Positions 1 to 64,000 of a stretch of 64,000 nt of DNA are shown piece after piece. Source of the DNA: Sialis fuliginosa (Eukaryota > Arthropoda > Insecta > Megaloptera > Sialidae); NCBI GenBank assembly GCA_961205875.1, contig OY540816.1:9806701-9870700 (forward strand), read 5' to 3'. Both the position numbers and the translations under genes were made by a program. How positions within the stretch are numbered: position 1 is the first letter of the stretch; every line of letters begins with the position of its first letter. Below the pieces are notes generated by a model, which saw nothing but the letters and a program-made list of their open reading frames with translations, was not told the origin of the DNA and ran no database searches.

Positions 1-226
1 ACATTTACTTGGCAGATGTGTTTTTATTTGTTTTAAAAATTTATTTTCTATCATAATTTTTTTTTGTGGTACTTGTATGACGCTGCACCACACGGCCGTA
101 GCCATAAATTTAAAAATAATATATTATTTTTCGAATCGAATTAATCGATATTTATTTTCGGTTCGGTTCCAGTTTTCGTTCCAACAAAAATAACGGTTTT
201 CGGTTAAGTTTCGGTTCGAATCCCTG
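1..226 (+). mobile_element. hAT-like MITE copy, cut by the window edge
   Basis: The right end, a run of TTTCGGTTC phrases closing in GGTTCGAATCCCTG, matches the end of the complete element at 41631-42017. The internal GTACTTGTATGA block is also shared. The left end is outside the window. Confidence 0.65.
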
Positions 227-867
227 AATGTTACATTGATTGTTTGTTGTTCACAGAATGACATCGTCGACATTAATAAACCAAGAATTCAATATATTTG
301 GAAGAAAATAATTACAGCAGTATAAAATTACAAATACATTTTACATTCGGCATCTTTTTCTACATATCTCTAGTACCAACCATTTGAAGATAGCCGCAAA
401 TCTATATGACATAAAGCAAGTTAATGGTCGTAACAGACACACGTATCGTTTACGTACCTTGACCAACAAAGACACAATATTGCTTCTTTCCAAATACACA
501 ATCGCATCATCTCTTTTTACTGTGTGTCAGTGGCATTTTGCAGGTTTTGACGGTGACAAATTCTTGCTTGTTGGGAGACTGGGAGGAGGATCACTACCAT
601 AGCTGGATACTTGCAAAAAGTGTGGCGTAAGGGGGGTTGGGGGGACAGTGCAGCTATCACAGATCTGCTAATGATGATGATCCTATAGCCAGTGACATAT
701 CTTTTTGGTCGAGCATCGATACAAGAGCTATTTTATAAATGTACGTTTCTAATGTACATTGTCAATTTGAAGATGTTGGCGAATCAATTCTGTTTACTCA
801 GGGGTTGCTTGTGTTATTTTATTTGTAGTTTTAATGCATTATATAGTGTTTCAGTGCTACGATTATA
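227..867. other. no supported feature
   Basis: AT-rich DNA with short chance ORFs at 384-602 and 692-919. Neither looks like a known protein or has exon-like context. A short G-rich patch lies near 628-645. Confidence 0.6.
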
Positions 868-1890
868 TTTAAGACTAGCTGTTACTCGCGGGTTAATATT
901 TTTCTGCCGGGTCGAATGAAACTAATTACAACTATCAGGGGTCAAAACTGGTTAGTAAAATCAGTAAAAGTCAGTTTTTTGTAACCCGGTCAGTTAAAGT
1001 CAGTTTTTTGGGGAAATGGTCAGTTTTATCAGTTTTTTGGGTTTGGCACTCAAAGTTTTCACATCGGACCCTTATTTATCGTGGAAAAACTCACTATTTG
1101 TCTTCAAAACGACACAATTACCGTGAAAAATATATTCAAATTATAAATAATGTTATATTTTGTTTACTTATTTGTATTGTTCATTACCAACTTTTAAAAG
1201 ATATTTTATGACATAATTGTAACGTATGTTTACGTGAACATATGTGTATATACAACATAATCTCACCCTAGTATTGGCTATGCCAAGTTCTGTAAGAAAA
1301 ATTAACAAAAATTAACTGTAATATTTGTTTTTTTTATTATGGAGGCCAATAATTATAAAAGTATTTTTTTAATACGTAACACCTACATTTTTTAACTCGG
1401 TTCAGTCAGTAAAAGTCAGTATTTTTAGATTTCTGTGTCAGTAAAATCAGTATTTTTGAACACTGAACTTGTTTCGACCCCTGAACTATTCATATGTAAA
1501 AAGAAGGTGAAATATTACATTTTTCTATTTTCTGGTTTTCATTCATTATGCAAAATCGCAAATATCGCGGCTGATATGCGAGATAGGGGGTTGTTTCCTC
1601 CCCTAAAACTCCCATCACCGTGGTATCTTTCCCGCCGTATCGGATGAAACTAATTAAAACCTTTCTTATGTGACGGGAGGTAAAATATTAATTACCAAAA
1701 AGAAATTTCCCCATACAAATTTTTCCACTCCCTTGCAATCCCTTAGGGACACGAATTTGCCTATGTTCTTTCTCGGGATGCAAGCTATCTTACTGCCAAA
1801 TTTCATCAAGATCGGTTAATCGGTTTAGCCGTGAAAAGGTAACAGACAGACAGACATACTTTCGCATTTATAATATTATTATGGATATTT
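868..1890 (+). mobile_element. retroelement-tail-like repeat, split by a MITE
   Basis: It begins with an AGCTGTTACTCGCGGG phrase and ends with GAAAAGGTAACAGACAGACA followed by CTTTCGCATTTATAATATTA. These phrases are widely dispersed in arthropod SINE/non-LTR tails. The segment 936-1483 is a later insertion, so the repeat itself is 868-935 plus 1484-1890. An inverted relative lies near 34385-34530. Confidence 0.5.
936..1483. mobile_element. 548-bp TIR element (hAT-like) inserted in a retroelement tail
   Basis: The terminal repeats are CAGGGGTCAAAAC on the left and GTTTCGACCCCTG on the right. A 6-base direct repeat, AACTAT, flanks it (930-935 and 1484-1489). Subterminal AGTAAAA(G/T)TCAGT phrases are repeated at both ends. 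There is no transposase ORF. The CAGGG ends suggest hAT, though the duplication is shorter than the usual 8 bases. Confidence 0.65.
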
Positions 1891-2251
1891 AATTATGTAC
1901 AGAGATTATAAATGCACCATTAAATACTAAGTTTTATTTTATTTCTTTTAATGTCGGTAATCACATTTCTCTTTGAGGCATGGTAATAAAATGCAAACGA
2001 ATATAGAGTGCATATAATGCAAGAGGATTTAACTGTTATATTTATTGAAATATTTACATAAATCTAATTTATTTTACTATAAAAACATTATTATATTTTA
2101 TATGAACTATCGAATTTATTTTTATATATATCTACATATTTTTTGCATATTAAATTTGTGTAAGTTAGAAATCTAGAAATTATATAAAATGATCTTGGAA
2201 ATAAAAAGTAAAAAAAAAACATAAATTTTTCATCATTCTTCAAAATATTTA

Positions 2252-2724
2252 TGGTAGTGGCACCAGTCTTGGCAAGGACCCCAGTAATGGCAAATTTTTA
2301 ATTAAATATACTGAATTAGAAATCTGTGTCTATATTTGATTACTACCATTTCTGAATATTAATCTATGTACATTTAACTGTCTTACAGCGATTATTTGGT
2401 GGCAATCGGCCAATAGGTGTTAAAATGGTGGACATTTAAACTAATTATTAGTATAATTAATTAATTAATTATTATATTATCATAGCAACTGCTTTACATT
2501 GTTACAAATTTGACGATTCTTTCTTTTATTTCTTTTATGTCGTAGTACTTATCAATTTGTAATCATTAACAAGTGTCCAATGAACAAAATAAAAGATTAA
2601 ATTATTAAATAAAGAGTTACTTGTTTTATTAGTAACATGAGTTCATGAGAAGTACAAAAAACAAGCCCATTAATCCAAAAAACTGAAAACTTGCTCTTAT
2701 AGCGGCCATAACTGGTGCCTTTAC
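2252..2724 (-). mobile_element. M1 family non-autonomous element, copy A
   Basis: The ends are GGTAGTGGCACCAG and, inverted, ACTGGTGCCTTTAC. The interior aligns by eye, in reverse orientation, with the copies at 11428, 16710, 18863 and 28386. It shares the GTCCAATGAACA, CATGAGTTCATGAG and GCGGCCATAACTGG landmarks. No ORF. Confidence 0.8.
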
Positions 2725-3561
2725 TTTTTCTTCAAAATAGATATTTGTCTTAAATATTTTAAATTTTTACTTTTTTCAGTTACAATGTACGAAACATCTT
2801 CCCCTATCGATTATTATTACCCTAATGACATACATATATTGAGCGTACTTTATAAATGTCACACTTTAATATTAAACCCGTGCATACAAATAAACAAAGA
2901 AGACAAATATGTAAATATGAATATATTTATAATATGTTTTTATTTAACAGTTATAATGTAATTTACTCCTTATCGTTCCCTTTTTAGAACAGCCTACTAA
3001 CCAATTGTCTTTGGTATATTGTTTTATATCTTATTCTTTCTATTCCTTACATAATTTAATTTACTGTTGATCTATTTTCTTACTCGCACAGACGCCATCG
3101 AGATATACATGAAATTACCCTTCTGTATTTGAGTAAAAAATCCCTCACTCCGTGAACGTCAAAATTTTTTGTTTGTTTTTCCACGCGATGTTGAGAAAAT
3201 CAGACAAAGACGGACGCATCATCAGACAGAAAGAGAAGAAGTTTTTTTTCGCGTTTTTTGTCGGCAAGGTCTGGAGCGTGTTATGTAGTTGTGTGCGCCG
3301 TTTTGCAAAAGCGGACAATTTTATATATATTTTGTTTTCTGGAATACATATAGATTCGATTTCCAACTGGATGGTTTTCATTATAACGAACGAAAATAAA
3401 TTTTGTATACTTTATAAATTCATTCGTTTTCAATTTATTTATTTTAGTCTTTGTAAAACCTAATAAAGCAAAAGAAGATACTTTTAATTTTAATGTTGTA
3501 CCATTTTTTATATGACACTTTATTCGACACTAATCTCATAACTATTAAATATCGTGCAGTT
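2725..3561. other. no supported feature
   Basis: AT-rich. Overlapping opposite-strand ORFs at 3145-3463 have no recognisable domain and look like chance frames. Confidence 0.55.
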
Positions 3562-3825
3562 CAGGGGTGAACAAATACTTTAACAGAGGGCCGAATTAAA
3601 CATTATGATTAAACTTAATCTCGTACCAGAAGTCTTAATTTATTTTTTATTTGTCAATTGTGACATATTTTCGTTACATTCGTGTTTCCGAGGTTTGATT
3701 AGAAAAAAACTCCAAGACCGGAAAATCTAAGAGTTTTTTTTTACAAAATTTGTTATTTATGTGTGGCGCAGAAAATTTTAGGTCATCAATTCGGCCCGCG
3801 GTGCAATTTGGGTTGGCCAGGCCTG
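3562..3825. mobile_element. hAT-like MITE, diverged
   Basis: It starts CAGGGGTGAACAAA and ends GGTTGGCCAGGCCTG, a pattern typical of hAT ends. The flanking octamers GTGCAGTT and ATTTAGTT match at 5 of 8 positions. The interior (GGGCCGAATTAAACATTATG) resembles the tandem units at 7638-7900. Confidence 0.55.
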
Positions 3826-3931
3826 ATTTAGTTAATACACGAAACCGTTCAATTGTCGCATATTAGCCATCGTAAACCAGTTAAAATGCATCGTATCCAA
3901 GGAACACAAAACTGGTTAAATAGGTATACAA

Positions 3932-4390
3932 TAGAGCTGGGCGCGGGCCGTGAATTTTTCGGGTCACGTTGGGTCACGGCCGTGACCCGACGTGACGTGA
4001 GCGATTTTAAAATATTGGATCGTGAGCGGGCGTGATCGTGAGTCAAAATAAAACAATCGGGCGTGACTGGGCGTGAGTACATTTTTGTCGTACGTGAGTC
4101 CGTGAGTATATGTATGTATATTTTGATATTTCTTTAATTTCTGATCTCATGCATATATGATAATCTGTTAAATCGAATTTTTATATTAAACATTTTATTT
4201 ATAATATATTATTCGGGTCACGAGCGTGACCCGCCGTGCGTGATCGGGCGTGAGTAAAAAAATAGAATTCGTGAGCGGGCGTGATCGTGAATACTTTTTT
4301 TGTAACCGTGAGTGAGCGGGCGTGACTAAAAATTTTTCTCTCGTGAGCGTGCGTGATCGTGAGCAAAAATTACTCACGCGCCCAGCTCTA
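3932..4390. mobile_element. hAT-type MITE with CGTGA-phrase interior, copy 1
   Basis: The TIRs TAGAGCTGGGCGCG and CGCGCCCAGCTCTA are flanked by a perfect 8-base duplication, GTATACAA (3924-3931 and 4391-4398). The interior is built largely of degenerate CGTGAGCG / CGTGATCG phrases and is CpG-dense against an AT-rich background. It codes for nothing recognisable; the short ORFs across it follow the repeat phrases. Confidence 0.9.
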
Positions 4391-4482
4391 GTATACAATA
4401 GATACTCATTAATGTTTGATATGCATAATATCTGGATAATTTTTCAAATATGTTTTCCAAGCCACATTTTATCCAGCTGTAT

Positions 4483-5136
4483 TAGAGCTGGGCGCGTGAG
4501 TAATTTTTGCTCACGATCACGCACGTTCACGAGAGGAAATTTTTTAGTCACGCTCGCTCACTAACGGTGACAAAAGAAGTATTCACGATCACGCACGCTC
4601 ACGAATTTTATTTTCTTACTCACACTCGATCACGCATGACGGGTCACGTAAATTAAATTTTGAAATGATGAAAATTAATATTTTTACGTGCAATATATTG
4701 TGTAGTATATTTTATATTCATATTATTTTTTTCTAAATTACATTCTAGTACAGTAATAGCAAACAAAACAATAAGAAAATAAAGCTACAATGCATTTTTA
4801 AATCTTTTTTTGGTGTTCTGATATAGTTGGCAATACTGACCATGTGAAAGTGCTTCTAAAAATAACATTTATTTTTTATACTATATTTTTTAATGTCAAA
4901 ATTCGTTTTAAAGCATTATTATATTTATACATTATTAGTTCAGATATTAAAAAAAAGATCAAATAAGTTTATAAAAAAAATTATCTTCAAAATATACTCA
5001 CGGACTCACGCACGAGAAAAATGTACTCACGCACGGTTGTTTTAATTTGACTCACGATCACGTCCGCTCACGATTCAATATTTGAAAATCGCTCACGGTC
5101 GTGACCCGAAAAATTCACGGTCTGCGTCCAGTTCTA
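4483..5136. mobile_element. hAT-type MITE with CGTGA-phrase interior, copy 2
   Basis: The TIRs are TAGAGCTGGGCGCG and CGTCCAGTTCTA. A perfect 8-base duplication, AGCTGTAT, flanks the element (4475-4482 and 5137-5144). Phrases of TCACG occupy both ends and a plain AT-rich block fills the middle. It belongs to the same family as copy 1, less than 100 bases away, with an independent target site. Confidence 0.9.
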
Positions 5137-5144
5137 AGCTGTAT

Positions 5145-6597
5145 ATTAGCCGGTTAGTATACATAATAACTAATTTACAATAATAAACATCCTGTATGTT
5201 TTCATATAAATTCACACATGCAAACATCAATTCATTTAAAATATAACAAACATTTGAAAACTCCAAATCACCCAACAAAATTTTTACGACACCAATACAA
5301 TATATTTTATGTAGGTATGATATCCATCCTCCGATTCACAAGACAATAAAACAATTAGCGGCACTTCCCCATGTACTCCACCTCCCCATCAGACGTAATA
5401 AAAATAACTAGACGATATGTGGAGTTGGTAATTTAGAAATTCAAACACTGGCCCGCCGCCACACTAGTGTCCTCTGGGGGAATGTCGACCACCTAGACTC
5501 AACGAAAACAAAACATATTGTTATTTACAGAAAAATTAATTGAAAAGTCACCGCGGCGAAAAAATACGAATTAAAAAAGTCGCCATATACTGTATTCGTG
5601 TGTGTTACCCTTAGGAATACGGGGTAGATGTAAGGGATGCTTGAATGTTTATGGCTTTTATTCATTACAGGAATGTTCGAAACGTGTGTAGAGATAGTAG
5701 TAGCTATGTGCATTGGAGATATATTAGAGAAAAAAACATAGTACATAAAAAATGACCTTTATTTTATTGTAGAGAACAGCGTGTTTGGAAATTGTTGAGA
5801 CATATATGTAGGTACTATGGGCTTCAGAAGTCGTCTACCACCGTAAAGGTCAGAATCGTTTACAACAGATTCAAAAATATTATGACAAACATCATCGGTT
5901 ATTTTTTTCTAGGGCTGAGCTTATATAGTTGCATCATTTTAAATAAAAACACGTCAATTTCATTAATCAATTTTATATCAAGTTTAACATATTTAAATAC
6001 TAAAATTCGAAATATCAGATATTTATTACCACAAAATTTTACTTGTACAATTTTCAATAGATTAGAAGAGTACTTTTTTATCTAGTAAATGAGTTTCAAA
6101 ATATAGTTATGTATTTGTTTGGTACATGGAAAAATGATTTAAATATTATAATAATCAAATTGGAGGAGCCTACTAAGTTTGTGATAAGCGAATTTCAATG
6201 AAAACTGGACGACTACTTCTGCATTTCACTGTACATTATATTTCGGATTCGAGATTTTTATGGTTTCTCTAAATCCATTCTGAATATTTTCGCCATGACG
6301 TCTGTGTGTCTGCCTGTAACTCAAAAACAACAAAATACTGAAAAATGAATTTTTATATTTAGAAAATCTCGATGTTAGAAAACGATCTTACTCGTCAATT
6401 GTGGAATTAAAAAAAAAAATTTTAAACATTGTGAATTTAAAAAATGTTTCAGATAAAAGTTGTAGAAAATATTATTATCTATAATTTATGTAGAAATAAT
6501 CACTTAATTAAAGTTCGATACATTTCATTACAAGATGCAGAGAGTAATGCAATTTCAGCTAACGATGTAATCTAAGATTATTTTGTTTCTGTTTCAG
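5145..6597. other. intronic DNA upstream of the first recognised exon
   Basis: No upstream USP48 exon was recognised here. About 6240-6420 contains a phrase set (GTCTGTGTGTCTG, then TGTAACTCAAA) shared with 29400-29620, so it is a dispersed repeat remnant. The ORFs at 5525-5746 and 5792-6085 have no domain signal. Confidence 0.5.
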
Positions 6598-6690
6598 ATC
6601 TGGTGGAAAAATAGAACCATTAGATATAATCAATAACTCATCATTAATCTGCCGTCATGGGAAGCTCGCGTACAGTCTTACTTCTGAAAG
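6598..6690 (+). CDS. USP48: USP48 exon a (start of last DUSP domain)
   Basis: The exon lies between a gtttcag acceptor and a gtgagt donor. It begins with one base of a split codon and ends with two bases, reading SGGKIEPLDIINNSSLICRHG and onward for 30 codons. The C-x-H-G-K-L motif is the typical opening of a DUSP domain. Arg stands where Pro is common (CPHG). The upstream intron reaches past the start of the window, or at least 5' of any exon recognised here. Confidence 0.85.
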
Positions 6691-9600
6691 GTGAGTGTAA
6701 ATACAATTTCCGTCTTTATAAGATTTAACTGTTTGAATATTTAAATATAAAGATTTCAATCAATTATATGTATTAAAATGGCTAATTGTTAACTTCAAAG
6801 CGGTTATTAATTGAAGAAATAGATCAGCAAAAAGTATAATTATTATGATTATTTTCTATAATTATTTATTATATCTTATAAATTGATTTATCTTTTGTTG
6901 TGTTCGTTATTTGTGCTGTCAGTTTAGAACAATTTTTAACCCTATATTAGGGTGAAAAATCACATTATACCTGTATTTTTATATTTATAATATAAGAGTA
7001 TATTGCCTGAAATTTACCTTAATAACTAATATAAACAGTTAAGCAGATAAACAGATCAGGTTAAAAAAGTTTTTATGTTTAAATTCAGAGGTTTTGGATA
7101 GACGTTGATGAGTCAGTCACTAGGACTTTTGTCTTTATATATGTGTAGAGATTATTTTTGTAGTATTACGAGGTTTTCGATGTGGATGTATGATAAAACA
7201 ATAATCATAATTTACAGCAAACCCTGAAAGTTGAAGGTAGAGTACATAAAATGTAAATGAACAACTGTAGTTATTTATGTTTTTAAAAACTGTGAATCCG
7301 AGCCCCACATTAGTTTACATTAGTTTGTAGAGGAAGTTTGTAATTGAAAAGTGTTTTTAGAGAGCGAGATCGATTCAATTTGCCTAAGTGAGTCGGCTAA
7401 TTGCTCAAACACTTAAGATTGATTCCAGAACAATTATTCTGAACCATGTTTAAATTAATCAACTGTATAATTAACAAACCCACGATGTGTGGTTGAAGCT
7501 CCCAACCTTAGACTTCTTAGATACTTCTCGAATCGTTTTACAGACAAAACTTTTCAAATTGAAATATTTTAGAGATAGTATTTTTTATTTACAAATTAAT
7601 AGAAAAATACTAAAAAATACCTACAAAATTTAATGTAGCTAGGGTGGGCAAATATTTTTTCCGAATTAAATATGACTTATTCCTGAGCCAGTCTTAGAAA
7701 AAAAATCTTTTCGTCTAAATCTGTATACTGTATTACTGTATTATATATATATACTGTATTACTTCTTTAGTATTAAAAATATTTTTGCCGAATTAAATAT
7801 GACTTATTCGTGAGCCAATCTTAGAAAAAAATAATAATCTCTTCGTGTAAATCTGTATAATTCTTTAGTATTAAAAATTGTACCAGTTTACAAATTTCAT
7901 ACTTTTTTAGTGCAATAAATGAAAACTACTTTTTTAACGTATATTGGGGCATTGAATTCAGATTTACCATCAGAATTTCCATCAGATTGAATTTTTTTAG
8001 ATATGTTTGCAACACTAGGGTTTGACGTAAAATATCACTGTTTTGTCTCATCTTTTGTTTGCAAATATATCGTGCTGTTTTATTTTATTTTATCGTTTAA
8101 AAAAGTCAAAAAGGGTGTGACTGATTTAAACTAAAATAAACAAAATGCTCAAGACTTTTAATTTGTTCCAAACTAATGTTAATATATGTGGCAAAAGTCA
8201 CTTAATGGCTTATTAGTATAAATTATTAACGAGATGAAATAATTAAAAAAACACTTTGTTGGAACTAAGAATTTCTTAACTCTTTGAGTCCCACCGGGAC
8301 AATACGTCCCACTAGCAGATTAAAAATCATCTACACATCAGATTATATATTCCCTTCTGACTAGTTGGTAAAATAACTCGATTTGAGAACAAAAAATAGT
8401 TCGGAACTCAAAGGGTTAATTGAAGTTTTTTTACATTGTGTACGAAAAAGTTGAACAGGTAAATGTGAGCTATAATACTGTGCCTTCTTTACAATAAGTA
8501 TTTTCTAGAATGTCAATGCAGTTTCGCTTGAATATTAGTTTTCAACTGCTGTAATTTTTGTTGCTTGTTGACGCACTTTTTCTACAGAAATAGGTCTGGT
8601 GCATTTAAATCTGGTAAACGAACTTTACAAATTTGAGAATGATTATTGTGTAATTCAAACAGTCAATGGGGAATGATATAGGGTAATATTTCAGAATTCT
8701 TAAATGCCAAAGCTAATGATAGAAGGCACAAACAACAACTGCATGGTTCCACTAGGATGCCTCAACAGCTTACACGGCAAGAGAAACAATGCAAATTTTG
8801 AGTAAACACTTTCTAAATCGATTTTTATCGTAAAACGACGATGTTAGATTTGAACGCATCATACTTCTTCCTGTGAGGCTTTCTAATATATCAAATGGCC
8901 AAGTGCGTGTTGGGCACGCACATGATAGAGTTCCGTAGTCATTCTCACTACGATTTATAAAAAAGGTATTTCAAAATGTTTCATAAACTATTTTTGCCAT
9001 AGTGTTTCATTGAAAGTATATAATAATATAAGATTTTTTTACATTGATAGTTTAGAAAATAGAGGGGGGGGGACGCTTTGATAACCATATTGAAAAGCAA
9101 ATATATATATGATTGAAGGGTTAAAATCAAAATGTCATATATAACATTTTTTGTTGCATTTTAGAAGACCTATTTAAAGGAGTATCAAAAAGTGAGTACA
9201 TTTTTCAGTCTATGAGAGGGGGTCCAAAATTTTTTTGACAGTGTTCGTTATTATTTTCGATGTCTGGATTTTTTTCAGATTTTTTACATCGATAGTTTAA
9301 AAAATAGAGGGCGGGGGCGCTCTGATAACGACTTTGAACGCAAATATATCGTAACTGAAGGGTTAAAATCAAAAAGTCATAAAACTTTTTTTGTTGCATT
9401 TTAAGAAACCGATCAATGGGATAAGTGAAAAAAAATTAATATAATTTTGAGTCTATGTCTTGGTAACATAATTGAAATTTTTCATACCCAATGAAAAAAT
9501 AATCCCATTAATAAACTAATAAAATTTTTTAATATATTCCGTTTCGTTCGTAAGTTATGCCTTAGTTATCTAATGCCTAGTTATCTTTATTCTTACAGTT

Positions 9601-12600
9601 ATTTATATTATATTTTCTAAAATAAAATTAACAAATAATTTTCATATCAGATACATTCATTAATACCTTCATAATCATTTAATTAACTACTTTTTGAAGT
9701 CCCGATTTGACTACATAAGTTATCCTCTGTTAACATCTCATCATGATGGGTGATAAAAAAGTGTGCATTATTTTTAATTGCGTTTATGTAAATGAGCAAT
9801 GATATTAAACAGATATTATGCAAATACAGCCCGAGTGTAGTTCTCTAGTACTAATTAGTTCTGGAGTAGGGATGTAACATCGATGTATTGTGTAGTCAGC
9901 TGTTCCCCCTTCACGCTGATGCAATGCATTCTGCATTTTGTTGTTAAAAAATCGAGTTTACTGTATAAATTACAAAACATTTAATATATCTCATCTTACT
10001 ATTTAGTTTATGTAATATTAAAACAGCTAGGTTTGTGTTGGGCACGCATATGATTGGGTTCCGTAGTTATTCTCAACACGATTTATAAAAAAGAGTTATT
10101 TCACAATTTTTCATAAACTATTTTGCTACAGTGTTTATTTTTTTATTTAAAAGCTGACAGTTTAGAAATTAGAAGGGGGGATGCTCTGATAACTACATTT
10201 AAAAGCAAATATATCGTGACTGAAGGAATAAAATCAAAATATCATATAATATTTTTTGTTGCATTTTAAGAGACCTATCTAAAGACACCCCACTTAATGG
10301 GAAAAAATGTTAGTACACTTTTCAGTTAATGGGAGGGGGTTCCAAACATTTGTTGACAGTGTTAGTTATAATTTTCGTTGAAAGTACTAATTAAAAGCTA
10401 CATTCTCAAATTTTTCAGATTGTTTATATCGATAGTTTAGAAAATAGTAGGGGGGACGCTCTGATAACGAGTTTGAACGTGTGCCTGAAGAGTTAAAATT
10501 AAAAGGTCTTGATATTTTTTGTTATATTTTAGGAGATCTATCTAAAGACTCAATGGATTAAGTAAACAAATTTTGTTTGATTATTCTTTTCAGTCTATTA
10601 GAGCTGCAGCTTGACCATATATTTTCGATTTTTACGGTTTGAGTTGCAGCACTATATGGGAAGAGGGTCCAAAAACTTGTTTTTTTCAAAAGTCTCACCA
10701 TTTCTTTAATATTTTATATTGAATGTATTGTCTTAAAAGCTTGTCGCGCGAATAGAAGAGAAAAAAACTTTAAGTATGTATTTTCGTAAGTGTAATACTT
10801 AGGTATGTCAAGCATAATTAATGCCTTTTTTACGAATTTCTTGCACGCGACAAGTTTTTCAGATATTAAATTCAATATAAAATATATGTTTCAATGATAA
10901 CTTCGATACTACTTTAAACTATACTTATTTTTTTTGTTTTAATACAACTAAAAGCTTGTTTTAAAAAAATATTTTTTACATAGAATTTTTGTACTGACAA
11001 AATACGATTGAATGTGAATGTATATCGACGAATATCCGATGACCTAGATGCAAAATGCAACATTATGCCTAATGTTTGACTTATGTATACTGGTGATGCA
11101 TCCAAACTGTTGTTAATTAGTTTTGCAGTTTCATATTACTGGGGTTTTAAGAGCTTCTTCTAATGAATGTACAATAGTACAGATATGTAAAAGCAAAACG
11201 TTTAACACGTCAGGCGCCATAATTAATAATTTTTTATGGACAGACGGTTTATGTTGAGTTGTAAAAATTGATTTATTATCTAACAATAATAAAAATAACT
11301 ATGTTCGGCTTTAATTTATTTTTAAATAATATATCTACAGCAGTGACTTCATTAATTCGTTTTTGTATTATATGTATCATTTGTTAGAAGTTTTAATTGT
11401 GTACAATAAATTATATAAAATAAAATAATGGCACCAGTTATGGCCGCTATAAGAGCAAGGTTTACTGTTTTTGTGATTGGCGGGCTTTTTTTGTAATTCT
11501 CATGAACTCATGTTACTAGAAAACAAGTAACTCTTTATTTAATCAATTTAATTACCAAAGTGCGCAAATGTATATAGTTTGTTTTATAAATTATAGCCTT
11601 TCATTTTGTTTATGTTTTTTCTCAAGTAATGGATAATATAAAACCAATATTGAACACGCAGTAATGGACACTTGCTAATGATAAAAAAATGATAAGTACT
11701 ACGACACAAAAGATATAAAAGAAAGAATCGTCAAATTTGAAACAATGTAAAGCAGTTGCTATGATAAAATAATAATTAATAAATAAATTATACTAATAAT
11801 TAGTTTAAATGTCTACCATTTTGATACCTATTGGCCGATTGCCATCAAATCACGCTGTAAGATAGTTAATGTATTTAGATTAATAAGTATTCAGAAATGG
11901 TAGTACTTAATCAAGTATCAACAGTTATTTCTAATTCAGTACATTTAATTAAAAAATAGCCATTACTGGGGTCATATCCAAGACTGGTCCCAGTACCTTA
12001 TTTAAATAACTATTATAATAGTAAATTACTACAAAATGATTTCATAGAATTTTTAACGCCCTATAACATTTTTTATGAATATGCAATTATGCCAAGTGCC
12101 AACACAGCATCTGTCACCAAATGCATTACTGTTAATGTCGTTTAACTAATTATTTTCATATTTAGTAGGACAATTTGAGAATAAATTATGATATAATAAT
12201 TGATCTATTGTTTTTAGTTTATAATTGTATTTACCTCATTAACAGTTAGCATAAATTTGAATAGATTAAATAGTAATTTATCTAGAATTTTACTTTTTTT
12301 TAATGTAATATTTTTATGTTTTATGTCGGGTATTAAAAAAAATACGCTCAAGAGCAAAAGCTAATGTCCGGTATTATAAAGGAGCTAGCAAAACTTGCTA
12401 GCTAGCAATTACTTTCAAATGGGGTATTAATTCTGTACTAGTATTTATGGATTAGTTATGGAATTAGAGCAGTGAAACTTCAACTAATTATAACACGGTT
12501 GGCATCTTTCACCGTACAAAATAATTTTCATAATATCACCACTGTTTTAATACCGTTGGTATTTACCTACAACGCGTGCACGAAACTTGTCAAAGTCTTC

Positions 12601-15600
12601 AACAATAACTCCAAAAGAACTGTCATATAAGTTTGATATCTCATTTGAAAGTGCTTGCTAGCTAGCAAATTTGCTAGCTCCTTTATAATACCGGACATAA
12701 CTGTATCTGCGAGACGTGTTAAATCGTTACGAATTTGCTAGGGATTTTAGAGCAGTAGTAATAAATGTATAATAATGTAAATATCATGCATTTTATGGGG
12801 TACATATGTCACCACTGCTTTTAGATCGCCGATCTACTTAACGAATGCTTTAAGGTCATTTTTATAAACCATACTATTTAAAGCGTTAGCTTAGCTTTTG
12901 CCCCAGAGCAACTTTTTTATAATACCGAACATTAGACATCAATATAAACTTTTTTTATTTATTTAAAATCATAGTTTATTGGCATTATGCTATAGAATTA
13001 CAACAATTAATTTTCTGGTATTAATAGAAGATTTTAATCAAGTAAATATGATACAGACTTGCATAACTTATAATTATATTTATTATTGAACAATAAATTG
13101 AGTGGCATTGAATTTAAATATGTTGCAGATCCGTAAAAAACTTAAATTGTGCCTCTCATACTTTCCTCTGAAACTAATTTATGCTTAAAACGTTACGATA
13201 CCTAAATACGTTCCTGTTTATATTGTCCATACTTTTAACAAAGGAATCAAAAATATACATATGCATACATATAAGAAAGGTATTTGGTATATTGTTCATA
13301 TATGTACATGTACGATATAAATTACTTTATGCAAAATAAACAAACTTCTAGAGAACAAGGTTCTCTTTAATGCAATGCACAGTGTTTCGAAGTTTAGAAG
13401 CTAAAGAATTGTCGTCTAACATATTTTAACAATAAATTTATTTTATGTCATGCACACATTTGCCTGGGGTGGGAGTAAGTAGTTGCTAAACGCTCCTCAA
13501 GAAGGCTCTAGCCCGCCTCCATATGCTAAGTTGTTTCATGATTTATAGAAAATCAATTCAAACGTTCGCATTTGATGTTTGTATTAACGATTTAAATAAA
13601 CATATTTTGACGGAGTTAAATCCTAGTTATAAGAATAGGGTAAGACATAAGAGAGAGGGGAACTTGAATATTTCTTGAATATTAGCCAGATTAAAATGTA
13701 AACTAGGCTGGAGTATATTGTAAATTAACCAAAGAACGCTCGTGCCGATGTAGAATTAATCTGTTAGAAGCTAGTTTATGATCATTAGTTATTATTTAAG
13801 ACAAATATATAACTTGCCTGAGCAGGGGTTATTTTAGTTTGAATTTCTAACTTGTTTGTATAGTTCTAAAATTAAAATATGCAGTTTTAAAAGTTATTTC
13901 ATGCAGTGCCTAAGGAAAAAATATAAATTGGACGTTAGAATGAAGATGGGAGACATTTTTTTGTTTTTGGTTTTGTCGAAAAAAAGTCTTTATTACAAAC
14001 ATTCAAGTTGGTCATGAAAAACGAACAACGTTATAACAAAAGTCGTAATAACAACAAATTATAAAGTATTATAAAAATGATCAGTTAGTTTTCGACTTAC
14101 TATCGAAAAAAATACAAATGAATTAAAAAGTATAATACGAACCACATTCAAATATATCATAGCAAACTTTGTGCTTCATATTACATGAAAAATTAAATTT
14201 AGAGCTTGTAACTCAAAAATGAAGAGTCATGAAAATTTAAATAGAGCCATTCAATACTACACGAAAAAGTGTCTCAAGAAATTGTAAATAATAAGATCAT
14301 ATTTACTTTGACAAAAAAATTATGGCCTTTTAAAGAAATTCGGAATGTTTAGTTTTTTAATGTTAGTTCGAAAATTTTCAATTTTATTTCAATAGTAGCT
14401 AGAAAAGTTATTTGTGACACTCGGTATAGATGATCCATGAAATAAATAATTCATCATTATATTTACATAGGTACTTTCACACATACAAATATACGTATAT
14501 ACAGGATGATTCAGCACTGTCGTGCCAAACTTAAACAGTAAATTAAGAAATAGATTTTAAGCAAAAAACATTATATGAACATTTGTCAAAATTTTTTATA
14601 CATATACCTCCAAAAATTCACCCTTATCAACAAATATCCATTTGAAGTATCGCTTTTTAGTTATGTTAGTAAAATACTTGTAACAGTAATAGAACTGGCA
14701 ATAGGTCTAAGATGACGCTTATTAGGTGATATATGTACATGAACTTTTTTTCTTACCTTTAATTATAAAACAAGAATATAAATTAATTTTGTGTAATTTG
14801 AAGCATCCGTATTAAGTAAAATTCTGCATGCTTTCTTTTGCATCGATATTTCTCGTAAACGGTTTATCCTATGATCAATGAGGTATGTATATTTTGTGTT
14901 ACATAATCTTATTAAAACGTCTAACTCAGGAAAAAATTAAAGAACAATAAAATACTCGATAAAAATCGACAGGGTCCACGCAAATTACTGGATATCGATA
15001 ACATTTGTTAATACTAAACCTTGTATCAAATTTCATTACTGTATCACAATGGGTTCTCAAGATATTAAATAAAAACTAATTTTGAATAAAATCTTTGGAG
15101 GGCTGTAGCTCCCTCACGAAAAATTTCCGGATACATGTTCATATAATGATTTTTGTTTAAAATATTTTTCTCAATGTACAGTTCAAGTTTGGCACGACAG
15201 TGCTGAATCAGCCTGTATATCATACGTATACTGATATTCTTTATCTGAATAACGACGAATCAACAGTGTCCCCTTTACACTCCCACTCCCGCCGAACCGA
15301 CTGTTGTCCTCGCGAAATGACAACACACACACACACACATACACATATACATAAGCACAGACAAACATAGCAGAACGCGAGCTAGCTACTAGCTCCGGAG
15401 CTATAGCTAATTTTTTGCAGCATCCAGCGAGCTTATGCAGGCGGCATGAAAAACACATTAATCTATTTCAAGACTCCTTGCGACAGGATGCAGGATAAAG
15501 AGAGCTCTGTTCTGACAGGGGGGCGCTCCCCACGTTATCGTTCGCCGAAATCCTGACGCGATATCGATAGTGAAGAATACTGTTCTTGCTTAGTTAGTTG

Positions 15601-18600
15601 GTGTAGTAGTTAGTCTGTGCCGGGCTTAGAGCGGCATGTGTGACAATGCTAATCTTACAGCTCAGTGCTGTAGGTATTTGTCTATGGTCTATGGTCAAGA
15701 TGAAGAATGCCATTTTTCAGTGAATTTCATATTGACAGTACCTATGTAAAATGTAGTTACTGTTTATTGAATAAACTTTTAATTTTCATTTAATTATATT
15801 TCTAATTAAACATTTAACCTTCTCAAGACATTTAGATATACACCTATCCCCCAATTTACACGGTAGATACGTTCTGCATAAAACCGTGTAAACTGAAATC
15901 TTGGATTTTGCTAATTGTAAGTAAAATCGTGTAAAACGAAAAAAAAACCCAAAATGTGCATGATTCAGTAATTTATTTAAGTAAAACAAAAGTCAGACAT
16001 CTTGGAAAACTCAAAAATTGTTCTTAGTTCATAAAACAACAAACATATGAAAGTAATGTAAGTAGATATTTAATTTATTTTACATTACGAACAATGATGA
16101 AGATTACCGGGATTCCCCTAAATGTATATTTTACAAGCCCGAGAATCCCCTGTTCTTTTCATTAGGTTACCGAAGGAAAAAAATTCAAAAATGCCATCAA
16201 ATCTTTGTATAGGCGTATGTGGAGCGGAATAAACATTTTTACTAGTTTTTTTGAAAATTGTTAATTTATAAATCGTGTAAAAGCGAAATCGTGTAAAACA
16301 AGTGCCGTGTAAATCGAGGGATAAGTGTTATATACCTCGCAGGAACATCCGCTGAAAATTTTGTAAAGGGAAGGAATCTTGTTGACAAATAATTTCATCA
16401 ATAATTATTTTAATATATTTTTTTCACAAGTTTATTTTGAATACAGTATTACATTAATTGTCTCAATATAGGGAGGGGGATATTGTGCTCTATTAAAATG
16501 CTAGAAATGAATAAATAATAGTATATTTTTTATTTTATAGGTTAATAGATTACGGTGATATATTAAATGTAAATATATAATAAATATATAAAATTTATCA
16601 TTATGAGGTAAAAAATGTAGATATTTTACCAGTCAGTAAAATTTGGGTTGAAAAGCACTGTTATATTATGTCTTCTAGTCTTCTAGTGGTTGCAAACAGA
16701 TTTAAATAAGGTACTGGCACCAATTATGGCCGCTATAAGAGCAAGGTTGACTATTTTTGATGGGTTTTTTTGTAATTTTCATGAACTCATGTTACTAATA
16801 AAACATGTAACTATATTTAATTAGTTTAATTAACATGGTCCGCAAATATAGTTTGTTTTTTAAATTATAGCCTTTTATTTTGTTTGTTTTTTCTCCAGTA
16901 ATGGATAAAGTAAAACCAGTAATGAGCACGCAGTGATGGACACTTACTAATGATTACAAAATGATAAGTACTACTACACAAAAGATATAAAAGAAAGAAT
17001 CGTCAAAGAAACAATGTAAAGCAGTTGCCATGATAATATAATAATTAATAAATAAATAATACTAATAATTAGTTTAAATGTCCACCATTTTGACACCTAT
17101 TGGCCGTTTGTCATCGAATCACACTGTAAGACAGTTAAATGTATATAGATTAATATTCAGAAATGGTAGTAATCAAATATCAACAAACATTTCTAATTCA
17201 GTACATTTAATTTAAAAATAGCGATTACTGGTGCCAGTACTTACAATATTTTCTTAAACTAATAGAAAAACTTGTATAGTAATAAATCTATAAATAACGT
17301 TAACAAACTTTTTTATTGTTACAGAATGGTACCTGTTAATGCAAAGGAATGGACAACCCTACAGAATTATTTCACTTTTGACTTTGAAATAAAACTTACA
17401 GAAAGTTCTGGTCGGTTTTTCGTCACACCAGGTAAGATGTTGTTCTGTTTCTTGTATTATTTAATTCTTGGAGTAGTGCAGATCATTTGTCATTCTTTTC
17501 ATTACTTTTTTTATAGTAATTACATTTAATATTTCATGGGTATATGCTCAAATATGGCAGGGTATTTTTATTTAAAAAATGTTGATGTTTATTCTATTTT
17601 TACCGTAATTACACTTGACTTCTTCGATATTTATATTTTTTATACATATATGTCGTCACAAATTTTAAAATGCCCACTGTAATATGTTTGCGATACGTTA
17701 GTTGAATTTACAACGAAAATAACACATCATATTCAGAAACGAATAATAACTTTAAGATGTATGTGTATTCTAGTTTACATAGTTTTCAATATTTAATTGT
17801 TAATATACCAAATAGATTCAAAAGTCTCCAGTTTGGCCTAAACTAAAAATCACAGAAAAATTTCAAACTATTTCGGTATCCTAAGAACAAATGAGCTAAT
17901 TTACTAACTATGGAAAAAAAATCCGATCTTAACATCAACCGAAAGACAAAAGAATTACTTCGCATTTATTTAAACCTTAACCCACAGGATATTTGTGTTT
18001 GTAAACGACTTATATTTTTCGTCAATTCTGTGTTAAAATAATAAATTTAAGCCATTTGAGTTTTAATGATTCCAATCTGTAAACGTAGAAGTGTGTACTT
18101 ATTTAAATTAAGAGAAATCTATAAAATTTTTACAGAATAAATATGTCAAAAATTTTGATATACTTTTTCATTGTAGAAAATACCACCAAAAAATGACATC
18201 AATATAAATATATTATTATTTTATTAACTTATTTTCTTCAAGTTTTCTACAACTTTACCACACATGACATAGACAACAAATAAGATAAAGATTCAGTCTA
18301 TCGATCTTTGAAATAACAGTCCATGACAGGAGCTATCCTGGACAGGGACAAAGTTTTGAGTTTCCCGTTGTATCCCGTATTGTCCCAGTGGCGACCGTAA
18401 ACCTATCCCGCAGGAACAATACAATTGTCTTGTACATAAACGTTTATGTGGAACCTCCAAACCGATGTTGATGTTTGTAGGTTTTAGTGTTTGTATGCTT
18501 AACACATTTAACTTGTTTCTATTTTTCAAACTTTATTAATTCACAGTATTTAAAAAAAAATTATCGTTTCTAAAAATTAAATAAGCTTTTTATTTATTTT

Positions 18601-21600
18601 ATATTTATATTTAATTTTATTTATTTACGAAATATTTCGATTTGTTGGTATTTTGTAGGACTTAATGTGAGATTAGGATAAATCTTTATGAGACGTGTCT
18701 TATGTCCGGTATTATAAAGAATTTGTTCTCAAGCAAAAGTTGAGATATAAGCTTTCTCAGAGCAATATTTTATAGAGAATTAAAAGCTCAATTCATAAAT
18801 TCAGTAATTTTAAAGATATGTTTGTTTAAAAATTATCATAAAAATTGGATTGATAATACATAAGGTAAAGGTATCAGTTATGGCCGCTATAAGAGCAAGT
18901 TTTCGGTTTTTTTTGGATTAATAGGCTTGTTTTTTGTAATTTTCATGAACTCATGTTACTAATAAAATAAGTAACTCTTAAATCAACTCTTTAATCAATT
19001 TAATTATCAAAGTCGCCAAATATAGTTTGTTTTTTAAATTATTGCCTTTTATTTTGTTCATGTTTTTTCTCCAGTGACGTTAATGGTAAAACCAGCAATG
19101 AACACGCAGTGATGGACACTTGCTAATGATTACAAAAGGATAAATACTACGACACAAAAGATATAAAATAAATAATCGTCAAATTTGAAACAATGTAAAG
19201 CAGTTTCTATGATAATATAATAATTAATTAAATAATTATACTAATAATTAGTTTAAATATCCACCATTTTGACACCTATTGGCCGATTATCATCAAATCA
19301 CGCTGTAAAACAGTTAAATGTATATAGATTAATATTCAGAAATGGTAGTAATCAAATATCAACACATATTTCTAATTTAGTACATTTAATTTAAAAATTT
19401 CCATTACTAGGGTCCTTGCCAAGACTGGTGCCACTACCTTATCTTTTAAAATACTGAATTGCGCACTCGGGATCTTTTTTGTAGGAAATTTAATTCTCTA
19501 TAATATGCTGCTGTAATAAATTAAAACAGATATATGTATTTTTCAACAAGCTATTCACGTATAATAATTTTTACCATGTTAATCAAATCGGAAAAAGACT
19601 CGGTTTGCGCCGTTCACAGGTTTGATCTACGAGTCTGAAATTTTAGGACAATTAACTTTTGATCCAAAGCTAAAACATAGGACAATGGGACCGAAAAAAA
19701 CACCCTAGTATAGTATAGTAGTATGCTTTTAATGGTCATTTCAGAAATCTAGTCAACACTTCATTATATTTACTTAAGTTCCAGAGTATCTTTGATTAGT
19801 AATAAAGAACATTTTTTATCATATTCATTAATTGATAATGAACTAGTGAGATATCGTTGTTTAAATCTAAATCATATATGTAATGTAGAATAGGTTTATG
19901 TTGAGCATATCAATCCTACGTTCTACCAACAGCAAGTTTAACTATGCTAAACTTTTTGATGCCAATTTTACTATAAAACAATCGTTTTATATTGTATTAC
20001 GATTTTATGGCAATTCAAAGTTCGTTTCCATGTTTGAAATTGACATTGTTAGACGGTGAATGTGTTAAACACTTATGAAGTAAACATTTCGCTTTCTTAA
20101 ATTGAGTGTTTTATATAAATTGCTTCATATATTTGATATTTCTTCCTTCAATAACAGCATCTATTGTCTGACTTTTATTGTTATGTTATTACAAGAAATT
20201 CATAACTGAATGAAATATGGTTCCTTATTTTACTATTTTAGAGGTTTGATTAATTATTATAGGTATATTGATTAGTTATTATCAACTGTTATATGCCAGA
20301 TGCCAGTTCTAAAATCTATTATGTATTATTTTACGGGAAATATTATCGAAAGAAAGGTTTTTATAAGGATATGTTCCAGCATAATTTTAATTTTTTATTA
20401 TTAGTTATAAAAAAGTTATAACAACATTTTTTATAATTATATATAATACAAGTATCCTTAATAATTTTATTTATATAGATTCGGTAATTGGTAGTTTTTT
20501 GGGTTGAAGAAAAAATAGAATCGCTTAATTCAGTGGCGTAGATAGGGGGGGGGGGGGGATTAAGATGATCAATCACCTCCCATGAGTTTACTTCATGAGA
20601 AAATTCAAAGACATTTCTTTAAAACTTCTCAAGTATGAACAAAATAGTAGAAGTTAATAAGAAAAATTTGATAAATTAAGAGTAAAAAAAAGGTCATTCA
20701 ATTTAAAATTACATTAATATTTTGTTTTATTTCGCATATTTTAGAGGCCCCTCAGCCACCACTTGCCCCGGGGCCTGGTCATATCGCCCCCCCATCGCAA
20801 AAAGCTATCTACGCCACTGGCTTAATTTAATATAAAAAATCTCGCGGGACAAATAGGTGAGCGAGTTGTTCTTGAGAAAGCGTTAGAAAAAAAATACATG
20901 GTGACCGATAAAAGAGTACCAGCTAGTATTGATAAGAATTGAAATTGGGCTCGCTAAGAATTTTTTTACTATCTTAAAAAGACTCAATTTTTCCATTTTT
21001 ATCGATTCATCAATCAGTTACTATGTATTTTTTCCTTATGCTTTCTCAAAACCAAATCGGCCCCCCAGTACACAAATCTTTTAAATATCAGTTGTGATCG
21101 CATAAGATTCGAACATTAAGTGTCTGTGTTAATAACGACTGCATTAATAGAAATATCAGTTACTCAAACTTAAATTTAATCCCCGGGCTGTTAGCTATGT
21201 CGGTGACTATTCTCCTTGTGACAAATTCACGTCTGGCTTAATGCAGTCATCATCAGTGAATTAAACTTGTCTCTCTTTCTATACGCGCGGTATGTCCTTT
21301 GCGTTGTCCTTGTTTCACTCATGAATAATATATCAATCTTTTATAAACATTCACTCCAGTTCTAACTTGTGGGCTAAGTTAGGGTTGTATTCTCAACAAG
21401 TTTTAAAGTTTATTAAAGGTATTTTTCTTTTTGTCATTTATAATAGGTTAACAAATAAATAATATGTCTTTTAAATAACGAAAAAAAATACAAATTGTAA
21501 CAGTAATACTAACTGAAGTTAGGATACATGCTTTTTGCACTAACTCCATTTTCTAAATTAACGGCTGTATGTATCTATGCACATTATTCCATAATAATTT

Positions 21601-24600
21601 TTTTTTTATTTCAAAATTTATATTACTTAATTATTATGTACATATACTACGTATAGAATTTTTCTCACACAAGTTGGCATAGCCAGTGCTATTTTAAAAC
21701 CATAAATTATGTAGATTTATTAAAAATTATCAAAAAACTCTGAAATTACATTACTTTGAGCATAAAAGCAGTTGCACGTCTGACCGCTATCACAAGCAAC
21801 ACTTAATACAAAACTGTAGTTACAGTATGTGCCAAAAGTATACCCCCCCCCGACACTCGAAAACGTAATAAACGTGATACTGGCATATTTGTCTGGTATT
21901 ATAAAAGAGCTAGCAAAATTTGCTAGCTAGCAAGCACTTTCAAATGAGGTTTCTAACCTATCTGACAGTTCTCCTTTAGTTTCATGAAATGTTTGACAAT
22001 TTTCGTGCAGTATGTAAACACCAAAGGTATTAAAACAGTGGTGATATTATGAAAATTATTTTGTACGGTCAGAGTCGCCAACTGTGTTACAATACGTTGA
22101 AGAATCACTGCTCTAAATTTCATAGCTAATCCATAGATACTATCACAGAATTTATACCTCATTTGAAAGTGCTTGCTAGCCCCTTTATAATACCGGACAT
22201 TAAGAATGAATTTTAAATAATATATATAATTCAATGAAACTAACCTTACCGTTAGTTAAATTTAGCCAATGAAAACTTTCGTACACAGAAAGACATATTG
22301 TTCTTAGTAAATATACATTTACTGAGAACGCTGACCACGGACGCGGGCGGAACTCGAACCCGGGACACTCCATTTGTCACACGTCTTGCGCATCGCCTGC
22401 AAGAGATTGTGACAGATTACGTAACGCCGCCACCACCGCGAGCTGTGTCTGTGTATGTATGTCCCCCCATACTCCGGACGTATCCCCCCTCCCTCGCCAC
22501 GTTGCCCTGTCCCACTGATACCACCCTGTCGTCGTGCCTGCCCGCGCTTATCAGTCGAAACGCTGCCGATCTGTATAAATACGTGCACGTAATTGTTCTC
22601 AATGTATGTACATATATTATATGTGTGTAAATAATGTTTACATGTAGATAAATATTGCTTCTTTTTAATAGGCATGGTGCTTAATTTTTAAAAATTATTT
22701 TATGATGATGTTACGTGTCTCCTATTTCCAAAAAAATACTTATTTCTGCAGAAAACAAAGGTTTAATCATAAAAATTGACCCTTTTAAAACTAATTTTGA
22801 ATTTGACGCCAAAACGCTCGCAGGTGTCATGGCGCATTTTTGATGTATCGCCTATGTAAAGACTCCTTGTCAACAATAATAAATCCTTGTTCCATCGCTA
22901 ACGTTTCTCGGTTTTAGTTTTGGTAACAAAACTGAGCAAATTGATAATTTAAAACCACAAAATAATTTATAAACAGTGCAGATATTAATGAAACAAAAAT
23001 GATGTTTACTTAGCCGTATGAAAAAACTACGACCTACGTACAGACCATTCTAACTCTAATTAAGTAAATTGCCATAAAATAAAAATACTGTAAAAACTAA
23101 AATTTATTCTATAACATTCAAATAATAGGTTTTATTTACTTTAAATCAGTGTTTCTCAACCAAGGTGCCACGGCGTGCCGCAAGTATATGAAAAGGGTGC
23201 TGCGAGCTTTTCAAGATACATCGCATACATTTGATCAGGGCCGTAACTACCACCGAAGCAGTGCCTCGGGGCCCCCGACTATAGCAGCGTAAAAATTGGA
23301 GTTGATTTAGGAACAAAAAAATGGTCTTTAATTTTTATATTGCATATAGTGAAGGCCCCTCGGTCACTTGCTGTCCCGGGGCCCCAAAACCTCTAGTTAC
23401 GGCCCTGCATTTGATGTAGATTTGCCAAAAAGTTGACTAATTGTAAATAGTGACATATAAGCAGTGTGCCTTGAAGATCTCACATTTTATATTTGGGTGC
23501 CTTCACCTAAAAAAAGGTTGAGAACCACTGCTTTAAATCAACGTACGTTTGTCCGAAACAAATAAGAACTTAGATTGTTTCTATCAAACGTGCCTAATGC
23601 AAACGATCGCCTTAAGAAAGATAAAAACGATATAATAATTGTTTTAAAAACTAACAATTGTTGGTCGTTAGTTATTTTCATACATCTTAAATAAAAACAA
23701 AACAAATAATAATTATTATCGTCATAATAATATAGCGGTATACTAAAATGTTGTGTCTAAGATATATGAGAATATATTAATTTCGCGCATTAGAATAGAT
23801 AGTAAGTAATTAGTTATACAAGAAAAAAAATTGCATCATTGGTATATTTGATCATTTGTATCTATCCAACGGCCGTTTATGTTAGAGCTAATGTAATATA
23901 AATTACAACTGTAGTCGAAATGAAATTAAAACAGTTGCCAGTTGCAATAAGTGATATTTATTACGGTAAATACAACACAGCATAAGAAAACGGCGGCGCG
24001 ATTAAAGCCGGGAGGGGCTATCTCTAACATCGAAATTAATTTTACCGTGGGTCAGACACTAATTTCATGTAAGGTCGCACTATTTAGTGGTCGCCGCGAC
24101 TGGAATTCATAATTCCATTAGAAATCCATTAGAGATTGTGTTTCGGATTATACATAATTCAAATAAATATTGTATGCTGTACGTCTTGGTGTATAAGAAA
24201 AATGAAATGTTACTGTTCTTGAGCAATATTTTAATTGGAAAGTTTTATCACTGAAATAACCAAATAGCATATCCGCTGAAGATTTTAGTTAGTAAATGGA
24301 CAAGTTCGTTGTATTTAAAAAGATGAATTCCTCATATTTTCTCAATTTCGACCGATATTTTTTAATTTATTTTCAATTTATTATGCATACATTGTGTTCA
24401 CATATGTATGCATATATAATAAATTTGTACAATACTGTATTTTGTTTTTATATTTTGCTTTTGCTTTATATGTTTAATTTCTTTACATACATATTTCACA
24501 CTGTACGAACAGTCTATAAAAAATCTATCTATCTATTATTATTGGTTCTAGACTTCTATAGATACTCATTTTTTTATACAAAATATCAAACCATTCAAAT

Positions 24601-27600
24601 ACTACAGTAATAGGACATTATTATATTTATTAACTAATTGAATCTTAATACCGATAGTCTCTGAGTCAAATTCATCCAAAATTGTACACCACGTGTTCTC
24701 TTCTCTTTTAAAAATTGTTAAAATGAGTATTGTATATTCAATTCTGCACTAACTCGCTTAAAAGTTCATATTTTCTGAAAGAAAATATTACAGTCTCCAT
24801 ATTAACTTAGTTTAATATCGATTGGTTTTAATTTTCTGTTATAAAACTATAAATAAAGTCCAATTTGTCGATTTCATCCCAGTTTTAAGTTACAGCAATA
24901 CACTACAGGTCGCAAAACAGTAATCCTTTTGAATTCACTTCGTCTATTATCAGAATAGAACCCTATTAAACACAGCCAAATCGGATAACTAGAAATTAAA
25001 ATTAAATTTTTTTTCATATTTTTGAAAAATTTTATCGTGAAATAGAAAGTTAGTCCGGAGGTTCACAAAAAATCCGCTAAGAAGAGCCACAATAGATAAC
25101 ACTGACATTATGTAACAGTTCTAATAATATAATAATTTTATCTTGTTTACAATAAATATACCACATCAATTACAAATTAACACACATACACTCACACCGA
25201 TATAATATTGTACCCTTAATTTCTGTAAAAGCCTCTGGTTAAATTTTGGATCGATGGACATAATTTATTTTAGATACGAAAGATGTTATAAGGAAAAAAT
25301 CTGCAAGCCAGCAAAAAAAAAAAAACATTGTTGTAGTAGGGTAGTAGTGACCGAGCCAGCGTACATCAGCAGCAGTGGGTGTGCGCAGTAGGAGTTTGGT
25401 GGTGGGGTAAGGTGGCCTCACAATGACCATGTCTTGGCGTTGATTAATAAACGCAATTAATATGCTGACCCCTGCTAAGTAGCCAAGTCATTTACCGTCG
25501 AGCTCTATCCTAAACATAACCGTTGTCTTTTTGACGTGGACGCGTTTTTCTCCCTTCCTATGTTACCCCCTCTCGCTTGTCCTTGTTCGTTATTTTGAGA
25601 GCAAATTTCAATTAGATTTTTATTGTTAAGGAGATGATGTTTTGTGTTATAATTTTGTATTGTTATGAATATTCGTATAACAAAATATTATCTTTTTGGA
25701 AACGAGTTTTATACTTTTTTTTGCTTTATACAGGATGATCCATTTTAATTATCTCAGGTTAATATTTCAAAAACGAAGCAAAATAGAGAAAATGTTTCGG
25801 ACAAAATTTGTAAGTTTAAGAAGGGGCGTCATAGTTATTTTTTATTTAATAAGTTGATGGTGTTCGACTAAAAAAATATAGAAAGTCCATAATTTAAAAT
25901 TTTAAAAATGAAGTTGTAAAAATATATATTTTCTTCAACAAAAGTTGTGTTTTCACGGAGAAAACGATTTTTTTCTCTCTTGGATCAATTGTTTTTAATA
26001 AAAAGTAATTAGGGGATCCGTGATTTGCTTTTGTAAATCTAAATATACATATTAGGCTATTGATTATAGGTTTTTGAAAGGAACAATTACGTTAAAGGGT
26101 TTTTATTGTTTTATATGTTTGTTTGACACCTACATATGATAAAATTACAAAGTGCTACTAAATTCACCCTTGCGTTTTGGAGGATGGGGGGGGGGAGGGT
26201 AAACTAGTCACTTTTTAATGTTTTAAGTATAACTCGAAAACTAAGCAGAATGGGACAATTATACAAGAATTTTAAAGAAAATTGAATTTCCCATCAAAAT
26301 TGAAGAGTAAAATTTAAAAAAAAATCAAATAAAAAATATATAAAAAATCACAAATTTTTACTTCTTACTTTTTTCTGAGTAAAAAAATATTATATATTAT
26401 AAATATTATAATTGAGCGAGTTTTGCTCAAAACTGACATTACAATATGAAAGAATTCCAAAATAAAAATTCAAAATCCACTGCATCTCGATTATTTTTTA
26501 AAATGGAACGAGTTTTGGAACTCACCTCCTTATATATTTGCTAAATATTAAAAACCATTAAAAGACATAAATAATCTACTAATTATGTAAAAACGTAAAA
26601 AAATACATAAAGCCATAGATAATTAATCATAGAACAAAACCGATTTGGTTGCAGTTCCCATATTAATAAACGTTCCAATTTCCATCGAACAATTGGATCG
26701 GACGTTATTCACGTCATATAACCCCGGTAAGTGGCTGGCCAGCACCCTCGGTACGTTGGCGGTATGAGGTGAAGTGTGTGTTGTTAGTTTTCGCGGCCAC
26801 CGCCAGGCGTCTCTCGACTCATTAATCTAAAGAGCCCGCTCTTATCGGCCGCGCTATTATCCTTATGAAATATTTGCGCCCACTTGCCTCTACTGCTGCT
26901 GCTGCTGATGATGTAAGTGTATGTAATAAGTATATGCATTCATGCGCTCGAGGGTCATGTGTGAGTGCATAGGCGTATACTGCGTGGGGGGCGACGATTG
27001 TCATTGTTAACTTTAAAATTGTTTATGAAAAATATTTTTTAAATATCTGTTATTTATGACGCTTTCCACATCTTGTATAGCTCAGTCTTTTTAAATAAGA
27101 ATTTCACGCCGAAACGATAAGGTAAATGTACATAATTCTGGCGTATTAGTAAATAAGATAACTTTAAGAGATTTCATAGAAGATATTAATTGAATGTTCG
27201 GTTATTTTTAGAAATCCGAAGTAACAATAATGAAATCTCTTAAAGTTATTTTATTTATTAATTTTTAATAAAATAGGCCTATTAAAAACAGTCCGTCTGT
27301 CCGTCCTTTTCACTCAAAGCTAAATAGCTCGTAAACTATATAAGTAAGCTAGAAACTTTTACTGAACATGTAAAATGACACCCTCTAGTAAAATATGTAC
27401 AAATTTATTGAATAATTAATTTTTCGGGGGGGGGGGGGGGGGGGGGGGGCAATAAGGAGCTACAGCTAGGTAAAAAAAAAATTTTTTTATACCAAGCACG
27501 TTAAAATGTATAACCAAACAAGCGGAATTTGACACTTTTTCTAAATCAAAAATGGTGCCTGTAGGGGACTTGAAAGCAAATCCAAAAACAAACAAAAAAT

Positions 27601-30600
27601 GTATACCAAGACGTGTGGCATGTCAAAATGTACATCTCAATTAGTAGAATTTGACTATATTTTTTTCTAACTTAACAATGGCGCCAGTAGGGGGCTAAAA
27701 GCAGTATTTTATTTTATCCCCCCCCCCCCTCTAACTCTGTAACTACCGGCTCAAAAAATCTGAAAAAAATTTAGTAACGAGATTTTGGTGGGACTACCAA
27801 CGACAAATACTAAAGTCAACAATATAATTTTAAATTTTGGAATAATAGGGAGGGGTGTATTTTGTTATAATGGTTCTACGATTTACATTATTTTGGACAA
27901 ATACAGTATACATACATAACAAATTAAATTACAAATAATTTTTTTTCTAAATAACAAGATTTAAAAAAAAATTCTACTCGTATGCATTGAGCATATCTAT
28001 TCATTCATTATATGTTACATATTCTAACCCCAATTGTGAAATTTACAAATCTGTAACTATTATATTTGTGTGGGTACTGGATAAAAACGGGAATCTTTAT
28101 TGTTTGAACAGGAAGGAATTGTGTAATGCGATTTTTTCTCAATGTATGTATAATTTGATTCATGGTTTCCATTCTCTCTATTACATATTTTATGCAAAGG
28201 TATGTGTACATTTGAAAATATTTTAATGGGAGTTTTTTCTTTGTAGTTATATGGTATTCATTTTTTAAATACCATTGCGAATTTTCAATAAAAAGATGCA
28301 AATTGCTACTCGTGCTAAGTGTAAAGAATTTGAAATAAAATTGTATTTTTTATATAATGTTTAAAATCAAATTATTTATAAATAAGATACTGGCACCAGT
28401 CTTGGCCCCTTATACTGTTTTTTTAGATTGATGGGCTTCTTTTTTGTAATTCTCATGAACTCATGTTACTAATAAAACAAGTACCTCTTTATTAAATCAA
28501 TTTTAGTACCAAAGTCCGCAATTTTATTTTGTTTTTTATATTATAGCCTTTTATTTTTTTGTTTTTTTTTTCTACAGTACTGGGCATCCAGTGATGTACA
28601 CTTGCGAATAATTACAAATTGATAAGTACTACAACACAAAAGTTATAAAATAAAGAATCGTAAAATTTGAAACAATGTAAAGCAGTTGCTATGATAATAT
28701 AATAATTAATAAATACATTATTCTAATAATTAGTTTAAATGTCCACCATTTGGACACTCATTGGCCGATTGTCATCAAATTAAGCTGTTTTAGAGTTAAG
28801 TGTCTATAGATTATGATTCAGTAATGACAGTAATCAAATATCAACAAATATTTCTAATTAAGTACATTTAATTAAACGACAATCCAACACTGGGGTATGA
28901 TCCATGACCTATACTTCAAAATTTATATAAGTATTTATGTATAATTGAATGATTTCTACAATATCTCTTACTTTAAGAAACTTCTTTCTATAAGTCGACA
29001 ATTTAAAAATACTTGATTACCTAAAAAATATATATATAACCTGCAAAATTGAATCTATATTTCAATGTACAATTTTCGCTGACATCATATGTGTATGTGT
29101 GCAAGAGAGAAGAAAAAAGACAGAGATAACTTGTGTGTGTGTGTAACATAGTTGTTATAATTAAGAGAAGTTTCTACCCTCAATATATATTTTCCCTCGT
29201 AGCAGTCGACACAAATGCCGTTGATAGAAACCAATAAAAGTTCAACAGTGTCATCATTTACCTATAAATGCATTTCATGAATGCATATCAAATAATAAGT
29301 ATATAACTTCTATATGAAAAACTGGGTAATATTCGTAATTTACACTTACGATGCTGATATTTCCATGAATTTGAACAATTTTATAAACTTTTTTCTTTTT
29401 TATACCTATGTATATTGACTATTTTCACCATGATGTCTGTGTGTCTGTTTATCTATCGGTCAGTCTGTCTATAAGCGCTGTAACTCAAATACGACAAATC
29501 GTTTTATATTTAAGATTAATTTTTGTCTGGGAAGAAAACCTCCTATTTTTGAAAACAATCTTTCAACCGGATACGGATGTTTACTGATGTCGATTTTTAA
29601 ATTTTTTGAATTATTTTTAAAACAGTGCGAATTAGAGAAAAATGACCAAGTTAAAATTTATGTTTTATTCATTTAAAAAAAATTTCTTTTGAAAATAAAG
29701 TTTTTAATTACATTTTAAATAATTAGTTCATAACAGAGAAGAAATATCTGGCATGAGTGTCATGAGACTTTCTTATACGTATTACAGATTGCACAGTGTA
29801 AGTGTTTGCCATAGATACCATGTGACTTTCTTATACGTATTACTCAGAGTGAACAGTAACTGATTCTAATGAATTATGTAAAAACATTATTTTTAGCTAA
29901 ATCTTAAATATTGGAAAAAATGTATGGGACATAATAAATTATATACTCGATAATTTTTATCTAAAACATTTTTTTCTTATTTCAAAATTAATTTGAATAT
30001 TCAAAAATTGACATTTTTTTAGTTGCTTATGTGGAAAACTTTAATTTTGTCCTTTGTTTCCACATAAATATTCAATGTTTTGTCGTTAATTACACATTGG
30101 TTATATAAAATATTACCGAAAAATACAATAAGTATTGAGAATTGAAATTACATTATACATACGATTTACAATGCGTGTAAAGTGCAACCTTGGCACAGAC
30201 ACAATCTAATACGTTTTGACCCAACTCTACTTTGGTAGGATCTTCTATCATTTTCCAAATGACCATTAGGTGCAGCAACTCTTCACGGACAAATGATCAT
30301 TAGCCGGAGATCGGATTCTTTACATCTTGTTGTACTTATTGTTTTATTTATTTCAGTTTATATGAGTCATCTTCCTTAGATTTATAATTATTCACGCGAG
30401 TGATTTTGTTTACAAGTAACATCCACACGTAAATAAAAAGAATTCTAAAGCCGTGTACACATTAGACCAAAGAGTGTCAACATTTGTATTAAGAATAATT
30501 TTGGTTACATCTATAATCTATATATTAATACGTGAACACGAAAATTATCGTACGTTTTTTTAGTATTTATTATAAAAAGAGGTGAATGAAACTTATATCA

Positions 30601-33600
30601 TTCGAAAGGTACCGTGCTATAAATATGCACACAAAAAAAACGTGTGTATATATTGCCGTTAAGGCAGGTAAAATAAAGTTAACAAACACACATGATTTCC
30701 CGTCTCGCTGTTTGTTTATTTACCATCGCATCGTTCAACAGCATAGCAATACTCCTAGCGCCACCAAGCGACAAAAATAAATAGTTTTGGGTTTTTGTCA
30801 AACGTAAAGAATGCGTATAGAGATTTCAATTCGCGTTCAAATGCAGTGTTTTTATTTGAAAATGTTTGTTGTAAAAGCAGGTTAGGTTAGGTATTGTGCC
30901 ATAGATGTGCACAAAAAAAACATGCGTATATGTTGCCGTTAAGGCAGGTAAAATAAATTTAACATACACACATGATTTCCCGTCTCGCAGTTTGTTTATT
31001 TCCTCTCGCATCTTTCAACGGCATAGCAATACTCCTAGCGCCACCAATCGGGAAAAATAAATTGTTTTGGGTTTCTATTCAACGTAGAGAATGCGTATAG
31101 AGTTTTCAATTCGCGTTCAATTGCAATGTTTTTATTTGGAAATTTTTGTTGTAAAAGCAGGTTAAGTTAATTTAAGTTAGATACTGTGCCATAGAAGTGC
31201 ACAAAAAAATCGTGTATGTATGTTACCTCCCTTGACGGCAGGAAAAATATTGGTCGAATTTCGACCATAGGCGATACTATTGTAGATACGTATTTTATAC
31301 ATAGATATTTACGCGTAGATTATTTAAGCATAGTTAATACCCCGTAGAAACAGTATTAGTAGCGACAACTGTTAATATTTGCGTTTTGATTGCCAATTGC
31401 AAGTTATCACAACTTTCTTCATTACTATACAAGACCCGCTTGAAATGAGGATTATGACCAAAACATTGAAAAGTAATCTATAAATAACAAGAATATTTTT
31501 TATTTCACTTTCTACAGTTTTACAAATTAAAAAAAATCATTAGGTATATTTTCAATAAACAATTTTTCATTAAAAATAAAAACCACTGATTAATTTTAAA
31601 TTAAATTTAGTTCTTATCAAACTATTGAATCAAAATGAATTTTCGTGGCATTTACCACTTTTATAATTATAACGTTATGTTTTATTTTTTAAATTTTTCT
31701 ATGTATTTCGGTGCATGAAAAATAATTTAATATAAAAGCATTTAAAGTATTATTTCAGATAAACAGCAATTATGTATTTAATTGATGCGTTGACAGAATC
31801 CTAGCTCATGGTTCTGTTTTCCCAGGTCATTACCCACCCACGCACATTTATCGTTCATTTGTCTCAACGCGATCATGCGTCTGTCTGTCTGTCGGTACAT
31901 GTGTGTGTGTGTGTGTGTGCGTACAACCGTCCATCTTTCGTCGTGTATCGAAATTAGTTCTTTCAACGTTACAAGTCACACACACCCATACACATAGAGC
32001 AAAGACCGAGCCAATGTTAGAGAATATCCATTAGATGTCTGTGCTAATGTTCGTGCAAATATCGATTTAGGTATAAACTAGTTGTGGTAGAAAAATAAAG
32101 AAAACATATTTGCTTTAATAATTGAACTATTGTTTTCGATCTATAGAAACATATGTTGCAGAAGATTTCTTTTTAAAGTATGTTTTTCTTTTGAATAATT
32201 AAAAAGTTTGTATTGAAAAACTTCATTTCTTTGCAGTTTGTATAGTCCAGGCTAAAAAGTACCTAAAATATGAATTTTTGCGTACAGTTTTAATACTTAC
32301 AGGAAATGTTACAAAAGTGGTGTAGAATAATACCCTAAGTTTGCTCCGATTTTGGTTGTCCGCGACAGGGGTTAACCATGGTTCAATTGCAAAATTCTTC
32401 AGATTTTCTGAGTTTTGCTAAATTGCGGTCTAAATAAGTATTATACAAAAAAAAGTTTTAAGTAAAATTTATTCGCTACAAAATTCCCTACAACCATCGT
32501 TTTAAAAAATTAAAAAAATTCATTTGTTTATCCGCTACGCTGATTAAAATGGCTGAAAACACACTTTTTTTTGAACTGTAATGACTAATAAAGTTTAACG
32601 TTTTTTTAGTTGATACCTCTGGAAAATAAACATTCTGTAGTACAGAACATTCACTGAAAATTAGGAACTGATATCTTCAACTGTTTTTGTTTTATTAAAT
32701 TGTCAATAATGGAATCATGCTTGTCTTTGATTAACAATAAAAGTTTTTATAAAACCTTTAATTTTGTACGACTGTTTGTATGTGCTCTCAAAGACTTATA
32801 TAATCGATTCCCACCATAAAAAAGTAAAAATTTCCAATTCTTTGGCAAATGGTAACACTAAAATCTTATTATTGAGTTTTATTTTATTTTAATTGTTTCA
32901 TAGAAGCAGAAATAATAAAAAAAATAATAGTCAAGAACCTGCTATGATTAATTATTTATCTATTGGTGAAAACCGCATTAAAATCTGTTCGGTAGTTTTT
33001 GAATTATTTAATGTATATTACACACTACATAATTTTTATAAAAATTGGTTGTTTATACAATTATTAATTAACTCTGCCTACATAAAAAGAAGCTTATTTT
33101 TGTATTTTTTACCGCTTATCTAGAAAACTACCGAACCGATTTTGATACGGTTTTCACCAATAGATAAATAATTATTCATAGCAGGTTCTTGGCTATTATT
33201 TTTTTATTATTTCTGCTTCTATGAAACAATTGAATTGGTTTAAAAGAAAATAAAATCAATAATAAGATTTTAGTGTTTGTTTAGTATTATGAAGTCATAT
33301 ATTTTTAGTATGACACAAAATGAGAGTACCTACCTACCCAAATTCTGGTAGATAATTAGTCAATCAATTTTTGCATAGAAGATATTTTTTCATAAAGTCA
33401 ATATTTTTGACTATATAATCAATGTTCTTTCCTTTGTATTCATTGTTTATATAGAAAACTAAACTTTTTTTACTCCTGGAAAAACGGAGAAACTGTGGTT
33501 TCTAGTTACTTAAACTAAAAATATACACCTTAACCACAATGATGTGATGAGAACTTCTTATGAAGTCGAAACACGTGTCGGGTGACATTGTTTTATTGTG

Positions 33601-36600
33601 GTTAAGGTGTATATTTTTAGTTTAAGAAACTTTTTTTACTTAAAATTGTTTTATTTCTTGATTCCTTATGTATATTTAAATTTACAATTAAAAATATAAG
33701 TAATGCTATTTTATTTAAAGAAACTAACAATAAGGCGTTAATCTAAAAGGTTAGATACATTTTATTCGACTGCATTGAAATCACTTGACCATAAATATTG
33801 ACACTGTTACCAAGTGTCGATGGTATGAGTATTCATATACAAGGGTGAGCGATCCCCTTCCCCCTTTAACACCACACATTGCCACCCACTGTAGATACCA
33901 TGTAACCGGATTAGCAGCATGACTTGCTTTGTGATATTTTCTTGGCGACGTCAACCCTTTCAGAAAGAGAGTAAAATATATAAGGGGAGCAAAATATTTG
34001 TGCAAGTCGTGAACAGTATTAATATATTGGGTACTTTACAAGATGCTGTTATGTACATTAAGCCAGTTTATTTGTGATGGATTATTGTCTTAAAGTTTTC
34101 AGAATAAGTACAAATTGAATATGTTTTCGTGCACTCATTAAATTTAATTATTACTTTATAGTTTTGTTAAATTAGTTGTATTTTCAATATACTGAAAATA
34201 ATTTATTAATACGTATTGCTCTTTTTTACATAATACTGATAAATGAGAAAGCTATATTATTAAATCAAATCATATCTAAAAACTATTTATTTTAAAAATG
34301 CTGTGTTTTTATATTGTTTATTTAGTGCAAAACAGGCACAAAAGATAATAAATAAGGTACTGGTCACCACATTAAAATAAGAAAATTTAAATATTTCACT
34401 CCCTGTCACATATGAAGGGTTGTAATTAGTTTCATTCGATCCGGCGGGAAAAAATACTAGAAGAAAGGAGTTTAGGGGGGAAAATCCCCTATCTTGCATA
34501 GGAGCAGAGATATTTACTATTTTATATAATGAATAAAAAACATATTCATTTTTTAGAATTTTTACTAGAAACTATTAATTATAAATTCTCCCCCCATAAT
34601 ATGTGCCAGATCTAATTATTTAAGATCAAATTTTGATTCAATTAGTTACATCAATATATATTAATATATAATATGCTTAGCATCTTCAATTAGATTTATT
34701 TATTATTAATATTTTGTAATCATTAGCAACAATCCATCACTGGGTTACCATTACTGGTTTTACTTAATCCATTATTGGAGAAAAAACTTAAACAAAATAA
34801 AAGGCTATAATTAAAAAAAACTATATTTGTGGACTTTGGTAATTAAATTGGTTTAATATAGAGGTACTTGTTTTATTAGTAATAAGAGTTCATGAAAATT
34901 ACAAAAAAGAAGTCCATCAATCCAAAAGTATACCTTGCTCTTAAAGGATCCAAGACTGGTATCTTATATTAAATGTAACATTAGATTTTTTTTCTATTTA
35001 ATTTAGAACTGTGTATTAATAATTAAATACTTTTTTAAATAATTGTACGTGTACCTACTTAAGTACTTCACGAAAAAAAATAAGTATTTGAACTTAAATA
35101 GGTACTTTTTTCAAAGAAATTATTTTTCTGGAAAACTACTGATACCAATATTAACAAATAGATAAAAAGTAGACTTACATTAGTCACATTACTGATATTG
35201 ACAACTCATGTACGAAAATAAATTATTGAAAAGTAGCGAAACACATTTTAAAGTTAAACTACTTAAATATCGGCACGTATAAATAAATATATGTCTCCCC
35301 TCTTATCTACGGCGCACAGTTTTTGCTACATTGGCTAGACCGAGTGACCGTTGGGCTCTTACGTAAGATTACACCCGTTTGTCAACCCTTGCCACCCCCT
35401 ATCCAGAACACAGATTTGATTCCACTAATGTGTTTAGCGTTTTGAAATCAAATAATTGATAACAATAAATTTACCCAGGCGACCCTTTCTTATGGAAATG
35501 TCAAGGGAATGTAAGAGGATAGCATTTGTCCAGCGATTTGATTTTTAAGATTTTCGACGTAGCAATGTAATAAATTATATTTTTTTACATTTTTCACGAA
35601 TCCTTTAGAACACGGATTCTTATTTTCTTTCTGTATTTTTATTAAAGTAAAATGACTATTTGAAATTATAATTATATAAACATACTTTTTTGATATTTTC
35701 ATGTTGTGATAATTTCTTCGAAACTAGTAACAAATTTTCTATTGAAGACTGAATTATTGGAGGAAGGTTAAAAAACTGTTTTCTTATATGATAATAATAA
35801 TAAATTGATAATTAATAGTCCGTAAACAGAAACGTTGCTTACGATAGTTATTTTTTTAGACATTAACACAATATTTTTTTCCCTCTGCCTCACTTATTCT
35901 TATTTCAAAAAGGTTGGTGACCCTTATTTAAATAAAATGTTGAAATATTGAACCTACAATCTAAATTATTTTCAGTTGTGGTTCTTCTAACATTTTTTAC
36001 GTATCATATTGAACATTTAAAATTAATGTTTTTAAATAAATTATTTTATATTTAATAAATGTTTGTTATAACTTGAGAATTTTCTTCGGAAATTAAATTA
36101 CTTATAAGAATTTAATGAAGTTGGAAGTAAACATCAAAGACGCTGAAATAATTAAAATGACAACCCTCTTAGTTTTAGACTCCGTGACCACTTGAACCCC
36201 CTTAAGCCGATTAAACTATCCACAAGCCCCCCAGTCTGTTCCTTATACGTACACATCTTAATTAAGAGTATAATATATATTAATATACTTACCTACCAAC
36301 CTTCTTAGTTGTGTGGTTTTTGAAGATTTTCAGTGGTAATGAGTAAAACATAACAGTTGTCATTTGTGTATTGTTATATTATTTATTTCAATGTATTTCT
36401 TTTCTTTTCAGAGCTTTGTCGAGAATGTTTCGAAGATAATGCTGTGTTTAGAATAATTGTCAGGAAAGTCATTTCTCAAGACGACTCTAACGTAAGTTTA
36501 CTTTGATTTTTATTTAATTCCTTCCAGTATTTTATTACTTTGTACGTATAATTGCAGAAATAAATACGTACCTTCGTATAAAGTGCAGATGCTGTTTATA

Positions 36601-39600
36601 TTTTCAATTAACATTCCATCGATTATTTTTAATTGGCAAATAATTACGTTTGCATCTTGTTAATTGTTAGTTAACTTTTGGCAGAAATAAAAATAATTTA
36701 CATTAGGTACGTTTTCTTAATAATTTTTTTGAAGTTGTGCTTCTTTAGGCGCATTCAGGGTGAAATTTTAGTAATGCAACGAAATGCGAGCTCACCATGT
36801 AACACAGATAGCAGGATGAAGTTAGGTTAGGTGTGCATATATCTTATACATATATTCACTCGTGTAGATAATGCAGATTTCTATTGATAGTCGGTAAAAC
36901 AAGTTTTTTTGTAGTTATTAGTTTTGCATTTGCTCGCAACGTCAAAACCTATCGTTTGAGATGGTGAATGCTCGAAAAGAAGGAACATATTTGTTTACAT
37001 TCATTACCAGAATAGTTCGTAGGTAAAAAAAATGTTTTTTTTAAACATATTTATAAGTACTAAAATTGGGATAACACATATTCGTAAATGTAATTTAACT
37101 AATTGTAAGGGGGAACATATGAGTAGACGGCGGAAAAAATAGGTGAATTTTGGGAATTATTATCTCAAAAACTATTTGTTCAATTTCATCCAGGTTTATT
37201 TTATTCTAAAGTATATACATATATTGAGGTATGTTTACAATTTTTTTATAAGTATATATCGACTGGGAGCGCTGAGATCGTGTACGGCGTAAAACATGTC
37301 CCTCGATGCGGTTCCCAGGATTGGCAATCGGTTGATCTGGAACAGAAATTTTAAAGAGATTCTTGGAAGTTAATGTATATAGGTTTTTTGAAATAATTTT
37401 TTTTTCGCGAAATGGCGCCTGATTGAACGATACATGCATTTTTCAACTACAATTTCCGACACTTCTGGTTTGATTAAAAAAAAATCTACGTACCGAAGGG
37501 CATCATACATTAACTTCTAACAATAAGAATCTCTTTGAAATTTCTGTTTCAGGTCAACCGCCTGCCAGTAATCCTGGGAACCGCATCGAGAGACAAGTTT
37601 TATCCATAAAAAAATTGTAAACATACCTACCTCAATATATATACTTTTTTTTAGATAATAATTCCCAAAATTCACCTATTTTTTCTGCTGTCTTTTCATA
37701 GGTTCCCCTTTAAATTAATAATCTCCTTCTGAATACACCAATGTCTTCAAATATTTGTCATTTTTCCATAAATGAATCTTGAATGATTGAACAACATACT
37801 ATATATATTATTGATATCCTAAGTAAATTTTTATTTACCATATTCTACAGTATTCAGCTCTAATCTCTAAATCCTACGATCCCTCGCAAGGTTGTATTAC
37901 AGTACAAAAAATTCTTACTGTATCTTACTAAGTATGTAGGTGAGTAGGTAGTTAAGAAAGCAGATGGGATATATAGGCCGTTTCAAAATTTGATGCAGAT
38001 AAACCTAACCTAACTTGTCTCAGAAGATTCAAATTTATTGTTAGATAATATTTTAGAATGAATAAACAAAGCACCGTATTATTAAACATCTTTTATAAAA
38101 AGAAATAAATCCCACTTAAAATTACTTTTTTAAAGTAACATAGTGGTTAATACAGGTAACAAAGATGTCTTCTATAGAAAGAAAAATGGAAAATTTCAAG
38201 TGGGGTTTATTTCTTTTTATAAAAGATGATTAATAATACGGTGCTTTGTTTATTCATTCCAAAATAATATCTAAGTTTGAATGTAATTAACAATAATCAT
38301 TGTTTTTTTCTTCTGGGACAAGTTTATCTGCAACAAATTTTGAAATGATCCATATAATATAAATATAAAAACAAATTTAGGATATTGTAGATGGGTTTAT
38401 TTACATTTGATTTTTTCTAGTACCATATATTTGTATAATTATGTTTAAAATATTCAAAAATAAAACAATAAACAGTAATAAAACATCTTTCGCCGAATTG
38501 TAAAACAGTTTAACTATATAAAACAAAACACACAGAGAGATAGAAAGCCGGCCTTCTCTCACCAGAATACACAATGTAGCAAGCGTTTGGTATAATTTAG
38601 CTAGACAATAATAAATAAACATTTATTGCTATCAAATTCATGGAAGGGTAAGCAAAGCGCGCGTCTTTCATTCACCACCCCTCTAAGCCAGTGTGTTCTT
38701 CTCTTAACCCTCGCGACGTAGTTCCCAGACCGTCCGTCCGCGTCTCTGTGTCGCCAGTGCTTCCGTCGTGAGACTCAACCGCCACAGAACTGTACCCCCT
38801 AGCCCCCTACTCCGAAGCACCCACACTTGCAGTGCCCGTAACTACCCTACATAACTAACCGATGTGTATAAATATGTCGCTAAATGATATATCATTTTGC
38901 AAAATATATATTATTGTTTGGAATATTTCCGGAATTGTTGCTTTATGAAAAAATTTAATATATTTTTATTTACTATTTAATTAATCTATTATATTTGCAC
39001 AATATACTTAATAATATTAAATATGATCGTCATTTGCGTTACATGATATTATATCTTTCTTTTATTTAAAATTTTGATTGAATTTACATGCCTGATGGCA
39101 TATTGTATCTTCTGTTGAAAATATTAAATTTGTTTTCTATATTTTTTAATCATTCTATCAACGATCGCTGACGTCTCTCAAGTTAAGAATAATTTGTATT
39201 TTGAGAGATGTCACAGTTTATGCGTGAGCAATACAATACTTTGAAAATATGAATAATGGAGTAATGTTTTTTAAACATTTTTTATATATTTATTTATATT
39301 TTGTTTGACATGTGTACATAACGCATAGTCATTCATTTACTTTAGGATTATACTATTGTATGTTACAATAAACTGTTACTGAAAAAATCGCGATTTAAAT
39401 TTCAAAAACATAGTACATGGGCTGAAAAGTATTTGGACTAACAATAAAATAACGATTTTTTTAATGAAAAAACTCTTATTCTTCAACATAATCTCCATCT
39501 AGAGTAATGCACTTGTTCCAACGGTCCTCTAATATGTCGATACCGGTCTTATAGTGGTTCCCGTCAAGTCCCTCAAAATAGGCGTTTGTTTCCAACTCGA

Positions 39601-42600
39601 CCTCTTCATTAAAGTAAAATCTTTTACCAGAGAGCCACATTTTCAATTTCGAAAAATGGTAGTGAGTCGCTGGGGGCCAGTAAACATTTATGAACACGTT
39701 ATTTTGAAATGCCTATGGTGTTAACTAGCTCACTCACTTTCAACACAATTTCACGAATGTTTTCTGGAGTAATTGCCTCATTTGGCCTTCCTGAACGTGC
39801 TACATCATTTGTGCTTGTACGGTCACGACGAAACTCAAACCAATATTTTACAGTTGAATTAGCTGGGGCAGATGTGCCGTAACACTTATCAAACCGTCCT
39901 TTGTTTGGACGGTATTTTTCCCTATCAAAAAACACAAAATTCACTTTTCATCCATTATTAAAAAAATTACAAAAGTAGCGTCACTTCGAAGGCTGTAACT
40001 TGAACAAGAGTACATAAAATGTCATGAAATTTTGACAGTATTCTAGTTAAGGAAAAGGAAGCATAAGGATATTTTGTTTATGTCGACATCTATATGTCAG
40101 ACCAAAGACTTTTCAGCCCATGTAGTACTTAGTACTTGCATATATATTTTTTGTACTATTTAAACCGAATTTAAAATGTTTCAACGAGTAGATACTTTGA
40201 AATGCAATACTTGAAAATGGAAATAAATAATATGACTTCTTGATTTAAGAGGCGTAAAAATCGACAAGATAACGAAAAAAGGTCCTGATTAAGTTCGGAA
40301 GGGTTTAAAAGTCGGTTTTCGGTTTTCGCCGGGGGCGTTTTAATACAATTAAGTTATGTTTTAACAAATAGAATGCGACAACTATTATTGATAACATTAG
40401 TCAATAAATTAATATTTTTTTAATCATTTTATGTCTATTTATAATGTAGCTAACAAACTACTTAATCTGTTAAAATAAACAGTCTATATATGATAAAATT
40501 GATATTTATATGTGGTAGTAAGCGTGTTAATAAATATTAAAAGCATTGTGCAGTCTGATATTGTCGGAGAGATTTCACGGTTCGTAAGCAACACTCTGAA
40601 GATATTAACACTGGGCCAGTACCTTGCTGTGCGACAAATCTACTGTATGATGTTTAAATCTCCTTGTTGACATAATTATCTATCTCTACGCTCGGCGGGG
40701 AGCGCTATTAAAAGTAGAACGAGACGATCACATCTTGTAATAACTGTCTTAAACGTTTTATTATTTATTTAATGCTTGTGCGTTAATAAATAAATAAAGA
40801 GTTTACTGTTTATTATGTAAAACTTTTATTAAACATTATTATAGATCAAAATTATGTATTTGTAATCTTGAACGTTTATAAATTTTAACCCACTGTATTT
40901 ATGATTATAGTTGTGTGTATTATTTTTGTAGAGAATTAAATTTCCTATAAACTGTCATTCAAAGTATTTTTATAGATAATAGTTTGGCCGAAAACCTTTC
41001 AAACGTAAATAACTAAATTAAATATTGAGTCCTTGTAAATTCAGGGATTTGACTTTTGATACTTTTCTAAGGAATTTAATTCTCTAGATGTCCAAAAAAT
41101 GCATCAATTGTCATGAATCAGAAAAATAAACATTAGCAGTAAAAAATGTTTCTCGTGTTATTTAAATGGGAAACGGAACAACCTCCCACCTTCTTTTGCA
41201 ACACCTATTTAAATTGGGCAATAGAGTATTCCTTATTTTGTAACGAGAGTGAGGGAAAAATGTTTTTTGAATAACGCAAGTACCATTCAACAAATACTGT
41301 TGGTAAATCAATTTCTATTGAACCGATCTTAAGATGAATTGTCACTGTATCACAGTATCAAATACATATGTGCATCAGTTTAACCCTTCGTTACGCACGC
41401 GGATTATAAGCGTAAGCCACTCATTTAAACACTGTATTTGATTTGTTATAACTCACGATATCGCACTAAAACACTTCAACTAACTAACTAAGAATATACA
41501 AGTAAGTGTTTTTAACAGCTACTTAAAAGGGCACGTGTGTAAATAAGTATTAGTTGTAATAGTTTTGAAAAGAGCAGTTTACGTATTTATTCCGAAGGTT
41601 AAGATATATACCATCACTCATATAATATAGCAGGGCTTCGAACCGTTATTTTTTTCGTTTCGGTTTTCGTTCCGGTTCGAAAAAAATATATATTTCGGTT
41701 CGGTTCTGGTTTTCGTTCCGCAAAAAATAACGATTTTTCCGGTATTTTCGGTTTTCGGTTCAGCTCCGAATGATTAATTAAAAAAAAATTATTTGTATTA
41801 AAAAAAATGTTCTACCATAATTTAGAATATTTTATAGTACTTGTATGATAGTCCGAACGACAATTGAAGTGGGAAATAAGATCATGTTAACGCGCGTATT
41901 TTAACATGTACTGAACCGTAAAAACCGATATTTTTATTTCGGTTCTGCTCCGGTTTTCGTTCCGGCAAAAAATAACGGTTTTTCCGGTTTTCGGTTCAGT
42001 TCCGGTTCGAAGCCCTGTAATATAGGACACTAACTGCGTATTTTAAGTGTTTTTCGCATTATTGAACAATCCAATTTTCTGAAAATTATGTTGAAAAATA
42101 ACAAAAAACTCACTACTATCAAATTCATCTTATGCATTTCTATATATAAATTGATGTTCGTTTGTATGAGGCTTATAGACTCGGAAATTATTAAACCGAT
42201 TTCAATGCGGTTTTTACCAATAGTTAGATAATTAATTTTGTCGGGTGGGCATGATTATTTTATGTTTAATTGAATTAATATTCCCGAATAACACCCGATC
42301 CAATACGCTAGTCTGGCTAGTCTATTATAATAATGTAAATGATTTAAAAGGATATTGTAACTATCTATAAGTAACAAGTTTCTGTTTATTTTCTCGTAAA
42401 GTTATCAATGTTTCTTAGGCGGCTATTACACTATCAAAGAATTATGATAAAATTTCTTTGATCAAAGAAATATGACAGTGTAATAAGTCAACTTTTATAA
42501 TATTTACCTTCATAATATTTCTATGATCATAGTTAATGACAGTCTCTTATATTTGATCAAAGTTTTTTGACATCAAAAACAAAATGGCGACTACCAAGTT

Positions 42601-45600
42601 ATCACTGGCAGTTACAGTTATATAATTATTAATATATGAATATCAACAAAATCCAGTTTTATATGATAATGATAATCTTCTTATTGATTATAAAAACCAC
42701 AATACACGGTTGTAAATTCAAACCTCGATCGCGTCAATTGACGAACATCCACGCACTGATATTCAAAAGGCACCAAAGAAGAAGAAAATATCCCAACAAA
42801 AAAAAAAAAATGTCCCAAACAAAATGGCGACTACCAAGTTATCACTGGCAGTTACAGTTATATAATTATTAATATATGAATATCAACAAAATTCAGTTTT
42901 ATATGATAATCTTCTTATTGATTATAAAAACCACAATACACGGTTGTAAATTCAAACCTCGATCGCGTCAATTGACGAACATCCACGCACTGATATTCAA
43001 AAGGCACCAAAGAAGAAGAAAATATCCCTAGATAATATTAAGAAAATATTATCACATAATTTTATGTAGTGTAATAAAACAAAATCTCGTATTTTATCAA
43101 TGAAATATGATCAAATCTTTGTCAAAGATCTTTGACATATTTATTTGATAGTGTAATAGCCGCCTTATTCTGTTACAAATAAAAGTACACATGTTTTATG
43201 GTTTTCTGGTGTGAAAATTAAGCACCACAAATAAATAGACAAATATAAATACATACACACATTTGTGTAACACAGCATCCCCCCTCGCGAATGAAACCAT
43301 CCAACACCCTATCTCCCATCATGTTGGTGGACATATCTATCACTATCACTCAACGATGCCATGTTTTTCTTATATCCTTTGTTGTCATTCGTGACCCCCT
43401 CTCTCCCTCGGCGCGACGCGCGTCTTTATTCGACTTCCTTCCGGTCGGCTAATGACTTTAGCAATTTTTCTTGTGCCTCGGGTAGCGGGGGTTTGGAAGC
43501 AGTGACAAGACTTGGATGTAACGTCCATTCATTGTTTCAGCGCGACGTCTTCTCTGTCCGTGCTCAGTGTTGCTGAAACATCGGAGTGACTTAAGTACAC
43601 GCTCGCTTTCAGGCTTGTTTTTTTCATTACATGAGTCTTACAAAATTAATTATTGTTTTTTTTCCTTCACTTTTCTTTTTATATAAATTATTATCAGCTA
43701 TAATGTTTATTATGCATTGACCTAATGGCCTAGTGTTTAGTTCAATTTTTCTAGATGGGTTGTTGTATTTGGATCTAATATATTATGATCAAAAATTATA
43801 TTTAATTATTTTGTATCAGTGGTTGTTAAACTGCCGAACGCAATCTTTAAGTTTCAACCTTTCGATCACAATAAAAAATGTTTTATAAGAACTTGTGTTT
43901 TGGAATTTAGATGATGTATTTATTTTGAATATAATAACATGAAATCAGACATAAAATACAAGTTTGTTTTTACAATATACAAATTATCCACGACTACGAA
44001 TGAACTTAGAAACATTTCTTGTATATGATTTGTTATTTTTTAGATGAAATGTTGTTGTTGATGAATTATAATGACGATTTGTAGTTTTTCTGAGCTTTTT
44101 GATTTTATTTAAGTTTCATAACCAATATCTTAGGTCAGTGACATGTATTCGGTATGGTCAGTGACAACTGTGCTACCTATCGAATAAAACTTAAATCCTT
44201 CTGAAGTTCCCAAAGAGCCATTTGAAATTTTTAAATGTAATGTAAAAATTATGTAAATAAGCAATTAAAATACAATCAAGAATAAAAGAATAACTTTAAC
44301 TTTGTGCAGTACCAAATTGTGACAATAATTCATCCAATAAAATATTAAGTTTTCATCTGTTACAAAAAATGTAGCTGTCAAAGAAATATGGGTGAAAAAT
44401 TTAAACTTAACCTCCATTAATTATAAAAATATTTATGTTTGTTGTGCACACTTCACTCCCAATGACGTTTTTAATAGTACATTTACATTGAACGGTAAAT
44501 AATATTAAAAATAGAAATCTTAATTTGAATTCAAATCGCTGTTTGGGACCTTCAGAAGGGTTCAAATTTTATACGATAGGTGGCAGAGTGATCACTGACT
44601 ATAGCGAATATATTTAATAATATCTATTTACTCCGATCGGCAAGATCTGATATCGATATAAGATGTAAAAAGCTGTACTTTTGTACATAGGTGTGTTTAA
44701 GCATTAAGAAACACGCCCCAAAAACCGCAAATCCGAAGCACCCCGGCAAGAATAGAAAAATAATAAAAGGCAATATAAGAAAAAGTTAAAAAAAGATGTT
44801 ATAGAAAAAAATTACACAACCATTTTTCGCGTATTCCTAATGCCGTGTTTACACCAAAGAAAACAAAAAAGCAACACTTCGTATTTAAAAATGTATAAGG
44901 TTTATTGCACTTTTCTCAAAAAGGCACACTGTTTTGTTTTTTTCGGTCTAAATAGGGCATAATATAAGAAAGATATAAAACGTGTTGCAATGCGCAGATT
45001 GCTACTACGAATGTTTGTTTTGGTTCTACTCATTGTATTTAGCAATCTATACACGAAAAATAATTATGTACTTTTTGTGTAAATTTTTTAAAACTTGTTT
45101 CTGAGTTATAAGCAAAAAATTCATTTATTATTTTTTTTACCCATCTTGCCGCTTAAAAATGTATTTATTGAAGCTTAATATACCAGTGTTTAAAAATGCA
45201 GCTCTCTATATAGCTCTTATGTCGATATTAGATTCTGTCGACTGGGCTATTAAACTTATGTGTATCTAAAATTTTTTTAGAACTAATTGAAATTGAATTA
45301 CAATGGGGTTTTTTATAAACGTTTATTTTTTTACAGGAAACTAACAAACAACCAACCACACCTAAAAAATCTAAGAAGAACACAGCGACAGTTAACACAA
45401 ACACTCAACCCAGTGTTCCACAGCCGCCGCCACCTCCTCCGGTAGCTCCCGCTCGCGTTAGCCGAAGAACTAGGGGAATCCGGGCAGTGGGAGACCACGA
45501 GCGGTTACTCAGGGTCCGATCAGCCGGCACACTCAGGTATAATAATAAACATTCATTAGCATTAAAATTAAGGATTTTCTCATCATTCCATCGTTATATG

Positions 45601-47289
45601 ACCTTTATTACCCATAAAACCTATAAGTACAGAAATATTTAAATAAAAGTAATTATTAGTAACTTTTATGGACTAAAAATCTGTACCTCAGAACCAGATG
45701 AACGTAAGTCTCATCATGCCAATTTTTCTGACTTAAACAAAGGTCAGGACTTAAGCTCGTAAAAATTATTAAAGGAGTAGTTATTATGGTTCGATGCAAA
45801 ATCAAATTTTACATGCAAAGTTTGTAATAACCTGAAAATATTTATTTTTGGACTTACGTTCGTCTGGTTCTGAGGTATATAAATTATGTGTACAATGCCA
45901 ATTGCAATCGGATCGATGGACACTTATATATTAATATATATTATAATATAATAGTAGTGACGTTAAATATAAATAAAAACAAACTTGTTTGTTTAAACAT
46001 GAATTTTATTGAGATAACGACATCGTTCTCAAATTTAAATCTTTATTAATAACCTGACGATGATTCTGTGAATCGAAAGCTTGCGGTTTCCTCTTCTTTA
46101 ATAAATTTTGACGTTTAAACAAACAAGTTTGTTTTTATTAATATATATTATATATTATTAAATATAGTTTGCAGTATATTTAACAAGTCATTAACAATTG
46201 TTGTTCTAGAATTAAAAATAAGAAAAAAAGTTGATGTAAAATTCCTCTTAATATGAATCCTCATAGACCAAAAGCTAGTTTTATTACTGCAATACATACT
46301 TCTACTACTAATTTGATTAAAAAAACAACTAAAAATTGCTATCTGTTGATAGGATGCATTTTTGGAGATATATTTACATGTACTTTTTTTCTTATTTTAA
46401 ATTCAGCAATATTATCGTTACTATCGTATTTGTCGTAAACGGTTGATCTTAAGATAAATTAATAAAGTATATTTTTGTGTATTTTGTATCATATGACCTA
46501 ATAAAAATGCCAAACATAAAAAAAATTAAAAACAAAAAAATACTAGTTAAAAATCAAAGGGCCCAGTGCCCCCATAAATCCCTAGTCTAAATAATCTTTG
46601 TTTGATACTGGAAATCGACATTCATACTAATTTGGATATCTATTTTCATTATTGTAACATAATGGGTTCTCCAGGTATTAAATAAAAACTAATTTTAGAG
46701 AAAATCTTTGGGGGTCTATAGCTCCCTCACGAAGAATTTCCAGACACATTTTCATATGAACTTTTTTGCTTAAATTATTTTTCTTGATCAACTGTTCAAG
46801 TTTGTTCCACCTGATATGACTCACCCGGTATAAACAAATTTATTTATATGATAGCTTTATGGTGATGTAAAAGTCGAAAATTATTTTAAAAGTTGTAGTT
46901 TAATGTTTCTATTTTACAGGGATCTTCAAATCTCCATCATGGATACTTTCCAAGTAGCTACGTTTGATCAACATCTTAGTATTGATGGGGTTGATTTAAT
47001 TCTAAAAAATGAGGAAATTATCGCAATGCAAAAGGTAATTAATTAATAAATTAGTACCTATTACTATTAGTTATTAATATGTAATTATAATCAAAAGTTT
47101 AATTTAAATTATACATATGTATCCCCTTAACTTATCTAATAAAATTTATTGAATTATGGGATTTTTTTCTAGTCAAACAAAGAAGCTCAAGAAAAATCTG
47201 ATACAGAAAATAGCAAGGTATTAGAAGTCTCAAATGCACCAACATTGTCAGAATTGGGGTTATATGAATATTGTACAATTTTACTAAAG
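6598..47289 (+). CDS. USP48: USP48-like ubiquitin carboxyl-terminal hydrolase, C-terminal part (six exons, partial at both ends)
   Basis: Joining 6598-6690, 17325-17431, 36412-36491, 45337-45536, 46920-47034 and 47173-47289 gives 712 coding bases: one base completing an upstream codon, then 237 codons with no stop. All introns are GT-AG and all phases agree. Residues 1-93 are the end of a DUSP domain region (NNSSLICRHGKL, then VTPELCRECF). Residues 94-145 are a lysine/threonine and proline-rich linker ending in a basic RRTRGIR stretch. Residues 146-237 are a ubiquitin-like domain (GTLRDLQISIMDTF, ATFDQHLSIDG, ending YCTILLK). This order matches the C-terminus of USP48, a nuclear cysteine deubiquitinase known from vertebrate work to act on ubiquitinated histone H2A and NF-kB/RelA. 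The catalytic UCH domain must lie before the window. The last short exon after the Ubl was not found. Family identity is recognised from memory of the family pattern, not from a search. Confidence 0.88.
6691..7637. other. first intron, no supported feature
   Basis: Plain AT-rich intron sequence follows the gtgagt donor. No repeat or ORF stands out. Confidence 0.6.
7638..7900. repeat. tandem duplication of about 125 bp
   Basis: The phrase CCGAATTAAATATGACTTAT occurs near 7660 and again near 7785. Each copy is followed by a GAGCCA(G/A)TCTTAG block and a shared AAATCTGTATA segment. The unit start (GGGTGGGCAAATA) resembles hAT ends, so it is probably a duplicated MITE fragment related to 3562-3825. 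Confidence 0.7.
8280..8415. mobile_element. 136-bp piggyBac-like MITE
   Basis: Short inverted ends CTCTTTGAGTCC and GGAACTCAAAGGG are flanked on both sides by TTAA (8276-8279 and 8416-8419), the piggyBac target. It is too short to code. Confidence 0.7.
8420..8884. other. intronic, no supported feature
   Basis: No ORF, hairpin or terminal repeat was recognised. Confidence 0.5.
8885..10680. repeat. dispersed/tandem repeat block with about four related units
   Basis: Near 8900 and near 10030 the same opening occurs: GTTGGGCACGCA(C/T)ATGAT followed by GGTTCCGTAG or a close variant. Four diverged downstream units (about 9040, 9280, 10130 and 10420) share GATAGTTTAGAAAATAG, a G-run, CGCT(C/T)TGATAAC and TTTTTTGTTGCATTTTA. 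This is an amplified non-coding block. The ORF at 9205-9399 (minus strand) falls inside it and is spurious. Confidence 0.7.
10711..10888. repeat. imperfect inverted repeat
   Basis: The arms at about 10711-10753 and 10839-10888 share TATTTTATATTGAAT and GCTTGTCGCGCG in inverted form, with an 85-base spacer. Confidence 0.55.
10889..11427. other. intronic, no supported feature
   Basis: Plain AT-rich sequence. The minus-strand ORF at 10914-11105 has no domain signal. Confidence 0.5.
11428..11998 (+). mobile_element. M1 family element, copy B
   Basis: It is full-length by comparison with the other copies, starting TGGCACCAGTTATGGCCGC and ending GACTGGTCCCAGTACC. Shared landmarks are CATGAACTCATGTTACTA, CACGCAGTAATGGACACT, GATAAGTACTACGACAC and GTGTCAAAATGG-type motifs in the appropriate order. 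It does not code. Confidence 0.85.
12324..12931. mobile_element. PIF/Harbinger-like MITE carrying a second MITE
   Basis: The ends TGTCGGGTATTA and AATACCGAACA are flanked by TTA on both sides (12321-12323 and 12932-12934). Subterminal GCTCAAGAGCAAAAGCTAA and the inverted AGCTTTTGCCCCAGAGC also pair. The element at 12365-12697 is inserted only about 40 bases inside its left end. Confidence 0.75.
12365..12697. mobile_element. nested MITE of the TGTCCGGTATTATAAA family
   Basis: Near-perfect TIRs of about 28 bases (TGTCCGGTATTATAAAGGAG on the left and its inverse on the right) contain a GCTAGC palindrome. TAA flanks both ends (12362-12364 and 12698-12700). It resembles the copy at 21900-22199 throughout. 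Confidence 0.85.
12935..14498. other. intronic, no supported feature
   Basis: About 1.5 kb of AT-rich sequence. Nothing beyond short A/T runs was recognised. Confidence 0.5.
14499..15221. mobile_element. TIR element with 40-base near-perfect termini
   Basis: The left terminus ATACAGGATGATTCAGCACT, extending through TGTCGTGCCAAACTT, recurs inverted at 15182-15220 with two differences. ATACGTAT flanks the element on the left (14491-14498) and nearly abuts its right end (15222-15229). There is no transposase ORF. The interior near 15030-15180 is shared with 46430-46835. Confidence 0.8.
15240..15660. other. GC-richer island in intron
   Basis: A CpG-containing block lies between AT-rich flanks, with a (CA)n microsatellite at about 15323-15342. 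The minus ORF over it (15183-15458) is low complexity. No exon was recognised. It could be a regulatory or older unique segment. Confidence 0.4.
15844..16324. mobile_element. TIR MITE with GTGTAAA phrases
   Basis: The inverted ends CTATCCCCCAATTTACACGG and CCGTGTAAATCGAGGGATA pair with few differences. Subterminal ATCGTGTAAAA phrases are repeated two to three times at each side. Confidence 0.75.
16710..17241 (+). mobile_element. M1 family element, copy C
   Basis: The ends are GGTACTGGCACCA and TACTGGTGCCAGTAC, the cleanest terminal pair of the family. It lies only 83 bases before exon b of USP48, with all family landmarks in order. The AATATTCAGAAATGGTAGTA block near the 3' end is shared with copy D. 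Confidence 0.85.
17325..17431 (+). CDS. USP48: USP48 exon b (DUSP domain core)
   Basis: The exon follows ttacag and precedes gtaaga. It completes an Arg codon, reads 35 codons starting MVPVNAKEWTTLQNYF, and ends with the first base of a Glu codon. The tryptophan in AKEW and the following hydrophobic helix (LQNYFTFDFEIKL) fit the DUSP fold. A methionine at 17327 is internal and is not a start. Confidence 0.85.
17432..18702. other. 19-kb intron, first part, no supported feature
   Basis: Mostly AT-rich. 18293-18529 is less AT-rich and open on the minus strand, but its translation shows no domain. Confidence 0.5.
18703..18862. mobile_element. 5' end of a TGTCCGGTATTATAAA MITE
   Basis: It follows TTA and starts TGTCCGGTATTATAAAG with the CTCAAGCAAAAG subterminal phrase of the 12324-12931 element. 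No matching right end is clear. An inverted TTTAATTCTCTATAA block at about 19485 suggests that M1 copy D inserted into it. Confidence 0.5.
18863..19440 (+). mobile_element. M1 family element, copy D
   Basis: It runs from GGTAAAGGTATCAGTTATGG to GACTGGTGCCACTACC. The right terminus is identical to the inverted end of copy A (GGTAGTGGCACCAGTC), and the interior is collinear with the other full copies. Confidence 0.85.
19441..20530. other. intronic, no supported feature
   Basis: AT-rich. No repeat or exon was recognised. Confidence 0.5.
20531..20819. mobile_element. hAT-type MITE (CAGTGGCGTAG ends)
   Basis: The termini CAGTGGCGTAGATAG and CTATCTACGCCACTG are flanked by a perfect 8-base duplication, GCTTAATT (20523-20530 and 20820-20827). 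It holds a G-run near the left end and a GGGGCC patch near the right. Confidence 0.92.
20828..21899. other. intronic, no supported feature
   Basis: AT-rich. A short C-run lies near 21842. Confidence 0.5.
21900..22199. mobile_element. MITE of the TGTCCGGTATTATAAA family
   Basis: The left end TGTCTGGTATTATAAAAGAG and the right end CCTTTATAATACCGGACA carry the same GCTAGC-rich subterminal region as 12365-12697. The interior matches that copy (GGTATTAAAACAGTGGTGAT, inverted). The minus ORF 21953-22234 is spurious. Confidence 0.8.
22325..22570 (-). repeat. GC-rich segment with tRNA-like B box, possible SINE remnant
   Basis: On the minus strand GGTTCGAGTTCC (22349-22360) fits a Pol III B box, in a CCCGGGTTCGAG context typical of tRNA-derived SINE heads. 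A convincing A box was not found. The overlapping ORFs on both strands are proline/arginine-rich chance frames. Confidence 0.35.
22600..23146. other. intronic, no supported feature
   Basis: Nothing recognised. Confidence 0.5.
23147..23530. mobile_element. hAT-type MITE, host of a nested MITE
   Basis: The termini CAGTGTTTCTCAACC and GGTTGAGAACCACTG are flanked by a perfect 8-base duplication, CTTTAAAT (23139-23146 and 23531-23538). Removing the nested element leaves about 204 bases of original element. Confidence 0.93.
23236..23407. mobile_element. nested hAT-type MITE (CAGGGCCGTAAC ends)
   Basis: The termini CAGGGCCGTAACTA and TAGTTACGGCCCTG are flanked by a perfect 8-base duplication, CATTTGAT (23228-23235 and 23408-23415). 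It lies wholly inside the 23147-23530 element, so it inserted later. Confidence 0.93.
23539..25732. other. intronic, no supported mobile element
   Basis: AT-rich, apart from GC-richer patches near 23990-24100, 25325-25430 and 25490-25580. The ORF at 24296-24610 encodes a hydrophobic AT-rich chance frame. Confidence 0.45.
25733..26330. repeat. one-ended repeat with TACAGGATGATCCATTTT start
   Basis: The opening resembles the terminus of the 14499 element and other arthropod repeats with a (A)CAGGGTGATCCA start. No right terminus was identified. A G-run lies at 26188-26197. Confidence 0.35.
26700..27004. other. GC-richer island in intron
   Basis: A block with many CpGs and a CTGCTGCTGCTG run sits in AT-rich flanks. 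The minus ORF here (26822-27004) is short and unrecognised. Confidence 0.35.
27158..27252. repeat. short foldback
   Basis: Perfect 20-base arms, ATAACTTTAAGAGATTTCAT and its inverse, are separated by roughly 50 bases. Confidence 0.75.
27285..27890. mobile_element. relative of the AGGGTTCCGA-ended element, termini lost
   Basis: In the opposite orientation it shares blocks with 48089-48712: a C- or G-run, AGCTACAGCTAGG-like and ATACCAAG phrases, GGCGCCAGTAGGGGGCTAAA, and ACCAACGACAAATACTAAA. It contains a G homopolymer of about 25 at 27426-27450. Confidence 0.6.
27891..28385. other. intronic, no supported feature
   Basis: ORFs on both strands (27987-28226 and 28008-28301) mirror each other and show no domain. 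Confidence 0.5.
28386..28914 (+). mobile_element. M1 family element, copy E
   Basis: It begins ATACTGGCACCAGTCTTGGC, with the interior landmarks collinear but more diverged. The right end (CACTGGGGTATGATCCATGA) has decayed. Confidence 0.8.
29400..29850. repeat. dispersed repeat remnant plus local duplication
   Basis: The phrases ATGATGTCTGTGTGTCTG and TGTAACTCAAA match about 6290-6330. Separately, GACTTTCTTATACGTATTAC occurs twice, at about 29767 and 29823. Confidence 0.5.
29851..30585. other. intronic, no supported feature
   Basis: Nothing recognised. Confidence 0.5.
30600..31250. repeat. tandem repeat, about 285-bp unit, 2.2 copies
   Basis: GCACACAAAAAAAACGTG-type, GCCGTTAAGGCAGGTAAAAT, CACACATGATTTCCCGTCTC and ATACTCCTAGCGCCACCAA blocks each recur once, in order, with few differences. 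A third partial unit starts near 31185. The ORFs at 30586-30780 (+) and 30826-31011 (-) are the same region read in either direction and are not genes. Confidence 0.85.
31251..32853. other. intronic, microsatellite only
   Basis: A (GT)n run is present at about 31899-31919. Otherwise this is unremarkable AT-rich sequence. Confidence 0.5.
32854..33278. mobile_element. foldback element, about 150-bp arms
   Basis: The arms 32854-32999 and 33123-33278 are near-perfect inverted copies (CACTAAAATCTTATTATTGA outer, ATTGGTGAAAACCGCATTAA inner) around a spacer of about 123 bases. The arms contain the AACCGATTTTGATACGG phrase common in arthropod retroelement tails. The ORF at 32893-33123 runs along an arm and is spurious. 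Confidence 0.85.
33510..33626. mobile_element. hairpin element with decayed hammerhead-like loop
   Basis: Arms of about 31 bases (CTTAAACTAAAAATATACAC outer, CCTTAACCACAAT inner, and the inverse) are perfect. The loop has a hammerhead-like core. Its flank AACGGAGAAACTGTGGTTTC is shared with the 50255 locus. Confidence 0.8.
33544..33579 (+). ncRNA. hammerhead-like motif, probably inactive
   Basis: It keeps UGAUGA, a stem II (ACUUC/GAAGU around UUAU), GAAAC and a terminal GUC. The conserved cytosine before UGAUGA is replaced by G. In characterised hammerheads that base pairs with a core G and is needed for cleavage, so this copy is likely dead. Confidence 0.5.
33640..34354. other. intronic, no supported feature
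   Basis: Nothing recognised. Confidence 0.5.
34355..34973 (-). mobile_element. M1 family element, copy F, partial/interrupted
   Basis: 34712-34973 is an inverted M1 half ending GACTGGTATC. A detached M1-like end, GGTACTGGTCACC, lies near 34357. Between them (about 34385-34530) is an inverted copy of the 868-1890 retroelement tail (TTAGTTTCATTCGATCC, then GGCGGGAAAAAATAC). The M1 element may have been split by that insertion. Confidence 0.55.
34974..36411. other. intronic, no supported feature
   Basis: AT-rich, with a GC-richer patch at about 35300-35410. No exon was recognised before 36412. Confidence 0.5.
36412..36491 (+). CDS. USP48: USP48 exon c (end of DUSP domain)
   Basis: The exon follows ttttcag and precedes gtaagt. 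Its first two bases complete the Glu codon, giving VTPELCRECF across the junction. It continues to SQDDSN and ends in phase 0. The Pro-x-Leu-Cys-x-x-Cys motif is a conserved landmark near the end of USP48 DUSP domains. It is only 80 bases long and sits between introns of about 19.0 and 8.8 kb. Confidence 0.85.
36492..37105. other. intronic, no supported feature
   Basis: Nothing recognised. Confidence 0.5.
37106..37714. mobile_element. foldback element, 210-270-bp arms
   Basis: The outer ends TAAGGGGGAACATATGAGTA and the inverse of TTTCATAGGTTCCCCTTTA pair. The AGGTGAATTTTGGGAATTAT block and the GGTTCCCAGGATTGGCA block recur inverted. The arms are 37106-37378 and 37505-37714. Indels are more frequent in the middle of the arms. 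Confidence 0.85.
37981..38345. mobile_element. foldback element, about 140-bp arms
   Basis: TTTCAAAATTTGATGCAGAT (outer) and AATAAACAAAGCACCGTATT (inner) recur inverted. The arms are about 37981-38118 and 38195-38345, with a 76-base spacer. Confidence 0.85.
38346..39415. other. intronic, with GC-richer island 38640-38840
   Basis: The island is pyrimidine-rich with many CCGTCCG- and CCCCTAGCCCCC-like runs. No exon or repeat was assigned. The rest is AT-rich. Confidence 0.45.
39476..39697 (-). pseudogene. mariner transposase, C-terminal remnant
   Basis: The segment HFSKLKMWLSGKRFYFNEEV continues to a terminal DRWNKCITLDGDYVEE, which is the characteristic mariner C-terminus. It is in a different frame from the N-terminal remnant. 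The SPD-x-x-P-SD catalytic motif expected just before it is lost or altered (PPATHYHF). Confidence 0.85.
39699..39944 (-). pseudogene. mariner transposase, N-terminal remnant
   Basis: Eighty-one codons from ATG at 39944. The FDKCYGTSAPANSTVKYWF segment is the first helix-turn-helix region and RTSTNDVARSGRPNEAITPE is the following linker, both typical of mariner transposases. The frame breaks at the internal deletion junction near 39697, leaving no catalytic aspartates. It cannot be a working transposase, but the DNA-binding part is open. Confidence 0.85.
40123..41630. other. intronic, no supported feature
   Basis: AT-rich. A short TCGGTTTTCGGTTTTCG run at about 40313-40329 resembles the interior of the 41631 element. 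Confidence 0.5.
41631..42017. mobile_element. hAT-type MITE with CGGTT phrases
   Basis: The termini CAGGGCTTCGAACCG and CGGTTCGAAGCCCTG are flanked by a perfect 8-base duplication, TAATATAG (41623-41630 and 42018-42025). Subterminal regions are made of degenerate CGGTTTTCGTTCCGG phrases. 1-226 is a second copy. Confidence 0.92.
42138..42335 (+). repeat. retroelement-tail-like repeat
   Basis: The phrases AAACCGATTTCAATGCGG and ACCAATAGTTAGATAATTA match the arms of the 32854 foldback. It is a short remnant. Confidence 0.45.
42418..43164. mobile_element. PIF/Harbinger-like MITE with internal duplication
   Basis: Perfect termini GGCGGCTATTACACTATCAA and inverse are flanked by TTA (42415-42417 and 43165-43167). 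Inside, a 240-base unit starting at 42581 repeats at 42821 with a 6-base deletion and near identity. The short ORF spanning the junction (42636-42872) has no recognised domain. Confidence 0.9.
42581..43029. repeat. internal tandem duplication (period 240)
   Basis: Both units begin AAAATGGCGACTACCAAGTT and include CCTCGATCGCGTCAATTGAC. An A-rich stretch at 42797-42811 lies at the junction. Confidence 0.9.
43270..43600. other. GC-richer island in intron
   Basis: It contains CGGCGCGACGCGCG and a plus-strand ORF (43361-43576), but no exon could be fitted into USP48 and no domain was recognised. It might be an unassigned exon or regulatory segment. Confidence 0.35.
44153..44602. mobile_element. 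TIR element with about 60-base termini
   Basis: The left end TATGGTCAGTGACAACTGTG pairs with the right end, inverse of TGATCACTGACTATA, and the similarity continues through CACCTATCG(T/A)ATAAAA and CCTTCTGAAG. There is no coding ORF. TA at the ends would suit Tc1/mariner-type insertion. Confidence 0.75.
44603..45336. other. intronic, no supported feature before exon d
   Basis: Nothing recognised apart from the acceptor. Confidence 0.5.
45337..45536 (+). CDS. USP48: USP48 exon d (proline-rich/basic linker into Ubl)
   Basis: The exon follows ttacag, starts in phase 0 and ends two bases into an Arg codon before gtataa. It encodes a Thr/Lys/Asn-rich stretch, six consecutive prolines, then RVSRRTRGIRAVGDHERLL and the first Ubl strand. 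The basic RRTR block precedes the Ubl as in animal USP48 and could serve nuclear targeting, which is an inference. The codons are much richer in C and G than the surrounding intron, as expected for constrained coding sequence. Confidence 0.87.
45686..45875. mobile_element. 190-bp TIR MITE
   Basis: The termini CCTCAGAACCAGATGAACGT and inverse, about 26 bases with one mismatch, are flanked by TA on both sides (45684-45685 and 45876-45877). It lies in the 1.4-kb intron of USP48. Confidence 0.88.
45972..46149. mobile_element. hairpin element with hammerhead-like core fragment
   Basis: Perfect 27-base arms (AATAAAAACAAACTTGTTTG and onward, 45972-45998; inverse 46123-46149) enclose about 124 bases. 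Confidence 0.8.
46054..46078 (+). ncRNA. partial hammerhead-like core
   Basis: CUGACGA, a 5-bp stem II (GAUUC-UGU-GAAUC) and GAAA occur in the right order. No convincing stem III or cleavage triplet follows, so this may be a degenerate or unrelated element. Confidence 0.35.
46430..46835. repeat. partial relative of the 14499-15221 element
   Basis: The AATGGGTTCTC(C/A)A(G)GTATTAAA-type and TAGCTCCCTCACGAA blocks, then TGTTCAAGTTTG, follow in the same order as at 15050-15195. Only the right half is clear. Confidence 0.65.
46920..47034 (+). CDS. USP48: USP48 exon e (ubiquitin-like domain, first half)
   Basis: The exon follows ttacag and precedes gtaatt. It completes the Arg codon and reads DLQISIMDTFQVATFDQHLS and then IDG, the most conserved segment of the USP48 Ubl. 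It then runs into a non-conserved tail (NEEIIAMQK). It ends in phase 0. Confidence 0.88.
47173..47289 (+). CDS. USP48: USP48 exon f (Ubl loop insertion and last strands)
   Basis: The exon follows tctag after a 138-base intron, is exactly 39 codons and ends in phase 0 before gttagt. The first half (SNKEAQEKSDTENSK and onward) is polar and probably disordered. The second half, APTLSELGLYEYCTILLK, is the conserved end of the Ubl. The reading frame needs one more exon for the usual acidic tail and stop codon, and none was recognised downstream. Confidence 0.83.
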
Positions 47290-47493
47290 GTTAGTCTTAT
47301 TTTGTTTTATAATCAATCCCGTCTTAACCCTCTCGTGCATGCATTTTTTTAACAAAAGATAACTGGTTGTATACATTTCGCGCAGAACGTAAAATTTTAG
47401 TGGAAATATTGGTTAGTGCCCACAACTGTTAACTAAATATGTTCTCATGGATATTGGATGATAATGGACATCCTGTATAAAAATAATGAATTA

Positions 47494-47700
47494 TATAGGT
47501 AAATGCCCTCGTTTACGTAAACTAAGGCTTGTCGTACCAAGGCTGGCCCAGAGATGGTCCAATCTTGGGTAAAGAATAGGTGACCGAAGTTCGGTATCTG
47601 GAGGTTGGCCTAAACTGTAACCAATATCGATAAAAGCAACACTGGCAACTCAATATTGGGCAAACTTGGGCCCATCATCAAGGCTGGTATTTCCTACATG
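47494..47700. mobile_element. short GGCCAA/TTGGGC-phrase element
   Basis: The right end, inverse of CATGTAGGAAATACCAGCC, and the left TATATAGGTAAATGCC pair loosely. The interior carries CCAATATTGGGC-like phrases shared with 56051-56776. Confidence 0.55.
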
Positions 47701-48088
47701 AGATGTAGCATGCTACAGTCCACTGATTTTTGCCTATCTCACAATGCATTTCGTTACGATTTCTGCAGCATGCAGGTATAACAAAACAACCTTTGTAACC
47801 AGTCGTCAGTTCGCTGAATGATGTCGAGAATAATTGTAACCACGGCTTATTTTATTCTTGCGCAACTAGTGAACTGCGATGGAATGGTTCTTGTTTGTTT
47901 TTTTTTTTGTATACCAAATTAATATTTTTAGCTTAATTTTTGAAAAATATTCAATATGTTTCTTTATTAGTTTTTTTATCAGTTTTTAATTCATTTAATT
48001 AGTGATTCCAAAACATTTAATTATTTCTGTAATTTTCTATAAGCATTATTACTATATAATTTGGTCAAGACACACAGGTGTATGCCAT

Positions 48089-48712
48089 AAGGGTTCCGAA
48101 GTACGTGGACTGTTTTTACGTTAGAAATTAATATAAATATAGGGTCATATTCTACTAATTGAGATCTACATTTCGATACCCCACATGCCTAGATATGAAA
48201 AGAAAAAAATCCTTGACACCCCTCCCTATTATTCCAAAATTTAAAATGATATTGTTGAATTTAGTATTTGTCGTTGGTAGTTTTTTGAACGAGTAGTTAC
48301 CAAAGCAGAGTTGGGGGAGCAAAATAAAATACTGCTTTTAGCCTCCTACTGGCGCTATTTTTGAGTTAGAAAAAATAAATAAAAAATCTGGTCAAATTCT
48401 ACTGAATGAGATCAACATTTTGATACCTCATATGTCTTGGTTTACATTTTTTTTTAATTTTTGATTTAGAAAAAAATAAGAAAAAAGGTCAAATTCCATT
48501 GGTGTGTTTATATATTTTGACGTGCCACATGCCTTGGTATAAAAAAATTAAAATATATATTTTTTACATAGCTTTAGCTCCTTACCACCCCCCTTGAAAA
48601 ATTATTTTTTCAACATGTACATTTTACATGTTCGTTACGAGATATTTTGCTTTGATTGAAAATGACGGATAGACGACAAAGTGAGATTAATAGGGTTTCT
48701 TCGGAACCCTAA
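48089..48712. mobile_element. TIR element with AGGGTTCCGA ends
   Basis: AAGGGTTCCGAAG at the left is matched by CTTCGGAACCCTAA at the right. The interior shares several blocks, inverted, with 27285-27890. It does not code. Confidence 0.75.
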
Positions 48713-48971
48713 AAAAATAAATTATCTCGTGGACGGTCTGAATAAATGTATCTAGTCGCTTATATTTCTACCGCTAATGTTTAACAGAGGTAATAATTGG
48801 CAACATGTTGCATGCGACGCTACTGCATGCTTCATATTTTTGAAAATTTTAAATGTCTTTTACCAGAAATGCAAACTAAAAAATTACATTAAAAGTATTT
48901 ATTTTTTAGAGGTTTGGTTATTGGTTTATTCAAAAAAATATAAACATATTTCTTTAAAATATTATATTTCA

Positions 48972-49001
48972 GACGTTTCGACCATTGTTAGTCTTCATCA
49001 G
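48972..49001 (-). ncRNA. hammerhead-like motif, left arm
   Basis: This is the mirror copy of the right-arm motif on the other strand, with the same core order (CUGAUGA, stem II, GAAAC, GUC). Confidence 0.5.
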
Positions 49002-49180
49002 TGTCTTACTCCTGTAATATTCTACATATTATGCCTTTAATAATATTATATTGTATGTTAACAATGTATCCATTTTCTAACTAATGTAGTAAGTTTGAAA
49101 GTATAAAGTATAAACTGTTTCAAACTTACAATATAATATTATTAAAGGCATAATATGTAGAATATTACAGGAGTAAGACA

Positions 49181-49210
49181 CTGATGAAGACTAACAATGG
49201 TCGAAACGTC
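49181..49210 (+). ncRNA. hammerhead-like motif, right arm
   Basis: CUGAUGA (49181-49187) is followed by a 4-bp stem II (GACU/GGUC, loop AACAAU), then GAAAC and GUC directly adjoining. Stem III would have no loop, so a single copy could not fold normally. Cleavage would need a dimer or another partner, as proposed for some retroelement hammerheads. Confidence 0.5.
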
Positions 49211-49294
49211 TGAAATATAATATTTTAAAGAAATATGTTTATATTTTTTTAAATAAACCAATGACCAAACCTCTAAAAAATAAATACTTTTAAT

Positions 49295-50254
49295 TTAAAA
49301 TATGGTCATTTACATAAACTCGAAATAAAAAATTACATATATAATAAATTCGTACATTTTAAAATTCTCATACAAAATACTTTAATTACATTGCCATATG
49401 TACTTAAGATTGACAGTACAATAATAGCATTTGCCTGAGGACAGAACCACCACAGTTATTCTTTCTGCCACAAAAATAGTGTGTAGCATACTGCACTATA
49501 AGTTATGATAGTGAAATATATCAAGTGACCACTGGCAACACGCGGGTCCAGCGGACATCTGTTACATTGTCTCAAACACCCCCTCCCACGACGGACGCTA
49601 TATATTAGAAATTGCCAAGAAGGGAATATATATAAGCAATCATATGGTCTCCGGTGATGAAATTCCCTCGACGCAGAATGGAAATTGCCATTAATATTTT
49701 TTCCTATGATTTATATTTTAACGATTTAACTAAACTAAATCTAATTTGTATTGACTGGATATTTTAAATATTCCAACACGATAATCGAAATCGATAGTTT
49801 CAAAAATTGATCCGTTAATAAAAAATTAAGGGATCTTTTTTTGAACTCTTTTAACTCTTGACAAAGAACGGAAAGGGATGATAAAATTTGTTGAAATTTT
49901 TATTAAAACATTAGAAAGTGCAAACTTTTCAATGTGCTTTGGAATACGCAAATTTAATTCATTTTTGCTTTTTTTTTAATTATCCCTTAACTTTTTTAGA
50001 GGAGTGTATAATAAAACACTACTTTTACAAACAAAATTTTCTTGATTTGATTTGAACAAATTTAGAAAAATCGATTAAAAAAATCAAAGATCGGAGATTC
50101 AAAAATCGATTTTTCAATTAAATCGAAGCGAGATCGGAAACCCTTTTAAATTATTAATTACAGTAGATTTGGACATCCCGAATCAACCATTGGACGGTAA
50201 ATGGTAAGTCCAATAAGAGATTACTGGAAAAACCGAGAAACTGTGGTTTCTAGT
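49295..50254. other. no supported feature
   Basis: AT-rich sequence downstream of the last recognised exon. No USP48 terminal exon was found. Confidence 0.45.
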
Positions 50255-50374
50255 CACTTAAACTAAAATATGTCTGGAACTATAAGGCTCCTGATGAGGA
50301 CTTCTTGTGAAGTCGAAACACGTGTCGAGTGACATTGTTTTATTGTGGTTAAGGTGTATATTTTAGTTTAAGTG
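50255..50374. mobile_element. hairpin element with intact hammerhead-like core
   Basis: Perfect 17-base arms (CACTTAAACTAAAATAT, 50255-50271, and inverse 50358-50374) enclose the ribozyme-like loop. It is homologous to 33510-33626, including the upstream GAGAAACTGTGGTTTCTAGT and downstream TGTGGTTAAGGTGTATA segments. Confidence 0.8.
50291..50326 (+). ncRNA. hammerhead-ribozyme-like motif with complete core
   Basis: CUGAUGA (50291-50297) is followed by stem II (GACUUC-UUGU-GAAGUC), GAAA (50315-50318), a 2-bp stem III (AC/GU) around a 4-base ACGU loop, and GUC at 50324-50326. Short stem I pairing is available (CUC before the core with GAG after GUC, plus a G-U). All conserved core positions of the hammerhead are present. 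Minimal hammerheads with short stem III are known from Penelope-like elements and retrozymes. Activity is inferred only. Confidence 0.65.
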
Positions 50375-51784
50375 TCAATAAGAGATATTTTTCTGCAAAG
50401 TCGCGGGGCCCCAAGAGACGTAAGGCCCGTAGCATTTGCTACTCCTGCTACGTGGTTAATCTGGCACTGCCCCTCCTCCTTAACATGTGACGTAATTTAT
50501 GCATTACCCCTATTTTGAAATAGAGGGATTGTTTAATTTTTTTAAACACCCAGCAAGTGTTAATTTTCCAACGAAACTAAATACGTGGTGAATCCTAGTT
50601 GACTGCTCGATCGACCCATCATTCATATTCTGTTATAAATTTTATATCGCACATGGCGCGCTCTCGGAAAATGAATAAGAAAAGTCAGGGGGTGAAAAAC
50701 CAGCTGTGGGAAACTCGGCCGCGTGACTGGACCACTAAACACCTTGTGGTCAAGAGGGCTGAGCGTGAAAAATTTATTGCTTTTAAAATAACTTGTCTAC
50801 ATTGTAATCGAAACGGCTGCGAGGAAACAGTTGGTGGTTTTAATACTTATTGTTTTATTTATACGGAAATCGGGTGTGTTATTTGTTAGGTAGTGTACGA
50901 GAATCGGAAAATTGGATTTTTATTTTTCTACAATTTTTTTTTAAACTTGTGTATTAAAGTAGTTCAATATTTTTTGCGAGAAATACATTTTAGAAAAATT
51001 CTAAGTTGCTTGAAAATTGGAACACACATTTATTTAGTCGTTAAAAATAATACGAAATCAAGATCACCGCGGAAGCCTCAAGACTTTGTTGTATTATTAC
51101 TTGTTTATCAGGTGACAAACTTAAAAATTAGTTATTTCGAAAATAACTTTTTACCAGGTTTGCGACAAAAATGGTAATTATTAAAAAATTAAGCTCCGAC
51201 CTAGAAAAAGATAACCAATGATGTTTGTCTTAATATTTTGGAATCTGTTGCAAGTGATTCTGATATTTACGCGGTGGCAAACGACTACTATTACTATTTT
51301 TTTATAGAAAATATATGTATAAACTATTTCCAAACCTTCGTATTTAAAAATAACTTTTTTTTTATAGAATTATAAATTGATATTGGGTGTTTTTTGAAAA
51401 AAAAAAATGTACACTTTTTATGCATAAAGAATTATTTTAATAATAATTTACATATACATTATTTATATACATTATTATAATTTATATTATAATAATTTAA
51501 TATTAATAATAATAATATTTAATAATAATGTGCATAAATAATTATTTGTGCTAAATAAATTTAAAGAACATTAATTTTTATACGGACTTTTGTCATCTTT
51601 ATTTATGAACCATAAATAAAAAGTAATGTTTACTACCATAAAATATTTTTATTATTTGTCTTATAAATAATAAAATTTGAGATATTTTAGAAAAAATACC
51701 AGGTAAAAAATATATAATTAGCAGATAAGATAGTACCCTCGACTTTTTACATACAATTTATATCGACTAAATAAAGGCGTATAC
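50375..51784. other. no supported feature
   Basis: Plus-strand ORFs at 50599-50889 and 50893-51177 were inspected. The first has a Cys/His-containing stretch (CLHCNRNGCEE) but no recognisable domain. 51400-51560 is nearly pure A/T. Confidence 0.45.
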
Positions 51785-52549
51785 CATAGACATAGAGAAT
51801 GGACCACGCATCTGACTCGAACACGGAGCCGTGTCAAAAGAAAGAGATAGAAACAGGTTTGGAATATACTTGTCCTTTTTTTAAACAGGAGTGTAACTAT
51901 TTCATTCTTGGTCCCGAACATTAAAAATATTCATAGATATACTATATGTATATAAAGAGGTTAAAATAATTAACGTTATAAAAAAATTTTATTTAAAAAA
52001 AGAAACAATTATTGATTTCTAAATAATATAAGTTTCGAATTTTTTTAACCAATTTTAATATGTATCTTGATCTAATATCAAAAAAAATATTTAAAATTTT
52101 GTTAAGTAAATCTTGTATATGCTGTTTGTAAGTGCAATCCACCTCATCATTTTGTAGTAACCATATGAGTATTGATTTAAAACTATTTTTTATTAATATA
52201 TATTTAATATTTTTGGTAGCAAAAATGTTATTTTCCCGGAATATCCTTTCATAATTTTGCAAATTTCTATCAAATCAATTGAGGTTTTTTTTTATTATAT
52301 TATATATTTTTATTATATTTTATATTACTTACTTTTCTAATGAAAAACTTATTGCACAAAAATCACAAGATAGATATACAAAAATATATCTGACAAAAAT
52401 ACTACCCTGAACTATAGTAAGCTACCAATCAGATTATTAGAAAAGGAGATATATATATTCCAAACTACACTGCATCTCTCTCTCACTTTTTGAACAGATG
52501 TTACACCATTGTATTAATACAGAATGCACTGCCCATTCTTTATGTATAC
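51785..52549. mobile_element. TIR element, family of 62971, copy 1
   Basis: The left end CATAGACATAGAGAATGG and a diverged inverse right end are flanked by a 9-base direct repeat, GGCGTATAC (51776-51784 and 52550-52558). A duplication of that length suits Mutator-like or hAT-like transposition. It shows high visual identity with 62971-63771 across its length. The minus ORF 51993-52262 shows no domain. Confidence 0.85.
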
Positions 52550-52558
52550 GGCGTATAC

Positions 52559-53194
52559 TAATTTTTCAGGCTATTTAAAATTTTTCCAAAAGTTATTAGA
52601 ATTATTACCTACTTCAGTAAAGAATATTTTTTTAACATCTTTATTACCAAAGTACTTGATACAGTTAACACAATTTTGATATGTTTGCTTGAAAATGTTT
52701 CCCATGAATAATATCTGCAATTTACAGGCTACTTATTAAAAACAACTATTCACATTTTAATTACCGCTTAGGGACCAGTTTAATGTAATACATTTTATGT
52801 ACACTACAATTTTTTTATAGTTAATTACTATGTTTTATATCAATGAACGGTTAAATGCAATTTCTTGTTAATGAAATAACTATCGCCCGTATTTATCAAC
52901 ATTGATAGTTCATTTACATGTTTTTGAAGATATGTGTACACATCAAGGGCGGATCAGACGTTTAGAAGGAGGGTACGTTGTAGTAAAAAGCTGTCTAGTT
53001 TATAAATACACTCGATAATTACTATCGTACAAGTTTTTTATATTTGCTTATTTAATTTTTTTTTGTGAAACCTACTTTCCAATTATACAATACTAATAGA
53101 ATAAAAAGCTAACTTCTAAAATTTATTAACACGTTAACGTAGAACGTTTAAGACATGTCAATGTCAAAGAGTGGTTATAAGATTTAAAGGGTCG
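52559..53194. other. no supported feature
   Basis: Nothing recognised. Confidence 0.5.
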
Positions 53195-53345
53195 CGTGTA
53201 GTGCTGCACCGAATCTTGACCAATCTCGTCTGGAAACGAGATCTAGACGAGAGCGGCTTAAATTTGGATGAGACGAGACCGGCATATTTTTTTTCAAGAT
53301 GAGGTCAAATTGACATGGTTTTAATTTTTACAAGATGAGACTGTC
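53195..53345. repeat. phrase-rich one-ended MITE-like segment
   Basis: It starts GTGCTGCACCGAATC and is followed by several (A)GACGAGA(C/T) or inverse CTCGTCT phrases. No right terminus was found. Confidence 0.4.
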
Positions 53346-53448
53346 CGTTATAATTTTCATGATCGTTTTGTTCTATTTTCTTTGATGATAATGTGAAATG
53401 TTAATAAGTAATCCTTAAATTTAGTAGAGGAGAGGTCCCATTGCCTCA

Positions 53449-53989
53449 TACCCCCCCTCCAATTTTTGAAAATGCACAAACAGATAAAAATTACAAAACT
53501 GCAATTTTAATATGCTTTAATTACCATATTATGTTTAAATTTAAAAAGAAATTGCCAAGCGATTTTGAGGGTTGCAAGTACCTGCCAGGTAAAGTTGTTA
53601 CAGAATATAACATGGAAATATATTAGGAAGTTTTTTGTCAAAAAAATATAATGTTGATTGATCGGTTAGTGTACTCAAAATAAGGGTAAACCGCTCGTCT
53701 AAAACACTCGCCTGGCGGACACTTGCAAGCGGCAGAACCGCCTGACTGTTGACACATTTTCTTAAAATAGTTTAAAGAATATTTCATAAAAATTGAAACC
53801 TTTTAAAAGTAGGTTAAATAATACCATCTCCGTAACAACTTTACCGTCGCCTGGCAGGTACTTGCAACCCTCAAAATCGCCTGTCAATAATAATAATACA
53901 TAATATAAAACATTAAAATTGCAGCTTTGTAGAAGTTGGTTAATTTTTATCATTTTTTTGCATTTTCAAAAATTTGGGAGGAGGGTGAT
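53449..53989. mobile_element. foldback element, about 155-bp arms
   Basis: The arms 53449-53602 and 53832-53989 share CCAATTTTTGAAAATGCA outer and GTTGCAAGTACCTGCCAGG inner blocks, inverted. The two short ORFs in the arms (53441-53626 and 53762-53953, opposite strands) therefore share the DFEGCKYLPG string, which is a symptom of the inverted repeat rather than a protein family. Confidence 0.85.
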
Positions 53990-55243
53990 ATTAATTTTCA
54001 AAATCTCATCGAATTTTTCGAATTTACGTATTGATGTCAGCCATATTGGATAATCCATTTTAAATTACATGAATCTGACATTGGATTTGTAATTAGTGAA
54101 CCCAAAAACCCCTGAATAAACATTTTTATCAATATTCTCGAAGATTTAAATGTCGGTGTCCTCTATATTGAATCCGCCATCTTGAATTTCGCAAATCTGA
54201 TAGCGGATTCGTAATCAGCGACCCCAAAATTCCCAAATGAGAATTTTCATGATCATACGATCATTTAAAAAATGTATGCTTCAAAGGGTTAATTGAATTT
54301 AGTGTCCCAACCATAGGCGGCTGTCTTTGAATCAGATAATTTACAATTTTATGTAATTGCAAAAAAAGATACCTAGTTACCTACTTTCAATAAAACTTCG
54401 ATTATTCTTTCTTTCGATATTCTAATGGTGCTTTTACAAATATGACTAGGCAAATAATTTTAGAATAATTATAATAAATATTGTCCCTTTGAAGGAAGCT
54501 CTCCTCTATATACATAGTAATTTGTACCCAGATTTCTATAACTAAAATGCGTCTTGAATAATACGAAGTATGTATTGTTCTGTTGGGTTGAATTATTACA
54601 ATTAGGTGATAACTTGTGTGAACTATGTTTAAGTGTATATACTTGTACACAGTTAAGTGTAGATGGCAGCAACTGGTGACTGTCTCAACAGAGGCAGAAA
54701 CAACGTACGATCCCACATGTTGCCGGATGCATAGCAAAAAAGTGTAAGTTATAACCATGTATATGTCGTCATACGATAAAAAATAACATGTGCGTAATGT
54801 TTTAGGCGCTCTGTTTTGTTCCACGGACGATCAACAAGTCCTCGACTTTTTTATATGAAGCATTATTAGTTTTGTTGTTGTTTTCTTTCATAATATTGAA
54901 CACTGTGTAACCTCAATGTAAGAGCAGTCAAATGTTTTGACTCGACCCTTTTATGTAAAGAAAGTGTTGATGTTTGTAATGTTCACCCTTTTTAAAAACG
55001 ATTAACCTTATCTTGTATTATTGAGTATTGACTGACTCGTAGTATTACGTGGATACGTACGTTAAGGAGAATAAGTACCAAGTTTTTAAAATCTCGTTTA
55101 CTGCAGTGGTAAAAAACTAGAAAAGAAATCATTTAATGTATAATAGATAGTTTATAATATTTAAAATAAAATGAAAATATTGTGATTTTAAATCAATTTA
55201 TAGGATTACACATATAAGTACATTGTACTTTCATTAGATATAA
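53990..55243. other. no supported feature
   Basis: The minus ORFs at 54402-54824 and 54469-54672 overlap in different frames and show no domain. Confidence 0.45.
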
Positions 55244-55488
55244 GGTACTGGCACCAGTTATGGCCGCTATAAGAGCAAGGTATACTGTTTTTTATTTATT
55301 TACGGGCTTCTTTTTTATAATTTTCATGAACTCATGTTACTAATAAAACAAGTAACTCTTTATTTAATCAATTTAATTACCAAAATCCACAAATATAGTT
55401 CGTTTTTTTTTTTAATTATAGCCTTTTATTTTGTTTATGTTTTTTCTCTAGTAATAGATAAGTAAAATGAGCACGCAGTGATGGACAC
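55244..55488 (+). mobile_element. M1 family element, copy G, 5' part only
   Basis: It starts GGTACTGGCACCAGTTATGG and stays collinear to CACGCAGTGATGGACAC, then stops abruptly. Confidence 0.8.
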
Positions 55489-56050
55489 ACAGATACTGTC
55501 CAGACTGTTAACGAAAGACTTAAAATAATAACCCATACTGACAATAATACTTTACTATAATTACGAAACCAAAATGGAACTGACAACTCGCTTCGTGTAT
55601 CAAACTTTCCAGCTCCCCCCTCTGCAAGTTTCGAGCGTATTTTTCTACGCGGATTTCCAGTGAAGTAATTGTTATACGACCATAAAAGTTTTATATCGGT
55701 ATTTTAATGAGCGTTATAAATTGAAATACTTTTCTGAAAATAAAAAATCAGACACCCTTTCTATAAAATAAAAATATCCTTAATCCTTCCCTGATCCAAT
55801 GAAGACCAACGTGGCGAAGTTTACATGCAAGGAATCAGATGCATTAAATTAATGTCTGATTTTTTATACGTATAAAACAAATGTGTGAATCTAATGGTGG
55901 CACTTCACTTGGTAATAGCACACAAATATTTGCTATATTTGTACAATTAAGCCAATATGTCGATGGTCATATTCGCTTAGTTTGCTTCGAATTGCCAAAC
56001 ATGGCCAATATTAAATATCAATCCATCGTGAGTCGGGTTTTGTTGATACT

Positions 56051-56776
56051 CCATGTAGGAAATTCCAGTCTTGACAACGGGCCCAATATTGCTTTGCTTT
56101 TTTTCGATATTGGTCCCGGTCTAGGCCAATCTTCATATACCGAGCTTCGGTCAGCTATTCTTTCTCCAAGATTGGGCCAACCTTCAGATACCAAGTCTCG
56201 ATTACCATATTTTACCCAAGCCTGAACCAGTCAACCAATGACAATGTTCATACGCAACTTAACTCTCGCTAACGGTGTGATTTCACTTTCGTTCAGTATA
56301 TATACAGATCTTAGGTAATATTAATGTAGATATAAGTTAGTACGGTGAGTAATAAGCATGATATTTAATGAGATATTATATGATTTATGAATATAATACA
56401 GATATAATAGCATCGACCAAGGATCTGGATATCAAGATTCGGTAGTATATTGGCTGATATAGCATTGGCGAAAGCTCTAGATGCCATGCTTGTGTCAAGA
56501 CTCGGCACTATACTGGTCGATATAGCATTGGCCAAGGCTTGGGCCAGAGTTACTCCAAGCCTCAGCCCAACCGTGTGCCCTTTGTTATTTAGTACTGGCT
56601 AGACTCTGGGCCAGCCTTGGTACTATATTGATCGACAAACCTTGACCGAGTCTTGAACGAAGTGAAGTTATCATTTATATGTTGGCCCAGTGTTGGGGTG
56701 CCAGCCTGGCCCAAAGTAGGCTAGCATTGGCGCAAGCCTGGGCCAAGCCTGGTCCCTTTGTAATTTCCTATATGGG
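56051..56776. mobile_element. GGCCAA-phrase element
   Basis: Loose TIRs CCATGTAGGAAATT and the inverse of AATTTCCTATATGG bound two phrase-rich zones (56051-56230 and 56400-56765) made of degenerate TTGGGCCAA / GCCTGGGCC words, with an AT-rich middle. The plus ORF 55881-56225 partly follows the phrases and is not a gene. Confidence 0.65.
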
Positions 56777-57506
56777 ACACCATGTGTGGATGACAAGTTT
56801 GAGATATTCACAAACATAACAAACATTTGCCACATCACCATGTGAAGTGCCGGCTTAAGATTTTGTCGACATGAGGAAGTATTGTATTCGTTATGTTAAA
56901 CTGGCAGTTTTGAACGTTAAACGTTTTATTCTATATATAGTTCGTTTGTTCCGCCTCCCCTCTTCAAGTCGTCTTCATACGACTAGATTTTACAGTCATT
57001 TCTAAAAAAACGTAAATATTTAGTACAGCATCTGTGTAAAATATACATACTTATATTTTTACGATTATGTTTATATACGTACTTATGTTATATTTTATGT
57101 AGGTACTTTCTGTGTAATGTATTTTGTATGTATTATTTATCCGTACTTATAATACTTAATACATGTAATTATATCGAGATAAATTATTTATTTGTAATAA
57201 AAAGAATTGTATTTACTTCCGGGTATACACCGTATAATTTTGATTACAATAGCGAATGATTTGTTATTATTGATTGCATTAGAAGTGGAGGGGATTAGAT
57301 ATTAAATGACGTTTAAATTACGATGTGCATTAAAATAGTAATTGGAAAAACAAAGAAATTGATCAGTCATTTATACTTTCACAATCTAACTATTAAAGAA
57401 AAAGGCCGTTTTGATACGAAAAATTTTTAATCGACAATATCATTGATTTTTTTTAATGAACTATCTTGTCCCCAACATGAGGTAATATATATAATAAATA
57501 TATTTA
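56777..57506. other. no supported feature
   Basis: Nothing recognised. Confidence 0.5.
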
Positions 57507-57754
57507 CGTCCAGTATTATCAAGTTTAACCAAATGCTCCTTTAACTAACTTTCATATTATTAACATAACCAAGCATAATATATCTAACCAAATGGGTTTT
57601 TAATTTTCTACACAATGTTTTTACAACGTATATTATGTACATTTTTCATTGAGAGCCTTAATATTGATTTAAATCACGTTTGTAATATACGAAATTTAGG
57701 TTAAAGGAGCATTTAGCGCTAAAGGAGCTTTAAATTGGTTGATAATACCGGGCA
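57507..57754. mobile_element. PIF/Harbinger-like MITE
   Basis: The ends CGTCCAGTATTATCAAGTTT and inverse of GGTTGATAATACCGGGCA are flanked by TTA (57504-57506 and 57755-57757). It is related to the TGTCCGGTATTATAAA family by ends and target. A further solo right end (TTTATAATACCGGATA) lies at 57912-57929. Confidence 0.75.
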
Positions 57755-57940
57755 TTAGTGTTTTTAGCAAATGAGTACATATATTTTATAACATAAATTC
57801 GAATATAAGGAAATAAAATTGTCGACACGTCAATATAACAATAATTATTGTAATTTCATAATTTGTAGCAAATTCAGAGGTGTTGGCGAGGTAGGAAAAT
57901 TTAGTTAGCTCATTTATAATACCGGATATAAATAGTGCAT

Positions 57941-58422
57941 TATAGCTGGGTACGGGCTGTGAATTTTTCGGGTCACGGCATAAATATAATAATGTTTTAA
58001 AACGAATTTTGACATTAAAAAATACAGTATAAAAAATAAATGTCATTTTTAGAAGTACTTTCACATGGTCAGTATTGCCAACTCTATCGGAACACCAAAA
58101 AAGATTTTAAAATGCAATGTAGTTTTATTATCTTATTGTTTTGTTTGCTATTACTTGTACTAGAAATGCAGTTTAGAAGAAATAATATGAATATAAAATA
58201 CAAACATAATACAGTTGCACATAAAAAACAATATAATTATATTAAATCGCGTCACGAGTGTGACCCACCGTGCGTGATCGGGCGTTAGTAAAAAAGAGGA
58301 TTCGTGAGTGTGCGTGATCGTGAATACTTTTCTGTAACCGTGAGTGAGCAGATATGACTAAAATTTTTTCTCTCGTTAGCGTGCGTGATCATGAGCAAAA
58401 ATTACTCACGCGCCCAGCTGTA
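57941..58422. mobile_element. hAT-type MITE with CGTGA-phrase interior, copy 3
   Basis: The ends TATAGCTGGGTACGGG and CGCGCCCAGCTGTA belong to the same family as 3932 and 4483. The flanking octamers TAGTGCAT and TATCGCAT match at 6 of 8. The interior GGTCACGAGTGTGACCC-like and CGTGAGTGTGCGTGATCG phrases are present. The ORFs over it (57786-58064 and 58040-58288) are spurious. Confidence 0.85.
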
Positions 58423-59485
58423 TATCGCATTTTAGAATATCTCCTATTCCCTTTTAAACATATGTATGTATGTCGGCATTTTTTTTAAATCGTCAGTGTA
58501 TAATAGGATATAAATGGAGACCATTTTCTAAAACCAAAATATAATATAAAAAACTAAATACAAAAATTTTTCAATAATAAAAAAATTGTTTTTGCATTTA
58601 TATTTGCCTTATTCATGATTTGGTGCTCATCCTACTAATGAAGGCAACGTTGGGTTGCCTACACTGCTTGGCAGGATGTGAACGGAAAAATATTGAAAAA
58701 TTAAATTTAAATAATGATTAATTAATTTTTGACAACGCAGCCTTACAAAAAATAGTACTGCAAACATCGTTATATTATTTTTTCGATATTTATTTATTAT
58801 AGTCATAAGTCATGGCCTCGCAAGCCTAGGAATAAAAATAGTCCGTTTTCACTATAATATTAAAAACATATTTTTATTTAAGTCATCCAATAAATTCTGA
58901 TATAATCAGATTTTGTTCAGTTTGATTTCCGAATCTTTCAAAGTATACGTATATAGGGTGTAGCATAATTTATACAGATCTTACATGTGTAATGTTCTAG
59001 AACTTATCGTCCATACTATAAATACGTACACATGTTCCTGGTAACCCTTTACAAGCGTGGGAAAGCCACCGACTGCACTACGTCTGGTGTTTGTCACGTG
59101 ATATATGTGCTCATGCCGAAGATACTGTAATCATTTACTTACACACATATGTAAGTGTATGTATATATGTATATGTATAGTACATTTGTACATGCCTAGT
59201 TTAAGAAATTAATTACTTTTTTTAAGTGTATTTGTGAATATGAATTATTTTTAAATGCCGGATAAGGTTGTTGGGTTCATTTAGGCTTCCTTGATTAATT
59301 AGATAAAAATATTGTTACGAAAAGTATTTTCTCTAATTGTAAGACAGTAATAGACTATTTCTGTAGAGGCAGTCAGTTCTCTATTTATTTAATTATAACT
59401 AATTCAAATGTTTTTCGTGTATATAATTCCGTTGAAATCTCGAGTTCGAAATATAAAAAGTAAAAAGAAACTGAAAAAAAAAATT
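58423..59485. other. no supported feature
   Basis: AT-rich. Nothing recognised. Confidence 0.5.
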
Positions 59486-60000
59486 CTTGGGATGCACATG
59501 GTATAATATTTATTGACTACCTTCTACATGGTAGAACAATCAACAAAGAATATTACTGTGCATTACTGGATCGATTGGATGACGAAGTCAAGTCAAAATG
59601 GCCGCAAATGTCGAAGAAAGAAATGCTGTTTCTCCAAGACAATGCACCATTTCACAAGGCTCACGTTGCGACCAATAAATTGAAGAAATTGTGCTATGAA
59701 TTTGTTCCGCACCCACCGTATTCTCCTGACCTGCCCCCCCCCCCCCCCCCCCAGCGACTACTACCTTTTTCCAAAATTGAAAATGTGGTTGTCTGGCAAA
59801 ATATTTTACTATAATGAAGAAGTTGAGTTGGACACAAACTCCTTTTTGAGAGACTTGACGCGAACCACTATAAGACCGGTATCGAAATGTTAGAGGACGT
59901 TGGAACAATTGCATTACTCTAGGTCGAGACTCTAGATGGAGATTATGTCGAAGAATAAAATAGTTTTTTCATTGTTAAGCCGTAGACTTTTCAGCCATGT
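59486..60000 (+). mobile_element. mariner element, 3' fragment
   Basis: It is truncated at the 5' side inside the transposase, with the right terminus TTTTCAGCCATGTA still recognisable against the 39416 element (CTTTTCAGCCCATG). Confidence 0.88.
59488..59956 (+). pseudogene. mariner transposase, C-terminal half, broken
   Basis: The frame from 59488 reads WDAHGIIFIDYL, then FLQDNAPFHKAHV and HPPYSPDLP. These carry the three catalytic-aspartate contexts of a mariner DD34D transposase (WDA, QDNA, SPDL). A C homopolymer at about 59742-59752 replaces the Ala-Pro stretch and shifts frame. The chain continues in another frame as DYYLFPKLKMWLSGK and then degenerates before the usual GDYVEE-like end. 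The N-terminal half is absent. The element is non-functional. Confidence 0.88.
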
Positions 60001-62276
60001 AGTATATGATAACTGCAAATAGTGATTTTTCAGTAGGTAGTGTTTTGAAAGTTTAAAGTGTACTTTATTTATTTATATATCATTAAATTGTAATTTTTTT
60101 AACGTATTTCTCGAATGAATACAGATACCAAATATAAATCAATCCAAAACTGAAACTATTTATTAGAAAATTACTAAAAATGTCAGTTAGCATGTTATGA
60201 CCTAAGACCATCAATATACATATAATATTGTAGTTCAAAACAAAAATAGAGTATTCAAGTACATATTTTCAATATAATAATAACATTTCAATAAAATTTT
60301 GTTGTATTATTTCTATATTAAAAATATCTTTTGTTGAGCGCAGATAACTCCACTATTTACATTTTTTTAGTTAAGTACATTTTTACACTTAAAAATTTTA
60401 CCTACGTCTACTGTAAAAACATGATAAATCTCTTACAGATATAAAGGGTCAGTACGCATGTGCAAAAATAAGGTAAAGTCCACTTTGACCAAAATTTTAC
60501 CAATTAGAACCAGATATCTTAGAAACTATAAAATGTGACTTATCTGATTTTTGCAGTAACCCGACGATATATTAAAAATATATACTTACACGTATTTGTA
60601 AGAAAGGCCAAAATTATTATAGTATTAATTGGAATGCAGTGTGTTATCTTTTCTCAAATTATTTCTACTGTGTAACCAAATTCAGGTAATACCTCAGGAA
60701 AGTCTGGTTGTAGTCCATAAATCAACTACGGTATTAATTTAAAGTTAATATTAAAATTAACAGTATAAATCAAACGACGTTTCTCCGTTGTAGCGCGTAC
60801 AGAAACCACTGCGACCGCGAAGTAAACTGGGGTGCGCTGCAACTACTCACTGAAATATGTGTTAATTCATCATGTAATGAAATTCTTTATGTGCATTTGG
60901 GTAGTGTCACGTAAATATTCGTATTATACAGTAGGTAATGATTATACAAATGCACCAATATCTACAATGTTATTATTTGTAATCCCGAAAACCTCATCCT
61001 CACAGATTGTATTTTTACTTCGCCATTTTGTAGTTCATGTTGAAAGAATTACGCCATTTTTGTCTTATTGTTAATAAGAATGTCCGGTTGCTGGTACCTA
61101 TCTTAAAAAAATATGAAAACAGATTTCTTTTTATGTATGGGAAACTATTAAAACTAAATAAAAAGATTTTTTTTCAGAATTCTTAAGGCCTCTATACACC
61201 ACCCAATTTGACTGCAGATTGGGTGGTGTATAGGCAAAACAGGAATAATAATGTTTTTTGAAAGTTAACATAAAATGCATATTTCCTCCCATTTTCGTTA
61301 AAATCCCTTGGTTTTTACGTTAATTATTGAATTATTGGTGATAAAAAAAGTTTTTCGACATTTTTTTATTTTTGAGGTTAGGATGCGTTTGGAAAGTTAC
61401 GCTATCGACATTATATATAGTCTATTAGCTTGCGAGTATTTTAGTTCTTTTTTTGTTTTCCTACGACCTATAGAACCGAAGATATTTCAAAAACAGTGTA
61501 GCAATACACTTGAAATATATCAAAAATGCACAATTATGCAATTTTCTCGGGACGCACATGGCCGATTTTCAACACATCTTCGAACATACATATAAAGAGA
61601 AAATAAATAAAAATCCAATTTCCTGAATGCATCAGTTCTAAATGCTTATTTCCCTCTACTATTAATATTATTTAGGAACTACAGATACTTTTTTTTTTAA
61701 ATTGGAGAAAGTTAAAATATTGAATATAAAGTTTTTAATATTCCCCTTTTGATAAAATAACTGCACGCCTTTGTGTTACACGTGCATACAAATATTGTAT
61801 ATATGTAACACTGATCTGAAGTGTTAGGGAAACATGTATTTACATGTTAACGTTTAAATGTTATCTGTTAATTTAATCCAGAGTAAAACAAGGCGTTAAT
61901 CTGTTAATTAGTTGCTTTGTCTTATACTTAAGATGATTCCGAATTACCTGGTAGCGGTTATCTGATTTGTTAGCGGACGTTATCTCTTATTGGCTTAATT
62001 GTACATTGTGTGTGTATCTCCCAAGACGTTACTAATCTTATATTACCTCACCCTTGTGTGTGCGTAGACTTGCAGAAATTCAGCTATTTTGAATCAGACA
62101 TTAAAATGTTTTAGTAGATAGATGCTAAAAATGGCTAACTTCACAAACGAAATTTAAAAAAAATTGATGCAAACTTATAAGGAATTATCATAAAATAAAC
62201 TATAGATTTTTAAAGTTTTTCGTTAATCGTTTTGAGCTTTGAATAAAAACTACTCTAGTTAGTTGCATTCGCCCAG
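60001..62276. other. no supported gene; one short hairpin
   Basis: ORFs at 60832-61074 and 61308-61595 show no domain. A compact hairpin at 61190-61234 is described separately. Confidence 0.45.
61190..61234. repeat. short perfect-type hairpin
   Basis: The arms ATACACCACCCAAT and inverse, extending to GGCC(T)-like ends with a two-base bulge, surround a loop of about 10 bases. Confidence 0.7.
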
Positions 62277-62460
62277 TGTTTACCAAAATGTGGTAACAAA
62301 TGGGGTACGCAGAGGTTTCGAGGGGTATCTAGCGTAATTGTGTGTTTTGAACAACAAATTCTGCATAAATTAAAACTTTTCAATTTATTTAAAAACAGCT
62401 TTGAAATTGCAATATGTAATATATTTTTCAAAAAATTTACTCCCCCCCCCCCCCCTCCCG
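62277..62460. repeat. one-ended hAT-like remnant
   Basis: CAGTGTTTACCAAAATGTGG followed by TGGGGTACGC and CGAGGGGTATCTAG recalls hAT MITE starts. A C-run ends the segment and no right terminus is visible. Confidence 0.4.
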
Positions 62461-62970
62461 GACGAGATGTGTGAATATATACAACCAGAATGTATTACAT
62501 ATAGGTTTATTAAATAATAAAAAATATATATAAAATATAGATATCTCAGATTTATTTACATCGTGTTGAGAATCCCAGTACACATCATCATTTACAACTA
62601 ACATACATGAACAGGTAATTACACCTGGTCACTGTCACTTGCAAGAGTGAAAAGGAGCATTGTTTCCTTATATATCGTGTAGTGTCTTATTCAGTGGTAG
62701 TACTAGATATTATTTTTAATATTCTTCTGATTTTTTTTTATAAAAATATATCGAATGTATTTATTATTAATTAATCTAAATATCAATGATACAATATTAC
62801 ATTTGTTCGAAATCAGTAGTTCACAAATGTGGGCCGTGTAATTTTAAATTTACGATTTTTTATATAAAATAAAAGTCAAATTTAGAACACTGTATTTTGA
62901 TAAACCTAGATTTAAGATCTTTAATACATAAAAAACTACATCGATACAAAATTTACAAGAATACTATGAA
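62461..62970. other. no supported feature
   Basis: Nothing recognised. Confidence 0.5.
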
Positions 62971-63771
62971 CATAGACATAGAGAATGGACCACGCATCTG
63001 ACTCGAACACAGAGCCGTGTCAAAAGAAAGAGATAGTAATAGGTTTGGAATATACTTGTCCTTTTTTAAACGGGAGTGTAACTATTTCATTCTTAGTCCC
63101 GAACATTAAAAATAATCATAGATATTATCATATATTAATCTACTGTTGATTAATATATGATATTATTATACTATATGTATATAAAGAGGTTAAAATAATT
63201 AACGTTATAAAAAAAATTTATTTAAAAAAAGAAACAATTATTGATTTCTAAATAATATAAGTTTCGAATTTTTTTAACCAATTTTAATATCTTGTTCTAA
63301 TATCAAAAAAAAATATTTAAAATTTTGTTAAGTAAATCTTGTATGTGCTGTTTGTAAGTGCAATCCACCTCATCATTTTGTAGCAACCTTTTTGATTAAT
63401 ATATATTTAATATTTTTGGTAGCAAAAATGTTATCTTCCCGGAATATCCGTTCATAATTTTGCAAATTTCTATCAGATCAATTGATGTTTTTTTTTTTAA
63501 ATTTCCTGGATGAAATATGAACCATTATAGCATGTTTATTGTTTATATTATTTACTTTTATAATAAAAAACTTATTGCACAAAAATCACAAGATAGATAT
63601 ACAAAAATATATCTGAAATACTACCCTAAACTATAGTAAGCTACCAATCAGGATCTTAGAAAAAGATATAGATATATTCCAAACTACACTGCATCTCTCT
63701 CTCTCAATTTTTGAACAGATGTTACACCATTGTGTTAATACAGAATGTACTGTCCATTCTCTATGTCTATG
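62971..63771. mobile_element. TIR element, family of 51785, copy 2
   Basis: The perfect termini CATAGACATAGAGAATGGAC and inverse of GTCCATTCTCTATGTCTATG are intact. It is collinear with copy 1. It carries an extra palindromic insert at about 63120-63167 (ATATTAATC and inverse) and lacks a short segment present in copy 1 near 52160-52200. Confidence 0.9.
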
Positions 63772-64000
63772 AATATGAAAAAACACTGGTTTAATTTATT
63801 CTAGCTAGATAATACTCGTACTTGTAAATAAAAATAAACTTAAGTACAAATAGACACATAAAATACTTATCTGAAAGTAAGATGACGGAAGAAATATAAA
63901 ATTTTACTGTTTAGTCGATTTTTATAAATCACACATAATTTTTTGCGATAGATGAGTTTACACCTTCGTTCCGCCACTGGACTTACATTAAACGCAGTGT

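Follow-up and report, generated by a model that had tools for sequence, protein, structure and literature searches.

The hairpin locus analysed here, within a 64,000-nucleotide stretch of the Sialis fuliginosa genome (hereafter the window), is very probably a dead, inverted pseudo-LTR (pLTR) insertion of a Penelope-like retroelement (PLE), produced by two-primer joining on a hammerhead-bearing RNA. The parts of this reading that can be taken directly from the letters are the linkage to a GIY-YIG endonuclease, the target-site duplications, the two types of end, the variable junctions, the one tail of each scored copy, and the variants that the two arms have in common. PLE pLTR scars are a known kind of sequence, and tails, inversion, and hammerheads have all been published; our literature search, which had most subscription papers and the two main PLE hammerhead papers outside its reach, found no count of tails per insertion and no test of arm templates, and we claim no priority. 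Such scars bear on the mechanism by which Penelope elements insert. Because it carries 1,891 hammerhead cores in short scars with clear boundaries, the genome offers a natural record of many insertion reactions, and the start sites, the spacing of the cuts, the sharing of templates, and the junctions are all readable from scar sequences and testable.

The window copy and a second insertion nearby

The original prediction placed a complete hammerhead-like core at this locus, and the motif is indeed present in the proposed order, running from CTGATGA through a 6-bp stem II, GAAA, and a minimal stem III to the C (50291-50326; Table 1). The invariant core is complete and has three helices, with an extra G added to stem II and a stem III that is both minimal and palindromic, and the motif matches descriptions of the minimal-helix-III hammerheads known from PLEs, as had been proposed. 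The 17-bp outer stem, which falls within a 24-nt, 88% inverted pair (I11 in the inverted-repeat listing of the window), had been thought to bring the two sides of the ribozyme together; we read it instead as a second, inverted, truncated cDNA, whose length and junction vary between copies. The whole insertion measures 154 nt (50222-50375) between 11-bp target duplications, has no tail at its right end, and in the 5' strand of stem I reads CTATAAGG where most relatives have CTGTTAGG. The proposed mobile-element origin holds in that the locus is the remnant of a mobile element, but a retrozyme or tandem-dimer unit is not supported, direct tandems being nearly absent at 126-150 nt.

The ordered motif CTGATGA-N{4,30}-GAAA-N{0,20}-GTC occurs three times in the window, against a shuffle mean of 0.09, with 1 of 100 shuffles also reaching three; a chance origin of three such motifs per 64 kb is unlikely. 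The two that were absent from the original prediction lie, opposed, in a second inverted insertion from a different family (Table 1). This second family shows one long and one short end in all 10 copies with both outer ends readable (L031, L032, L033, L040, L045, L046, L049, L052, L055, and L056), a count made by eye with neighboring arms taken as one insertion and with duplicates, one-ended copies, and the tangled L053 excluded.

A domain scan of six of the seven listed window frames returned one mariner-like match, four frames with none, and one weak YolD match. The first is a mariner-like transposase fragment at 59464-59811 on the plus strand (Transposase_1, E 1.7e-10), and the YolD match (E 0.0071, under its cut-off) is attributed to chance.

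Table 1. Coordinates of the two hammerhead insertions in the window and of their parts
Feature	Position	Strand	Basis
Hammerhead motif	50288-50329	+	Hammerhead_1 alignment below gathering score; genome-wide core copies
CTGATGA	50291-50297	+	Direct read
One additional G between CTGATGA and stem II	50298	+	Direct read
Stem II, GACTTC / GAAGTC	50299-50304 / 50309-50314	+	Direct read
GAAA	50315-50318	+	Direct read
Stem III, palindromic, ACACGTGT	50318-50325	+	Direct read
C, proposed cut after it	50326	+	Direct read
17-bp arms, CACTTAAACTAAAATAT / ATATTTTAGTTTAAGTG, mutually complementary	50255-50271 / 50358-50374		Direct read
Left target-site duplication, CAATAAGAGAT	50211-50221	.	Identical to 50376-50386
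Right target-site duplication, CAATAAGAGAT	50376-50386	.	Identical to left one
PLE tail, 33 nt, inverted, left end, TACTGGAAAAAC...	50222-50254	-	Matches 3' end of straight copy L065
Truncated inverted cDNA arm, left half of the outer stem	50255-50271	-	Complement of 50358-50374; length varies among copies
Forward arm: pLTR from near proposed transcription start (GTCTGG) through hammerhead to tail-less end (TTTAAG)	50272-50375	+	Matches yardstick 198-301
Second inverted hammerhead insertion, other family	48877-49338	.	Inverted arms, ordered motifs, target-site duplication
Second insertion, body, ~1 kb upstream of window copy	48890-49325		
Second insertion, target-site duplication, 13 bp, TAAAAAATTACAT	48877-48889 and 49326-49338		
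Second insertion, inverted arms	48884-49059 / 49123-49298		98% complementary
Second insertion, tail, ~27 nt, right side	about 49299-49325		
Second insertion, minimal hammerheads, opposed (CTGATGAAGACTAACAATGGTCGAAACGTC)	48972-49001 and 49181-49210	- and +	

Genome-wide copies, their source element, and their ends

Allowing up to three mismatches to the 36-nt core, we found 941 + 950 copies in the genome and none with a reversed-pattern control, which is the strongest support for the motif; the resulting 1,891 counts cores rather than insertions, some of which contain two (e.g. L070, L086, L093, and L094).

Longer copies join the hammerhead to a coding frame. At L099, the frame GIYKINCVNCNKRYIGQT lies upstream of the hammerhead and matches the Pfam GIY-YIG domain (PF01541) with E 2.8e-4 and 21.6 bits, just under the cut-off of 22.6; past a frame change, the upstream protein reads SGIYKINCVNCNKRYIGQTRRSINIRFKEH, in which the GIY-YIG motif is visible. 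The L099 frame is broken, and its C-terminus, KRDKPF-stop, sits in the other frame after the frame change, directly 5' of the hammerhead, while at L062 the same C-terminus, from SLEILRD on, runs into the hammerhead. The 177-nt ORF-end stretch upstream of the core has at least 42 genome matches (40 of 316 candidates scored), and the endonuclease piece has at least 150 scored matches (528 candidates). Among them are an open frame of 854 aa that is 85% identical and lies near G000 C9 1397486, and frames of 815 and 711 aa in a 59%-identical relative. A genome search with the Pfam model itself gave two GIY-YIG matches over the cut-off. Among the at least 150 endonuclease matches, neighbors within 5 kb were arranged minus-then-plus in 10 cases, minus-minus in one, and plus-then-minus in none, and head-to-head pairs are thus also found at the scale of the endonuclease ORF. 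The element appears to be Penelope-like (EN+), known here from its endonuclease frame and from the side on which the ORF adjoins the pLTR (L099 and L062). Separately, a tandem array of a larger unit (G000 C10:3223682-3253345) shows five PLE endonuclease ends, all on the same strand and recurring every ~7,367 bp, and L099, which comes from this array, also has frames that by eye resemble a retroviral-type integrase.

The same locus carries the candidate promoter. Here TATAAATA (3463-3470) directly adjoins the TAG stop codon (3460-3462), and TATCAGTC has its A at 3494, 31 nt past the first T of TATA; we take both to fit the core-promoter consensus and spacing. In a core-only sample, 22 of 37 core-bearing arms start no more than about 5 nt from the proposed +1, as would be expected if the template RNA often begins there, and the other 15 start elsewhere. 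One longer inverted copy (L089/L093, a single locus near G000 C1 13784900) has arms that meet in an AT-rich center upstream of the proposed RNA start, suggesting that some templates begin further upstream.

Insertion ends were compared in two samples, loci L001-L030, chosen for their resemblance to the window copy and therefore biased in their ends, and loci L060-L089, which were picked by the exact core only, as the first listed on contig C1, and represent 28 distinct loci. Two types of end recur: a short one, TTTAAG, and a long one, TTTAAGTGAC-tail-CCAGTA, with a tail of ~33 nt. By script, 20 of the 28 loci in the second sample have one long and one short end, five a short end only, and three a long end only. 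On reading by eye, both ends are present in L067, L077, and L080, with the tail or arm short or damaged; L060, L079, and L088 are straight copies with the short end and L065 is a straight copy with the long end; and L078 has an incomplete left arm, its "long" call reflecting an over-extended alignment. None of these 28 loci was seen to have two long or two short ends. In the first sample, neither end of L027 carries a full tail, and a clear target duplication is missing there too; L030 consists of two nested insertions.

A larger set of 42 inverted hammerhead copies, gathered genome-wide by exact pattern in one length range, carries the tail on the truncated-arm side in 18 cases, on the hammerhead-arm side in 12, and on both sides in none, with neither tail giving an exact match in the remaining 12. 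Independent, equal use of either start site predicts two tails in one-third of tailed copies, and we observed none in the 30 scorable copies, with the proviso that exact patterns miss mutated tails, and mutation of one of two tails would leave a copy scored as one-tailed. Three of the 12 tail-unmatched copies (L020, L025, and L075) have a mutated tail on reading. The idea that the tail marks the shorter arm was rejected, as there is no such bias: by eye, the tail arm is shorter in about nine copies, the other arm in eight, and both reach past the hammerhead in six.

Across 57 loci, the longest word common to both ends is 12 bp in 28, 11-13 bp in 42, and at least 10 bp in 46, vs a word of at least 10 bp in 17 of 3192 mismatched pairs; no common word of that length was found at the ends of 11 of the 57. 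These lengths suggest a staggered cut of about 12 bp. We also observed ACATCTGCCAAGTAAATGCACAGTGCTTCCTCGTG, whole or partial and on either strand, near L008, L017, L060, and L070; it belongs to another repeat, perhaps a preferred target.

In all 28 copies that could be typed, the two arms carry the identical subfamily variant, vs a mean of 10.6 and a maximum of 19 under shuffling; typing used a stretch with three source variants, 37 copies had both anchors, nine were untypable, and 16 of the 28 came from the similarity-picked set. Counting only positions past the core, and with alignment edges adding noise, the two arms of a copy disagree at 38 of 847 positions (4.5%), vs 1946 of 24092 (8.1%) for arms of different copies. 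Because the arms differ at one or more positions in 18 of 29 copies, conversion has not equalized them, and the shared variants and these differences together indicate that a single RNA, or RNAs with a common source, served as template for both arms, which have drifted since. Shared variants would likewise be expected if one source locus had contributed two RNAs to a single particle.

Arm length and inverted junction vary from copy to copy. Among the 32 readable junctions (of 54 matches, 22 being listed without letters), 14 have 1-3 shared nt. The largest peak, five of 32, falls at +12, the base of stem II; four of these five share 2 nt with the other side, and shared letters could explain the peak.

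Folding and possible cleavage of the hammerhead

We lean slightly toward viewing the PLE hammerhead as an active, self-cleaving ribozyme, one that works as a dimer or assisted by a protein and trims PLE RNA; this is compatible with the insertion reading given above. A complete core has been kept in both window families, which have little other sequence in common, and the palindromic stem III could pair between two RNAs and would fit dimer action. In reviews, PLE hammerheads are described as minimal motifs without helix III or tertiary contacts that may act, and possibly cleave, as dimers (PMC6155905; PMC7761336), and cleavage by the Anolis PLE hammerhead is reported to require protein (PMC11167929).

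Several results weigh against activity. An Rfam check of the window gave no matches at gathering score, an outcome that the original prediction had itself listed as adverse; under lax settings, Hammerhead_1 (RF00163) aligns over 50288-50329 with 17.7 bits, below the gathering score of 34, and E 0.094. The missing match can be explained by the minimal form in which PLE hammerheads are reported. A genome-wide Rfam hammerhead search returned no match, as did its control, and is uninformative, and microRNA-like Rfam matches to mir-578, MIR7993, and mir-507 were set aside as chance (14.8-17 bits vs gathering scores of 79-100). The fold of 50235-50390 beats 200 of 200 shuffles (z -5.8), and its minimum-energy form is not a hammerhead. 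In the forward arm, the hammerhead-constrained fold reaches -12.3 kcal/mol vs -22.3 kcal/mol for the free fold, which leaves the competing fold better by 10, and the straight copy L065 folds alike (-13.9 vs -23.6).

Nor are core bases better kept than their flanks among copies, the second finding that had been named in advance as counting against a functional ribozyme. Mismatches to L065 number 11 of 348 in the core vs 49 of 2421 elsewhere (P 0.17) in 29 copies picked by whole-element similarity, positions with a minority letter in L065 being excluded, and there is no sign of selection on the core in these 29 compared copies. Dead-on-arrival copies would be expected to evolve without selection, which can explain this result. 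cDNA ends likewise show no pile-up at the hammerhead cut, with 3 of 32 readable junctions exactly at the cleavage site. Judging from their sequence, the RNA templates of core-spanning copies were uncut at that site, and their intact passage across it suggests that hammerhead cleavage is dispensable for making these copies.

A two-primer model, its rivals, and known systems

In the model that we favor, a promoter just past the PLE stop (TATAAATA at -31, TATCAGTC at the start) would drive transcription of an RNA in which the minimal hammerhead, at about +21 to +56, precedes two RT start sites ~35 nt apart. The PLE enzyme would make a staggered target cut of about 12 bp, after which one target strand would prime at the upstream site, giving no tail, and the other at the downstream site, giving the tail, presumably on the same RNA. 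The two cDNAs would then be joined head to head at variable points, yielding a hairpin-like insert with one tail, although the order of these events is our own inference. Joining of two cDNAs would account for the variable junctions, and one tail per copy would follow if the first cDNA on a single RNA covers the upstream site and only the tail stays open. In a stricter version, put forward tentatively as the less probable case, a single RNA would have to serve twice in every PLE integration, the first strand priming upstream and leaving just the ~35-nt tail single-stranded and the second being limited to the downstream site. If true, it would explain exactly one tail in every scored inverted copy together with the arm variants held in common, and would set PLEs apart from LINEs as two-primer, one-template retroelements.

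Inverted insertions might instead arise from self-priming of one cDNA rather than from two target primers, an explanation favored for bdelloid Penelope, with an antisense template (PMC3846280). Head-to-head palindromes are common here and shared arm variants fit this explanation too, but self-priming predicts arms of nearly equal reach, whereas those observed are often very unequal (window copy: inverted 288-335, forward 198-301), and one arm stops at a fixed tail-less site rather than copying the tail. The unequal arms make self-priming unlikely as the source of these copies.

The retrozyme of the original prediction, a small non-autonomous element copied via hammerhead-cut RNA circles from tandem dimers and known from many animals, would account for a type I-like hammerhead, a ~140-nt unit, low GC, and high copy number, and in one array the core recurs unchanged in four 176-bp units. 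This array (L090 560-1266; G000 C1:39236159-39236865) consists of four tandem units inside a PLE insertion, includes sequence foreign to the element in its unit, and looks like a later local duplication; it supplies three of the four exact pattern matches that a search for direct tandems 126-150 nt apart returned, vs 1,891 cores. As copies are bounded by the two RT start sites and not by the cleavage site, where junctions do not accumulate, a retrozyme is highly improbable. We give almost no credence to a foldback or MITE-type DNA transposon with a chance hammerhead-like motif, which would likewise produce inverted ends and target duplications but is contradicted by the variable junctions; moreover, a ~33-nt tail sets one end apart from the other, arms are not of constant length between copies, straight copies exist (L060, L065, L079, and L088), and longer copies are contiguous with the GIY-YIG frame.

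The two-primer reading can also be set beside published systems. Metazoan retrozymes likewise are small and low in GC and carry a type I hammerhead, but they are tandem repeats processed to circles, whereas direct tandems at 126-150 nt are nearly absent here (PMC7229834). PLEs have pLTRs on both sides of the ORF. Among the Penelope/Poseidon PLEs, PAc of Anolis carolinensis likewise combines a GIY-YIG endonuclease with a pLTR hammerhead, a 30-40 bp tail defined by two adjacent internal RT start sites, cutting and extension of both target strands, and uncut RNA as the dominant template (PMC11167929). In vitro assays of PAc showed cutting and extension of both strands from two adjacent start sites that define the tail, with no strand difference in start site and no need for the hammerhead; later insertion steps are, according to that study, yet to be validated (PMC11167929). 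The PAc hammerhead overlaps the ORF start, whereas in the copies read here it lies just past the stop codon, and tails per inverted insertion are here counted genome-wide (PMC11167929). Penelope families of Adineta vaga likewise show head-to-head inverted pLTRs, an optional 31-bp tail at one inverted pLTR end, and a TATA/Inr-like motif in the pLTR, with target duplications of 8-10 bp in the described cases (PMC3846280). Those families are of low copy number, compared with 1,891 cores here, and self-priming on an antisense template has been proposed for them (PMC3846280); the unequal arms of the Sialis copies argue instead for two target primers.
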